This document shows positions 1 to 64,000 of a DNA stretch of 64,000 bases, in pieces. The stretch is from Pelagophyceae sp. CCMP2097 (lineage: Eukaryota > Sar > Pelagophyceae): positions 967,897 through 1,031,896 of the forward strand of contig MU657165.1 of the NCBI GenBank assembly GCA_026770575.1. Direction: 5' to 3'. The first letter of the stretch is position 1, and each line of letters starts with the position of its first letter. Position numbers and translations under genes: made by a program. The notes beneath the pieces were generated by a model that ran no database searches, had not been told where the DNA came from, and saw only the letters and a list, made by a program, of their open reading frames with translations.

Positions 1-232
1 CGCCAGCGACCACTCGTGCCGGGTTTCGCACCTTTTCGGCCTGCGGCATGTTCTTGAGGTTGACGACGTTCCACGCGACCTCGATGCCTTCGATGGTGTC
101 GTAGGAACGCCAGACTTCTTTGTACGCGCCCTTGCCCAGTACGTCGTTGAACCGCAGGTAGCGGCCGCGCGGCGACGTCTCCACCACCTCCTCCTCCGGC
201 ATCGGAGCCCCGCCCACGCCCTCGGCGGACAT
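1..232 (-). CDS. WNK-family protein kinase, N-terminal fragment
   Basis: First exon of a WNK ('with no lysine') Ser/Thr kinase, cut by the window edge. The ATG is at 232-230. The glycine loop reads LGKGAYKEVW, with a lysine inside the loop, and the usual beta-3 VAxK lysine is absent (IEVAWNVV). This lysine shift defines WNK kinases, which control ion transport and volume responses in animals and have plant and algal members. The start is supported by a short acidic leader before the kinase domain. The exon probably ends at base 32 (AAAAG followed by GTGCGA on the minus strand), because reading on gives residues that do not fit the family and 232-32 is a whole number of codons. The gene is divergent from the next one, with about 160 bp between their starts. 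Confidence 0.85.
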   Translation of the reverse strand, partial: MSAEGVGGAPMPEEEVVETSPRGRYLRFNDVLGKGAYKEVWRSYDTIEGIEVAWNVVNLKNMPQAEKVRNPARVVAG

Positions 233-392
233 CCCGCCGAACGCGCTTCGGGGCCGTCGCTCAGGGTGGGTCGGGCGAAAAAGAAATCAAATGATAGCTA
301 GCTTTTGAAAGTTCACCTTTCCCCCCTCTCTCTTAAAGGTCCGTTCGCCGTCTTCGCGGATCCGCGTTAGCCGCGGCGCCCGAAGCGGCGGC

Positions 393-1632
393 ATGAGCCA
401 CGCTTCGAGGCTGCAGGAGTCGCAGCAAACGTTCGGCACGGACGACGGCCACCTGGCCTACTCTAGCTTCTCGCACATTGGTGAAGTGCAAAACCTCTCC
501 TTTGCCGTCGGCCTCCGCGCGCCGCGGCGTCCCATCGTCCTCGCGACGGACTTGGAGCAAAACACGAGTGTCGTCCGACGGCGCTTTTAGGCGAGGACGA
601 CGAGACGGCGGCGCTGTATGTGCAGCGCATTCTGCCAATGTGCAAAATCGTGCCCGGCAAGCCCCTGGAGCGCCGCCGCAATTCCATCCCCGCCGAAGCC
701 ACGCCCGCCGTCGAGCTCATCGAGGCGCGTCGCCACTCTTTCTTAGCGCCATTCGACGGACACCCGCAGGTCCCCGAGATCGTCGAGATGCGCGCCCGGC
801 TCCGCGAGCTCCACCGGTCCAACGACAAGATGGAAGTGCGCTTCGATTGAGACGTTTGCGGTGCGCGCCGCCGCCCGACGCACGGATCGTAGTCGGAGTG
901 CGACGCCGTCGACCAGCAGTACAAGGACGTCTCTGACAAACTCGAGTCGGTGGAGAAGCGGAGTCGGCAAATCGACGAACAACTGGACCAACTCAACGAC
1001 CAGCTCGCAGAGGAGCGGAACCGGTAGCGCGCCGCGTCCGTGAAAAAACCGGACCCTCGTGACGGTGCAAGCGAAGCCGTGAGCGGCATCAGAGGCGAGC
1101 GGGCGCCAGACGGTGGCCCTCGTGTGCTGCCGGTGCGACCATCCTTTCGCTAGGTCGCGCATGGCCGGGCTCGACTCGGAGCAGGTCAAGCAGGCGCACG
1201 GCGACCTTCGCGAGCAGGTGGCCAACTCGGAGGTGGTCATTTCGAAGTTGGAGGCCGAGCTCTTGGAGAAGCGAAGGCAGCTGGCGCAACTCGAATCGTG
1301 CTCTGACCTGGAGATGGTGCGTCGCGCCGGGCCGGGCGCGGCCGCGGACCGGCCCCTAGGTCTTTGGCCTGCGGAAGCACGAACCCAACAAGCAAGACCT
1401 CGTCGACGCGGTAGCGGTGGCGTCGCTCGACGCAGACTTGCACAAAAACACGGCGCTCCGGGTGCGCATCCCGTTGTTTGTGCACCAGGCTGAGAGTCGA
1501 CCCGCGGATCGAGGGCGGGCCCTCAATTCGCCTCTGCAGGTTCGCACCGGGGCGCAGGAGGACTACAAACGACGAATGGAGACTTACAAGAAGACGATCC
1601 ACCGCGCCAAGCCCGGCCCCAAGATGCGATGA
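393..1632 (+). CDS. Spliced coiled-coil protein of unknown function
   Basis: Five exons join in one open frame: 393-480, 591-835, 893-1023, 1154-1316 and 1360-1632, giving about 299 residues. Introns are 110, 57, 130 and 43 nt, with donors GTGAAG, GTGCGC, GTAGCG and GTGCGT. Every junction keeps phase. The middle (about residues 85-205) is a heptad-rich coiled coil with runs such as SDKLESVEKRSRQIDEQLDQ. The C-terminus is basic and ends in KPGPKMR. No catalytic motif is recognised. The family is unknown; a structural or tethering role would only be a guess. A further short in-frame intron near 1490-1550 cannot be excluded because that stretch is open in the same frame. Confidence 0.65.
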
Positions 1633-1792
1633 AACGCGACGCCGCTCTCCTTGTGCTCCCGCCTCGAGGGGCTCCCTCTGTGACTTTCATCGTTTTGTTT
1701 CCACCATTCTGCGACCGCGAATCCGTGACTTTAATCGTTTTGTTCCACGATTCTGCGGCCGCAAATCCGTTCGATCCTACATTATTATTGTT

Positions 1793-2283
1793 GAGGACCC
1801 GAAGGGTCCTTGCCGTTTATTCAACGTCAGTTTACGGTAAGGGCCCTTCGGGTCCTTTGATTGAAGGATTACCAGGGGCAATTATGTCTGTCTGTCCGTC
1901 TGTCTGTCTGTCTGTCCGTCCGTCGACGGGTCCATCCGCGAGGTTCCACCTTTGGGAAGAAAAAAAACAGCAACTCGGCCGATTTAGCGATTGGTGGTTG
2001 ATGCGATTGCTAAAATTGGGAGTTGAGGTCGAGNNNNNNNNNNAGGAGCCTCATTGGAATCATCATAGAAGAAGTTTTTGGTCACAGGTTCGAATCTGGT
2101 CGGCCGCAAAAAAAAGAAAAAATAAATAGCTCAATAAGAAATAAAATAATAAAAATAAAGACAAGGAGGATTTGATAGTTCAGCGATTAGTTAAATAATT
2201 TCAATTATTTACGTGGGCATTGCAATGGGATTTGGCTGTATCCTTCGGGTCCTCCGTGTGCCTCCGGCGCGCTCTTGTAATAT
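1793..2283 (+). mobile_element. Dispersed repeat with tRNA-like core, copy 1 (contains 10-N gap)
   Basis: Begins with an inverted pair built on GGACCCGAAGGGTCC and GGGCCCTTCGGGTCC around a short spacer (about 1794-1856). A TCTG/TCCG microsatellite follows, then a tRNA-like segment (about 1978-2104) with an A-box-like TTAGCGATTGG and a canonical B box GGTTCGAATC. After that come an A-rich stretch and a 3' block ending CCTCCGGCGCGCTCTTGTAA. The same order recurs at 27102-27592 and 27593-28003. Bases 2034-2043 are N. No coding capacity was found. The tRNA-like promoter boxes suggest a SINE-type, RNA polymerase III-derived element; this is inference. Confidence 0.6.
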
Positions 2284-2603
2284 ACAATTGTATTATACAC
2301 TTCTCCCCGGGATTAAATCAAACCCTCACGTCTCCACCACGAGGAGTCGCGCGCAAAGGCGCACCTTCGCACGGTGCCATCGCTGGTATTCGCAGTCTTC
2401 GTGGGGGTGTATTGGCCTATATAGGGATCGAACGCGCTCCGGAGTGACGAGTCCCGGTCGCGCGCGGCGGAGCTCCATCCGAGTCGTCGCCGAAGGTTTT
2501 AGGCGACGCCGGTGGAGAACTCGGAGAGTCGGAGGTCTGCGACCCCAGGTGCACGGTCCTCGAAGTCCCCTCACGTTGGTCTTCTCGCCCAGCCTCATCT
2601 CCA
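2284..2603. other. Intergenic spacer upstream of the fibrillin gene
   Basis: No gene is supported here. A TATA-like CTATATAGGG lies near 2417-2426, about 180 bp upstream of the next start codon, and could belong to its promoter. Open frames in this stretch are short and lack family motifs. Confidence 0.4.
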
Positions 2604-3542
2604 ATGTCGCTGCGCTTCGCCGCGGTCGCTCTGTTGTTGGCGCGCGCCGCCGAGGCGCTCTCCGCCGGGCCGCTTCCCGCGGGCACCGCGCCCCTATCCG
2701 CCGTTGCGCCGCGTTCTATGTCGGCGGTCGTCGACGAGGCTTTGGAGGCGGTGCGCGGCACGGACCGCGGCGTGCTCGTCGACGACTCGAAGCGCGGCCG
2801 CATCGACGCGCTGATCCGCGAGCTCGAGGCGTCGTACGACGGTTGCGATGCTTTAATCGACGCCCGCCTCTTCCGCGAGTGCGAAGTCGTCTACGTCGGC
2901 CAGGGCACGTCGAAGACCGCCAACGCGGCGGGCGGCCGCTTCCGCGGCCGCGTCGGACGCGCGCTTTTCCGGACGCGCGCTTTGTACCAGCACGTGCTTC
3001 GCGAAGGGGGCGAGGACGTCGCGGTCAACCTCGTCGCATTCCGCCTCTTCGGCGTTCTGCCCGGCGTCGCCGTGCTCCGCGGTTCCGTGAGAACCGAAGA
3101 CGACCGCGAGGCGCTGAGTTTGAAGTACTCGAGAGCGCTCGGCCCGAACACGATCCGCGCCGACTTTGAGGCGCCGCGCGTTTCGCTCGGGCCGCGAAGC
3201 TGGCGGCTCCTGAATCTGCGCGTCGGGCCCGTGTCGACGGTGCGCTTGGACACGACGTACCTCGACGACCGCGTCCGAATCTCGCGCGGCGGGTCTTCCG
3301 GCACGCCCTTTATATTCACCGCGAGCGGCCGCACGGCAGACGCGGACGAATGGCGCGCCGTTTACAAATCAAAGCCCGCGACGGCAAAGGGCCTCGCCAA
3401 GGGCGGCTTTGCCGCGGCGGTCCTCGCCGCCGTCGTCCGGCGCCCGTCGGTCTCCGCCGTCCTCGCCGTCGTCAGCCTCGGCCTCTATACGTCGACGGGC
3501 GGCATCGTCGAAAACGACGGCACCCAGCCCATGGCATCATAA
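2604..3542 (+). CDS. Plastid lipid-associated protein (PAP/fibrillin family)
   Basis: Single-exon protein of 312 residues. The first 20 residues form a signal peptide (hydrophobic LLLARAAEA), followed by a Ser/Ala/Pro-rich stretch as in two-step plastid targeting of secondary algae. The PAP/fibrillin domain spans about residues 40-260. It shows the family C-terminal block with TTYLDDRVRISRGGSSGTPF, which matches the conserved lipocalin-like end of fibrillins. These proteins coat plastoglobules or thylakoids and bind lipids and carotenoids. An unusual hydrophobic tail (about residues 265-300) may anchor this one in a membrane. The ATG at 2604 is the first in frame and heads the signal peptide. 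The downstream gene converges on it from the minus strand. Confidence 0.8.
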   Translation: MSLRFAAVALLLARAAEALSAGPLPAGTAPLSAVAPRSMSAVVDEALEAVRGTDRGVLVDDSKRGRIDALIRELEASYDGCDALIDARLFRECEVVYVGQGTSKTANAAGGRFRGRVGRALFRTRALYQHVLREGGEDVAVNLVAFRLFGVLPGVAVLRGSVRTEDDREALSLKYSRALGPNTIRADFEAPRVSLGPRSWRLLNLRVGPVSTVRLDTTYLDDRVRISRGGSSGTPFIFTASGRTADADEWRAVYKSKPATAKGLAKGGFAAAVLAAVVRRPSVSAVLAVVSLGLYTSTGGIVENDGTQPMAS

Positions 3543-3599
3543 ACGACACACGATACTTTATAGAGCCGCGGACGGTGCCTCTGCCGCCCTGGCCGCGCC

Positions 3600-4213
3600 T
3601 CAGGCGCGCTTCGCCCGCGGCGGCGCGCCGGCGTCGTTCGGTCTCGCGTGCGCCGGCTGCTTCGAGACGTTGTCCAGGAAGCGCTTGTAGCTGCGGAGGG
3701 TCAGGGTTTATCGACGGCGGCCGCGGAGGCGCCGCAGAGGGTTGGAGCATCGACGCTCGACAGCGGCATCGGCCCGCAGAGAGGCGTGCCGCCGGGGCTC
3801 CGCGCGTGGGGGCGCACACTGCGTCTCTTGTGGCTCTGAGGAGCTCGGGCACAGCCGGGTCGGTGCAGAGCGAGTATGCGAAGGAGAGGATGACTGGGGA
3901 GAGGAGGCAGAGGAAAATGTACTTGACGAGGCGCATATACGTTACCATTCGGAACCGGACCAGCTTTGACTCGGCGTTGTACCGGCTCTTGCGCCGCCGC
4001 GGCGCGCCGCCGGGCTAAAGGGGTCCGTCAAACGTCGCCGCACGGTCGCAAGGACGCACGGGCCGCTCCTTTTGGCCCTGGACCTCGAGCACCGCTAAGC
4101 TCAGGACCTATGCACGCATATGACTGCAGCGTTACAGGACGGATGCGACGCACCAGCAGCACGCGCAGGCACGCCGCCTTGGCGCCCGGGCCGCGCCTCG
4201 CAAGGAGAGGCAT
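3600..4213 (-). CDS. Small two-helix membrane protein, four exons
   Basis: Exons on the minus strand: 4213-4154, 4107-4060, 4014-3818 and 3690-3600, giving 131 residues. Introns are 46, 45 and 127 nt with donors GTGCGT, GTGCGT and GTGCGC, and every junction keeps phase. Hydrophobic segments lie at about residues 13-27 and 55-75 (KYIFLCLLSPVILSFAYSL), separated by a very basic loop (RRRKSRYNAESK). The tail is hydrophilic. I do not recognise a family. A membrane adaptor or a subunit of a larger complex is possible but not shown. It is divergent from the cochaperone gene that starts at 4472. The start at 4213 is the least certain part. Confidence 0.55.
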
Positions 4214-4471
4214 TCCACCGGACGAAAGCTTCGGTCCGTGCGACTTTTCGGCGACACGTTTGAGTGATAAAGTTTCGACCTCGGAATTGTGCTTCGCGTG
4301 AAATCTCGGCCGGACGCGTGGACGCGCGCGGGTTTCGACCGCGGCGCCCGCTCGTAAAAGGCGCCGCGGCCCCGCCGCCGGAATCTCGGCGCCCGAGTCG
4401 GTGCGAGGCTCAAAGGGGGGTAGTCGCCTCGAACAGTCGCTTTTGCCCGGCGCCGTCGGCGTCCGCGCAGG

Positions 4472-6854
4472 ATGGACGCCGCGTGGAACGATTCGGGCGC
4501 GTCGCCGTACGACGTGCTCGGCGTCGACGACGATGCCTCGGACGCTGCGGTGAAGACGGCGTACCGCGAGCTTGCTCGCCTTTTCCATCCGGACCGCAAC
4601 CACGCCGCCGCCGACGCGGAACTGCGCACGGCGCACTTCGTCAAGGTCAAAAAGGCGTACGAGACGCTCTCCGACTCTGCGGCGCGCAAGTTGTACGACT
4701 CTTGCCTGCTGAACCGGGAAAAGCTCGTGCGAAAGAACCAATTCAAGTACGCAGTCGCGCACGCCCCAGAGTTCAGAGACGTCGTCGACGAGCAGTTCAA
4801 GGACGCCGTCCTCGACCCGGACTCGGAGATCGCCGGTGAGCATGCGACGTTTGCGCTCAAACGACCGGACCCACCTTTGCGTAGGGGACGCAATCGTACT
4901 GTGCTGCGAGAGCTGCGGCGCGCCTTCATCCTTCCGATGCTCGATCTGTGACATGCTCGTCTGTCGCTTTTGCTCTTTGAAGCAGCACGCAAAAGACAAC
5001 ATCCCCCCGCACTATCCCGCAAAGTACTCGCCCAGATTCCGCCGAGAGCTCGAGTGCTTGAGCAGCGTCTTTCGACGCGTCTGCCTTCGAGGCGCCTCCG
5101 TCGTCGAACCGCGCCCGCAGGTCCGAGGGCCGGAAGCAGCGCCTGCTTCGGCACCAGGCCGACGACGCGCGGCCCTGGGCCAGAGGCGGCGCCTTCCGCG
5201 CGGCGGAGCGGCGGCTCTTCAAGCGCGTAAGCCGCCGCGCGGCCGACGGCGCGCAGGCCGGCGACACCGCGAAGCTCGCGAGGTGCTACGGCTGGTGCCA
5301 GACGGCGGGTGCTGTCTACGTCGCCGTCTGGGTGCCCGAGGACGACTTTTCCGACGTCAGTATCGACCTCCACCACGCCGGCCGGCGGCCGAGCCTCTGC
5401 GTCTCGCCGCGCGCCGAGGCGGGCGCCGCCGTCCTGGACCGCGAGTTGGCTTACGACGTCGACTTGGCGCACGACCTCGAGTGCGTCAGCTTCGCCGCGA
5501 CCAACGTAGTCGCCATCAAGGCGGTCAAATCAAACTACGGCGAGGCGTGGGCCTCTTTATTCGCCGGCGACTCGGTCCGCGCGCGCGACGCGGGCGACCA
5601 CGACGCCCACGACTGGAAATGGGACGAGGCCTACGCGTGGGACGACCTCGACGCCGGCGTTATAATCGACGTCCACGTCCCGCGCGGCTGCACGAAACGG
5701 CATTTGAATGTCATCGTCACCGCGCGCAAAGTCCAAGTACTAGTACTCGACCAACCGCGCGCTGACGATTCGACCGACGACACGTGCGACGACGACGCGG
5801 GCGTCTGCTGGTTCCGGCACTTCGTCTACGACTGCCGCGCCGCCGAATCATCATGGTGCCTCGAGGACGTCGACGGCCGGCGCGTCGTGCGTCTGTCGCT
5901 GTCGTTCGCCAACCTGCCTCGGAAGACGGCGGACCAGAAATGCGGCTCCGTCGTCGTTATAGACAAGGCGTCCGTGGTGAGTTTGTTCCACGAAGACGCA
6001 GACGAGCTCTTCACGCTCGCGACGGCGCAGCTGGTCGCGTTTCTGGACCACGGGCCGCGATTTGTCGCCGAGGCCGACCTGCGCTGCGACGCGGCCGCGC
6101 TCTTGCGCGCACTCCGACGCGACCGGCCGCGGCAGCGCCGGAGCGAGCCGCTGCTGCCCAAGTTTTCAGACGCGGAGAGCCGCGCCGAGGACCGCCATGC
6201 GCAGCGCATCGGCGCCGAATTCGTCCCGGGCGAGCCCGTGCGGCAGTGGTACGCCCGCGCCGCCATCACTCGCGACGACGACTGGGCGGCCAGCCAGGGC
6301 CCCGCCGACGACGCGCACGCTTCGAGGCCTATAGAGGTGGACGGCCCGCCTCCACCGGCCGACGGCGAGACGAGAGGCCTCGCGGCAGCCGACGCCCCAG
6401 CATCAGAGGCGCCCCGGGACGGCCCCGTGGCGATCACGACGTTCGCGTGGGACGGCAACCGCCCGCGTCGGCGGAAACGGTCGCGAACAAACGGGCATCT
6501 GTGGCGAACGGACGCGCGATTTTGGCGCCGTCACCGCCGCGTCTAGGCGGCGGCTTGGCGGACGACGTGGTGCGCCTCTACCTGTCGCTCGGCGACGCCG
6601 TGCCGGAGCTGGCGCCGGACATGGTCTCGGTGCGCTTCGAGTCGCGGGCGGTGCGCGTCACCGTAAACGCGCCGGGCGGGGCACTGTTTTTCGAGACGCA
6701 CCTCTTCGCCGCCGTCGTCCCGAAAAAGTCCACGCTCACCTTCAAGCTGGCCAAGCGCGTCGTCGTCATAAGCCTCCGCAAGAAGCGCGCCGGCGCCTGG
6801 GCAACCCTCGCGCGCGACGTCAACGCTATAGAGACGACGGCGGCCAAGAGCTGA
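4472..6854 (+). CDS. J-domain / zinc-finger / triple CS-domain cochaperone
   Basis: Exons 4472-4835, 4885-5023, 5121-6466 and 6547-6854 give about 718 residues; introns are 49, 97 and 80 nt. Residues about 10-75 are a J domain with the HPD motif (LFHPDRN). A Cys cluster (CCESCGAP...CSICDMLVCRFC) follows, resembling a small treble-clef or B-box-like zinc finger. Three CS (p23/Hsp20-like) regions come next: around VYVAVWVPEDDF, around VIIDVHVPRGC, and the C-terminal DDVVRLYLSLGDAVPELAPD. J proteins activate Hsp70, and CS domains often bind Hsp90, so a bridging cochaperone role is likely. The third CS domain is split by an intron with donor GTCGGC, chosen because it restores the family's strand pattern. 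The exact edges of the last intron are the weakest point. Confidence 0.75.
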
Positions 6855-7052
6855 CGCGGTTGCGCGCCTCTGCACCGCCTTGTAATTTATATCGAGTGCC
6901 ACCCCAAGTCCGCACACGTCGTGCGCGCGCCTCCGACTGGGTGCGTGCTGCGGCATGAACTCATCGTGCGCTGCGGCGCTACGAATACCAGAAAGTGTTC
7001 TTGGGCGCTAATCGCTCCGGGTTTTCTTCAGGACGCAAGGTCCGCTGAAGGC

Positions 7053-7922
7053 ATGCGGCGGCCCTCGCTCGCGGCGGCGCTGCTGCTTTTGGCCGGCCTG
7101 GCCGGCGCGGAGGCGATGCGGCGGCCCTCGCTGGCGGCGGCGCTGCTCTTGGTGGCCCGTCTGGCCGGCGCGGAGGAGGCCGACACGGTCTGCCGCAGCG
7201 AATGCGCCCAGGCTCGGCGGCGCCTCGACCCGGTGCGCCCATGACCGCACCCGCCTTCGAGGGCGCTGTGAATGCCTTCCGACGACGCTGTCGCCCCAGC
7301 TTCGAGCGTGCCGCCGGTCCTTGCGCGAAGCCGCCGCGCGCGGCTCGCCGTCGTGCGTCTCCGCGCGCTTCGCAGCGAGCCGTCGAGAGTCTCCTCGTCT
7401 CAAAGAGCCGCCTCGCGCGCGTCTTCGAGGGCGTTGCCTAGGAACGCGGCGGGCAACGCGTGCCTGACTTCGTTCCACCGCGCCTTTGCGGACGAGTGCC
7501 ATTCGGCGTGCAAGCACCGCGATGACGTCGCATTTACTTCGCGCCTCGCCGACGCGCACAGCTCGCACGCCGGCTGCGGCGGCGCCGACGACGAGCGCGC
7601 CTGCGCCGCGGGCTACGCCGCGGGCGCGGCGCAGACGCGCGCCTTCTTCTTTTCGCCGCCGCCCCCTCCGCCGCCGCCCACGGCCGCCGAGGCCGCGGCG
7701 CCCGTGCCGGAAGAAATCATCGAGGTGGCGTACCCCGGCGCGGGCACGGCCGTGCTGGAGCGCTACGCCGGCCAGACGCTGCGCGACGCCGCCGAGGCGT
7801 GGTGCGCGGCAAATGACTTTGAGCTCACCGCGTGCGTCCGAATCTGCCTCTTAAAGGCGCAGGCGTCCCGCGCCGGCCTCGCGCCGGGCCAAGAGGGCAA
7901 AGGCATCCACCGCCTGCGATGA
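7053..7922 (+). CDS. Secreted cysteine-rich protein with tandemly duplicated signal peptide
   Basis: Model exons 7053-7232, 7262-7356 and 7442-7922 (about 251 residues). The first intron would be only 29 nt (GTGCGC donor), so that junction is doubtful; the second uses GTCTCC and is also uncertain. A 21-residue signal-peptide unit beginning MRRPSLAAALLL occurs twice in direct succession (7053-7115 and 7116-7178). Cys pairs follow in patterns such as CRSEC and CLTSF...CHSAC, then a polyproline run near 7660-7680. Last comes a compact domain (AYPGAGTAVLERYAGQTLRD...CAANDFELTACVRIC) of a type seen repeatedly in algal secreted proteins. Either ATG could start translation. No enzymatic motif is visible. 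Confidence 0.55.
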
Positions 7923-8148
7923 AGTCTGTAATCAATGTGCTGTGCTGTGCTCCGAGCGGCGGACGACGGAGGACACCGCAATCTGAGTGATCCCCACGTG
8001 TTCGGACGGGGACTCCGACGTGATGCACCGGGGGCGTCGACTGCACACTGAGATAGTAGCGAAAATGGTGGCACTACGTATCGGCGGTCGGTCCCGCGGC
8101 GGGGCAGCGGTCCACACTGAAAAAACGGGCTGGGAAAACTCGGGGCGG

Positions 8149-10793
8149 TCAGCTTTCTCGACTGCTGGCCGAGTCGCGAACGTCGGACTTGTTGGAGCAG
8201 GCCGACTCGAGCGTGGCGTTCAAGTCTGCGCTGGCGCCGAGGTTGGACGACGCGTGGGACTCGTAGCTCTTCAAGAGCGACGCGTGGCACCGCGGCGAGA
8301 CTTTTGAAGACGGCGCGGCGGCGTCGCGCGGCCGCCGCGGCGGCGCGGCCGCCGGCATGCGCAGCGCGCCGTCGAGGTGCGCGCGCTGGAGCTTGCCCAT
8401 GGTCGCCCCCAAGGCGTCGACCTTGTCGGCGTCATCGCCGCCGTGGCGGGCGCTGGGCTTCTTCGCTCGGCGCGCGGCGGCGGCGGCGGCGCGGACGTCG
8501 GCGTAGACGCGGTGCATGTCCTCGAGCTCGACGCCGAGCTGTGCGGCGACCTTTGAGAGGAGCTGCGGCGAGAGCGATTCGCCGACGACGTTCTCGCGGC
8601 CGCGCAGCAGGCCGGCGTCGCGCGCTTCTTCAAGCGCTGAGAGCATGGCAGGGAGGCCGCGGTCTAACTGCTGCGGCAGCGCGCGCTGCACGATTGGCCC
8701 GAGCGCGGCTCGGCGGCCGCCGCGGACGAACGCGCACTGGAGCAGATCCGCCGCCCCCGGCCGCTCCGCGGGGTCCTTGCGGAGGCAGCGGTAGATAAAG
8801 TGCTGGAAGTCGGCGGAGAACTTGTCCGCGTCCAGCTTGGGCGCCGGTGAAGACTGAACGGCGTGCAAAATGTCAAAATAACCCGACTTTGCGTTGCCGG
8901 CAAACGGGTTCTCGCCGAGCGCCGTCGAAAGGAGCGAGAGGCCGAGGGACCAGACGTCGCTGGCGTACGAGTAGCTGCCGCCGCCGGCGACGCGCTCGGG
9001 GGCCATATAGGCCAGCGTCCCGACGAAGGACGACGCCAGAGACGTGTCGTCGTCCAGCGCGCGGTGGCACCCATAGTCGGAAACCTTGCACTCGCCGCGC
9101 AGGTTCAGCAGGATGTTCGACGGCTTGATGTCGCGGTGCAGCTCTCGGCGGCCGTGGATGAAGGCCAGGGCGGAGAGGACGCAAAAGGCCACGCGTGCGA
9201 GGAGGCGCTCGTCGACGCACGCGCCCGTCCTCTTCGTGGCGCGCTTGACGTTTTCGAGCGAGCCGCCGTTCATGAGCTCGAGGACGAGGCAGAGCGAGTT
9301 GGAGGCTGGGTCGACGAAGGTATCAAGGAAGTCAATGACGAACCTGCACCCCGTGCCCGTGGCGGCGTTCGGCCGCGGCGGCGCGCCGGGCCCGGCGGGC
9401 ACGGTTTGGAAGAGGCCGTGCTGGATTCGGGCCGCGAGGGCGGTGGGGCCCTTGAGGCCGTGGAGGGCTCGGAGCTCGAGGACCATTTGCCTTCGGCGTC
9501 CATCGTCGTCGATACACATTCGTTTAACCGCAACCACAATCCCCGAAGGCGCGTGCAAAGCGCGCTGCACGCAGCCGCCGGCGCCGCGGCCCAGCTCGTC
9601 GAGGGCCACAAGCTCGCACCGCAACGACGGCGAGTCGAATTGCTTGGCGCCCTCTGGCCCAATCTCAAACTCGCCCAGCTTGAGCACCCCAGCCTCGCTC
9701 AGCTCGTACTCAGTCTCCTGCGACGCCGCGCGAGACCGCGTCGACGCCGAAGACTCGGGCGGCAGCTCCGTGCGCAGGACGATGCCCGACACCGCCGGGC
9801 CGCGCCGCCGCTGCTGCTGGTGCGACACGCTCCTGCGCAGCGCGAGCGGCGAGTCCGGCGCCGCGGCGAGGCCCAGCGGCGCCGACTCGGGCCGCGGCCA
9901 GCGTTCCGCGGCGCGCGGCGCGTCGGCGGCGTCGTCGACGCCCGTCGACGCCCGGCGCCGCCGCTGCCAGATCAACTCGTGCACACGGAGGTGCCGCCGG
10001 CCGCGCTGCGTCACGCCGCGCGGTGAAGAGGCCTCGGCATTCGGCGACAGAGCCCGCTGCGGCACCACGCGGCCCACGTGCCTACGGCGCCGCGGCGTCG
10101 CGAAGCACGCGGCCGACCAAGGATGCGCCGCGGGACGCACACGTTGCCGTTCGCGCGCCAGCGCGCGGCGGCGACAGGGCTCTTCTTGCTCTCCGGCGAC
10201 GACCGCAGCTCCTCCGGCGGCTCCTCTTCGACGGCGTACGCCAGCGGCGAGACGACGTGCCTAGCCCGGCGGCGGGCTCGATGCGCGGGCGGCGGGCACG
10301 GGCGGGCTCCGCACTGTCGCGGTGTGGCGCGCTCGCCGCGCCATCGATCCTCGACGGCGCGCTGCGCGAGGCCGACGGTGTCCTCGATCGACGAGTCTGA
10401 TTCGTCGCGCCTACGCGGCCTCGGTCGAAGAGGTCCGTCCGGGACCGTATGCACGCACTCGGACTCGTCGGACTCGTCGACTTCGGCGTCGGGCTCGCGG
10501 GCGCGCGAGGTCGGCGCCGCGGCTCCCCGCGAGTTTGCGAGGTGCGCGAGGAGCCTGCGCGCGTGTCCCTTTTCGAAGAAGCGCACGTTCTCCTCGCGCA
10601 AGTCGTCGCGGAGGGAGTTTATGTCGTCGAAACCGTCTGCGACGAGCTGCTTCGCGTATGTCTCGGCGACGGCGCGTTCGATGCGCACGCGGTCCACCAG
10701 GAACGCCGCCAGGTCCGCGCGGCGGCCCATGCGCGACGCCCAAGACCGGAAAAGCTGAGCGAAACGCCGACGGGTATCGCCGAATTGAAACAT
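8149..10793 (-). CDS. SAM-domain MAP kinase kinase (MAP2K-like)
   Basis: Two exons, 10793-10141 and 10081-8149 (59-nt intron, donor GTGCGT), about 861 residues from ATG 10793 or about 840 from ATG 10730-10728. Near the N-terminus is a SAM domain (VETYAKQLV-like helix set, NSLRDDLREENVRFFEKGHA). The C-terminal half is a kinase: glycine loop LGRGAGGCV, VVAVKRM lysine, HRDIKPSNILLN catalytic loop and APE motif. The activation segment SLASSFVGT is the classic MAP2K signature carrying the phosphorylated Ser/Thr pair. The Mg-binding DFG is DYG here. MAP2Ks phosphorylate MAP kinases on the TxY motif; the SAM domain probably mediates assembly with an upstream kinase, by analogy with fungal Ste11/Ste50. 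The gene has a long Arg/Ser-rich linker between the two domains. Confidence 0.85.
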
Positions 10794-10951
10794 TCGCGCT
10801 CAAAAGATTCGAATTCTTACTGGGCAAGTGCGCACACAGGCCCGGCCGGCCCACAGGGACATGCAGGCGCACACCTCCCCGGCCCCAAAACGCCGGCCCC
10901 GCGGGCGTGCCCCCAGTTGCAACGCCGTTCCTGTGACAAAGTCCGTCGAGC

Positions 10952-12724
10952 TTACAGGGAGGCGGTCGCCGCCTCATTCCGACTTGCTTGCGGCTCTTCC
11001 CCGCCGGCGAGCGCGGGCAGGAGGCGGAGCAAGCAGGCGGCGTCGAGTGCGGCGTAGCGCAGCTGGTTTTGCGACAGCGGCCTTTGCGCCCAGTCGGACC
11101 GCTGCAAAGCCTTGTCGAGGCTCTGGTGGCAGACGGCGGCGAAGACCGTCGCCAGCGACGGCGCGGACCTGCAGTCGCCGACGCCGCGCCGGAGCGCGAG
11201 GACCTGGACGTCGACGACGCGCCGCGACTCGACTTGCGCGCCGGCGAGTTTGCGGAGCACTTTGACGTCCTCACGCACGGCAAAGCCGACGAGGCGCAAA
11301 TCGCCGCGCGAGAAGAGGTCGCGCACGGCGTCGCGCACGCCGTCCGCGATGCGCGGCTCGCGCGCGTCGAGGACCCACGCCGCGTCAGCGCGCATGGCGA
11401 GCTGGATGGTGCACGCGCCCGCGTCGTCAAACTCCACATCGAACGCGACGGTCTTCGCCGCCGCCAGTGCCAAGCGCATTTGTTGGAGCGCCTCGGGCGA
11501 GTCGACGAATGCCGCCGAAGCCGCCGCCGCGGCTGGCAGAGCCGCGCCGCGCGCCGGCGCCGCGGGCCACAGCGGCCGCGGAACCAGGTACGCCGCGGGC
11601 GGCCGCGGCGGCGCCGTCTGCAACGGCGGCTCGTCGGCGATGCCCAGCGCGCGGCGGAGGAGCCGCGCGAGCAGCTTGTTCGCGCGGCGCTCTTGCCGGT
11701 CCGCGTCCGAGTCGCGCAGCGCCGCGTCGTCGAGGCGGGCGAGCGCTTGCGCGAGCGCGGAATCGCAGCCGAGGCCGCGGAGCTGGTCCGCGGCGCCGGG
11801 GAGCCACTCGAACTCGGCGCCCGCGTGCGCCTCTACAAAGCGCGCCAGCGCGCCGTCGGCGTCGTCTTGGACCAGGCCCAGCGCCGCCTCGGCCGCGGCG
11901 CGCTGGCGCTCCGGCAAGGCGCCCAACGCCTTCTTCACGGTCCGCTTGCGCGACACCTGTGGCGCCGCCGGCGCCTTGGTCGGGCCGAGGGCGCGGCCGT
12001 TGCGCCGCTCAAAGGCGCCGCGGCGGCTCTGCGCCGTCGTCGGTTCGAGGCAGACGTCCGTTTCGCATCCGGCGAGGTCTGCCTCTTCCATGAAGCGCGC
12101 GTCGAGGTCGCCGTAGAGCAGGCCGTCGGAGTGCGTCTTTCGGAAGTTTATCCAGTTGCGCGCCTCTGCGTCCTCGCGCGAGATGAGGCGCTGCAGCGTT
12201 TCCGCTTGAAGATGCGACGCAGCTAACGATCTAGGGCTCTGGCCCTTGTTGTTGACGATCCTGGTGTTGGCGCCCCTTTCCAGCAGGAGGTCGACGACGT
12301 CGTCTCGGCAGCGCGTCACGGCGAAGAAGAGGGGCGTCTTGCCAAAAGAGAAAAGCCCAGTCGCGGAAGCGTCAATGTCGCAGCCCAAGGCGAGGAGCGC
12401 CTCGACGTTCTCCGCGGCGCCGCGCCACGCCGCAAAGTGCAGCGGGTTCTTCCCGGACGCGTCGCGGCACGCGTCGAGCGCATCGCCGCGCCAAGCTTCG
12501 ATCGCCAGCGCTGCGATCAGCGCCGCGGAGTCGGCGCCGCCCGCCAGGCGCCGCAGCTGCGCCGGCGTCGCGGCCGGCTCCGCGCACGCCCCAGAGTCCA
12601 TGCACGCTCCGGAGGGCGCGGCGCGCGGCCGCCCGAGTGCGAGTGGCGAAGAGGGGCGCGGCGGGGCGCGGCGACTCGAGCGGCCGCCGGCGGACAGCGC
12701 GCCTTGCCCGCCGGCGAGGAGCAT
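10952..12724 (-). CDS. Ankyrin-repeat protein fused to DEDDy 3'-5' exonuclease domain
   Basis: One open exon of about 590 residues. ATG candidates are 12724 and 12601. The N-terminal third has ankyrin repeats (NPLHFAAWRGAAENVEALL and TPLFFAVTRCRDDVVDLLL). The last about 190 residues form an exonuclease of the WRN/RNase D type. Exo I is VAFDVEFDD with the Asp-x-Glu pair, Exo II has LVGFAVREDVKVL, and Exo III ends in RYAALDAACLLRL with the tyrosine and aspartate of the DEDDy class. Such enzymes trim RNA or DNA 3' ends. Joining them to ankyrin repeats suggests a protein-targeted nuclease. A helical region around residues 270-360 links the halves and is unassigned. All four acidic residues of the active site appear to be present. 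Confidence 0.8.
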   Translation of the reverse strand: MLLAGGQGALSAGGRSSRRAPPRPSSPLALGRPRAAPSGACMDSGACAEPAATPAQLRRLAGGADSAALIAALAIEAWRGDALDACRDASGKNPLHFAAWRGAAENVEALLALGCDIDASATGLFSFGKTPLFFAVTRCRDDVVDLLLERGANTRIVNNKGQSPRSLAASHLQAETLQRLISREDAEARNWINFRKTHSDGLLYGDLDARFMEEADLAGCETDVCLEPTTAQSRRGAFERRNGRALGPTKAPAAPQVSRKRTVKKALGALPERQRAAAEAALGLVQDDADGALARFVEAHAGAEFEWLPGAADQLRGLGCDSALAQALARLDDAALRDSDADRQERRANKLLARLLRRALGIADEPPLQTAPPRPPAAYLVPRPLWPAAPARGAALPAAAAASAAFVDSPEALQQMRLALAAAKTVAFDVEFDDAGACTIQLAMRADAAWVLDAREPRIADGVRDAVRDLFSRGDLRLVGFAVREDVKVLRKLAGAQVESRRVVDVQVLALRRGVGDCRSAPSLATVFAAVCHQSLDKALQRSDWAQRPLSQNQLRYAALDAACLLRLLPALAGGEEPQASRNEAATASL

Positions 12725-12736
12725 CAGACGCACCAC

Positions 12737-13212
12737 GCGGAGGAGCGCCAGCGCAGAGCGGCGCGGGCGGTCGCCAAAAGACGGTTATGGGGCTCCATTA
12801 TGACTTTAAAAGTTTTGAAGTTTTCATTGAAGTTGCTGCGGAGGTCCGGCGTTAAATTTTGAGTTTTCATTGAAGTTGCTGCGGAGGTCCGACGTTAAAT
12901 TTTAAGATTTTCATTGAAGTTGCTGCGGAGGTCCGGCGTTAGGGGTTAGGGTCACACGCTCCGCGCAGTACCCCCCTCGTCCTTCGAGCCCGCCCGCCGT
13001 CGACACCGCGGCCGTATATCCCGCCGTGAATCCATCGCCAATATTGATATCCGGTCGACTGCAGCTGGCTTGCGGCGGGGAAAGATCTGGTTCGAAGTAG
13101 GGAAGACCGGGGATCGGGCCGGTTTAAGTGAAACGCCCCTTAAGCTTGTGAGGCTCCCAGGGGGAGCCGCCGCTCTCCGCCTTGCCGGGGCGCGGCTGCG
13201 TTTCGTCGCGCC
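12737..13212. other. Divergent intergenic region
   Basis: Lies between the ankyrin/exonuclease gene (minus) and the AGC kinase (plus), so it should hold both promoters. Apart from the tandem repeat it shows no gene. A GGCCGTATATCCC segment near 13010-13020 is a weak TATA-like candidate. Confidence 0.4.
12821..12951 (+). repeat. Three-copy 43-44 bp tandem repeat ending in a telomere-like motif
   Basis: The unit starting TTTTCATTGAAGTTGCTGCG recurs at 12821, 12864 and 12908. Copies differ at one or two bases (GGCGTT or GACGTT). The last copy runs into GGGGTTAGGGT. The block is AT-richer than its surroundings and sits between divergent genes. Confidence 0.8.
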
Positions 13213-15641
13213 ATGGGCGTCGAGGGGCGGGGGCGGGGGCGGGACTCGCCGGCGATGCGTGCTGCGCGAGAGGTGGCCGCCGAACCTCGTGGGGCGCCGC
13301 GGCAGCACGGCCTCCGTCCCAGCAAGGCCTCCGTCCGCGGCGTCGCCACAGAGGTGACGCTGCGCGACTTCGTCCTCCTCTCCAAGCTCGGCGAGGGTGG
13401 CTTCGGCAAAGTCCTGTGAGGAATACCGCCACGGGGGGCGCCCGGCCCCGCCCACCCATCGAGAGCGGCCCTGGCGCTTTGCAGCGGCGAGTGCGTCTGC
13501 TATTAGCTTGGCGCGGAAGAAGGCGGGCGGCACGATGCACGCGATCAAGGTGCTGGACAAGGCGGCGTTGCTAAAGAAGGGCGACTCGACCGTTCGGCAC
13601 GTCCTCGAGGAGAACGCCATCTTAAAGACGCTGCACCACCCGTTCGTGCTGCAGCTGCACTACGCGTTCCACGACGAGTACCGACTCTACCTCGTCACGC
13701 AGTGGGTCGGGGGCGGCGATTTGTTCGAGCACCTGGAGCACCAGGGCCACTTTCCGGAGAAGTGGGTCGCGTTTTATACGGCCCAAATCGTCTGCGGCGC
13801 CCCGCGCCCGAATAAGGAAGACGCGGCGCGACGCATTGGGCATGCGGGGGTGGCGGCCGCCCCGGATCGCGTCTGTAGGCGCCCTGGCGTACGTGCACCT
13901 GCACGGCATCGTGTATCGCGACCTCAAACCCGAGAACGTGCTCCTCGGCCTCGACGGCTACTGCGTCCTGGCCGACTTCGGCCTCGCGAAGAAGATCCTC
14001 AGAGACGCGGAGCTGCCCCAAAAGCGGCGAGACGGAGAGACGGAGCTCAAACTGCTGCTGCAGCCGGACGGCGGCGACGAGGTGGTTTGCGGCGACGAGG
14101 TCGTGGGCCCGCTCTTGGACGCCGAGGCGGACGCGGTCATCGCTTCAAGCGCTCGATCGATGCTCGGCCGGGATTTGAGCGCGACGCGCGGGCAGCGGCC
14201 TTCGATGGACCGGTGCAACACGTTCTGCGGCACGGCGCTGTATTTAGCACCAGAGGTCATCTCGAAGATGCCCTACGGCCCGAGCGTCGACTTGTGGACG
14301 CTGGGCTGCCTCCTCGTCGAGATGCTGACGGGGACGCCGCCCTTCGTCGCCACGGACGTACAATCTTTGATGAAACAAATTACTTCCGCTGAGCCCGTAC
14401 TGGACTCTGGCGTAGACGTCTCCCCAGAGGCGCGCGCGCTCATCTTTCGCTTGCTGGACCGCGACCCGAAAAGACGCATCGGCTGCTCGCCGACGGCCAT
14501 GAGCGACGACGTGGCCGTCAAGGGCCACGCCTTCTTTTCGGGCGTCGACTTTGAGGCCCTCGTGCAGAAGAAGATTGACGCGCCGTACCTCCCGACGACC
14601 GAGGCCCTCCTCGGCCCGACGCGGTCGGGGCCCTTGCAGTCGGGTTTGCCCTCTCCCTTGGACGCGTTTGAAGATTTTGTGGCTCAGGATGAGGCAGACC
14701 GAATCAACGCCTCCGAGGCCGCCGAGCTCGGCGACCGCCAGCGCCGACGCCCCGACGCGCCGAGACGACGGGGCGCCACCGCAGAGAGCGCCACCGCTGA
14801 GAGGCGCGGCCTTTCGGCGGCACGGTGCGCCTCGCGACGCCCTCTGGTCCTAGGCGACTACGCGCGGCTGGGCCGCCTCGACTCGCTGCTGCGCGCGCTG
14901 GACGACGGCGCGGACGTGAACATGGCTCTGCCGGACGACCGCACTCTCCTGCAGATAGCCGCGGCCGAGGGCCACACGGCGTGCGTGCGTCTGCTCATCG
15001 ACCGGGGAGCGTCCGTGGAGCACACGGACCGCTTCGGTTTGAGCGCGTTGGAAGACGCGGACCGCGAGGGCCACGAGGCGGTGGCGCTGCTCCTGGTCGA
15101 GGCCGGAAGCAAGCTGCCCGCGACGGTGGCCTCGCAGCAGCTCCTCGACGCCGCCCTGCGAAACGACGTCGCCCAGGTCGCCCAAGTCCTCGGCCAGGGC
15201 GCAGACGTCAACACGTCCATGGCCCACGACCAGCGCACCGCCCTCCACGTGGCCGCCATGGAGGGCCACGTCTCGACGGCGCCAAAGCGGCGCCGCAGAG
15301 GGGCCCGGGCGAGAGGCGCCCTCGCGCATTTTCAAAAACGGCCCGCGCAGGTGGCGCTGCTGCTGGAGAAGGGCGCCGACGTGAACGCGCGGGACCGCTG
15401 GGGCCGCACGCCTCTGCAGGACGCCACGTTCGAGCGCCACGGAGCCGTCGAGCGCGTCCTCCGCAGCCACGGCGGGAAGTCCGGACCCAGCCCGAGCCAC
15501 TCGCTCCGCGCCGGACAGCCGAGCTTCAAGGCCTTCTCCAACCTCATACCGAGCAGCCCGTCGTTCAAGCCCAGAGGCCTGTCCACCTCCGGAGAAGGCT
15601 CAGGCGACTCCGTCCAGTCCGGCGCGTGCGCCGTCTCGTGA
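13213..15641 (+). CDS. AGC-type protein kinase with C-terminal ankyrin repeats
   Basis: Exons 13213-13415, 13507-13796, 13879-15269 and 15351-15641, about 724 residues. The kinase domain starts with [13 protein letters not shown] and continues with AIKVLDK, the [11 protein letters not shown] catalytic loop, ADFGLAKK and [10 protein letters not shown]; these are AGC-kinase hallmarks (PKA/PKG/S6K type). A long insertion sits between DFG and APE. Ankyrin repeats follow ([32 protein letters not shown]...[15 protein letters not shown]). The second intron has GC rather than GT at its donor and is flanked by the direct repeat GGCGCCC. The third intron (15270-15350) is 81 nt and in frame, so retention would only insert residues into an ankyrin repeat. 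The start could also be the ATG at 13255. Confidence 0.8.
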
Positions 15642-15729
15642 GACGAGGCGCGCGAGGTTCTTGCGTAAACATTGTACATTGTAAGGATCGCGCGCGCGTC
15701 GGCGTGGCGAGGCGCAGTCGTTGAGAGTC

Positions 15730-15790
15730 GGGGCGTGGTCGCGGGCGAGGGGTTATGGTTGGTCCCCTTCGTCCGGTCATGTCGCTCAAC
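15730..15790 (-). promoter_or_regulatory. Candidate SECIS element in the 3' UTR of the Sec gene
   Basis: About 80 bases downstream of the stop codon at 15863 the minus strand folds into a hairpin with the SECIS layout. An ATGA (15780-15777) is followed by a helix of about 12 bp (CCGGACGAAGGGG against CCCCTCGCCCGCG, one bulged A and one A-C mismatch). The apical loop is ACCAACCATAA, and the returning strand carries a GA (15740-15739) opposite the ATGA. An outer GTTGAG/CTCAAC pairing is also possible. This is the expected position and form for a eukaryotic selenocysteine insertion element. It was folded by eye, not by a program. Confidence 0.6.
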
Positions 15791-15862
15791 TCGCTTTCCA
15801 ACGATGCGCCTCGGCGGCGGTGCGCGGGCCCTCGGCTAGGTGCCGGAGGCCTTCAGCTAGTG

Positions 15863-17324
15863 TCAGGTGCCGCGGGCCGCCGGAGCGCTGGCGTCGAGCT
15901 TGCCGACGTAGAGCCCGTCGAACGCGTCGGCGTGGCGCTCCACGGCGCGCGCGAAGCGGCGGACGTCGCGCAGCGCCGGCGCCGCCGAGGGCGCCGCGGC
16001 GAGGATGCCGTCCGCCATCGAGACGATGCGGGCCTGGCGCCAGGGACGCTCGGGCGCCGCGCTCGCGAAAAGAAAGCGATGCACGAAGATGCACAACGAT
16101 GCACGAGGAAAGGCCGCGCGGAGGGGGCTTCCTCTCAAAGAAGTACGGCGGGGACTCTCTCGCGGCGCGGCGCGTTTTCTCCGGCCTCGGACGCCGGCGC
16201 GCGCGTGGTCGGCCGCGTGGGACGCGAGCGCCGAGTACGGCCCACCGTCACCTAGGTTTGCTCGCTTCAGATCCACCCTGGCAATGTGTGTGAGTGTATG
16301 ACCCGGCGCCCCCGCGCCTCTGGAGGCGACTCCTTCGAGGCCATCATGCTGCCCGGGCTTTCCGACGGGCACCCCCGGCGCAGTGTGGTGCCGCCGAAGC
16401 CGGCGGCGCGCATGACGTCCTCCTCGTGCGCCGCGTGTTCCTTAAATGCGTCTCGCGCCGACGCGAGCGCTGCGGCGCTCGGCGACGCCATGAGCGACCG
16501 CAGGCCGTCCGACAGCGCCTAGGGCCACGTTGTAAATCGTCGCACGCGCGCGGCGGCGGACCCGGGTTGCCGACGCGGGGAAGCGCCGCGTGCTCTGCGT
16601 CCATTTCCGCGTGGCCCACGGCGGCGAGCGGCTTCGGTTCGTAGGCGTCGTCGTCGTCCGGCTGCGCGGCGTCGCCGGTCTCCTCGAAGCCGTCGGCGGT
16701 GCTTAGGTTGTCGGGCTTGATTGCGAGGGCAGTGCCGTCATCGAGCGTAACACCAACGCGGCCTTGTGCGTCCACCCCTCTGGCGACGGCGCCGCGCTGG
16801 CCGTTGCGCTCGGCGGCGGCGACGAGGCCTTTGAGTTCGACGCGCGCGCCGACGGCGAAGCGCAGCTGGGGCTCCAGGATGTTTTCCAGGGCGCGGAAGG
16901 CGCGGTCGCCCCGGTCGTTAAACGACATTGTCTTCGTCGTCACAAACTTCCCCGCGCCGTCGATGACGACGAAGCCGCCGCAGCCGAGCTGCGCCGGGAA
17001 GCGCGGCATGTCGCCGGGCGCGACAAGGCAGTTGGCGCAGGTCTGGAGCATTCGCCGCGAAAAGTCCCGCGCGACCGCCGCCGACTCGACGCAGACGCAG
17101 AGGAAGAGCACCCGCCCGCCGTACGCGCGCTGCCAGACCTCCATCTGACGCGCGCACGGCGGGCACCCGCCTCAGCCGCCGTTGTAGAGGTGCAGCACCG
17201 CCGGGCGGCCCTGGCCGACGAGGGCGGAGAGGGGCGTCTTGTGCGGCGCTACCGAGCCCGAAGAGACCATCGTCACGTCGAACGACGGCACCCCGCGGCC
17301 CGCCCACGAGTCGTACGACGCCAT
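15863..17324 (-). CDS. Thioredoxin-fold selenoprotein candidate with KOW-like domain
   Basis: Exons 17324-16575, 16518-16373 and 16061-15863 make 1095 bases, 364 residues plus stop, if the TGA at 17174-17172 (codon 51) is read as selenocysteine. The frame runs straight through: LHLYNGG, TGA, GGCPPCARQM. The recoded residue thus sits three residues before a CPPC redox motif. Next comes a peroxiredoxin-like half (GCGGFVVIDGAGKFVTTKTM), then a KOW/SH3-like strand set (GRVGVTLDDGTALAIKPDNL), and a His/Glu-containing helix (FKEHAAHEEDVMRAAGF). A SECIS-like hairpin follows the stop. Introns are 56 and 311 nt. A thiol-redox role is likely; the exact family is not recognised. Without recoding, the product would be a 50-residue stub. 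Confidence 0.7.
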
Positions 17325-17866
17325 CGTGCGCGCCGAGCCGCTTAAAGTCGCGGTCTTCCGACTCGACGGACCGTGACAAAATGAACCAAGGAGTCGCTAA
17401 AAAGTGCGGTCTACTTTGTCAACTGGGGGCTTTTCAAAAATTTAATGGGGCCACTTTTGAAATCAACAACAAGTTCTTGAAGCAATTTGGGCCAGCCCCA
17501 CCCAGGGTGGATCTTAAGCAAGCAAGCAAGGGGTGAGGCATGAGGCATGAGGGTGTTAATTTATAGACCGGAAAGCGGGGTGAGATAAGTATCTAACCAC
17601 TTGATGCGCTTGATCCAAGAGGCAGCCGAGACTGCAATCAAGGAGCGGCTGTTGAAGGGGGTGTTCTTCTTATTCGCTCGGCGAGCCTTCGAGAGGCTTG
17701 GTGATGTTGGCAAGGATGGTTTCGATCGTCAGGGGCGCGGTCCGATGTCGAAGCGCGAAGACGATCCTAGTTGTATACTATAAACTGAAACCCTCGTGCC
17801 TTCGGCACGCCATGGGCGAGGTGCCCTATGCCACGCACTTGCTCCACGAGTCTGCGAGGGGCCGTT
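17325..17866. other. Intergenic spacer with dispersed repeat
   Basis: No gene is supported. At about 17494-17524 lies AGCCCCACCCAGGGTGGATC followed by TTAAGCAAGC repeats. Its inverse complement occurs at 61724-61753, and a shorter relative at 16262-16281. The flanks are AT-richer than neighbouring genes. Confidence 0.5.
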
Positions 17867-19441
17867 TCAGCCTACAAGAAGTCGCCGCGGTGCGGGCATG
17901 AGCCGCCGACCCGGTATCGCGGCGGGCACGCACGAGCACGCCTTGTCGAAGCGCGCGGCGACGCCGCGTACAGGCGGCGCGTCGTCGGCGTCTTCCTCGT
18001 CGCATGGCGGGCGCGGGCTGCCGCCGCCGCAGAGGACGATTTCGTAGCGCGCGAGGTCGCCCGCGCGCGGCGCTTGCCGCGCGCCGCCGTCGACCGCGGC
18101 CACGGCGACGGAATCGCAGGTGCGCCGCGCGCCGCGCGCGTCCGTCTGCAGGACGGCGAAGACGTGGTCGTCGGCCGGGGAGAAGTAGCGCGTCGTGGCC
18201 GCGTCTTTCCACAACAGCACGAGCGGCGTGAGGCCCGGGTCGTAGTGGCCACGCTTGGCGAAAAAGAGGAGGCCGTCCTTGAGGTAGGGCACCGGCGCAG
18301 AGTACGCCGCCGCCAGGCCCGCCGCGTCGCACTCGTAGTACCTACGCCCGCCCGCGCTGCGGCCGAGGCACGGGCCCAGCGAGCACCCGCGCTCGCCGAC
18401 TGTCCTCGTTTGCCGACGGTCCTGGCGCCGGCGCGGCACGGCACGTTTGCAAACGCAAATGCGCCGCCGCCGCGGTCCGCGGGCGCGCCGACGTCTGCGA
18501 GCTGCGAGTGGAGCCAGAAGAAGCGGAATTCGGCAGTGCAGTCGTACATGTTCTGCCGGCCCCAGCATAAAACGTCCACGGCGTAGTACGTCGCCGTCCG
18601 CGCCACGAAGACGCACTCCAAGATCGTGCCCGCCGGCAGCGCAGACTCAAAGTGGCGGTGCCTGGACCCGGCGAATCGAGCGCGCCGCGTACGAGGTCCC
18701 CCGGACAAACCACCGACGGACCACCCACCGCCCACCCACGACGCACACGTATTCGCCGTGCAGCGCGCGCGACGTCGTCCGGTGCTTGGAGGCGATGACG
18801 AGGCAGCGCCGGCCCTCTGGCCGCGCGAGGACGTACCAGCCGTCGCCCAGGGCCGAGCCCCGGCCGTCGAGGCCCTGCGGGATGTCGACCTAGAGCCCGC
18901 GTCGGGGCGGGACCCTCGGCCGCGAGGCCACGCGCCATCCATTCTGGAATACAAAACTCGTTACACCACCTAGGCGACGCGTCACGGTCGCCGCCGCGTT
19001 CGCAGAGGGCGCGGCCGCCTCCCGTGGAGCCCCCGCGGGCGCGTACGTCTCTGCACGCTTCTTCGTCGCTGCGTCGGCCTTTTGGCGGCGCGTCGCGCCC
19101 GCGTCGGCGGCCGCGCCGGCGGCCGCGCCGTCGTCCATGGCCGCGCCGTCGCGATGCGCGTCGTCGTTTTCGGCGGTTTCGGCGGCGGCGGCGGCGTCGC
19201 GGTCGTCTGCACGGTCGTCGGCCCGCGCCGCGAGCGCGCGCGCGCGCGCGGTGACGTCGCGCCGCGCGTCGCGCGCCGCGTCTCGCGCCGCGTCGCGCCG
19301 CGCGTCGCGCGCCGCGTCTCGCGCCGCGTCGCGCCGCGCGTCGCGCTGGCGCCGCAACGCCGCATCGCGCCGGCGCTCCTGGAAACGATCCGCGCGCTCC
19401 GCCCAATCACGGGTCGGCGCCACGCGCCGCGGCGCCGACAT
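17867..19441 (-). CDS. Snurportin-1-like m3G-cap-binding protein
   Basis: Exons 19441-18932, 18889-18747, 18661-18401 and 18341-17867 (introns 42, 85 and 59 nt, all phase-consistent), about 462 residues. The region from GDGWYVLARPEGRRCLVIAS through ILECVFVARTATYYAVDVLC and YDCTAEFRFFWLHSQL to DGLLFFAKRGHYDPGLTPL follows the trimethylguanosine-cap-binding domain of snurportin-1. That protein carries U snRNPs into the nucleus with importin beta. The N-terminus is very Arg/Asp/Ala-rich (RRDAARDAARDARRD repeats). It sits where the importin-beta-binding domain would be, but it does not clearly match one. The repeat is encoded by near-identical DNA units at 19258-19345. Confidence 0.8.
19258..19345 (-). 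repeat. In-gene tandem repeat in the snurportin-like gene
   Basis: Units of CGCGCCGCGTCTCGCGCCGC type repeat about twice with a period near 42 bp, each including an inner duplication. They encode the DAARDAARDARR run. Such purine/pyrimidine-regular GC repeats are prone to length change. Confidence 0.6.
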
Positions 19442-19651
19442 CGCGCGCGGAGGCGCCGACCACGCGCACGGCCGCCCGTCCGGGGACTCGGTACCGCGGT
19501 ATTAGATATCGGTAGTACCGCTAGGCCCTATATATATATAAGAAAAAGTACGGCGATCGATCTCCGCGCGGCCGCGCCGCTAGCCCAAGGCCCGCCCCCC
19601 CCCCCGGTCTGGACTTTTGCGAGTCGTGTCACGGTATGACTCTTCGCCGTT
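19442..19651. promoter_or_regulatory. Spacer with TATA run and palindrome
   Basis: Contains TATATATATATAAG at about 19530-19543, readable as a TATA box on either strand and about 90 bp upstream of the snurportin-like ATG. Just upstream is an imperfect palindrome built on GGTACCGCGGTATTAGATAT and TCGGTAGTACCG (about 19490-19521). The promoter role is inferred from position only. Confidence 0.35.
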
Positions 19652-22600
19652 TTAGCGCGCTTGGTCGGCGTCTCGGAGGGCCTGCTGGAAGGCGGGGAGG
19701 TTACCGCCCGCGTCGCACATTTGGTAAAAGTGGGACTGCGGGTCGGCGAGGAGTTTCGCCGGCGAGTCGTCCTCGGCGAGGCCGCCCTGCGCGAGTACGA
19801 GGACGCGGTCGCAGTGGACGATGGTGCCGAGGCGGTGCGCGATGGTGATGCGTGTGGCCGTGCTGAGCGGCCCGCAGCGGAGGAGGTCTTGGATGCGCGC
19901 GTCCGTCGTTTGGTCGACGTTTGCCGTCGCCTCGTCCATGAGCACGAGGCGCGACTTGCGCGCGATGGCCCGCGCCAGGCACAAAAGCTGCCGCTCGCCG
20001 AGCGAGAGGTTGCCGCCGAATTCGGAGCACACGAAGTCCAAAGCGAGCTCGGCGACGGCCTCGTTCGCGGCGCCGTTTGCGTCTGCGTTGGTGGCGCCGC
20101 CGCGCGATTGCTCCAAAGCGAAGACGAGGTCGGCGTCGGACCGCTCGTCGAACATGTCGAGGTTGTAGCGCACGGTGCCGGCGAAGATGGTCGGGTCCTG
20201 CGGCACGATTGCGATCTTGCCGCGGAGCGCGCGCAGGCCGACTGTCGCAATGTCGATGCCATCGATGAGGACGCGGCCGGCCTCGATGGGGTAGAGGCGC
20301 AGCAGGCACTGCAGCAGCGTCGACTTACCCGCGCCCGTGCGGCCGCAAATGCCGAAGGACTTGCCCGCGTCGAACGTCACCGACAGACTTTTCAGCGCCG
20401 GAGAGGCTTGAGTCGAGTAGCGCATGGTGACGTTTTCGAACCTGACCTCGCCGGGCGTGGTGACGAGCCATTTGGCGTCGTCGGTTTGGAGGTCTAGCGG
20501 CGGTTCCGACGGATTCTCGAGATACTCCAAGATCCTTTCAACCGCGTTGAGCGCCAGCTCCAGATCCGTGTACGTCCGCAAGAGCATGATCATGGCGCCG
20601 GTGAAACCGACTGCGTACGTGAGGACGAGGCCTGCTTGGGGTGGAGAAAGCGCGGCAGACGAGTACAAAACGACCGTCGTCAAGCCCTGCACGACGGCGC
20701 CCAGCGCATTCAAACGAATCGAGAGCCAAAAGTTGACGGCGTTGAGGTGCAGCTCGGCCGAGTTGGTGCGGTCGACCAACATTGAAAACTTTGCGGAGAA
20801 GCACGTCACCGCGCCGTCGAAGGCGCGGAGCGTGGCCAAGCCGTTGAGGCTCTCGTTGAAGCAGGAAAACACCTAGGGACAGGGCCATTCTATGGACGGC
20901 GACGGCAAATCAGATACTGACCGGCGACTTGGTCGTCGAGTCGATTCGCTTGAGGTCGCGCGCCACTCGGAGGTACGCGATGCAGACTTTGTACGAGATA
21001 TACAGCACGGGGAAGAAGCACGGCAGCAGCAGCGGCACGTGCGCGCCAATCGCAAAGAGCGAAACCAGAGGCTGGACGGCGCCTCTGATGACAAAGGTGA
21101 CCGAGTTGCCGACTTGGCGGTCCACGGCCTGGATGTCGGTCGAGAAGCGGTTCTGGATTCGTCCGACGGGCGACCGGTCGTACCAGCTCGTCTTGCTGCG
21201 CAGCACGGCCCAGCTCAGGCGCTCGTGCAGCGCCTTGCTCGCCTTGATGACGCCCCAGTTTGAGGCGACCATGGCGAGGAAGAGGTCCAGGACGAAAAAG
21301 GCCGTCCAGGCGACGTAGACGAACATGGCGCGGCCAACGGGGGCCTCGCCTTTCTCCATACCCGCGATCCAGTCCGTCAACGCGTTGGACTGGAGGTACT
21401 TGAACGGCGGCGCAACGACGAAGAGCAGGCAGCCCAGGCCGAACCAGAATCCCGCCGAGCCGAGGTAGAGACCGAAAACCTTGATCGCCGGTGCGCCCGC
21501 CTTGCGCTCCTCGGCGCCGACGAGGCGCCCGGCCGCGAGGCGCGACGACTCGTCCTTGTGCTTCGGCGCCTCGGCCTGCTTCTTCGCCACCGCGACGACT
21601 TGGCCGCCCGCGGCGGCCGCCGCCTTGTCCTCGAGCTCTGCGAAGAGCGCTTTCCCGCGCTGCGTCGTGCGCAGGGCGGCGGGCTCGCCCTGGGCGGCGA
21701 TGGTACCGTCTGCCGCGACGACGACGACGAGGTCCGCGGCGGAGAGGCCGAGCGAGACCTGGTGCGTGGCGAGAACGACCGTCTTGCCCTTGCGCACGAG
21801 GCGCTCGAGGATGACCCTGGTGTAGAGGTGTTCGCCGACGTGGACGTCGACGGCGGAGAGCGGGTCGTCGAGGACGTATACGTCTGCGTCTTGATACAAA
21901 GCCCGCGCCAGCTGGATGCGTTGCTGCTGGCCGCCGCTGAGCGAGATGCCGCGCTCGCCGACCTCAGTCAAGTCGCCGGCGGGGAACTGCGCTAAATCGT
22001 CGGTTAGAGCGCACGCCTCGACGACGTCGAGGTACTTCTTTTCCTCGTACGCCCTGCCGAAGGTGATATTGTGGCGCAGCGTCGCGTTTTGGCACCACGA
22101 CTGCTGCGCGCAGTAGGCGAGGCTCCCGCGCACTTTAGCGGACCCGCGGACCTGCACAATCTCGCCGAGGATGGCCGCCAGGAGCGAAGACTTGCCGCCG
22201 CCCGTGATCCCCACCACGACGCACAACTGGCCCGGCGCCACGTGCAGATCGATGCCGCGGAGCGTCAGCAGCTTTCGGCCCTCGCCCGACTTTTCCTCGT
22301 CGTCGCCGAGGAGCGGCGACTCTACGGCGCCGTCGTCACTTTTGGTCTTGAGGCCTCCCCAGATAAAGTCCGATTTGGTGATTGCGATTGCGCCCTTTTG
22401 CAGCCCGTCATCGTCGTCCTTTTTCAGCGCTCGAGCGTCCACCTCGGGCGCGTCGAGGAAGGCCTCGATTCGTTGGAGTGAGAAGTACCCTGTTGCGATA
22501 TTGTTGACGTTGGACGGCACCTGCGCCAGCACGACTCGCAGGTTGTCCAGCAGCGTCAACACGGTGAACCCCGTCGCGGCATCAAAGGGTTTGCCCAGCG

Positions 22601-24410
22601 CGGCGGCGAGGACCAGGAACGTGGCCATGCCCATTAAAGGCGGCGTGGCGTTGATGACAGTGAAGATGCCCGTAAAACACTTCAAAAGCCTCCTCAAAAT
22701 GGCAAGATCGACGGCTCGTCTTTTCGCGATCGAGGCGGCGATGCCCTTTTCAAAGGCGAGCATCTTGATGATCCGGGACCCCTGCAGAGCCTCTGTGATG
22801 AGCTCCATTCGAGACGACCGAGCTTTGAGAAAGGCCTTAGTGTGTTTGGCCATTTCCTTGAAAATGCGGCCGTTCAGAGTGCCCAACACAAACATGACGC
22901 CCAAAGCGCCGACGGCGGCGATGCCGACGAGGTAGAACAGACCCGCGAGCGTCACCGCGAGCTGGAGCAGCGGCCCCCACGTCCAGTGGAAGTTGGCTAC
23001 CGCAGTGAGGACGTTTTGAATGTCGGCCGACATCAACGCGACGACCTCTCCGACGCGCCCGACGCCGTCGGCCGACATGTCCAGCCGCGAGCCCTTTGTG
23101 TAGAGCAGCATCATCAGAGCGCCGCGGCACCGCGTCGCCACGCGCCGCTGCAAATAGTTTTGCCTAAATGAAGGCGCGTCAAAGGGCGGCGATTCAAAGG
23201 GCAATCCAGAGCGCCAAAGAGAGGCCGTCAAAGGGCGCTTCAGACAAAGGGAGGCGCCGCGCGGGACTCACGCCGTGTCGAGGCAGGCCTGCGCCACGGG
23301 CCCGAAGAAGAGCGCCCCGCAGGCCGCCCAGCCAATCGCGTCCTGTGTGCCAAACTTCCGCAAGATGGCGTAGAGGCCCAAAGGCTGCGCGTAGGCCGAC
23401 GCGACGTAAAAGAGGCGGCAGACGCCAGACCCGATAAAGTGCGCGGGCGCGAGCCAGGCCAAGTGGCAAAAGAGGGCCACCGTGCGCGCGCGGTCCGACG
23501 TCGCCGCCCGCGCCCGCGTGGGCGCGCCCGTTTCCGAGTACGCCTCTCGACCGTACGTCGACGCCGCCGACTTGAAGACGGCCTCCTCCAGCGCGGGCCA
23601 CGAATGTTCGACGCGGTCGCCGCGCATCAACGGCGGCAGGTCCTTCTCGCCGAGCTTGTCGCCCGAGCCGTGCGCGCGCTTGCGCACGAAGAGGTCGTTT
23701 AGCCAATTGAAACTGACCACTTCGTAAAGGCCGCACGACAACTCTTCCGGCGAAGGCGATTCGTTGGCCGCGACCATCAGATGCTTACGCGCGGCGGCGC
23801 AGCTCAACAGCAGCGGCGCGTGCGCCAAGAGGGCCCAGAACGACGCGCGGCCGGCGAGTCTTTCCAAGTCGCCGGCGATAATCAGCGCCCAGGGCACGTC
23901 GCGCAGCGCCGCCGCCGCCGCTCCGCAGACGAAGACGAAGATGAGGGGCGAGTGTCTCCGCCGCTGCAGCGCCTTGTACTCTGCGCCGTCGGCCGTGGCC
24001 GCGATTGCCCACGCGCAACACCGCAGCAACTGCGATGCGGCGACGAGCGCCGCTTTCGCCACGGTTTCGTTTGCGTCGTCGGCGTGCTGGCCGCAGCGCA
24101 CGGCTGCGACAACTGCGCCCATGAGATAGTACATCGCCGCGACGTAGAAGAAAAGTTGGCGGAGGTACAAACCTGCGCGCGACTTGACCCAGCCCTCGCC
24201 GCATTCATCCCGCTCCACGTCGGGCACGAGGTTCTCTTCTGCGCCGTCGAATTCGACACGCGAATAAGCGGGCCGCTTGCGCTGCAAAAGGCGCCGCGCC
24301 GACGCGTGGGCGTAGGCCAGCCAGCCTCCGGCGAAGAAAACGAGCGCCGCGCCGATGAGGCACGACGCAGCCTCGCCGGAACGCGTCAGCGTCTGCGCCA
24401 GAGGCATCAT
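19652..24410 (-). CDS. ABCC-type (MRP) multidrug/conjugate transporter
   Basis: Exons 24410-23272, 23163-20922 and 20872-19652, about 1533 residues. An N-terminal hydrophobic region is followed by two TMD-NBD halves. NBD1 has Walker A GITGGGKSSLL, signature LSGGQQQRIQLARAL and Walker B VYVLDDPLSAVD. NBD2 has GRTGAGKSTLL, LSLGERQLLCLARAI and LVLMDEATANVD. The ABCC hallmark SPVFSCFNESLNGLATLRAF is created exactly across the second intron (49 nt), which supports the splice model. ABCC pumps export glutathione or other conjugates from the cytosol across the plasma or vacuolar membrane. The ATG at 24410 is the first in frame; the open frame continues upstream to about 24488 without ATG, so an extra 5' exon is possible. 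Canonical residues of both ATP sites appear intact. Confidence 0.9.
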
Positions 24411-24783
24411 CTGTCTCGCGAGCGGAGACCACAGACCACGAGAGGGCGGCGGCCTCGACGGGCGCGCCCGCGGGGTGGTCGACGACAATAGAACTTGCCC
24501 CTTGCACGCGCCTTCGTTCGAACTTCGGCTCGGTTCACAATCAGGTCCTGGGAAATTTCGTCACGAAAACAATTAGACGAAAAACCGACGAAAAAAACGT
24601 TGAGCCGGGCTTCAGCGAGCGTCGGGACACCCCGGGCCGACTCGGAGCGTGCCGGACCCGGGCGAGGGCGGGTTTAGGCTGGATTCCGCGTAGAGCGCCG
24701 GAGCCGGCCGCGGGGTTGCCGGCCGCGCATCGAGTCGCCGTCGCGGCTCGCGTGCGGCGCCTATTGCTCCCGGCGGTGCCGCC
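24411..24783. other. Divergent spacer between ABC transporter and beta-propeller gene
   Basis: Holds the 5' ends of two divergent genes. No independent gene or clear promoter motif is seen. A short alternative minus-strand frame (ATG near 24507) could be an upstream exon of the transporter. Confidence 0.35.
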
Positions 24784-25890
24784 ATGGCCGAGGCGCGATC
24801 GCGCTGCGACTTTTTCAGCTGCCACACGTCCGCCGACGGCCTGCTCTGGCTCGGGAGCCGCGCGGGGTCCGTCTGCGCCTACGATGCGCGGCTCCACGCC
24901 GTGCGAGCGCTGTGGCTTTCACTGGACACGGTCCTCGCGCTCCGCGCCCACGCGTCGCACTCCGCCGTCGCCATCGAGGCGCACAAGGGCGTGCTCCACA
25001 TCGTCAGGCGAGTGCCCGCCGCAGGCACGCGGGGAGCGGCAACGCCAGAGTTGCCTTTGATAGCTACTCGATTGCAGACACGGGCCACGCCCTTAAAGCG
25101 TCGACGCCCATCTTCGTCGACGCGGCCCGGTCCGCCGTCGATTGCGCCGAGGTGTGCGTCTGCGAGCGCTCGCCCCACGTCCTCGTCGCGTGCGGTTTTG
25201 AACTCTCCATGTGGTCCGTAACCCGCGGCGCGGCGCCGCAGCTGCTGGCGCGCCTCGCCGCCCCGCCGGAATCGCTCGGCCCCATGGCGCTCGACCGCGG
25301 CGTCGCCGCCGTCGCCGGCGGCGGCAATTGCAGGATGCTCCGCTTCCCCGAGGCGGCGGCCGAAACGGCAGACTTGGCCGTCGCGGCGCCGCATGCCGCG
25401 CTCGCCGCGACGGCCGACTTCGCCGTCGGCGCCGCAGATTTCCTCTGCTTTATCCGCGACGACGATGCCAGGCCGAACCGACTCGCCGTGATGCATCGCG
25501 ATACCGTCCGCGTCTACGACCTCGGCGCGGCGCCGACGATTCAATGCTCCTGGAAGCTGCGCGGCGACGTCACCTGTACGCTCCCGGCGCGCGCCGGACG
25601 CGTGCACGCGCTCACGACGGCGGGCATCGAGGTGCGCTCTCGAAACGCCATGCGTCGCGGCCCCGCACCTTTGAGCGCAGGTCTGGGCCTGCGCCCCCGA
25701 GCCGCGGCTGCTGTACCTGCAGCAGTTCAAGAGTTCGTGCTTTTCCGCGAAGCTGGCCCGGCAGCGCGTGCCGATCCACGGCGGCGACGGCGTCGCCGGC
25801 TGCTTCAAGCTCTTGCAGCGCTGCGCAAGAGACCTCGACCCCGAACCGCACGGCGACGTCACAACCGCCGTGCCCGCCGCAGGGTCGTAG
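24784..25890 (+). CDS. Beta-propeller-like (WD/CNH-type) protein of unknown role
   Basis: Exons 24784-25007, 25049-25631 and 25681-25890, 338 residues. The first intron starts with GC in the classic GC-AG context (AG then GCGAGT) and is 41 nt; the second uses GTGCGC. The sequence is a series of short beta-strand blades (GLLWLGSRAGSVCAYDARLH, SPHVLVACGFELSMWSVT, NRLAVMHRDTVRVYDLG) typical of a seven-bladed propeller. No canonical WD dipeptide register is kept. The C-terminal helix region (LLYLQQFKSSCFSAKLARQR) resembles the region after the propeller in vesicle-tether subunits, but I cannot assign it. It is probably a scaffold protein. Confidence 0.65.
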
Positions 25891-25998
25891 GCGACGTATG
25901 AGACGGCATCAACTTTAACGGCATACCGACTGACGCAGGGTTCCGAGGTCTCGAGAGTCCCCACTCGCTTCGGCGGCGAGAAAAGCGCTTCATCGGCG

Positions 25999-27004
25999 TT
26001 AGTCCTTTTTTGGTCGCTCTTCGCCGCCGATGATCTCGAGGACGGCGTCGGCGGTGGCGTACTGCGCCTTGTGCCGGTCGAAGAGCAAAACGAGGCGGCC
26101 GCAGAACTCAGCGTGGACCTACCCCCGCGCCGTGCGCAGACGACCCACCGGGGCTCTTCGCAAGAGCGTTTCCCGCATCTCCGGGGAGACGTGTCCAGGG
26201 GAAACTCACCTTGTCGACGGTGGCGTCGAAGTTTGCGTCGTCGCGCGCGACCTTGGGCACGGCCATGGGTTCGCCGATTACGGCGACGAGCGAGACCTTG
26301 CGCGGCAGCAGCGGCGCGAGCCAGCTCCGGCCGAAGACGAGCGGCACCGCGACGTGCGCCTTGTCGCAGAGCCAGAGGCGCTGCTTGAGCAGGAAACCGC
26401 TCGGCAGGTACATGTCGTTCTCCCCAAAGGAATACGCGGGGATGAGCGGCAGGCCGAACTCGACTGCTAACTTGACAAAGCCCTTGCGCGTCTTCCAGAA
26501 GGCGACGTGCCTGCCCGGCGCGGCGCGCATCTGCTCTGCCTCGCCGCCGGGGTAGACGAACAACGACCTCCCAGAGTTGAGCACTTTGCGGGCCACGGCC
26601 GCAGAGGCGTCGACGTTGCCCGTCCACATCAGGAGCTCGCGGTAGCCTGGGACCTTGAAGACGACGGACGCGGCCAGGTCCCGTCGGTCCACGGGCCAGA
26701 CTTTGTCGGAGAACCAGCCTGCTACATCAGTCATAAAAATGGCGTGGTTAAACGAGACGACGCCGTGCGGCGCCGCCGCGAGGATGCCCTGCTTGCACGC
26801 TCGCAGCTTTTCCGGCTCCTCGACGACGACTTTGCAGTCGTTGAAGAGCCACCTCGCCAGCGTCTTCCAAAACCAGTGCTTCTGGAATTCCACCCAGATT
26901 CCACCCGCCGCCGTCCGCTCCAGGCCGCTCAGGTAACACCGCGGCAGGTAGACGCCGATGCAGCCGATGCAGACTCCCAGCGCGTGGATCCAAATGTTTG
27001 CCAT
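25999..27004 (-). CDS. DGAT2-family diacylglycerol acyltransferase
   Basis: Exons 27004-26210 and 26118-25999 (91-nt intron, donor GTGAGT), 304 residues. Near the N-terminus is a hydrophobic segment (ALGVCIGCIGVYLPRCYLS). Family blocks follow in order: APHGVVSF, VFKVPGYRELLMWTG, VYPGGEAEQM, RKGFVKLAVEFGLPLIPAYSF, and a tail with RLVLLFDRHK and AVLEIIGG. DGAT2 enzymes make triacylglycerol from diacylglycerol and acyl-CoA at the ER or plastid envelope. The usual HPHG motif reads APHG here, so the first histidine, often needed for activity, is replaced. The enzyme could have altered activity or a different acyl acceptor. The intron splits off the last 39 residues, which clearly belong to the family. 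Confidence 0.85.
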
Positions 27005-27101
27005 GGCGCGCGCGCGCGAGGACCCGCCGCCGCCGGAATCGCCCGGTCCGATTTCTCAAACGTGCCAGTGCGACTTGAACATCTCTGAACTTCCAATTTT
27101 T

Positions 27102-27235
27102 GAGGACCCGAAGGGCCCTTGCCGTAAACTGACGTTGATTTTTCAGGACCCGAAGGGTCCTTGCCGTTTATTCAACGTCAGTTTACGGCAAGGGCCCTTC
27201 GGGTCCTTTGATTGAAGGATTACCAGGGGCAATTA

Positions 27236-27267
<32 letters not shown>

Positions 27268-27592
27268 CGTTTGTCTGTCCGTCGCCGGGTCCATCCGTGA
27301 GGTTCCACCTTTGGGAAGAAAAAAAACAGCAACTCGGNNNNNNNNNNNNNNNNNNNNNNNNNNNNNNNNNNNNNNNNNNNNNNNNNNNNNNNNNNNNNNN
27401 NNNNNNNNNNNNNNNNNNNNNNNNNNNNNNNNNNNNNNNNNNNNNNNNNNNNNNNNNNNNNNNNNNNNNNNNTAAGGAGGATTTGAAAGTTCAGCGATTA
27501 GTTAAATAATTTCAATTATTTACGTGGGCATTGCAATGGGATTTGGCTGTATCCTTCGGGTCCTCCGTGTGCCTCCGGCGCGCTCTTGTAAT
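27102..27592 (+). mobile_element. Dispersed repeat with tRNA-like core, copy 2 (135-N gap)
   Basis: Same order as at 1793-2283: inverted GACCCGAAGGGCCC-type pairs (here with an extra half unit at 27102-27146), a TCTG/TTTG microsatellite, then N from 27338 to 27472 where the tRNA-like part should be, and the shared 3' end. It begins within 100 bp of the DGAT2-like start codon, so it may overlap that promoter. Confidence 0.65.
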
Positions 27593-28003
27593 ACGGCAAG
27601 GGCAATTTTGTCTGTCCGTCCCGGCCGTCCTTCTGTCTGTCCACGGGTAAATCCGTGAGGTTCCGCCTTTGGGAAGAAAAGGTCAGCAACTCGGCCGATT
27701 CAGCGATTGGTGGTTGATGCGATTGCTAAAATTGGGAGTGGAGGTCGAGCAGGGGCCTCATTGGAATCATCATAGAAGAAGTTTTTGGTCACAGGTTCGA
27801 ATCTGGTCGGCCGCAAAAAAAACAAAAAAGAAATAGCTCAATAAGAAATTAAAAAATAAAAAATAAAGATAAGGAGGATTAGAAGGTTCAGCGATTAGAT
27901 AAATATTTTTAATTATTTAGGAATCCTCTACGTGGGCATTGCAATGGGATTTGTCTGTATCCGAAGTCGGGTCCTCCGTGTGCCTCCGGCGCGCTCTTGT
28001 AAT
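27593..28003 (+). mobile_element. Dispersed repeat with tRNA-like core, copy 3 (ungapped core)
   Basis: Tandem to copy 2 and lacking the 5' inverted pair. It shows the whole tRNA-like segment at about 27692-27814. A GGCCGATT arm near its start can pair with the GTCGGCC near its end, and B box GGTTCGAATC lies at 27794-27803. An A-rich stretch follows immediately. The distance between the A-like and B boxes (about 90 nt) is longer than in a normal tRNA, so this is a degenerate or extended tRNA-derived module rather than a tRNA gene. Confidence 0.6.
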
Positions 28004-28011
28004 AAACATCA

Positions 28012-28130
28012 CTAGGAATTCCTAGGAATTCCTAGGAATTCCTAGGAATTCCTTGTAGATCTAAAAATAGTCCACTTGAACGGAACTCTAGTCTTGGAGA
28101 CACGTGAGTCGTGTAGGAATTCCTACAATT
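28012..28130. repeat. Cluster of TAGGAATTCCTA palindromes
   Basis: Four overlapping AGGAATTCCT units at 28012-28053, another at about 28112-28124 and a CTAGTCGACTAG palindrome beyond it. The same unit appears at 53832-53843, 59273-59333 and 59938-59949. Confidence 0.75.
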
Positions 28131-28203
28131 GTAGCTAGTCGACTAGTCGCGACTGTCTCTTGAGGCGCGCGCTGAGCGGCGGCGCGGGGGTCCTTCAAGG
28201 TTT

Positions 28204-29556
28204 TTAGTTCGGCTGGAGTTTGAGCCACTTTTCCGCGGGGACGATGTCGGCGCACTCGCGCTGCAGCCGGAGGCGGAGGTCCGGGTCGACGTCCTCAATC
28301 TTTTTCAGGAGCGCCGCGCAGAAGGCCTCGAATAGCTTCGGAGCGTCGACGCGCTGCGCCGTCAGCGCGAGCGCGGTGCGCGCCAACGAGTTGGCGCCGA
28401 GCCTGTTCAGACCCACCTTGGCATTTTTTTGCTTTACGGGCGTGGTCTCGAGCTGATGCAGCAGCGCGGCCGCGGCGGCTGCGCAGAACTCGGCATCGGC
28501 GGCGCCGCCGGCGTCAAAGGCCCAGAGCACGTTGGCGATCTCCTGCGTGTCGTACAGCCGGAGGCTCCGCCGCGCGCGCTGCGCGGCGCCGGCGAAGAGT
28601 TTTTGGCGCGCGGGCGTCTTGGCCGCGCCGCCAAACAGCGCGTAGGCCAGCAGGATCCTGGAAAAGTCGCGCGGGCCCAGGTGCTCGATTCGCGCTAAAG
28701 CCTCGGCGGCGCAGTCCTCGAAGAGCTGCGGCGCCTCTTGGCGCGCCTCGGAGTAGGCTCGTACGACGTCCGCAAAGTCCTTGTGCGCTAGCCTCGCAAG
28801 CTTCGGCTGCGTAAGCTCGTCGGCAATGGCCGCCAGCAGCGCCGGACCGTTCACCGCCAAAACCTCGAGCTGCACGTACCGACGCGCCACCGCCGCCAGC
28901 ACCTCGGGCCTCCAGCGCCCGCCCGCGCAGCTCTCGGCCGAATGCTCGAGGAAGAGGTCGAGGCGCCGGCGATCGTCGAGCGCCTTGAGGTCGAAGGTGC
29001 CGAGCTTCGCGATGGCGCGGATCTTCGACAGCTGCTGGAAGGCGGCGGCTATCGTGTCGATATCAAAGTCTTGGCGCCGGTCCTCGAAGAGCTCGAGCAC
29101 GCCTCCTCCCGTATGCTGGCCCCGCACCAACAACGCGAGCGCCTGCTTCGCGGCGGTTTTGGCGTCGGGCGGCCCCACGATGGAGACGATCATCGGGATG
29201 CCGTAGCCGCCGAGGCACGTGCCGTGCATCGCCGCTCGAACCTTTTCGTAGTCGCCGCCCGCGGCGAGCGTCACGTGCGCCACGCCCTTGTTCAGGCCAG
29301 TGTCCGCGTCCAGCTCCAGAGACACCGACGCGACGGCGGACTGCAGGCCGAACCTACGCGGCGCGGTGCCGCGCCGGGCCGCGGAGGACCCGGTCTCGAT
29401 TGTTACTTACGCAGTCTCGATCGTCTTCGCGATGATCTCGACGGGGATGCCGCGGACGCGGAGAACTGTCGTCGTCCTCACCGTCGAAAGTCGATCCGTC
29501 GAAGCGCCGGGCACCCTGCGCAGCGCCGACCGCGCCGCGCGCGCCAAGAGGGCCAT
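28204..29556 (-). CDS. RRM / octotricopeptide-like repeat protein, probably organellar
   Basis: Exons 29556-29411 and 29353-28204 (57-nt intron, canonical GTAAGT donor), 431 residues. The start (MALLARAARSALRRVPG) is Arg/Ala-rich and lacks acidic residues, like a mitochondrial presequence. Across the exon junction runs an RRM-like fold: VLRVRGIPVEIIAKTIETAF, then NKGVAHVTLAAG as RNP1. The remaining about 290 residues are helical pairs with motifs such as ALARIEHLGPRDFSRILLAY and DTQEIANVLWAFDAGG. These match the helical repeats of RAP/FASTK or octotricopeptide proteins, which bind organelle RNA. The role is probably organellar RNA processing or stability. The junction exactly completes the RRM, which supports the model. 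Confidence 0.7.
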
Positions 29557-29813
29557 GAGCCCCTCGCGATCGCTGTAATTTGGCGAAGGTGTCTGTGGGG
29601 GGTTCTCCAATGTTCTCCAGCTGGATCCAGACCGAGCGCGCCCGCGACGGGCCGCGCCCCGCCAGCGTCGCCCACGGAACCTCTGAGGCACCTCGGCAAG
29701 ACTGCTCTTGTCTCGACGACACTGCTTCGTCCCAACGACACCCACCAACACCGGGCGGCCGCGGCGCGGACTAGGTATGTCTTCTTTATTGACGAAGGCG
29801 CAGCCGCGGCGCC

Positions 29814-31609
29814 TCAGTCGAGTTCGACCTCCTCGCCCGCCTCGAGCTCTTCTACCTTTGGCTTCTTGGCCGGGGGCTTGTCGTCGCGCTCCGCCTTGAC
29901 GGGCCGCTTCTCCTCCTTGACCGGCCTCTTCTCCTCCTTGACCTGCCGTTTTTCCTCCTTGACGGGCCGCGCCTCGCTTGCGCGCCGCGCCTCGTCCGCC
30001 TTGAGCCGCTCCTCGTCCTTCTCTCGACGTCGTTCGTCCTTGGCCATCTGCGCCTCCGCGGCCATCTCGTCGGCAAACTTGTCAAACTCGTATCGTCGAT
30101 CCTCCGACGAGAGTGCTTTGAAGCGCTTGTCCGAGAGCGGCCGCAGCTAGCGTTTTCAGCGCGTTTGGCGAGGCGCGGCGTGCGGTGGTGCAACGAGGGA
30201 GGCGCACCACTTTGTCTTCGACCTTGGAGTAGCGCACCTTGCCCCACTTCTTGGCGGCGTCGGCGTCGTCGTCGAGGCCCGAAGCCTTGAAGAACTTGGC
30301 CGGCTCGATTTCGCCTGGCGGCGCGGTTTGAAATCGGGGCCTCTGCGGCGAGGGACACCGCGGCCCACCGAGGAGGTCGCGGAAGGCCGCGCGCTTCTTG
30401 CGCTGCTTGGCTTTCTTCTCGTCGGCCTCCGTCTTCTCCAACAGCTCGGCAAAATCGCGAAAGTACTCGCACCGCTCATTCTCATCAATGTCGAGGTAGC
30501 GCGGGTCCTAGCGCGCTCGTCGACATGCGTAGAAACGGAGCCGCTGTCAGAGGCGACAGGGCCGCACCTGCTTGGGCTGGAGGATCCTGCTCGCCGCAGG
30601 CCAGCTCGTCTTTGCGGTGATGGCCTCCGTCTCGGCGACGAGTGAGATAAAAGCTTGTTGCTGCTTCCGCTTCTTCTTCAGCCCCACCTGCCGCTCCGCC
30701 TCCTTGTCGCCCTTGACGCGCCTAGGTGGCCGCGTTTCGCAGACGCCGCGCACAGAGGGCCTTTGGCGACGCACTCCCCGAGGTACTCTGCGAACGCCTG
30801 CCTCCGGTCGCCCATCTTCGCCTCCTTCCAGCCCTCGAGCTCGCAGCAGTGGTCCTTGACGTAGTCAAAGGCGTGCCACGCTTCGATGTCCTCCGTCCGC
30901 AGCATGTCCTTGAAGGCGGATTTTGCCACGTCCGCGTCGTACTGCCGGTTCAGCTCGGCGATGGCCCCGTCCGTCGCGTCCTCCAACGCCGTCTTCAAAG
31001 CGTCGTAGGCCTCGTTGGCCAGCATGAACCGCCGCGCCGCCTCGGTCTCGTCGCCCTTGTTGCGGTCAGGGTGGTGCCGCAAACTCTCCTTGCGGTACGC
31101 CTTCTTGATCATGTCCCAGTCGCGGCACGAGCCCTCGAGGCCCAGCCTGCCGGCATCGTCCGCGGAAAAGGTCCAAGAAGGTGGGGCGGGGCGGCGGCGG
31201 CTCGTCGACGCCGCGATCAAAGAAAACGTCGGGCGGGGACGCGGGCGGCGCACCGCTCGGCCGCCGGGTTGAGCTTGATCGTCGGCTTGTGCGCCCGCTT
31301 CTCCGCTTTGGCCTACGGCGCGGGCCTTTGTCGGCCGCGGCGCGGCGCGGTCGTTTGTCTGCTGCCGCGTTGGCGCGGCGGGCGCGGGCTGACCTTGGCC
31401 TTGTCGTCTGCTTCCTTCCAGCGTTGCAGGATGGGTTCGATCTTGTCTCGGATGTCGGTCATCTCGCGGCGGTGCACCGGTCCGACGTCGCCGAGCTTCA
31501 GGCCCTGCTTGGCAAGGGCGAGCGCGGCCTCGTAGAGGCCAGAGTCCAGCAGCTCGTGCATCTGCGCGATCATGTCCTTGGCCTTGGAGCGCCGCGCAAT
31601 CTCCTCCAT
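29814..31609 (-). CDS. J-domain and FF-domain protein (Prp40/TCERG1-like region), seven exons
   Basis: Exons 31609-31394, 31312-31254, 31146-30754, 30721-30568, 30507-30369, 30314-30211 and 30146-29814, 465 residues. All six junctions keep phase. One intron (30722-30753) is only 32 nt; the others are 54-107 nt. After an N-terminal helical region comes a J domain (DMIKKAYRKESLRHHPDRNK, HPD present). FF-type domains follow, recognisable from QQAFISLVAETEAITAKTSW with DPRYLDIDENERCEYFRDF, and RPLSDKRFKALSSEDRRYEF. The tail is a KEEKRPVKEEK repeat with a PAKKPKVEE nuclear-localisation-like motif. FF domains bind phosphorylated RNA polymerase II or splicing factors. The protein may couple Hsp70 to the spliceosome or transcription; this is inference. 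Confidence 0.75.
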
Positions 31610-31938
31610 GGCGCCAAAGTCCCAAAGGGGTCCGACGAGGCACCCGGCGTAAAGAGGGGGGGCCCGCGCGCCAACTGCGTCGACTCTCGCTTCGCCGAAT
31701 CGAGATTTTTTGGCGAACGTCGAAAAGAGAGTCGTGCGGCACACTCCTGCCAACCCCCGACTTGCAGCACACACCCGCCGTCGGTCGTGGAGTCGGGAAA
31801 GTTTGTGAAACCTTTTAGCGATCGTTATATATTTTGTTGCTCGCGACGTTGGGGTGCGACTTTCGGACGACGGCGACGGCAGACGAGCCGTGCGGAAGCC
31901 GCGTGGACGGGGCGCACGAGTGCGCGTAGCTCGTCTCG
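31610..31938. promoter_or_regulatory. Divergent promoter region with TATA-like motif
   Basis: Separates the J-FF gene (minus) from the small acidic protein (plus). TTATATATTTTG at about 31825-31836 lies some 110 bp before the plus-strand ATG and is the best TATA candidate. No other gene is seen. Confidence 0.4.
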
Positions 31939-32322
31939 ATGCACGTGCCCGGCGACGACGAGGAGACCAAGTACGCGCCCGAGGCGCCGAAGCTCCCGAG
32001 CTACGGCTCCACGGACCATCAGCCGGCGGCGCTCGAGTCGGGCGGCGGGTCCGTATTGAAGCCGGCGGCCCCGAAGCCCGTGGCGGCGCCGTCGTGCTGC
32101 TCGCGCCTGAATCCGTTCACCTGGTTTTGCAATCCCGCCGGCCAAGGCGAATCCTCGCCGGTCCTGCAAGTCCAGCCCGGCGCCGCAATGACCGACATCC
32201 ACCTGGCGGCAAAGGTGCTTATCGACACGTCGCTCGACGCGGTTCCTCCATCAGGTGAAGACGATCCGCCTCTCTTTGCGGACTCTGGCGACTCAGACAC
32301 AGACGAGGCCAAAATCTGCTGA
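31939..32322 (+). CDS. Small acidic protein of unknown function
   Basis: Intronless frame of 127 residues. It is acidic at both ends and Pro/Ala-rich in the middle, with a Cys/aromatic patch (SCCSRLNPFTWFCNPAG) that could be a lipidation or membrane-association site. There is no recognisable domain and no signal peptide. It is supported only by ATG, length and an upstream TATA-like sequence, so it may be spurious. Confidence 0.45.
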   Translation: MHVPGDDEETKYAPEAPKLPSYGSTDHQPAALESGGGSVLKPAAPKPVAAPSCCSRLNPFTWFCNPAGQGESSPVLQVQPGAAMTDIHLAAKVLIDTSLDAVPPSGEDDPPLFADSGDSDTDEAKIC

Positions 32323-32633
32323 GCTCTGGCTGGCGGCCAGGCCGACGAAGCTGCGCTCCTCCCCGATGCCGCGGCCCGACGGAACCGTACCAACCCGCTC
32401 TGCACCGGTCCAAGACGGTGTCGACAGAAGGAGCAGAAATCTTCGAACTGACCCCTGCCACCCATGACGCCGCGCCGATGGCACGCCTCCCGCGGCACCC
32501 CTCGTAAAGATGACCGCCGTTTGATTCTCCGACGATCGCCGACGTTGGCCCGGCTGCGAAATCAAAAAGAAGAACCCTGTTGCGCGGCGCGGCGCGGCGC
32601 GAATTGGCGCGGGTTCGCCGCCTTTGAGCTTCC
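32323..32633. other. Intergenic spacer
   Basis: Between two plus-strand genes. Contains a short GGCGC microsatellite near 32584-32600. No gene or regulatory motif is identified. Confidence 0.4.
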
Positions 32634-35600
32634 ATGAGTCGCTTGGCGCTCGGCGCGGCGGCGCGGGGCCGCGTCTTCGGGTCTGGCCCCGCGGGCGCCA
32701 ACGCCAAGGGGGCCAACGAGGAAGGTGTCGTTCTCATGGTGACGAACCGCAAGCTGCGGCCGTCGAGCACGCTGCGTATGCGCTTCACGCTCGTCGGGTT
32801 CGGCTCGGACTGGACAGAGATCGCCGCGGTGGACGAGCGAGGTGCGCCTCGAGGCGTCGTGACTGCTTACCCATGGTATACGCTCGGGCCCCGACGAGCG
32901 TGAAGGGAGCGCGCCGCGTAACTGCTTGCCCATGGTATACGCTCGGCTTAGGGACGCTGTGGGCGTTCGACCTGCGGCGCGGGCGCGACGAGTACCGCGA
33001 GGTGGCCAGGCTGGGCCGCGCGACGGCGCTGTGCCTGGTGACGACGCGGGGCCGCACCGCCGTCGTCGTAGCCCTGTGCACGCCAAGAGCGCCAGCCGTC
33101 CACGTCTACGACTTTGCCACGGGTAAGCTGGAGTGCGTCGTCAAGGAGACGCACCGCGAGCTAATTTCGTCGATGGACGCGCACAAGACGGCGCCGCTGT
33201 TGGTTACCTGTACGCCGAGCCTCGTCCAACTTTGGGACCTCGCGCGAAACTGGACAAAGGTACGCAGATTCCTGCCGCTGCCGCACCCCGGCGGCCGCGG
33301 ACCGCCTTTCTAGCTCCAGACGGCGTCTTCCAAAGCGGCCGACATCGTCGCCGCCAAGTTCTCCGAGGACGTGAGTCGCCACTCGCGCGCGGCTGCGGCG
33401 TAATCGCGCGCGACAGCCGGCGGCGGGCGACGTCCTTGCCGTGCTCTACCGCGACGGCACGATCCGGACCTTGGACGCGCGGACGATGGAGCCCACGGCG
33501 CGCTTCTCCTGCGCCAGCGCGCGCCCGCTCCGCTGCCTCGCAGTCTGCGGCGAAGACGTCGCCGGCGGCGGCCGCGGCCTCTACGAGTGGTCAGTCGGAC
33601 TCGCCTGTATCGGCCCGGCAAGCGTGCTTGAGGACTCTCACCAGGCGCGTCGGCGAGGCCGGCTCTGAGTGCGCGCGGGTCTCCGAGCTGCCGCCGGGAT
33701 GCGACGCCGCCGTGGACTTGTGCTACTCGCCCAAGACAGCGGAACTCCTCGCTCTCCTCGACGACGGCCGAGTCGTCGCCCTGCAGGACGACGGCCGCGG
33801 CTGCCTGGCGAGTCTCCTGCCAGCCACGCGTCGGAGACGCCCCGACACACTTTGCGTCTAGGCGGTCCAGTACGACGTCAAGCCGCGCGGCGCGTCGGCG
33901 GCGGTGGCGTTTGCCTTGGACGGTTCCGGCGAGACGCTCGTAATCGCGACGTCCGACGGCGGCCTCGTCGTCGTCGACACGCGCGTCGCGCGCAGCCGCG
34001 CCGCACGGGCCAAGATCCCGGGTGAGCGCCGCGCCACCCGCGGGGTCCGTCGAAGACGCGTTTTAGGCAGAGAGAACTTGCTGCTCGCCCAGAGGGTGCA
34101 GGCCGCCGCGAAGCCGGCGCCGCTCGCCTCCACGGACGCCGCGCGGGCTTCCCCGCAGGAAGAGGCGCCGAAGAAGAGCAAGCCGAAGAGGGCCGAGGCG
34201 CAGTGGCGGGCGCCGCTGCACCGCGCGCCGCAATTCGGCGGCGCGGCGCCAGACGACTCGCGTTTGCAACTCGACGAGCGTCGCGTGCGGTCCCTCCTCG
34301 CGCACAACGGCGAGTACCCCGCGAAGCACAGGACGGTGATATGGCGGTCGCTCCTCAGGCTGCCGGAGAACGACGCCGCGTTTTCTGAGCTGGCGTTTCA
34401 CCTCGAATCGCAACCCAACGAGGACGACTGGGCGCCAGACGGCGACTCCCACTCGGACCCGGGCGCTTCTGCCGTTTCGGCCGCGCGCGACCGGCTCCAA
34501 GGCCTTTCGTGCGACAAGGTGCGCCATGGGCTGCTGCGCGTCGTCGGCGCGGCGGCGAGGTGGTGCCCCGCCGTCGGCGCCGCGAATTGGCTCGCATCCG
34601 CTTGCTTCCCTTTTGTCAACGTCTTTGGTGCCGACGTTTTATGTGCGTTTGAGGCCGTTGTTTGCGTCCTCGGCCACTGGGCGCCCCACTTTGTCAGCTG
34701 CGGTTCCGAGCCGCCGGCGCCGCTCCTGGCCGCGCTCGATTCGCTCATCGCGCACCTTGATTCGCCCTTGGCGCAGCACCTCGCGAAGCTTTCGCAGAAG
34801 GATGGGAAAGGCCTCGACGCCATCGCCGCGAGGCACTGGGCTTGGCCGTTGCTCCGTTCAATGCTCTCAGAGGTGCTGCCGCGAGACCAGTGGCTCCGGC
34901 TATGGGACAGTTTAATTACGCACCACGAAGAACCCGAGCGCCTCGCGCTCGCTGCCGTGCGTCGCCGTCGCCGCGCGAACGCATCCGTCCACGGTGACTG
35001 TAGGTGGCGTTTGCTATGGGCCGGCGCGACGAGCTGCTCTCCTGCGGCGACGTCGAAGCCGTAGAGGCAGTCGTGCGGCGGCCCATCCTCGCGGCGTTTG
35101 GCGACGACCTCGTCGCGCGCGTCTTGCGGCTCCGCGGCCTGACGTTTGGCGACGCGCGGCTCCTCCGCCTCGCGCGCGGCGTGCCCGACGCCGACGGCGA
35201 CGCGGCGCTCAACTCCATCGCCGAGGCCGTCGCCGCAGCCGCGGTGCACTTCCCCTGGCCGCTGCCGCGCGGCGCGGCAACGTACCCGGTCATCGCCTTC
35301 TATCCAAAGACGGCAGTCGACTTTGCGCGCCGCGAGCGGGAGGCCATCGCGCTCGAGCAGCGCGCCGCAAAGGACGTCCGCCGCCTCGAGGACGCCTGCG
35401 TCCGCGCCGCGCGCGAGGCGGCCAAGACGGTGAGGCCCTCGCCGTCAAAGGCGCCCCGACGACGCCACGAATAGGCTGCGCGCTTCGCGGCGTCGGAGCG
35501 GTCCGAGTCCATCGCGCGCGGCGAGGCGGAGAAGCGCGCGGCGAAGCTCTCGCAGCAGCGTCGCGAGCAAGCCTCGGACGCGTTCAAGGCCGGCGCCGCG

Positions 35601-37053
35601 CTGCGCATGGACTTTGCGCGCCAGGCGGAAGTCGCGTGCCAGGACGCTCTGGAGACGGCGCAGCGGCGGCGCGACGCGGACTTTGAGCGCGCGGCGCAGC
35701 GCGACGCCGCCGCGGCTGCGGATGTGGTAGCGCAGCGCGATGAGCTGAGGAGCCGCGAGCGCGTCGCGCAGCACGAGGCCGCGGCGCTGCTCCGCGTCGA
35801 GGCAATCCGCCGCGCTTTATCCGCGGAAGCGTCGGCGCGCGAGACGCGCGAGGAGCGCGAGGCTTTGGAGCGGCGGGTGCAGCTCGAGGCGGCGGCACAG
35901 ATGGCCACCATCGCTGCAGACGACGCGGAGAGGTGCGTCCCGTCTCGCATACATAACGTGCCGACGCTTTCTTCGCAGGCACGAGGCGGCGCGGCGGAGC
36001 GAGGCGGCGCACGAGGAGGAGGACGAGCTGCTGCAGCGCGAGCGTTCGAGGCGCTCGAGCGAGCGTTCGTACCTCGAGCTCTGCCTGCGGCGCGAGGCGG
36101 AAGTCGGCGCCGTGGCGCAGCAGAGGCGGCTGCGGCACGCGGCCGAGGCGGCCGAGGCGCTGCAGCAGGGCGGCCGCCGCGACGCCGACCGCCGCGACGC
36201 GGCAGAGGCGACGGTGGGCCTCGCTCGCGCGAGGGAGCTCGCGCAGGAGCAGCGCAACGCCGAGGCCTCTGCGGCGGCAGAGCGGCAGCGCGTGCTGCAC
36301 GCCGCTGAAAGAGCGCGCGCCGCGGAGCGGCAGGGCGAGCAGGCGCAGCTGCGCGCCGTGGAGAAGGAGGCGCACGACGCGGCCGTCGCCGAGGCCGTTA
36401 CGGCGGCGCGCGCGCGCGCCGAGGACCGCGCCGCCGCCGAGGAGGAGGCTCTGCATTCTGCGCTCTGCGACGTCGCCGCGGACCGCGCCGCCGCCGCCGC
36501 GCGCGAGGCCGGCGCCACAACGGCGGCGCGGCAGCACGCGGCGCAGACGCAACTCGCCGACTCGGTGCGCCGCAAAGCGCGCGCCGCCGCGCTCGCCGAG
36601 CACGACAGCTTCGACCGCGTGCGAGAAGAGCTCGAGGCGCGCGAGGCGCTGCAGGCCGGCCGCTCCGCGCACGAGGCCACGCGGCAAGCGGCTGCCGACG
36701 CACAAGCCGACGCCGCGGTCGTCGACGCCGCTGCCGCCACCGCGCGCCGAAATGCGCGCGACGCCGAGGCGCGCCGCGTCGCCGAGAATTTCGCGCCGTC
36801 GCCGCACTACTCGCCGCCGCGGCCACCGCGGCCGCCCCGCGAGCCGGCCTCGTACCGGCCGGCGAGCCCCGGGTGGTCGGCGTCGCGCGCGGCGCCGTCG
36901 GCCGTCGCGCGCGAGGCGGCGGCGCGGCCGCCGTCGACGTCCAAGCGCACGGGCTGGGGCGCGACGCCCTGCGACGTGGGACTCGACATGTCCGAGCTCG
37001 ACGCCGTCCTCGAGCGCGCGCGGTCCGTCCTCGACACGCCGACGTCACCCTAG
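32634..37053 (+). CDS. TBC1D31 (WDR67)-like protein: WD repeats, TBC domain, coiled coil
   Basis: Exons 32634-32841, 32952-33259, 33314-33370, 33417-33589, 33633-33807, 33862-34021, 34067-34956, 35004-35429, 35475-35932 and 35979-37053, about 1310 residues. The N-terminal third is a WD propeller (SLVQLWDLARNW, VLAVLYRDGTIRTLD). A TBC domain follows with GEYPAKHRTVIWRSLLRLPE, closely resembling TBC1D31, whose TBC domain is considered a non-catalytic scaffold. The last third is a long Ala/Arg/Glu coiled coil. In animals TBC1D31 is a centriolar-satellite protein linked to cilia. Introns are 43-110 nt; the one at 33808-33861 is best fitted with a GC donor (GCGAGT). The first intron contains a near-duplicate segment. 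Domain order and length match the family, so the gene call is firm although individual splice sites are hand-made. Confidence 0.85.
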
Positions 37054-37134
37054 CGTTCCTTTCCATCTCCCACGCGCGCCCTGCGCCTCGCATAAGACCC
37101 CCGTGTTGTCTCTCCGCGCGTCGGGACGATCACA

Positions 37135-39226
37135 TTACGTCGGGATGGTGCTTGGTACATGGCACCGAGCGTCCGGAGTTGACGGCCTGGGCGCGCGCGC
37201 CTTCCAGTAGATGGCCCTCGAGTGCGCGAGGATGCGCGCGCGCCGGTCCGCGTCCGACTCGGATTCGATGGCCTTGGAGCCGCGGAGCGCCGTGAGCTGC
37301 CTCTCCAGCTCCGCGGCGCGCAGCTCCGCGGCGTCGCGCGCATCGCACGCCTCGCGCAGCGCGGTCGCGGCCGACGCGCAGGCCTCGCATGGGAAGACGG
37401 GCCGGGCGTTGGATTGCGGCGACGACGCCGCCGACCCCGTCGGCGAGACGGCCGCGCGCCGGTCCGCCGCATTGACGTGCGTCTCCCAGTGCTTCATGTC
37501 GATGCGGCAGACTGACACGGCGTCGAAGCGTGTGACAAAGTCGTCCCAGGCCATCCAAAAGAGACCGTCGCCGCCCTGGTCCAGCTCGCTGCGCAATCCG
37601 GCGTAATACGCCCATCTAGAAGACCCGCGGGCCCAGTCGCCGCGCCACTCCTGGGCGTCACCCCAAGCGTTGCGCAGCCGCGCGAAGCGCAGCTTGCCGC
37701 ACTGCCGCGCCGACACAATGGCGTAGGCGTGCTTCTCCACGAGGCCTTCGCCGCGCCGCTCGCCGCCGGACACGGTCGCGGCGACGATGAAGTTTCTGGA
37801 GCAGGCGTCGGAGACCATTTTGAACATTGTTTCGTCGCTATGGGTCTTCTTCGTCGTGCACGTGTGCAGCCTTCGCACGTCGAACGGATTCGGACGGAGC
37901 TTGTCCACGGCCAGAGCCGACTCGAGCCAGTCACTTTCGCGGCCCAAGCCAAGAAACGACTCGCGCGCCCCGTCACGGCACCGCCGCCAGACGCTGCAGT
38001 CCTCGCAGCCCGTCAGCGCTAGCAAGGCGAGCAGCGTCTGGCCACCTTGTAAAGCGGCGTAGCTCCTTGCGCGCTTCGCCAGCGCCTTTTCGATCAAGAG
38101 CACCCAGAGCTCGTTGCCCTGCGGCTGGGAGAAGAGCGGCCGCGGTGCGTCGTCCCACCAATCCAGCTCGGCGCAGGGCACGCGGTCGTCGACAGTGATA
38201 AGCTCAAACTTTTTCGAAGCGACATTGTACAGCCGCACCGCATACCTCCCGTCGCGCGATAGCTTATCCGTCGAAAAGACGCCGTCGCGGAGGAATTTCG
38301 GAAACTCGGCGACCAGCGCCGCCGCACTCAGCAGCCAGCAGTCACCTTGAGCGCCCTGGAGCGCGCCCGCCGCGCCGGGCGCGTTGAAAAGCTGCGCCTC
38401 GGCCTTTGGCTGCAGCTCAAAAGCGCGAACCCAATTCGCGGCCGCATCGCCGACGGACGACGCGTCCGCCGGGAAGTCAGCGTCGCTCCACTGGCCCGGC
38501 CGCTGCGCGACAGATAAGCGCGGCGCACCAAAAAGCCGGCAGGCGCGGACGCCGTCGGCGCGCAACTCGAGCCGAAAGTCGGCGACGTCCGGCGATTGCG
38601 CGTCCGTGGGCGCCGACGACGCGCGCTCGACCGCGTCGGCGCGGCCCACAATGGCCCAGCAGCGGTCCAAAGTGTACAGGAGCTCCGCGTCGGCGACCGC
38701 GTTGACGTAGACGGGCCGGCCGTTTGCCGTCCGCGCCGCGCCGCGCGCATAGCCGCCGCCGACGCCGCTCAAACTCGAGTTGACGAAAACGGCCGCGGCC
38801 TACGGTGCCGTCGATGACGGTCCATGCGGCGGGTCCGTCGAGGAGACGCACGGTGGCTGTGGTGTCCGCGGTCCGCGTCAGCGTCAGCTGCGTTGGGACC
38901 CACTTTGCGAGCTGCGCGTCGAAGCAGATCCAGACTCCACTGCCTTCGACGCCGCTTCGGTCCGACCGCGCGGATAGCGCGGCGCCGCCGAGGCGCGGGC
39001 CAAAGGCGTAGTGGCCTTCGCCGCCGGGATAGAGGAAGAGCGCCGTCGCCGCGCAGCGGTACACGGCCTCGCCGGCCGCGCCGCGTTGCTCGAGCAGCGA
39101 GTAGACGCCGTCGACCGCCGAAAAGCCGCGGACGTCGACGTCGCCCTCTTCGACCGCCGAAAAGCCGCGGACATCGACGTCGCCCTCGTCGGCCATTTTT
39201 CGGCGGTGCGGCGACTCCGTGGCCAT
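37135..39226 (-). CDS. Calpain-family cysteine protease
   Basis: Exons 39226-38852 and 38799-37135 (52-nt intron, donor GTGCGT), about 679 residues. The CysPc core has all three catalytic landmarks: GDCWLLSAAALVAEFP (Cys), EKHAYAIVSAR (His) and LRNAWGDAQEW (Asn). Calpains are intracellular, usually calcium-regulated, proteases that cut substrates at limited sites. Before the core is a small beta-rich domain (YAFGPRLGGAALSARSDR, VWICFDAQLAKW). No EF-hand or C2 domain is seen; the tail is a short coiled coil (AELRAAELERQLTAL). A 12-13-residue unit DVDVRGFSAV is duplicated at the N-terminus. The start may be the ATG at 39226 or 39196. Confidence 0.85.
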
Positions 39227-39760
39227 CGAACGCAGCCGCAACGGGCGCGACGGACCGTCGAGGACCCGCGAGGGTGCGCCCGGCCCGCAGCAGCCACTGG
39301 AGCACTCACCGACGCAACCCCGACAACTCCGGCGTGGGGCTGGGGCTCGGCCCGGTGCGGTCCCTGCGGCGAGGCGTACGCTCTGCAGCGTAGCGCGCGG
39401 CGCTAACGGCGCGGGATCTTCTTCCGAGGATTTGTTCAATTTGTTTCCAGCTCGAACGGGTTTTGCAGACTGAAACAAGTCCCTGTCGAAAGCTTTTTGA
39501 GACGCAATAATGAGAGGCGGCGACTCTCTGCGACAGGAGCATTCCGAAGGAGGCCTCCTCCGTCTCGACGGCGCGGCAAGGCGAGCGGACCGATGTGGTA
39601 AAATTGGTGACCACGGCGCCGCTCGATCTCGATGGACCACTCGGAGAGGTTGTGGCGGCGCCCGGCACTGCTCCTCGGCGTTTGAGCATCGAAACGTCGC
39701 GGACCGAAAGTTGCACTCGAAGGATTTTCTAAAAGACCGGAGATTCCCAAAAACGCAGCG
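39227..39760. other. Divergent spacer between calpain and NAD(P)-binding protein genes
   Basis: Should hold both promoters. Longer open frames on either strand here lack family motifs and are read as shadows. No TATA box or repeat stands out. Confidence 0.35.
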
Positions 39761-40902
39761 ATGAGGGTCACCTTCCCGGGCGCGCTGCTCGTGCTGCTGA
39801 ACGTTGTATGCGACTCCATGGTCGTGCGCAGCGCGCCGCGCATGGGAGCCCTGACCAAGGGCGCGGGCAACGTCCTGGTGCGTCCGTATAGCCACCCAGG
39901 TTGCGGCATCGCTCGCCTGCAGCCAGGGGCCTCCCGGCCGCCGCTCTCGAGACGTCGACAGGCCTCGACGAGTGGCGCCTTTGCAAAGCGGTTCCCGGGT
40001 CGTCTGCAATGCGCTGTACCGTGCTTGAAGCGGCGACTGCGCTTTTGTAGGTCGTGGGCAACGGCCCCGTGTTCCTCCTCGCCGCCAAGTGGGCCGCGAC
40101 GGCGGGCTACTCGACGACGATAATCGGCGGTACGCGCACGGACCTGTACAATGACCTCCTATGGTCCCCCAAGACGCCGGCGCTGCCGAACCTGCGCGTC
40201 CTGGACGTCTCCGACGAGGGCGTTGCCTCATTCAACTCGGCCGTGGCAGAGGCGGACGGCGTCATCATCGCGTTTGACCAGGAGCAGGTGCTGAGCGACT
40301 CGCTCCTCGAGGTGGTCATGCCGACGGATTCTTCAAAGTCGCGCCGAGTCGTCGTCCTCTCGCGCAACTTGAACGGCGCCGGCCTCGGCCCTCTGGCCTC
40401 GGCGTCCAAGCTCGCCGCCAACGCGCAGGTCTGGGCCGGCGGTAAGTACATTGAGATGTACAAGGAGTTTGAGGCAAAGGTCCAGGCCCGCGCAAAGTTG
40501 TGCGAATCGACCGACGTCGTCGTGGTGCGCGCGGGCACGTACAAGGGCGGCGGCCCCGGCGACCTCACCAGCGACGCTTCGGCGGCGCAGGGCCTGAGCG
40601 CCAAGTTCTATGACGTGCAGCAGAAGGACCTTGTGAATTGGCAGCTCATCTTCGACTGCACGGTCCGCGGAGTGCGGCTCACGCCCGGCGACACGGCGAA
40701 GGGCCCCGGCTTCCGCGCCGTCTTCACGGCCACGTCCTTTGAAGTCGAGAACGGCGACTCGGGCCGCATCGCCTGCGCGTCGGCCTGCGTCGAGGCGCTG
40801 CAGCGGCCCGAGCTCGGAGGCAAGGACTTCGGCGTCGCGACTGAAAAGTCGCGCGAGTCGCCCACGGAAGCAGAGTGGGACGCGCTCTTCGCCACCGTCT
40901 AA
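39761..40902 (+). CDS. Atypical short-chain dehydrogenase/NmrA-like protein with targeting leader
   Basis: Exons 39761-39877 and 40051-40902 (173-nt intron, donor GTGCGT), 322 residues. The first about 20 residues are a signal peptide (FPGALLVLLNVVC), followed by an Arg/Ser-containing stretch suggesting plastid entry. The intron splits the Rossmann fold at its first strand; splicing gives NVLVVGNGPVFLLAAKW, equivalent to the dinucleotide-binding VLVVGxxGxxG. Later blocks (RRVVVLSRNLNGAGLG, TDVVVVRAGTYKGGG) resemble plastid NAD(P)-binding proteins of the atypical SDR group, such as those in tetrapyrrole and photosystem assembly. The glycine motif is degenerate, so it may be a non-enzymatic binding protein. 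The substrate is unknown. Confidence 0.75.
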
Positions 40903-41321
40903 GCCGGCCTTTGAGGCCGCCGAAAGCCCGTGGTAAACAACAACTCTTGCCGAAACTGCGGCCTTGCAGACCTCCGTTGAGGAGACGCTGTTTCGACGCA
41001 TCGTCACTGCGGCTGCCGGAGGAGCCTGTCCAGGTGCCGGCCCGGCGTGCGGCTATCCTCGATCGCGGGCGGCGCCAGTCCCGGGAAGGACGAGGGCCTT
41101 GGCAAAGGTCTTAGGCTTGAGTGGGCTTGTGGGCAAATGAACAAGTGCGAGGTCAGGAAGGGTTGGGCGACAAGTCACGACGGACGCGTACCTGACAGCC
41201 ACGTCTACGCTCCAGTGAGATCTCGAGAGCGAACGGCGCCGACCTCCACGGTCGGGCCTTTGGCACGACGAGGCGGTTATTAGGGCAGTGCCGTCGAGTG
41301 GCAGTGCATTCACAGCGCGGT
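40903..41321. other. Intergenic spacer
   Basis: Lies between two plus-strand genes. It contains only short non-conserved frames. Nothing else is identified. Confidence 0.35.
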
Positions 41322-42875
41322 ATGTCGGCGGCAGTGATGTCAAAGTGTGCTGCGGTCGCCATCGTGGACGCTCAGGAAGCCGCCGTCGACGGCGTCGCGG
41401 CGCACCTGGCGTCGCTCCGGGCCGACCTCTCGGCGCGCGACGCGGCGTTTGAGTCGGCGTCTAAGCGTTGCCCGAGCCGCGCGGACATTGCCGCCGACGC
41501 GGCGTGGTCCGCGGCGTTTGAGATGGTAAAGCACCTCGAGCGCACCACCGCCGTGCGCCAAGACGGCGGCTGCTCGTTCTACGTCGCGCGCAAGCGGCGG
41601 TACTGCGCGTCTCGAGCCCGAATCGGCGACGATTGGTGCTCGGAGCACGCGGCGGACGCCGGCGAGCGCCACGCGGCGCTCCTCGCCCGCGGCTCCGCCG
41701 GCCACGAGCAAGGCGGCGTAACGGTAAGGCTCGGTCACGTCGCCAATGGCCCGGGCGGCCCCGCGTTGGCCGCTGGCGCCGCCGGCCCGGGTGGCGAGGC
41801 GTTTGCTCCGCCGGGCGTGGAGAAGCGCAAGGTCAACCTCACTCGCCGCATGAAGCACCTCACCGACCCGCTGCGCGTCCCGCCGCTCTTAAACGCGCCG
41901 GATTGGGCCGCGAGGCTCGACGACGCGCGAGGGCCCACGCTCGTGGACGTTGGCTGTGCCAAAGGCCGCTTCGTCCAGGCTTTGGCGACCACGGCCCTCG
42001 GCGGCAATTGCGCCGCGGCGGCGCTCCTCGGCGAGGCCGACGCCGCGCCGTTGGAAGATTGGAACTTTGTCGGCATGGAGATCTTCGCGCCCCTCGCGCA
42101 CGCGGCCAACGACTGGGCGTCCGACCACGCCGCGGCTCAGGGCCGGCGCAACGCCGCGTTCTTGGCCTGCAACGCCGTCTGCGATGACGGCGCCGAGCTC
42201 GGCAAGTTATGCGCGGGATTGAACGTCCGCGCCGTGACCCTGCAGTTCCCGGATCCCTGGGGCGCCCACGCCGCTAACGCCGCGGCCCAAGCGGCGGCCG
42301 ACGCCGCGCAGGAACCGGCGGCCGCCGTCGAGCCGGGCGGCGAAGCGGAGCTCGTCGAGTCGGCGGCGGACGGCGCGAAACGGCGCTTCGACGAGCCCAA
42401 GTTCCGCCGGCGGCGCCTCCTCGGCAGCGCCGGCGTCGCGCGGGCCGTCGCGGCCGTGCTGCCGCCGGGCGGAGTCTGCTACGCCGCGTCCGACGTCTTG
42501 GACGTGGCGCTGGAGATGCGCGAGTCGCTGTCTTCGGCGGGCGCGTTCGTCGACCACGCCATGCACCTCAGCCCCAACTGCGTCGTCCTCGACCGGTCGG
42601 GCCCCGCGCCGAAACTATTGGCCCGCGCGGGCGAAAACGCCGTGACGTGGCTGCCGAGGACGCCGTTTGGCGTGCCGACGGAGCGCGAGCTCGTCTGCGA
42701 GCGCGGCTGGCGGCCCGTCTACCGCTTCCTCCTCGTCCGCACAGACGCGCCAATCGCCGACGCGCCGCAAACCGACGCCGACGAACCGGCCCCGGGCGAA
42801 GACGCCGAGACACCCGCAAAACCCGCGCCCGCCCAAGAGACGGCCACGTCGCTGTACGGCTGCTGCCTCTTCTAG
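41322..42875 (+). CDS. Trm13-type zinc finger fused to TrmB-like tRNA m7G methyltransferase
   Basis: Intronless, 517 residues from ATG 41322. The segment CSFYVARKRRYCASRARIG ending in WCSEHA matches the CCCH zinc finger of Trm13 tRNA methyltransferases. The C-terminal part is a Rossmann methyltransferase of the TrmB/Trmt8 class. Motif I is TLVDVGCAKGRFVQAL, then FVGMEIF, then VTLQFPDPWG for the catalytic loop, followed by RRRLLGSAGVARAVAAVLPP. TrmB enzymes methylate G46 of tRNA at N7. The zinc finger could add tRNA binding. An Ala/Glu-rich insertion (about residues 320-350) interrupts the segment after DPWG, where TrmB normally has its KxRH-type residues. No duplicated frame shift is needed. 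Confidence 0.8.
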   Translation: MSAAVMSKCAAVAIVDAQEAAVDGVAAHLASLRADLSARDAAFESASKRCPSRADIAADAAWSAAFEMVKHLERTTAVRQDGGCSFYVARKRRYCASRARIGDDWCSEHAADAGERHAALLARGSAGHEQGGVTVRLGHVANGPGGPALAAGAAGPGGEAFAPPGVEKRKVNLTRRMKHLTDPLRVPPLLNAPDWAARLDDARGPTLVDVGCAKGRFVQALATTALGGNCAAAALLGEADAAPLEDWNFVGMEIFAPLAHAANDWASDHAAAQGRRNAAFLACNAVCDDGAELGKLCAGLNVRAVTLQFPDPWGAHAANAAAQAAADAAQEPAAAVEPGGEAELVESAADGAKRRFDEPKFRRRRLLGSAGVARAVAAVLPPGGVCYAASDVLDVALEMRESLSSAGAFVDHAMHLSPNCVVLDRSGPAPKLLARAGENAVTWLPRTPFGVPTERELVCERGWRPVYRFLLVRTDAPIADAPQTDADEPAPGEDAETPAKPAPAQETATSLYGCCLF

Positions 42876-42915
42876 TCACTCGGCCTTCTCGAGACCCCGC
42901 AATCTCCCGGGCGGA

Positions 42916-43004
42916 TGGAGCACGTCGAGGCCCGTGGGGCGGCTTTTTCGGATCGAGGCTTCCGAGTCAACTGGCTCAGACTTCCGAGTCACCTGGCTCC
43001 GTAT
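42916..43004. repeat. Short direct repeats in spacer
   Basis: TTCCGAGTCAACTGGCTC and TTCCGAGTCACCTGGCTC lie in close succession at about 42960-43000, between convergent gene ends. They have no coding context. Confidence 0.5.
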
Positions 43005-43121
43005 TCTCCGGAAAGGTCTTTTTATGCGGGTGCGACCCGATTCGACCCGTGCGTTTGTCGGCTGGCCACCCGCGACCAGCACGCGAGTCGGCATGGGATA
43101 TAAACTTTAAGGAATGCGGGG

Positions 43122-43475
43122 CTAGTTGCGGGCTCCGCGTAGCCTCCGGGGCTGTACGTTGGAGCCGGGCGGCGTGCGCTCGCGGTTGGCGCGGATCTCG
43201 GAGGGTTCCCAGATCTTGGTGCGCCGCGCGGTGTTGACGCGGCGCATGTCGCGCAGGACGCGCGAGTCGGCGTTGGCCGCGGCCGGCCGCCGCGAAGAGC
43301 CGCCCGCCGAGCGCACCCGCGCCCTGGTCTCGGGCCGCGTCCCCGCGGTGTTGTACACGGCGACGACGTCTGCGATTTGCCGCATGGCCTCGGCCGACCG
43401 GACGTCGTCGTACTTGGCCGCCGCCGCGCGCAGCAGAAACGCCGTCACGAGCGCGAAGAGGCGGTGGAAGGCCAT
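43122..43475 (-). CDS. Short secreted or membrane-anchored protein, unknown
   Basis: Open frame of 117 residues starting MAFHRLFALVTAFLLRAAAA, a clear signal peptide or anchor. The rest is Arg-rich and soluble (DDVRSAEAMRQIADVVAVYN, RVLRDMRRVNTARRT). No domain is recognised. It is kept because the leader is convincing and the stop is immediately followed by a non-coding spacer. An exon model with introns is possible. Confidence 0.45.
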   Translation of the reverse strand: MAFHRLFALVTAFLLRAAAAKYDDVRSAEAMRQIADVVAVYNTAGTRPETRARVRSAGGSSRRPAAANADSRVLRDMRRVNTARRTKIWEPSEIRANRERTPPGSNVQPRRLRGARN

Positions 43476-44576
43476 GGGGTCGGGGAGCCGGCGGAGGGGT
43501 GCCGCAACCGCGCAACGGTGCGAGCGCGCTCGGCCGGGGGGCTCGCGGTTACGAGCGGAGCTCCGTCGCCCGAGTGGATGTGCTTTGACTGGACTGTTGC
43601 CGAGAATGACGAGGGAACCAAAAAAATTGCGCGGGAGGTCCAGTGATTCACTGAAACTGATACTAGGATTCCTAGTATTACTAATAGTATAAACTTGAAG
43701 TTGAATTAAACATTGATAGCTCATCAAAGTTTGGAGAGATTTCAGAGAGAGCTCGCAAAATTGCAAAAGTATCTGTCGGTAATGTTACACTCCGAAACTT
43801 GCACCAGAGACGTCGAACTTTAAGCTCGACAGCGTCGACGCTGCTCGACGCTACAGCGGCACGCTCTTTTAACCGCCAGCAATCCATCGAACGTGGGACA
43901 ATAAAATGACAGCCTGCCCTATGCCGAGACGGTCTTTCGCTTTCAAGGAGGAGTGCCGTACAAAGAAAAGCCTCACCCAGGAAGTCGAAACAAATCCAGG
44001 GGAGTGTCCGACGAAAGCGCAGATACGCGCCGACACACCGGCGCCGGCCCCCGCGCCGACGCCGACGGCCACGCCGACGACCGCGCCGACCGTCCCTGCG
44101 GCTGAATGCGCCACGTACCGCAGTTCGGGTATTCGTTCACCGAGGGGAAGGCTTACGCGACGCGTGTCGTGGAAGAGCAGGGCGTGGACGAGCAGTGACA
44201 AAGAGTCCACCAGAGTTGAAGTAGATTTCCATCGGAAAAGGGGACGCCGAGCATACCTGGCGAGGGTTGGCTCGGCAGCCCGGGCGACGTTAGGAACGCC
44301 GAGACGTCGCGCAGCAGAGAGGCCGAGCCTCGCGACCCACTCATCCTTCTTCCCCGACACCCTTCCTTTACGCGCTCCACCGAGGCTGCTCAAGTCAACA
44401 GGCAGGGCCTCCGCATCCTGGTGCCAGCGGTGCGACGGCGAACACGCGAGGCCGAGAGCGGCCGCCGTGTTTTGACCTCGCACTTGAAACTCATTTCATC
44501 GCTAAACCTCGAACCACTATTCGACTGGATACCTCGTCGCACTCGTCCGCACGAGTAGTGCCGTGACCCTGCCCAC
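43476..44576. other. Spacer with no supported gene
   Basis: AT-richer first half (43600-43880) with a GGATTCCTAGTATTACTA-type imperfect palindrome near 43663-43690. The second half is open on both strands: 43906-44475 plus and 43869-44483 minus. Neither product shows a family motif, so I assign no gene. A Pro/Ala/Thr repeat (44036-44100) appears in the plus frame. Confidence 0.4.
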
Positions 44577-46155
44577 ATGGACTCGTTGGAGATTGAAGAG
44601 GACTCCGAGTCGCTCGTGGCACGCGCGCATCCGAAGGCGAGGCCGGGCGCGCCTCGACGAGCCTTCCGGTGGCTCTTGGTCGCCTCTTGGCGGTCTCGGT
44701 GCTCCGCCCTCGTCACCGGCGGGCGCCGCCTCGTCAGCGGCGGCGCGCCGAATCGATTGGATCGGGCGTCGCTCTGCGCGGCCGGCCCGCGCGCGCCGTG
44801 GCCGGCGGGCGCCGGCGACTCAGACGCGTCGGGAGACTCGGGGTCGGTGCTCTCGGCTGCGGCGCTCGTCGCGGGCACGACCGTCGGCGCCGGCGTGCTC
44901 GCGCTGCCCGCGGCGACGGCGGCCGCGGGCTTCGGCCTCTCCAGCGGTGTCCTTCTCGGCGCATGGGCGTTTATGACGACTTCGGCGCTCCTCGTCGGCG
45001 AGTCCACCGTCAACGCCGCCCACGCGCTCCGGCGGCCCGGCGTCGGCCTCTTGGCGACGACCGAGTTGTCCCTCGGTTCGGGCGTCGGGCGCGTCGCTGG
45101 CGCCTGCTTTGCATTTATTCACTACGCCCTCCTCGTCGCCTACATCGCCCAGGGCGGCCGCATCCTCGCCGACGGCGCCGGCGCGCCCCTCGTCGCGGGG
45201 CCCCTCGCCTTCGTCGCCGTCTTCGGCGGCGCCGTCGCGCTCGGCACCGCCGGCTTCGTCGAGAAGCTGAACAACGTGCTCGTCTGCTTCGTGATCGCGT
45301 CGTTCGTCGCCCTCGTCGCGGTCGCGGCGCCGCAGTTCGACGCGCAGCGCCTGGCCCAAGCTGGCGACGCCCGAGCCGCGTTCGCCGCCGTGCCCGTCAG
45401 CTGCTTGGCGCTCGTCTTCCACAACGTCGTCCCGGTCGTCGCGGAGCGCCTCAAAGGCGATCTGCCCGCGCTCCGGACCGCAGTCGTCGCAGGCTCGATC
45501 GTCCCGTACGTCGTCCGCCGCCTATGGCGTCCGTCGACCCACGCACGTCGCAGGCTCGTTATGTTCCTGTGCTGGAACGGCCTCGTGCTCGGGTCCGTCT
45601 CGGACGTGTCACCGGGCTCCGACCCCGTCGACGCGCTCCGCAACGCCGCAGACGGCAGCGCCATGTAAGTTTTGCGCGGTGCGGGCCTGCGCGGCGCGGG
45701 GCTGCGGGGCGCGCTGCGGGGCGTCGCAGCTCGGATGCACGACCAGGCTCGGCCCCATCGTCTCGCTCTTCTCCGAGGTGGCCATCGCGACGAGTTTTTT
45801 CGGCTTCTTCTACGGTTTGCGTTCGTTCCTCTGCGACCTCTTTGCAGTTTCTGACGGGCCGACGCTGCGGTGGACGACGGACCTGGGGCTCTCGGCGCTC
45901 GTCCTGGGCCCGCCGCTCCTCGTCGCCGCCACAAAGCCGGATGTGTTTCTCGGCGCACTCGACGTCGCCGCCACGTTCGGCGTCACCACGCTCTTCGGTA
46001 TCGTCCCCGCGGCCACCGTCTGGCGGCAGCGCTACGGCGACGAAGCGCCCGCCGTCGAACCGTTGGTGCCCGGCGGCCGAGCCACGCTCGCGGTGATGAT
46101 GGCCATCTCGTCGGCCGTCATCATCGAGGGCGCGGCGGACCTCGTCACCCGATGA
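44577..46155 (+). CDS. Aromatic amino acid permease (HAAAP/TyrP-like)
   Basis: Exons 44577-45505, 45554-45664 and 45747-46155 (introns 48 and 82 nt, donors GTACGT and GTAAGT), 482 residues. After about 90 polar residues the protein has the eleven-helix pattern of the HAAAP family. It begins with VAGTTVGAGVLALPAATAAA, the substrate-binding first helix with its broken GxGxLALP motif. Splicing produces SIVPLVMFLCWNGLVLGSV and MLGPIVSLFSEVAIATSF, both conserved in TyrP/Mtr, which confirms the junctions. These carriers import tyrosine or tryptophan with protons. The N-terminal extension (Arg/Ser-rich) may target an organelle; plastid forms of this family exist in algae and plants. Confidence 0.85.
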
Positions 46156-46310
46156 GCGCCCGCGCCCGCGCCGGGTGTGTCCATGTGTTGCCTGTAAAGG
46201 CACTTTTCCAACGAGGAGTCGTCGGCGTCTGGCCGAGGCGCCCATCGCATCTCCAGAGGCAAACGACAGCGTTCCCCGGGTTCAGAGAAAGCAAGAGTTA
46301 AGCATGGGTG

Positions 46311-48873
46311 TTAGACGGTGACGGGCACGCTCGCCGCGGCGCGCTGCGTGGCGCCGTCGAGCCAGGGGTACTTTTGCGAGCGCAGGGTCTCAAAGGTGCC
46401 GATGGCGGCGTCCTGCTGGAGCGTGAGGCCGATGTCGTCGAGGCCCTCGAGGAGGCACTTTTTCAGGAACGGGTCGACATCAAAGTCGAACTTCAAGCCC
46501 GTCGTCGTGGCCACGGTCTGCGAGGGCAGGTCCACGGTGAACTCGACGCCGGCGGAGGCGTCGGCGAGGAGGGCGTCGATTTGCGCGCGCGGCAGGGCGA
46601 TAGGGAGCATGCCGTTCTTAAAGCAGTTGTTGAAGAAAATGTCCGCAAACGACGGCGCGATGATGACCATCACGCCCGCGTCCTTGATCGCCCAGGGCGC
46701 GTGCTCGCGCGACGAGCCGCAGCCAAAGTTCTCGCCGGCGACCATCATGCGCGCGGCGCCCGCGGCCCACGGCGCCTTGTTTAGCACAAACGATTCCTTG
46801 AGCTGCGGGGCCTCGCCGCGCGCGACGCCGTCGGCATTGTCGTAGCGCAGCTCCGCGAACGCGGCGAAGCCGAGGCCGGAGCGCTTGATCGTCTTGAGGT
46901 ACTCTTTGGGGATGATCATGTCCGTGTCCACGTTCTGGATGTCCAGCGGCGCGGCGAGGCCCACGACCTGGACGAGCTGCTTGTCGCTCACCGCCGCCGC
47001 CGCCGCGCCCGACGACTTCTGCGCCGCCGCCGCGGGCCGGTTGATGACGGGGCCGGACTTGAGCGAGGCGGCGTTCACGGACATGTCGGCGAGGCGCGGG
47101 ACAACGTCCGTCGACGCGGCGGTGATGGCCGCGGCGGCTGCGGCGTCGAGCTGCAAATCGCGGATGTCGGCGAGGCGCCCCGCGACGGCGGCGGCGGCGG
47201 CCATGGCCGGCGAGACCAGGTGCGTGCGGCCGCCGTTGCCCTGGCGGCCCTCAAAGTTGCGGTTTGACGTAGAGGCGCACCGCTCCTGCGGCTTGAGCTT
47301 GTCCGGGTTCATGGCGAGGCACATGCTGCACCCCGGCTCGCGCCACTCGAAGCCCGCCTCGATGAGGATCTTATCCAGGCCCTCGGCTTCGGCCTGCGCC
47401 TTGACGAGGCCCGAGCCAGGCACCACAATGGCCGTCACGCTCTGGGCGACCTTGCGGCCCGCGGCGACGGCGGCAACGGCGCGCATGTCCTCGATGCGGC
47501 CGTTGGTGCAGCTTCCCACGAAGACGTAGTCGATGGCGACTTGGTCGAGCTTCTGGCCCGCGTCCAAGCCCATGTACTCCAGCGACCGCTTGATGGCCGC
47601 CTTGCGCGGGGCGGAGAGCGAGTCGTCCTGCTCGTAGTCCGGGGCGTAGCCCGTGATGGGGGCCACGTCCTGGGGAGAGGTGCCCCACGTGACCATGGGG
47701 GGGATGTCCCCAGCGTCAATCTCCACGACGCGGTCGTAGTGCGCCCCTTCATCCGACGCCAGCGTCTCCCAGTACGCCACCGCGTCGCGCCACTCCTGCG
47801 AGTCGGGCGCGGGCACCATGGGCCGGCCCTCGAGGTACGCGACCGTCGTCGCGTCCGGCGCCACGAGGCCCGCGCGCGCGCCCGCCTCGATGGCCATGTT
47901 CGAGATGGACATGCGCGCCTCCATGGAGAGCGAACGGATCGCCGACCCGCCGAACTCAATGGCGGACCCTACGCAGTCCGATCAAGCGGCGCTCCTCCTT
48001 GCGGCGACGCACCCGTGCCGCCGGCGGTGCCGATCTGGCCGATGACGTAGAGGACAATGTCTTTGGACGTCACGCCCGGCCCGAGGATGCCGTCGACGCG
48101 GACGAGCATGTTCTTGGGCTTTTGCTGGACGATGGTTTGCGTGGCCAGCACGTGCTCCACCTGGTATTTTCGCGTTTCGCCGCGGCTTTTTTAGATGGCG
48201 GCCGCCGTCGGTGGCGCACCTCGCTCGTGCCGATGCCGAAGGCGAGGGCGCCAAAGGCGCCGTGCGTGGCGGTGTGCGAGTCGCCGCAGACGCACGTCGT
48301 CCCCGGCAGCGTAAAGCCCTGCTCCGGCCCGACGACGTGCACAATGCCCTGCCGCGCGTCCGACATGCCAAAGTACGTCAGCCCAAAGTCGCGCACGTTC
48401 TCCTCGAGCGCCAGGACCTAAACGAGGCGTGGGCGCCGGCGTGGGCGCCGGCAAAGGCCTCACCTGCGTCCGCGAGGCGGCGTCCTCGAGGAACGTCTCG
48501 ATGGACATTTCTCCGGCGTGGAAGTCGGTGCGCGACGAAGTCGGGATGTTGTGGTCCACCGTGCACAGGGTGCAGTCGGGCCGGCGGACGTTGCGGCCCG
48601 CGAGGCGCAGGCCTACTTTATGCGTCGGCGCCGCCGCTTTCGATGGGCCGCCGCACCTTCAAAGGCCTGCGGCGAGGTCACTTCGTGGACGAGGTGGCGG
48701 TCGATGTAGAGGAGCGTGGCGCCGTCGCGTTCCGTAACGAGATGCGACTCCCAAATCTTATCCATCAAAGTCTGCGGCCCCGCATCGACTTTCGTCTTGA
48801 AGCGGCGCGCATTCGCGCGCGGCGCGACCGTGAACGCGTCGGCGCTAGACGCGAGCAATGCGCAGAGGAGCAT
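46311..48873 (-). CDS. leuCD: 3-isopropylmalate dehydratase, fused large and small subunits, plastid-targeted
   Basis: Exons 48873-48657, 48612-48464, 48417-48220, 48160-48013 and 47968-46311; introns are 44, 46, 59 and 44 nt. About 789 residues. The leader [19 protein letters not shown] combines a signal peptide with an Ala-Phe cleavage motif, the hallmark of plastid import in stramenopile algae. The large-subunit part has [30 protein letters not shown] and [13 protein letters not shown], which supply the three cysteines of the 4Fe-4S cluster. After an Ala-rich linker comes the LeuD swivel domain ([31 protein letters not shown]). The enzyme isomerises 2- to 3-isopropylmalate in leucine synthesis. 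Bacteria use separate LeuC and LeuD; fungi have the fused form. It converges with the permease gene. Confidence 0.92.
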
Positions 48874-49856
48874 GGCTTCGCTTGGGAAGGCCAAGAAGCA
48901 CTTGCGATGCAGTGCGGCACCTCGGGTCGAATTGGCGACACTACCGAGGAAGCCTCAGCCTGAGGCGTCGGTCGCGAAGACGACCGCAAGGTGTGCATCA
49001 GGGAGAAGGGGTCCGGTCCCTCGTCCCCCACGGCCCCGTTCGGTGGAGGCCGACACTTCTACGTCGTATACAATCGGTGTACGACTCGTCTGAAGGTCTC
49101 GGTGGCAGATGGTGTGCGTGCGGCGCCGCAGGCCACGGTGATTCAAACGACGGCGAGGTCAAGGCCGTCGTGGTGCATGACGGGCTGGGCTCCAGGCGTG
49201 GCACTCGCGCCTCGATGTGCTCCCGGTGGCGCGCGGCGTGACATGCGCGGTGCGACATGCTACGAGTGCTGCTGCGAGACGATGTGCAAGGCAGGTGCCT
49301 GCAGCGTGGCAAGCGGTGCCCGCTCTGCCGAGCGAATCGCCGCTCGTCGGCTGCCGAGTGGCAGCGCTGGGTCACGTGGACGAGGGGCCCGCCCTCGGCG
49401 CGGTTCCTGTTCGGGAATGCAGTGCAGGCTCAGTGGGCCTCCAGAAGAGCTGGAAGCGCGCGGTCGGGTTGTAGGAGAGCTCGCCGCGGTGCCATGGGCG
49501 CGCTCAGACTGCGTTGTGCGCCCGAGACCCCGAGACCGCCTCTTCGCCGACCGCACCCAGTGCGCGCAGCCCCGAGACACTGCGACGCCGCGTGCTCTCG
49601 TAACGCACTTGCGGGCCGCTTCGATGCGATCTAGAGCCACGGAGCTCTGATCATACGCGGTCACGGTGCCCCGAGGTCGCATCCCGGGCTCGTGGCCGCG
49701 GGTTTTCCAACTCAACGGACCTCCAACGCCCAGCAACCACAGCCACCAGGGCAGCCCGACTCCCGAGCTCGCGGCTCCAGCAGTCTTTGACCGGGCGCGC
49801 CTCGGCCCTCGCACTTGCGGTCCTCTCGTCCGCGTCGCCGAGGCCCGGCTGTTGCG
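48874..49856. other. Long spacer with no supported gene
   Basis: Several frames are open on both strands (for example plus 48991-49650), but they overlap, are rich in Arg/Ser/Cys without pattern, and have no domain. The region probably contains the promoter of the isopropylmalate dehydratase gene (minus) and of TRAPPC5 (plus). Confidence 0.4.
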
Positions 49857-50503
49857 ATGATCAAGGCCGGCGCCAAGGAGCGCCACGTCTCGCTTTCGAG
49901 CTTTGCGTACATTTTTTGCGAAGTCGTGCAGTACCAAACCGCGCGCATCCAGACGGCGTCGGACCTGGAGAGGCGGCTCGAGGAGATGGGCCACGCCGTG
50001 GGCGTGCGCGTCCTGGAGCTCGTCGCCTTTCGCGAGCGGCAGACGAAGCGGGAGCTTCGGGTTATTGGCATTTTGCAGTTCGTCTCCAGCGTCTGCTGGC
50101 GCGCGCTCTTCGGCAAGGCGGCAGACTCGCTGGAGCGGTCGACGGAGAGCGACCACGAGTACATGATCCACGAGTCGGAACCCGCGACGAACCGATTCAT
50201 CTCCGTGCCGCCCGACCTCGGCCAGCTGAACTGCGCCGCGTACATCGCGGGTGCGTCGCCCCTGTCTGTCGCCGTCGGGAAGGGCGCCCTGGTCGACCTT
50301 CACACACGCCAGTCTCATACACGCCAGTCGCCAGACTCGCCCGATCAGGCGTCATCGCGGGCATCCTCGAAAGCGCCAACTTCCCCGCCGAGTGCACGGC
50401 GCACACCGTCTCCGACGGGCCGGGCATGGGCGACAGAACAGTCTTCCTCATCAAGTTCACCCCAGAGGTCATGGCCCGCGAGGCCGCGCTCGCCGGCGGC
50501 TAG
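49857..50503 (+). CDS. TRAPPC5: TRAPP complex subunit TRAPPC5 (Trs31)
   Basis: Exons 49857-50250 and 50349-50503 (98-nt intron, donor GTGCGT), about 182 residues. The sequence runs with TRAPPC5/Trs31 almost from end to end: HVSLSSFAYIFCEVVQYQT, LERRLEEMGHAVGVRVLEL, RVIGILQFVSSVCWRALFGK, DHEYMIHESEPATNRFISVP, then NCAAYIAGVIAGILESANFP across the junction. TRAPP is a vesicle-tethering complex and exchange factor for Rab1/Ypt1 at the Golgi. The family usually has about 15 more residues before this ATG. A short upstream exon carrying AVFDRARLG (near 49778-49806) could supply them. Confidence 0.88.
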
Positions 50504-50705
50504 GCCGAAAAGGCCCGCGCCGGAAACGTCGAGAGCGTCCGTGCACGCACCCCGGTCAACCCGGCCTACCCGGCCTAAATGCGTGTCTCTTTGCCCACCC
50601 GTCGACCCACGGGAGCGAGGAGAGGCCTTGGGGCCTTCTCTGCGAGCGTCGCCGAAAAACTCGAGCGAGGTCAGACGTCGACGCCACGCGTGGCCACCCG
50701 GGACG

Positions 50706-51523
50706 ATGCGCGCCTCTCTCGGGGCCTTGGTGGCGCTGCTGGTGGCGCCCTGCGCGTCGCTCCGCTTGGGCCTGCAGCGGCGCGCGGTGCTGGCCGGCGT
50801 GCCGGCGCTGCTGCTCGGCGGCGCCTCGGCCGCGTCGGCGGCGCCGCGCTACGGCGGCACGGCGCCGCAGCTCAAGGGCGACTACGCCAACGAGATCTTC
50901 TCCACCAACGGCTGCGCGAAGCGGGGCCCGCTGGGCAAGTGCGAGGACGAGGGCGGCACGGTCTCGGCGACCGAGGAACGCGAGGAGCTCCAGCGCGCCG
51001 CGCAGTCCGGTGCGCGGCGTGGCCCCGCCGGCCGATTCGCAGGCACGCCGCTTTCTAGGCCGCGAGAAGGCGGCCAAGTACATGGCCGACGAGGAGGAGG
51101 CCAACACGGCGTCGCCTCTGATCATGCGCCTGCGCGAGCAGACCGCCGCCAACAAGGTCAAGAACCAGAAGAAGGTCGACGAGGAGATGTTCATGAACTC
51201 GCAGTCCGGCGACTTCGGGCCCTTTTCCCGCTACGTGAGTCCTTCCTGCGGCCGCCGAGACGCGCGCGTCCCAGCCCGCCTCGCAGATGCTCGTGGAAAA
51301 ACCCGACGGCAAGTACGTGATGATGCCCAAGTCGCGCGGCGACAAGATGAAGAAGGACCAGCTCGTGGTCGACCAGAAGTTCGTCGATGCGGCGGCTTTG
51401 GCGAAATACATTTCAATCTACGGCGCCGAGCCCGAGCCAACCGTGCGCGCGCCGACTGGCGAGACGACGACGCGCGAACCCACCGAGGTGGACAAGGAAC
51501 TCGCCCGGCTGGCCGCACTCTAA
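50706..51523 (+). CDS. Predicted thylakoid-lumen protein with twin-arginine signal
   Basis: Exons 50706-51009, 51059-51234 and 51287-51523 (introns 49 and 52 nt), 238 residues. A signal peptide (LGALVALLVAPCASL) is followed by LGLQRRAVLAGVPALLLGGA, a Tat-type RR motif plus hydrophobic core and AxA cleavage (SAASAAP). This order is that of a lumenal protein crossing the ER, the plastid envelopes and then the thylakoid by the Tat route. The mature part has two cysteines (NGCAKRGPLGKCEDEGG), a charged helix (LREQTAANKVKNQKKVDEEM) and a C-terminal acidic tail. The function is unknown. Confidence 0.7.
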
Positions 51524-51807
51524 ACGCCGTTTGCAACCCGCCAAGAATCCCCGGAGAAGATGAGGCGGACCCCATCTCGAACGAAGATGCATTCCAGTTG
51601 CCTTTGCCAAGGATGGAGCGGACTCACGACGGGCTGTCGTCCGGCCGCTCTCCTGGCTCGGGCGTGTCTCATCGATCTCGTCAACGGGTCTGCGCATCGA
51701 CCGTACCGCTCAGGTGTAAAATCAAATCCTTCTAAAGTTCGGCGACTAGTTTTGCGATCGGATCTATCGCTTCGCCCCGCCGCACTCCGCGCCGCCTTCC
51801 GAGGAAG

Positions 51808-52383
51808 ATGGATTCGATGGAGCGGCTGCCGTTCGTGCACGCGTCGGGCGTGGCGATCAAGCCCGGGTGCGTCGGCGGCGGCCTCGGCGTCGTCGCGGCG
51901 GGGCCCATCAAGTGCGGCGACGTCGTGGAGAAGATGCTCCTCTGCCGGCTCCTCGAGAGCTACCCGGGCCACGACGACGAGCACGTCTTCGTCTGGTGGA
52001 AGGGCAAACCGGGCACCGTCTACTCTGGCAGCGGGTCGGGCAAGTCGACTGCCGTCGAGGGCGAGTGGCGCGCGCCTCGAATCAACGACGACCCCAAAGC
52101 CGACACTTTCGGCGAGGTCCTCTTCTCGCCCGCGGACATGGCCGAGGGCAACATCTGCTGGTGCCAGGGCTCGGGCAACGCTGTGTACTACAACACGGGG
52201 CCCAAGACGGCCTGGAACACGCGGTCGCTCAAGGACTTTGATAACGACGTCCTCGCCTTGGTCGCCACGCGCGACATCGCAGAAGGCGAGGAGATCATCA
52301 TCATGTACTCGTCCATCAACTGGCGCACCTGTTGGGACGACCTCCGCGCCGCAGTGCCGCCGCCGCCGCCGCCGCAGGCCTGA
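51808..52383 (+). CDS. SET-domain protein
   Basis: Intronless, 191 residues. The N-terminal GGGLGVVAAGPIKCGDVVEK corresponds to the first SET motif (G-hG-hxA). The C-terminal part has NDVLALVATRDIAEGEEIII followed by MYSSINW, the characteristic rDIxxGEEhxxxY end of SET domains. The NH motif position reads GNAVYYNTG. SET proteins are usually lysine methyltransferases. The GSGSGKST stretch looks like a P-loop, but it lies in an insertion without other ATPase motifs. A polyproline tail ends the protein. The protein is small, so it may be a stand-alone SET enzyme like those acting on non-histone substrates. Confidence 0.7.
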   Translation: MDSMERLPFVHASGVAIKPGCVGGGLGVVAAGPIKCGDVVEKMLLCRLLESYPGHDDEHVFVWWKGKPGTVYSGSGSGKSTAVEGEWRAPRINDDPKADTFGEVLFSPADMAEGNICWCQGSGNAVYYNTGPKTAWNTRSLKDFDNDVLALVATRDIAEGEEIIIMYSSINWRTCWDDLRAAVPPPPPPQA

Positions 52384-52728
52384 AGCGCGCCCGAGGCGCC
52401 GCGACGGGCGTACGACCGCGTTCTGTCCATAGCACTGTGCATAGCGCGAGGGCCCTCGGAGAGCAGCGGCGCTCGCCGCGTCCGCCGCGCTCCGCGTCGC
52501 GCCTCGACACCGAAGCATGGCGCTCCGGCCCGGCAGCTGCCACAGTCGGAGCAGTGTGAACGAAGGGACCCGCCCTTTTAATTTTATACTCGACGTTAAA
52601 GAAGAGCAACTTGTGACCCACCCGCGGCCTGCCGGGCGCCCGCGTCGTTGCGACGGCCGGACATCACGGTCCGTCTGAAAAATATATCGCCGAAATGAGG
52701 AAACCCGGAGCCCTGGGATTACGAGAAC
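52384..52728. other. Intergenic spacer
   Basis: Between two plus-strand genes. AAAATATATCGCC near 52679-52691 lies about 40 bp before the next ATG and may be a TATA-like element. No gene is seen. Confidence 0.4.
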
Positions 52729-53611
52729 ATGTACACGTCAACGATGGTCTCGCGCGCGGCCCTTGCTGCGGCGGCAGTGGCGGGCGTGGCGGCGGTGACG
52801 ACGACGACGAGCCGGGCGACGACGAGCCGGGCGGTTCGGACGGGTCGTTTGGTCAGCTGCGGCTCTTGGGACGAGGCTCGAGAAGCCATCAGACTTCGCC
52901 ACATCTCCGGGGCCATCGTGCGCGGCGCCTTCCGGGACGTGGCCCTGTGGGACAGCACCGTGTGAGTGCCCTTATGTCTCCGCCACGTCGACGCTCCGCG
53001 ACCGTCGACGCAGGCCGAGCGGCGACGTAATTTCCGTATCGAGCGCGGCGTCTCAAGGCGACGCGCGCCTCGGGGACCTGGCGCAGATCTGCGCGATGTT
53101 CGAGGACGGCGCTTCGGCGCTTCAAGCCGCGGAGTCGCTCGGAAATGCAGTCGACGAATTCCGAAGATGCTTCGTCGACGCCGAGGACCACAGATCCGAA
53201 GTGCGCGTCCGGGCCACGATTTCCAGCGGCGGCGCCCCGTGCCCAAAGCTCCACACCGACGACATCGTCCTCCGCTGCGTCGTCGCCTTCGCGGGGTGCG
53301 TCGCGCGTTGCGCACAGGGCGGTCCGCCGATGCTTTCCTGTAGGCCGGCGACCGTCGTCGCCCCGTTCGCAAAGCCCCCGTCGCGGCTCCAGCGCCTCGT
53401 GCCGGCATCGATTGCGCTCCCCGCGCTCTTTTCGTCGCCGGCGGACGACGCGGAGGTCTCGCCGGAGCTCGGCGACGCTCTGTTGATGAAAGGCTCGCGC
53501 TGGGGACCCGGGCACGCGCCAATCCTCCACCGGTCACCAATGCCAACCGACGCGAAGAGAATCCTCGTATCCTTCGACCGGCTCTGCGACGTCCAGTCCT
53601 TGGGCGCGTGA
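52729..53611 (+). CDS. DUF1826-family protein
   Basis: Exons 52729-52961 and 53044-53611 (82-nt intron, donor GTGAGT, phase 2), 266 residues. The N-terminus is hydrophobic (AALAAAAVAGVAAV) and could be a signal or transit peptide. The body shows the DUF1826 pattern: WDEAREAIRLRHISGAIVRG, CPKLHTDDIVLRCVVAFAG, then GDALLMKGSRWGPGH, HRSPMPTDAKRILVSFDRL. This family is known mainly from bacteria and some algae; its activity is not established. The conserved His-x-Asp and the late HRSP resemble a cupin-like or dioxygenase-like metal site, but that is speculation. Confidence 0.7.
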
Positions 53612-53885
53612 ACCGCCCCCTAAACCGCCTCTGTACACCTCGAGGCTCGACCGCATGGGAAACCGGATGGAACACTCGATTAACGACGTGAAAACCCTTT
53701 TTATCATAGTGCCGGCGAGGAGAGCCTCGAGAGGTGAGACACAGTCGCAGATCGTCGAGGCGTTGTGCCGAGGGTGTGGGGTCGCGCTTTCGCGTCGGGC
53801 AGGCTTTTATTATTTATTTTATAAGTCTCGTTAGGAATTCCTAAGTTTAGCGAGTGATATAATCGAGTTTGGTTCCGCGCGCGCG

Positions 53886-55668
53886 ATGCGGCGGCTCGTG
53901 GTCCTCGCCGCCTGTGTGACGTGCGGCGTAACGCAGACGTACGACGTGACGCTCGTGACGCAGTCCGCACCGGCGCCGCGATGCAGTGGATACAGATACC
54001 GACGTACTCACCTCCGTGGCGCTGGGACTTCCAAATCTGTCGCCGCCGCCCCGCCGCGATAGGCATTCGGTAGGTCGACGAGCGACAAGCTGCACCTGCT
54101 GCAGCACATTTGCGAACGATGGCGCGGGCCCTACGCGCGCGCGCCCGCGTCGCCTAAAAGATTCATGCGGTGGAAGACGAGCCACGGCCCCTTGTCGGAC
54201 GGACGCGGCGGTGCAGGCTCGCCCTCTACCTCAATGCGTCCGAGGCGGCGCCGTCGAGCGAATTCGTCGAGGACGCCGCCTCCGCGTGCATCGAAGCAGG
54301 TCCGTCACCTCTGCGTCGGTGAACCGTCGCGGCACGGCCCGAGTAGGTGGCTTCTCCATCCAGACGTACCGCGAGCGAGCCGTCGACGTGCGTCGCCCCT
54401 GGACCGCGACTCATGTGTTCACGTTGACTCGCAGGAGCCGTATCCCGTGAACGTTTTGCGGAACCTGGCCCTCAAAAGCGTCAACACGTCGCACCACCTC
54501 GTGTGCGTCCCTCCTGGCTGCATCCGAGACTAGTCCCCGTGGGTTCGACGGTTCGCGGTAGGTCGGACATGGACTTTCTGCCGTCCAGAGGTACGCCCCT
54601 GACACCCGCGTCGACTGGACCTCCCTGCGCGCAGGGCTGCGGCGGCGGCTGCTGGAGAATTCAAGGTGGCTGAAGTACGACACGCTCGCGCTCGTCGTGC
54701 CCGCGTTCCAGCGAAGAGGCGCGTATGCCTGCCGCGCGGCCGTCGCGCGGCCTGAACACGCAGTGCATGGAACGCGTCGCGCGCAGGCGGCAACTGCAGG
54801 AGCGTCGCGCAGTGCATGGAACGCATCGCGTGCGTCTGCTTGCGCCCGCGCGCCGCGGTATTTGAAAACGCATACCAGGCCCATCGACAAAGAGGTGCCT
54901 CTTGACATGGCCGGTGCGTTTGTGCAAGTCGTGCAACACGGCGCCGACGCCCCGCGCAGGCCTCAAGCAGTGCATGGCGAGGAAGAAGTGCATTGTTTTT
55001 CAGTCGGACAACTCTTGGGATTCGCACTCGACGACGAACTCGGCCGTCTGGCTCCGCGAGGAAAACAAAGTCCGGCCGCTCTCCTGCTTCCACACGAACC
55101 GTGACCGCGGCGTCCCTCGCCGGCCCTGCCCAAAGGCGCGCCTCCGCACAAAGACGACGCAGGCTACGAGCCGTACGTCGTCGTGCGCCACGGCCCGTCG
55201 ACGCCGCCCTACGACGAGCGCTTCAGCGGGTGCGCCTTTGCGCTGCTCGGCCGCGGTCGTATGCAGGGCCGGCGGTCGTCGGAAAGCCCGGGGGTGTAAT
55301 CCCAAAACCTGTCGACATGGGAAAAGTTACTATCTCAATAGGTATGGCAAGAACAAGATCCAGCACGTGGTCCACCTGCGGCGCCTCGGGTTTTCCTTCG
55401 CCGTGCTGCCGTTGGAGTTCCTCGTCCACGTGCCGCACCCAAAGTCCAGCGCCAAGGTGGCGTGGTCAAGTTCGTACGCCGTGCACAAGCAGGTCCGTTG
55501 ATCCTCGCCGGATCTTGAGCATACGGAATTCCCTTTCAGGTCGACGGCCTCTACAAGCGGTTCTTGAAGGAGCTCGACACTCTTCCGACCAAGCCCACGG
55601 TCACCATCTGCCCCTCCGTCAAGCGCGGCAAACGAGGGACGCCCGACGACCGGAGGCGACGGCGCTAA
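53886..55668 (+). CDS. LARGE-type (GT49) glycosyltransferase, twelve exons
   Basis: Exons 53886-53962, 54074-54148, 54217-54299, 54347-54387, 54435-54502, 54562-54590, 54635-54722, 54879-54913, 54960-55100, 55163-55229, 55342-55492 and 55540-55668; every junction keeps phase. The signal peptide (RRLVVLAACVTCGV) leads to TYDVTLVTQ. The spliced protein then shows EPYPVNVLRNLALKSVNTSH, the DxD metal site SDMDFLPSR, LALVVPAFQRR, KKCIVFQSDNSWDSH, EPYVVVRHG, YDERFSGYGKNKIQHVVHLR and VLPLEFLVHVPHPKS, in the order of LARGE/B4GAT1-like GT49 domains. Such Golgi enzymes add glucuronic acid, xylose or GlcNAc to glycans. Length is about 320 residues, so only this domain is present. Exons as short as 29-41 bp make this the most fragmented gene of the window. 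Confidence 0.85.
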
Positions 55669-56027
55669 CACAACGCCATTCATCCACAAAGGCCCGCCGG
55701 CAAAGAGGCGCCGCCGCGAGAGAGAGTGCCGCTGGGAGACAATCCAGAGTCGCGCCGGTTCCCAAACGACCCAACGTGCAAGACACTCCTCTGAGCCGGA
55801 GAGCCCAGGGCCGCCCCGCCGTCGGTCCGCGACGAGCGCGGCCGCGCCGGCCAGCAGGCAGATCGACGCAGCGAAGCGGGGCATCGCGCGCGCGTGGCTT
55901 TGACTGTTCTTGTGGGGAGGGGGGTAGTCAGGCATCTCTGCGTCTGAATCGGCGCCGTTTCAGAGAAGGGCGTTCCTAGCTAGTACGTTCCCGGCCGCAC
56001 CACGGTGGCGGCCCGGCGGCCCCTTGG
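55669..56027. other. Intergenic spacer
   Basis: Lies between two plus-strand genes. A minus-strand frame with a hydrophobic start (near 55885) is read as a shadow because no downstream domain supports it. Nothing else is seen. Confidence 0.35.
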
Positions 56028-56600
56028 ATGCGGCTCTACGGCGTGTCCGCGGTGCTCTGCGTCGCGGTGGCCCGCGCGCGGAGCGGCGAATCGATACGCG
56101 CGCGCGAGAAGCAGCGGGAGACGCTCCTCGCGGTGCGTCGGGGCCGACGCGAGGCCATGCCCGATAGGAGCAGCGTAGGCCCTGCCACCGGAGCACCGCG
56201 AGGCGATTACGGAGATGCGGACGCAGGGCCACCCGGCCGCGCTCATCATCGAGCAGCTTGGCCTCCCGCACTCCGAGGCAGACGTCGAGGTCATCGTGCG
56301 TCCCGGCCGCCGGCGGTGGCGTCTCACGTTTCAAACCGAACTGTATCGTAGATTGCGGCGCTGGACCTCGACGGGAGCAAGCACCTCCGGCGGCCGCAGA
56401 CCATTGCGACGCCGGCCTCGAAGCGAAGACGCGCCGAGGCGAGCCTGCCCGCGCAGCAACTCGCCGATCACCACCGCGCTCAGCGCAAGCAAAAGCGCAA
56501 AACGACCGACGCCAAGAGCCGACGACGCACGGACCCCGACTTTGACCCACACCGGCCAGACTTGCATCCCGACTTTGAACCCATAATCGAGGAACTCTGA
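56028..56600 (+). CDS. Small secretory-pathway protein with charged tail, unknown
   Basis: Exons 56028-56132, 56179-56295 and 56352-56600 (introns 46 and 56 nt, GTGCGT donors), 156 residues. A signal peptide (MRLYGVSAVLCVAVARA) precedes two amphipathic helices (EHREAITEMRTQGHPAALII). Next is a strongly basic central region (KRRRAEASL, QRKQKRKTTDAKSRRR), and the end is His/Asp/Pro-rich (DPDFDPHRPDLHPDFEPIIE). No family is recognised. The coherent splice phases and leader support it as a real gene. Confidence 0.6.
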
Positions 56601-56671
56601 ACCGGCGGCCAAGTGTCGACGTCGGCATGTGATTAACGAATGCGCTCGAGCGCGTCCAAAAGCGCCGCGCG

Positions 56672-58973
56672 TCATTGCGGCGCGGCCTGGAGCGAGTCGA
56701 GGAGCGCGGCCAGGTCATCCTCTTCCTCGTCCACGACGCGCGGCCGCCCTTGGCCCGCCTCGCCGTCGCCGTCGCCGTCGCCGTCGGCGTCTCGCGCGGC
56801 CCGGAAGAGCCGGGCCTCGAGGCCGAGGAGGTGGCACAGCGCGGCCGCGGCTTCCTCGAGCTGCGGCGCCATGTCGAGGCTCGGCGCCTGAAGCGGCCCT
56901 CAAGACAGCGCCGTCGAGGCATCGCTCAGAGGCGCACCTTGCGGCGGACGACGGCAGCGTTGTCGTAGAGCCGCGTGGACACGTCGTCGTGCAGCGGCCA
57001 CGAAAAGTCGACGTGCCTAGTCACGGTGCTCCGGGATAATGCGGTGTCCGCGTACGACGGCCGCGGTGGCGGGGCCTCTGCCGCTCGCGATGACCACCTT
57101 CGATTCGGTGGCAGTTGACGTTTTCCGCCGGCGTCGGCGCGGTTCGTCGCCAGAGGACGCGCGCGCCGAGCGTTTCCGACGCGGCCGCGAGGTCCTCGAC
57201 GGTTTTTCCAACGTTTTCGGCATCTGAAACGGTCGTCAAGTACGCGACCGCGACGTCTACGAGGCCGTCGGGCGTCGCCTTTGCCGACTCGTCGAGGACG
57301 AGGCAGCGCACGGCCGCGCCGCCCGCCGCCGGCTCGAAGACGACGCAGCAGCGCACGTCGCGAGGCCGCAGCACCACCGCCACGCGGCGCACGACTCGCC
57401 GCCGCACCGCCGCCGCGGCGACGTAGTCACCCGCGACGACGACGTGGTCCAGCCGCACGAACTGTGCCGTTTCGCCTTCGCCTGCGAAGATGGCGCCGAC
57501 GACGCGCTGCGTCCGTTCGTCCGCGACGAGCGCGGCGGGCGCGCGCCTTAGGGCGTAGACGCCGCCGTGGACCGCGCAGGCGCGGCAAAACGCCTGGGGC
57601 AGCTCCGCGGACCCGTAAAGCGGCGCGAGCAGGGCAGTTTCGCACCCTCGCATCCTACGCAAAGATCAAACACCAAGATCAAACACCGACGCGAACCGAG
57701 GGGAGGAGTTTCCGACGGAGGCGCACCTCCCGCCGAGCGCGTGGAGGTGGCGGTACAGGGCCTGGAGCCCCGCGGCGGCGGGCGTCGAATCGACTGGGCC
57801 GTCGACAAAGGCCATTGAGAATGCGACGACCTGCGACGTCCACTCGAATGCCGCGCAGCCGGACGACCACGGACCTTTGCGAGTCTGTCCGAGAGTTCGT
57901 ATTTGTCGAGGAGCTGCGAGAACGTGAGGCCCTCTTCGAGTTCGTGGCCCTCCGAGGCGCGCTTGTTCTGCGGCCGCCGCAGCGCGCGGCTCGCCGTGAG
58001 GCCGCGTTCGTTCAGCGTAGCGACGTCCGCCTCGCCCCAGTCCGCGGCGAACCTGCGTTCAGGCATCGAAAGGGCGTCGACGACGATATGACACGCACTG
58101 CAGCAGCCGCATGAGCCGCCGCTTCTCCGTCGGCACCAAGGCAGTCGACCTGCAGAAGGGCGCGTCGGCGAAATGCACATCGGGGCGATGGACGCACGCG
58201 AAGATTTCCTTTTTGGAGCAGGGTACGACGAGCGGCGCGGCGAACCCCTCCGCTGAACGCTCGACGAGCAAGAGTTTCTGGATCGAGTCGAACTCGAGGT
58301 AGTGCGCCACGCCCGCGGCGAGGATGCCGTCGACGCTGCCACCGGCCGCGTAAATGGCTCGGGCGTCCAGGTCAATGTTAAACCTCTTGGCGCGCTTGGA
58401 AACGTCGCGCTCCGCCGCGTCGGCGGCCGCGCGCGCCACGGCCGCCCCCGCGCGCTCGACGGCCGCCGCCGCCGCCGCCGCGCTCAACGACCGCACGTCG
58501 TCCGCTTCGCCGCTGTCGACCGGCGCCTCAGCGCACATGGCCTCCACCGCCGCGTTTTTGATTTCGTCGCAGTCGCGCAAGACGCCGACGCCGTGGACCT
58601 CCACCGCGTCGCCACCGACGCGCACCAAAACGAGGTCGTCGGCCGCCGCCAGCTCGAGCCTGGACGCCGCCAGCGCCAGCCACGCCTCATCGCGCGCCGC
58701 CGCCGCCGGCTGCGCCGCGCCCGGCCCGGCGCGCTGCTTCGCCAGCACGCCCTCAGCCCACTGCGCGCACCTACGCCGCTCCGCTCCGACCCTGGCGCGG
58801 GCCGCGGCACCGCACCCTTGGAGGGAGAAGCCGGCGGCGTCTGCACCATAAAAGTCGTTGTTGTCGACATGAAGCACGGATACCCCGCCCTGGGCCAGCG
58901 ACGCTGCCACCGCCGACTCGGCGAGGCCCGTGCCCACGACGAGCGCCCCATACGCGCCGTCGAAGTCGGCCAT
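56672..58973 (-). CDS. Rab escort protein (REP/CHM family)
   Basis: Exons 58973-58099, 58052-57875, 57830-57727, 57654-57120, 57075-56938 and 56887-56672, 681 residues. Introns are 44-72 nt and all phases fit. The N-terminal FAD-like fold GALVVGTGLAESAVAASLAQ and VLHVDNNDFYG, the RFNIDLDARAIYAAG block and VAHYLEF are the GDI/REP sequence-conserved regions. Splicing forms APLYGSAELPQAFCRACAVHG, the other hallmark. REPs present newly made Rab GTPases to geranylgeranyl transferase. The long Ala-rich insertion after block one (about residues 60-190) and the acidic Asp/Gly C-terminus favour REP over GDI. The final 44-nt intron (57076-57119) was placed to restore phase and is the least certain. Confidence 0.85.
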
Positions 58974-59340
58974 AGCTCCGGCGCCTTCGCCAAATCGGCC
59001 TTTTTAGCGAGATTTACTTTAAACGATCAAACAGTCGGCGCGGAGGGCATGCGAAGCGAGAGGTTTGGACTTCACCCGGTCCAGGCCGCAGCGCAGCGAA
59101 GGGCGTGGACCGGGGGTTTCCGGCGGCAGTCCCGACCGCTCCGAGTCACCGCGGCCACGAAGTGGCCGCGGTTGTCTGCGTGCGGTACCACGGGCGAGAG
59201 AACTCTCTCTCCCTCGTTTTCCCTCGTCGTCGCTCACGCACGGCGCGCGAGAACTTTACGTATACAATTATTGTAGGAATTCCTACTAGGAATTCCTAGG
59301 AATTCCTACTAGGAATTCCTAGGAATTCCTACTAGGCTAC
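58974..59340. repeat. Spacer ending in TAGGAATTCCTA palindrome cluster
   Basis: Promoter side of the Rab escort protein gene. From 59273 to 59333 it consists of five to six AGGAATTCCT units in alternating spacing (TACTAGGAATTCCTAGG). It is directly followed by the inverted-repeat element. Confidence 0.7.
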
Positions 59341-59344
59341 TGTG

Positions 59345-59938
59345 ACAAGGGGGGGTCAACATGAAACTGCCGCTCATTTTCTCACCTCCACAGGACGTTT
59401 GGTGAGACTTGGAGTGGCTTGACATGTCCGGGCCGACCCAAGGTGTCGGGCAGGAGGCGGAACTCTCCCTTTTTTCGCGTACCCTACGCGCAATCTCGAT
59501 TTTAGCGTCGCCAAAAGCTGGTTTGAGGTGGTTTTCCGTTGTCTTCGTTTGAGTTCCGCCTCCCTGCCGCTTCGCTGGGGCCGGCTGTAGGCCCTGGCCA
59601 CACCAGAGCCCGACATAGTGCCCTGTGGAGGTGAGAAATAAGGCCCAAAATTTAGGCTATGGGCTCCATTTTGTAAGTTATGGGCTTCATTTCACTTAAA
59701 ACGCCCATGCAAATCCGCAATTACAAGAAAATAGTGTCAAGTTTCACACCGTTTTCAAGTATTCTTGAAAACGGATTCACGCTCGGCGGACCGAGCCCGT
59801 AAACAAACTCTCGACGACGGGGATCTTTACTCCGCGAGGGGCGTCTTCAGGGACCAATAACTGCACATAAAACTTCTTGTGGACCGAGGAATTTATCGCT
59901 GACTGGAATCCCATTCAACATGTTGACCCCCCCTTGTA
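59345..59938. mobile_element. Nested non-autonomous inverted-repeat (MITE/foldback-like) element
   Basis: Outer ends ACAAGGGGGGTCAACATG (59345-59362) and the inverse complement CATGTTGACCCCCCCTTGT (59920-59938) differ by one G. Inside, TTTCTCACCTCCACAGG (about 59378-59394) pairs with CCTGTGGAGGTGAGAAA (59622-59638). A further inner pair is GCAGGAGGCGGAACTC (59450-59465) with GAGTTCCGCCTCCCTGC (59551-59567). The nested palindromes make a long potential hairpin. No transposase frame is present. Both flanks contain TAGGAATTCCTA units; a clear target-site duplication was not found. Confidence 0.6.
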
Positions 59939-60041
59939 GGAATTCCTAGTAACGAGGCGGGACCAGAGGAGGCCCGGCGCTCCTCGGAGGTGGCCTCGCT
60001 CCTCTCTGGCGTGGCCCGGGAGGCCGCGAGTTACACTGGAC

Positions 60042-61618
60042 TCAGCCCACTTTGCTGTCGTTATGCTCCGCGACGTCAAAGTTGTCGACGCTACACTCTC
60101 CGGCGGGGAGGTCGGGCTTGTCCTGCTGAGGCGGCGGCGCATCTTGGACGCGGGCGGCGCCGTCGGCTGCGGCGTCGGCGGACTCTGCGGAGTTTGCGGA
60201 CTCGCCGGGCCCGAGCTCGAGCGACGAGGCGCTGCCCGTGCTGCCGCGGCGCCAGAGCCGCACCGAGTTCGCGGCCCGGTGGCCGCGCAGCATCGCGGTG
60301 CGCGCGTGGCGCTTGCGGAGCTGCTTGAGGTGGCGCAGCGCCTCCTTCCTGTGCTCGCGGATGGCGACAGCGACGGTGGACGCCGCCGCGCCGACGACTC
60401 CAAACCCAACGATGGTGTACGCCCAGGCGGTGACGACGGAGACGTTCTTCGTCGACGGGGTAAAGTCGCCGAGGCCGAGCGTCGTCAGCGTCTGGAACGC
60501 AAAGTAGCAGGAATTCCAGTACGTGAACGAGTCCTGGTCCGCCAACTTTTGCTCAGTGTACTGGAACAAAGCACCACCGGCGAGCAAGTAGCCTGCGCCG
60601 ATGGCGAACATGACCGAGTTGAGGTGCCGCCGCACGGGGCCGACGAACTTGAGCTGGTGTACTGCCCTCGACCCGATTGCGCTGTAGCACGGCACGGCGA
60701 CGGCGCCCCCGACGAGGAGGACCACGACGACGAGGATCTTGCTCGAGTCCTTCTGCGGCGCAAAGTCCCCGAAGCCAATCGTCGTAAAGACGGTGAGCGC
60801 AAAGTAGAAGCACCCGATGAAGCGCCATTAACATGCGTACGTCTCCCGGCCCCCGTTGCAAATGGCCCGCAGCGCCGACCGCACTTCTTCCGAAGAGACG
60901 CCCGGCCGCGGCAACCCGTCCAAGAGCACCTCGTCGATTCTATTCTTGCAGCGGCCGCACTTCCACGACGTGGCGTAGGACCGTTTAAAGGTGTCGAAGA
61001 CAAAGTCGGCGTCATGGGCGCTCATGACGTAAGGATTGTCGTCCGTGCCGTCGATAATCGCCGGGAAGCGCTCGAAATAGATCAGCCGGACTTTTCGGCC
61101 GTCCTTGAGCTCGCGCCGCAGCTCGGATGCGCGGAAGGCAAAGGCCGCTGCCGTGTTGAGGGCCAGCACGTAAAAGAGCAGCCGCACGATTCTCGCCAGC
61201 GTCGGCGGCGGCGGGTCCGCAGACTCGTCGCCGCCGCAGCTGTCGACCTAATACCGACGCCAGTCGAAGCCTTGAAAGGACCCGCAAACGGCCCGGCGCC
61301 TCGAAGAGCCGAGACGCGGCGGTATACGAGCTCGTCGACGAGCACAGTGAGCCGCCGCGCGTGGTCCTCCGCAGACTCGCCCGGCCGCCGCGCCTTGCGC
61401 TGGCTCGTGCACCGGACCCACGCCGCGTCCACGCAGCCCCCGTCTGCGGCCCCCGGGCTCGCCGGCGCGCCGGACGCAGCGCCGAGGGGCGAGTGCGTTC
61501 CGACGACGGGGCTCGCCGCGACGAGGCGGGATTCGGACGCCCCGCGGCGGGATTCGGGCGCCCCGCGGCGGTCGTCGAGGGCGGCATTCCAGCTCGAGAC
61601 CGGCGCGGAACGCAGCAT
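60042..61618 (-). pseudogene. Two-pore (K2P/TPK-like) potassium channel interrupted by an in-frame TAA
   Basis: Exons 61618-61316 and 61247-60042 (68-nt intron, donor GTCTCG) would give about 502 residues, but codon 240 is TAA (60830-60828). The frame is otherwise continuous: an N-terminal cytosolic part, first helix IVRLLFYVLALNTAAAFAF, a loop with a CxxC (SWKCGRCKNR), then TAA. Just after it comes pore one, CFYFALTVFTTIGFGDFAP, then helices and pore two, AFQTLTTLGLGDFTPS. The two selectivity filters (TIGFGD and TLGLGD) show a tandem-pore channel. No AG acceptor lies between the TAA and the pore, so an intron cannot remove the stop. It is either a recent pseudogene, a base error or a readthrough site. 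Confidence 0.7.
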
Positions 61619-62033
61619 CGCGCTCGGCGCCTCGCAACGTTCGGAGGAGCGCTCCCAGAAAGCCTGAGCCCGAAAAGCAGTTCCGAAAGATCTGGAATGT
61701 TCGGGATCGATCTCCGAGTCGTTGCTTGCTTAAAATCCACCCTGGGTGGGGCTGCCCCCAAAATCAGTTGCCATCAAAGTGCTGCTTAAAATTCTGGTGG
61801 ATAATGAAATTTACACTAGATCTCCCCATGTATTCACCCTGCAGGTCTGGCACTGGATCAGTGGATGGGGCGGGGTGCCGTTTCAAGGACCGTGCGTGGC
61901 AGGTTGATAGTGCCCTTCAAGAGGACTGGCAAGTGATCGCGCAGAGGCCTTGCGAGTGACCGCCAAAGAGGCAAGGGCCCGTCCAGAGGGCGTTTCAAGG
62001 ACCCGGGACAGACTTTCCCAAGGGTTAAAAGGG
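61619..62033. other. Spacer with dispersed repeat
   Basis: Between two minus-strand genes. At 61724-61753 is GCTTGCTTAAAATCCACCCT plus GGGTGGGGCT, the inverse of the sequence near 17494-17524. Two copies of GTTTCAAGGACC(C/G) lie at about 61881 and 61992. No gene is found. Confidence 0.5.
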
Positions 62034-63710
62034 TCAGACTTCGAGCACGCTGGGCACGGCGCCATCCAAGTAGACGAACTCGGCCACGCCGAGCGCCGCT
62101 GTGGTGCGAAAGAACGCGTCGCGCGCGAACTCCGGGAGGACGGTCTCGACTGCGCCGAGGACTCGCGAGTTGAAGGCCAGCTTCGTCGTGAGAAGCTTGC
62201 CTAAAGCACTTTGGGTGCAAGAAACCGCATCGACCGGCGCCGCATCGAAAAGGCGCTCACGTTTGTTCTCGTAGGCCTTGAGCGCCTCTTGGAGCGTCGG
62301 CGTCTCCTTGCGGACGAACTTTGCCACCTATGTTTGCTTTGTTATAAAATTTTGTTGAAATTTCATTTTCATTGAGGAAACTAAATCGATAGAAAATGCG
62401 TTGTTTGCCACCTCTGAAGCGAGGCAGTAGCCGTCCTGCACGGCCTGATTGGTCCCTTGGCCGAGGAATGGGGCCATGGCGTGCGCCGCGTCGCCGACGA
62501 GGACGCCCTTGCCACCCAAGCCCGTCCAGCCCCCGAGCGGGTTGACGCCGTGTGAAGAGAGTTCGAAGACGCGCTCGCACTTGGTCGCGACGTCGACGAG
62601 GTCGCCCGGCATCTTAGCGGCCTCGAGCCGCGCGCGCAGCCTGCCGGTTTTCGATCAGTCTCGGCAGCGCCGGCCCGGGGGGGGCTCTTACCTCGCGCGC
62701 GCGTCTTCAACGCTCGCATCTTTGTCCCACGCCGCGTTCATGCCGCTCTTGCCCGCCGAGGCAGGCGAGACCACTACAACTTGATCGTAGAGCACGCCGT
62801 CGAGGCCCCCGTACGTTGACCTACCCCGCTGCCGTCCGTGCGCCGAAAGCAGTCGTCTAGAACAAGGCGCTCACGCGAGGCAGTAGACCCCATCCGGCGC
62901 GAACCACTGGTGCAGCTCGTCCGTCTCTTTTCGCGTGCCCGCGGGCGCGACGCCCCACTGTATGTTAATGCCCGTGTCGTAGACTGCCTCGTCTTCGTCG
63001 GCGTCTCGTAGAGCGCGCCTGACCTTGGACCGGAGGCCGTCGGCGCCGATGACAAGGTCAAAGTCCTGCGACGTCCCATCTTCAAACGCGCAGCGGACCT
63101 TGCCCGCCACGTCAATCACGGAGCAGAGGTCCTTGCCAAAGGTGACCTGCGTCTTCTTCGATGACATGAGCTTATTGTACAGGATGGCCTGGAGGCTGTC
63201 GCGCATGATGGACAGCGCCAAGACGTCGCCGTTCCCGCGGACGACGCCCGCGGCGACGGCCTTTGGCGAGCCGCGCAGCGCCTTTTGCAAGTCGAGGTCC
63301 AAAAGGCGCTGGCCGCCGACGTTGCGCGAGAGGACGCGTTTCACGGGCTGGCCCGCGGCGAGGAGCTCTTCCGCGAGGCCGAGGCGCGCCAGCACCGCCG
63401 CGCCGCTGTTCAGCTGCACGCCGCCGCCGAGCTGCGGCCGCAGCTGGTCCGACCGGTCGAAGATGCTCACCGACGCGCCGTCGCCGACTAACTAGCAAAA
63501 CACTCGCGAGCGACGCAGGAAGCGCAAAGAGGCATCCAGGCAGCCCCGGCGCACAGACAACCCGAGGCATCCAAACAAGGCACAACGACGCACCTGCTCG
63601 AGCGCCAGGCCGAGGCTCAGGCCCGCCGGGCCGCCTCCGATGATGCCAATCTGCAGCGCCGCGACGGCGGGCGCACGGAGCGCCCAGACGAGCGGTAGAA
63701 GGAACCACAT
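62034..63710 (-). CDS. FAD-dependent monooxygenase (zeaxanthin-epoxidase-like group)
   Basis: Exons 63710-63594, 63491-62875, 62820-62692, 62640-62412 and 62327-62034, 461 residues. A short hydrophobic leader (WFLLPLVWALRAPAVAA) precedes the FAD-binding IGIIGGGPAGLSLGLALEQ. DFDLVIGADGLRSKVR is the DG motif of aromatic-hydroxylase-type flavoproteins, and GKGVLVGDAAHAMAPFLGQG is the GD motif. Together they define this class, which includes zeaxanthin epoxidase, kynurenine monooxygenase and UbiH. The leader suggests secretion or plastid entry. No FHA domain is present, so the substrate cannot be named. The fourth intron (62328-62411) is AT-rich and flanked by a 10-bp direct repeat, unlike all the others. 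Confidence 0.8.
62320..62413 (-). repeat. Perfect 10-bp direct repeat flanking an AT-rich intron
   Basis: TTTGCCACCT occurs at 62320-62329 and 62404-62413. Their spacing equals the 84-nt intron length, so both splice sites lie within the duplicated sequence. This is the form expected when an insertion with target duplication becomes an intron. Confidence 0.85.
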
Positions 63711-64000
63711 CACCGATCGCTAAGTGGCAACGCGGGCGGCGCCGACACGGGCGGCAAATATGCACGGCTGTTTCAAGTCCTCTTAAAACCGGATTTCATT
63801 TGAGTCTAAATTGAGAGCGATTTTCGCAAAAAGTCCTCAACTCCCGGCTATAGCACGCGCTCCACCCATGGCGAAGTGGCGGTGGTTCGTGCGTTCGTTC
63901 GGGTCCACTGGCATCGCTTTGCGGTGGTTGTAAAGATTTTCAAGGGGCGCGTCTCCTTGGTGAGATACGGCTACAAATGTGACCCTCGAGCACCGTATCT
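63711..64000. other. Promoter-side spacer at window end
   Basis: Upstream of the monooxygenase gene, AT-richer around 63780-63840. No convincing reading frame begins before the window edge. Confidence 0.35.

Follow-up and report, generated by a model that had tools for sequence, protein, structure and literature searches.

Whether an in-frame TGA ends a reading frame or encodes selenocysteine (Sec) is the question raised by a locus on the minus strand of the window, which here means the whole 64,000-nt stretch of contig MU657165.1 from Pelagophyceae sp. CCMP2097 that was analysed. A reading made from the sequence alone had proposed that this locus codes for an undescribed selenoprotein, with a TGA ahead of a CxxC thioredoxin-like motif and with a SECIS-like hairpin behind the stop codon. 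On the evidence given below, this is very probably a real selenoprotein gene that has been mis-annotated. It is, however, of a kind already in print, and we infer its function from its sequence.

The gene (15863..17324, minus strand, from ATG to stop) consists of four exons (17324-16587, 16518-16392, 16251-16205 and 16033-15863), which join into a frame of 360 residues plus the stop. Direct translation of this minus-strand frame from the ATG at 17324 gives MASYDSWAGRGVPSFDVTMVSS...AVLHLYNGG, crosses one TGA and continues as GGCPPCARQMEVWQRAYGG... (in short, ...HLYNGG*GGCPPCARQM...GCGGFVVIDG...). The frame had been described as staying open beyond the TGA, with GGCPPCARQM and GCGGFVVIDG as family features, and this is what we find. 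The TGA (17174-17172, minus strand) is residue 51 and is read here as a putative Sec codon, based on direct reading and on a frame break conserved in homologues. The stop codon (15865-15863, minus strand), at the position named earlier, lies in the frame of exon 4. A correction is required. The gene is not a single exon but has three introns, located between the thioredoxin/KOW part and the stop. Their borders were set by joining the exons to the public protein model: intron 1 (16519..16586, 68 nt), intron 2 (16252..16391, 140 nt) and intron 3 (16034..16204, 171 nt), all on the minus strand and all of the type GC..AG. Among the alternative placements that yield the identical product, none provides GT..AG, and GC..AG fits all three introns. 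Nothing directly relevant to GC-AG introns in pelagophytes was found in the literature searched.

In public annotation the gene is represented by P0001, a hypothetical protein of 300 aa (M885DRAFT_504795) from Pelagophyceae sp. CCMP2097; the species agrees with the pelagophyte origin suggested in the sequence-only reading. P0001 is identical, letter for letter, to residues 61-360 of the joined exons. It starts at Met 61, ten codons past the TGA. In exon 1, the third-position G+C is 0.96 before the TGA and 0.88 after it, and it is 0.50 in the 375 nt upstream. With such high values on either side of it, the TGA does not interrupt the coding character of the exon. P0001 is one single member sequence that is listed from NCBI, JGI, nr and the MMETSP transcriptomes. 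Given the MMETSP listing, the transcript product seems to be closed upstream too, with the same start.

Three domains are distinguished in the 360-residue protein. The first, at residues ~1-155 (16860..17324, minus strand), is thioredoxin/TlpA/AhpC-like. It is matched weakly by AhpC-TSA (PF00578; E 0.10-0.18, 12.2-13 bits, below the cut-off of 26), and because the cut-off is not reached we call the N-terminal domain only AhpC/TlpA-like. In the predicted model, this part has the strand-helix order of thioredoxins, and a long helix begins at CPPC. The mean pLDDT is 51.7 for the whole model, and the thioredoxin part is of low confidence. The Foldseek matches of the N-terminal part include thioredoxin (1ep8) and a thiol:disulfide interchange protein (3or5), alongside numerous Tudor and KOW structures. 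The thioredoxin-like fold that had been suggested for this region is thus borne out by strand-helix order, the weak PF00578 match and Foldseek. Residue 51 is three positions ahead of the first Cys of CPPC, so that residues 51-57 (17154..17174, minus strand) read directly as U-G-G-C-P-P-C, a U-x-x-C-x-x-C motif (UxxCxxC). A further Cys, in a QLGC segment, is invariant in the homologue alignment.

The second domain, at residues 155-205 (16710..16862, minus strand), is a small KOW/SH3-like barrel. DUF4314 (PF14192) matches it with E 1.6e-4 and 21.9 bits, below the cut-off of 27. No part of the model is predicted better than this barrel, which Foldseek matches to KOW and Tudor barrels. The two results agree with the KOW-like domain of the sequence-only reading. 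At another locus of this genome (L002, G000:C23:313505-313687), a KOW/SH3-like segment is 43% identical to residues 157-222; the gene there looks otherwise unrelated.

The third domain (15880..16616, minus strand) is a hemerythrin domain that is split by the three introns. PF01814 matches residues 178-287 of P0001 with E 4.9e-9 and 37.2 bits, above the cut-off of 25.3. Among six members scanned, the cut-off is passed by P0001, P0005 and P0011, and P0002, P0004 and P0008 are just below it. The seven di-iron ligands (H185, H214, E218, H240, H244, H278 and D283 in P0001) are invariant in all 12 rows of the alignment. They are arranged as H; HxxxE; HxxxH; HxxxxD, which we take to be the ligand order of hemerythrin di-iron sites. 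The family profile matches myohemerythrin 1a7d (E 1.5e-4). With the P0001 model, the first-ranked Foldseek match is myohemerythrin 1a7e (target TM 0.79, E 2.3e-3; none of the matches reaches E 0.001). A PF01814 search of the CCMP2097 genome gave no match, probably because introns split the domain, and for the same reason paralogues may exist despite the empty search. The "His/Glu helix" noted earlier is part of this hemerythrin domain.

Besides P0001 itself, a search for homologues retrieved 12 proteins, 13 in all. Eight of these (P0002-P0007, P0010 and P0011) begin at a Met that is aligned with the first residue of P0001. P0008 starts two columns after that residue, P0012 starts inside the domain, and P0009 has 23 upstream residues that are unlike those of the window. 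P0013 (Aureococcus model JL720_4482) is fused to TPR-like sequence and is devoid of the active site; the TGA has probably misled the annotation of this public model. Both P0009 and P0013 are taken as neutral evidence or annotation artefacts. None of the 12 carries a homologous N-terminus that is continuous, in a single frame, with the remainder of the protein. When the thioredoxin part, carrying Cys at the site, served as the query, P0011 and P0014 were retrieved, and the N-terminal piece alone retrieved only P0014. This is a 115-aa environmental protein with 60% identity to the window's sequence over 48 residues, and its last residues (...VIHLYNGG) end at the residue just before the TGA. As the end of P0014 and the starts of the homologues show, sequences independent of each other end or begin at this position. 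That the frame breaks here is strongly supported by these ends and starts of protein models, in which the codon itself is not visible; they suggest a conserved stop, with the upstream half represented by P0014 only. Homologues lacking both Cys and Sec at this position, which had been named as evidence against Sec, did not turn up. Likewise, a Cys form was found neither in the homologue search nor in the thioredoxin-part search with Cys at the site. Viral contigs yielded no relative.

If the TGA were a true stop, the locus would code for a 50-residue peptide or, upon restart at Met 61, for a protein of only 300 aa. The public annotation is consistent with this, as P0001 begins at that Met, and eight of the 12 other homologue models likewise begin there. 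However, the 50 residues ahead of the TGA are conserved, as seen in the similarity to P0014, and they supply the first thioredoxin strands up to the active site. The high third-position G+C ahead of the TGA, the loss of the CPPC site upon a start at Met 61 and a SECIS-like element in the right place (see below) also argue against a true stop, which we consider very unlikely.

The use of Sec elsewhere in the genome was analysed in the assembly of Pelagophyceae sp. CCMP2097 (66 Mb, 638 contigs). A TGA is found inside four of six matches to the GPx profile, in one of three Rdx matches and in both Sep15/SelM matches. MsrA has 13 matches, two with TGA plus one with TAG. None of the three AhpC-TSA_2 matches contains a TGA, the TGAs of L022 and L023 being located just outside the matches. 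When the loci were read individually, 11 genes were found to have a TGA at the redox site of their family. These are four GPx genes (L003, L004, L007 and L008), one SelT-like gene (L009, CTS*), two MsrA genes (L013 and L014, G*FW), two SelU/Prx-like genes (L022 and L023) and two SelM/Sep15-like genes (L025 and L026). Four MsrA loci have Cys (GCFW; L012, L018, L019 and L021). One of them, an MsrA fragment on C146 (L021), is counted as a Cys locus because its active site has Cys and its TGA lies elsewhere. SepSecS is encoded in the genome (E 7e-45). A search for tRNA-Sec, in which 53 of 5768 candidates were scored, found none.

The SECIS-like element of the candidate gene starts 83 nt past the stop. 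Its core, obtained by our own scan and by folding (15739..15780, minus strand), consists of ATGA (15780-15777), a 36-nt hairpin and GA (15740-15739). The helix has 10 standard pairs in blocks of 3+3+4, interrupted by an A.C mismatch and a bulged A, and the apical loop has 11 nt (ACCAACCATAA). The sequence-only reading had ATGA, the unpaired loop and GA in SECIS order correct; its 12-bp helix is, in fact, this interrupted helix. The core folds with -13.4 kcal/mol (z -2.25; 4 of 200 shuffles were as good). With an outer stem (91 nt, 15805-15715), the value is -29.3 kcal/mol (z -2.84; 3 of 200 shuffles). In the latter fold, AUGA faces GA in an internal loop, which resembles the SECIS quartet, the folding being one that covers standard pairs only.

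The first scans for SECIS elements proved overly strict or overly permissive and were dropped. An intermediate rule, later superseded, recovered four of eight of the genome's own selenoprotein loci and matched two places in the window (the second at 24355, plus strand) and five in 85 kb of control loci. The final rule calls for ATGAC, a hairpin of 30-44 nt that has a single unpaired base at either end, forms no fewer than 9 pairs and folds with -11 kcal/mol or lower, and [CT]GA. It was drawn from six elements of this genome and tuned with the candidate in view, so that the rates reported here are not blind p-values; the blind part is provided by L014 and L023. Upon scanning both strands of the window (128 kb), the final rule matches once, at 15780 on the minus strand, in line with the claim of a SECIS-like element 3' of the stop. 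A first-order Markov simulation of the window gave 6 matches per 1.28 Mb.

At the genome's own selenoprotein loci, seven of eight have one element each on the sense strand, and none was found antisense. The six elements downstream of selenoprotein genes all have ATGACG and a pyrimidine before GA. In their alignment, ATGA and GA had been required by the scan, and the remaining shared letters had not. The six are divergent and, in our judgement, align too poorly for a covariance model. In 16 control loci (105,258 nt, both strands), the final rule had four matches, namely two GPx elements again, and one each in L014 and L023. One control locus (L005) overlaps L007 and L008 and was dropped, and L014, L022 and L023 were moved from the controls to the TGA genes after the scan. 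Among the 12 remaining control loci there is no match. For L014 (MsrA) and L023 (SelU-like), the element had been found by the scan before their TGA was known. After a recount, an element is present in 9 of the 11 genes with a TGA at the redox site and in none of the four Cys MsrA loci. The elements in the nine genes start 71-465 nt past the end of the matched domain piece. L013 and L022 are missed by the rule despite a TGA at the redox site; they may have a different SECIS form or an intron. An Rfam search for SECIS elements found none at 15300-17400. As it also gave no match at seven other selenoprotein loci of this genome, the miss at the candidate is uninformative.

It is conceivable that the UGA is read as another residue, by programmed read-through or by a Cys- or Trp-inserting tRNA, so that the hairpin is not a SECIS element. 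The A.C mismatch and the bulge in the hairpin, its lack of recognition by Rfam and the tRNA-Sec search that found none would fit. Against this, the element obeys the same rule as the GPx, SelT-like, Sep15/SelM, SelU-like and MsrA elements of this genome, and the TGA adjoins redox cysteines. A position beside redox cysteines is the usual place of Sec. Insertion of another residue is therefore judged highly improbable.

That the TGA is due to a sequencing error, is spliced out or is a Cys codon decayed in a pseudogene is scarcely credible. In favour are the single base that separates TGA from the Cys codon TGC and the searches, which found no homologue with an intact N-terminus. Against it, other proteins show the same break, the identical product is listed from the MMETSP transcriptomes (which argues against splicing-out and assembly error), and the seven hemerythrin ligands and the remaining frame are intact.

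Decoding of the UGA at codon 51 as Sec, as originally claimed, is supported by the conserved break, the MMETSP listing, the SECIS-like element, the TGA at the redox site of other genes of this genome together with SepSecS, the domains and the third-position G+C. We thus consider it highly likely that this is a genuine selenoprotein gene. For its components (the reading frame, the exons, the hemerythrin domain, the frame break and the SECIS-like element), the analysis of the nucleotide and protein sequences provides strong support.

The gene is not the first of its kind. Algal TlpA (thioredoxin-like) selenoproteins have been described to contain a hemerythrin metal-binding domain, suggesting oxygen binding, and 80% of the algal TlpA members have Sec (Jiang et al. 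2020, PMC7539508). According to the same paper, Aureococcus has 82 selenoprotein genes. Thioredoxin-domain selenoproteins are among the 59 predicted in a virus study of Aureococcus (PMC5917014). The label "undescribed" can thus not be retained, and the combination of domains, which had been considered unfamiliar, is in its essentials that reported for algal TlpA in 2020 (PMC7539508). Like that family, the gene codes for a thioredoxin-like algal selenoprotein with a hemerythrin domain. All three traits (thioredoxin-like part, hemerythrin and Sec) are present here, the thioredoxin part by weak matches. In the passages on TlpA in that paper, neither this species nor a UxxCxxC motif nor a middle domain of the KOW type is named. 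The gene looks like a further member of the algal TlpA kind, matched to it by architecture. No further publication plainly on this protein was found in the full-text literature searched, outside of which most subscription journals lie.

The individual domains can be compared with characterised proteins. Myohemerythrin and DcrH-type hemerythrin (PDB 1a7d, 2avk) share the four-helix fold and the seven di-iron ligands with the protein analysed here. In contrast to these, its hemerythrin domain is the C-terminal part of a redox selenoprotein. Similarity to AhpC/TSA and TlpA/ResA proteins is indicated by the weak PF00578 match and by Foldseek (1ep8 and 3or5), and CPPC followed by a helix presumably resembles the arrangement in TlpA proteins. 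Unlike those, the protein has its predicted Sec three residues before CPPC and the invariant Cys in the QLGC segment. Another precedent is GrdB, which we take to be an enzyme unrelated to this protein. In prokaryotes, UxxCxxC is present in GrdB, which makes it a precedent for the motif, and there is a UGC-containing TlpA disulfide reductase family (PMC13188914). The latter is similar in having Sec beside cysteines in a TlpA-type protein, but its motif has the spacing UGC, and hemerythrin is absent from the text of that paper.

For the function, the following mechanism is proposed. The SECIS element in the 3' untranslated region would direct the decoding of the UGA at codon 51 as Sec. This would yield a redox protein in which a TlpA/AhpC-like thioredoxin fold with the active motif U-G-G-C-P-P-C is joined to a KOW/SH3-like barrel and to a hemerythrin domain that has its di-iron ligands complete. 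In other thioredoxin-fold selenoproteins, Sec attacks and Cys resolves. Here, Sec51 may be the attacking selenol on an oxidised substrate, with C54 and C57 resolving, so that a thiol-selenol relay would act as reductase or peroxidase. Hemerythrin di-iron sites bind O2, peroxide or NO. The site in this protein may do so as well, and could couple the redox chemistry to the oxygen level or deliver the oxidant. The presence of two such sites in one chain suggests an oxidant-handling enzyme or an oxygen-responsive redox regulator, and in a marine pelagophyte such a protein would most likely serve oxidant defence or oxygen-responsive redox control. The proposed chemistry taken by itself (a Sec/Cys/Cys relay and di-iron coupling) is tentative, with its chances somewhat short of even. 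We speculate, as an unlikely extension, that this is a Sec-obligate pelagophyte family in which a UxxCxxC relay is wired to a di-iron domain that binds oxygen or peroxide, resulting in an oxygen-gated selenoenzyme or sensor. To our knowledge, direct coupling of selenium and di-iron in one chain has no characterised counterpart.

The active site of these proteins is missing from databases because the models of this gene and of most relatives are cut in public annotation. Once the model is corrected, the family has a defined, predicted Sec motif together with a di-iron partner domain, and these searches found no Cys form of it. The corrected family would be suited for tests of why selenium is needed by pelagophytes. 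For a catalogue of the selenoproteins encoded in the CCMP2097 genome, the SECIS rule may be of use.

Two minor observations were made along the way. L007 and L008 (G000:C111, ~58327-60622) are tandem GPx genes, each with an in-frame TGA, and have identical SECIS-like cores. In the window, a long plus-strand frame (13626-15641), kinase-like and ankyrin-like by eye, converges with the selenoprotein gene and ends ~100 nt from the SECIS-like element.
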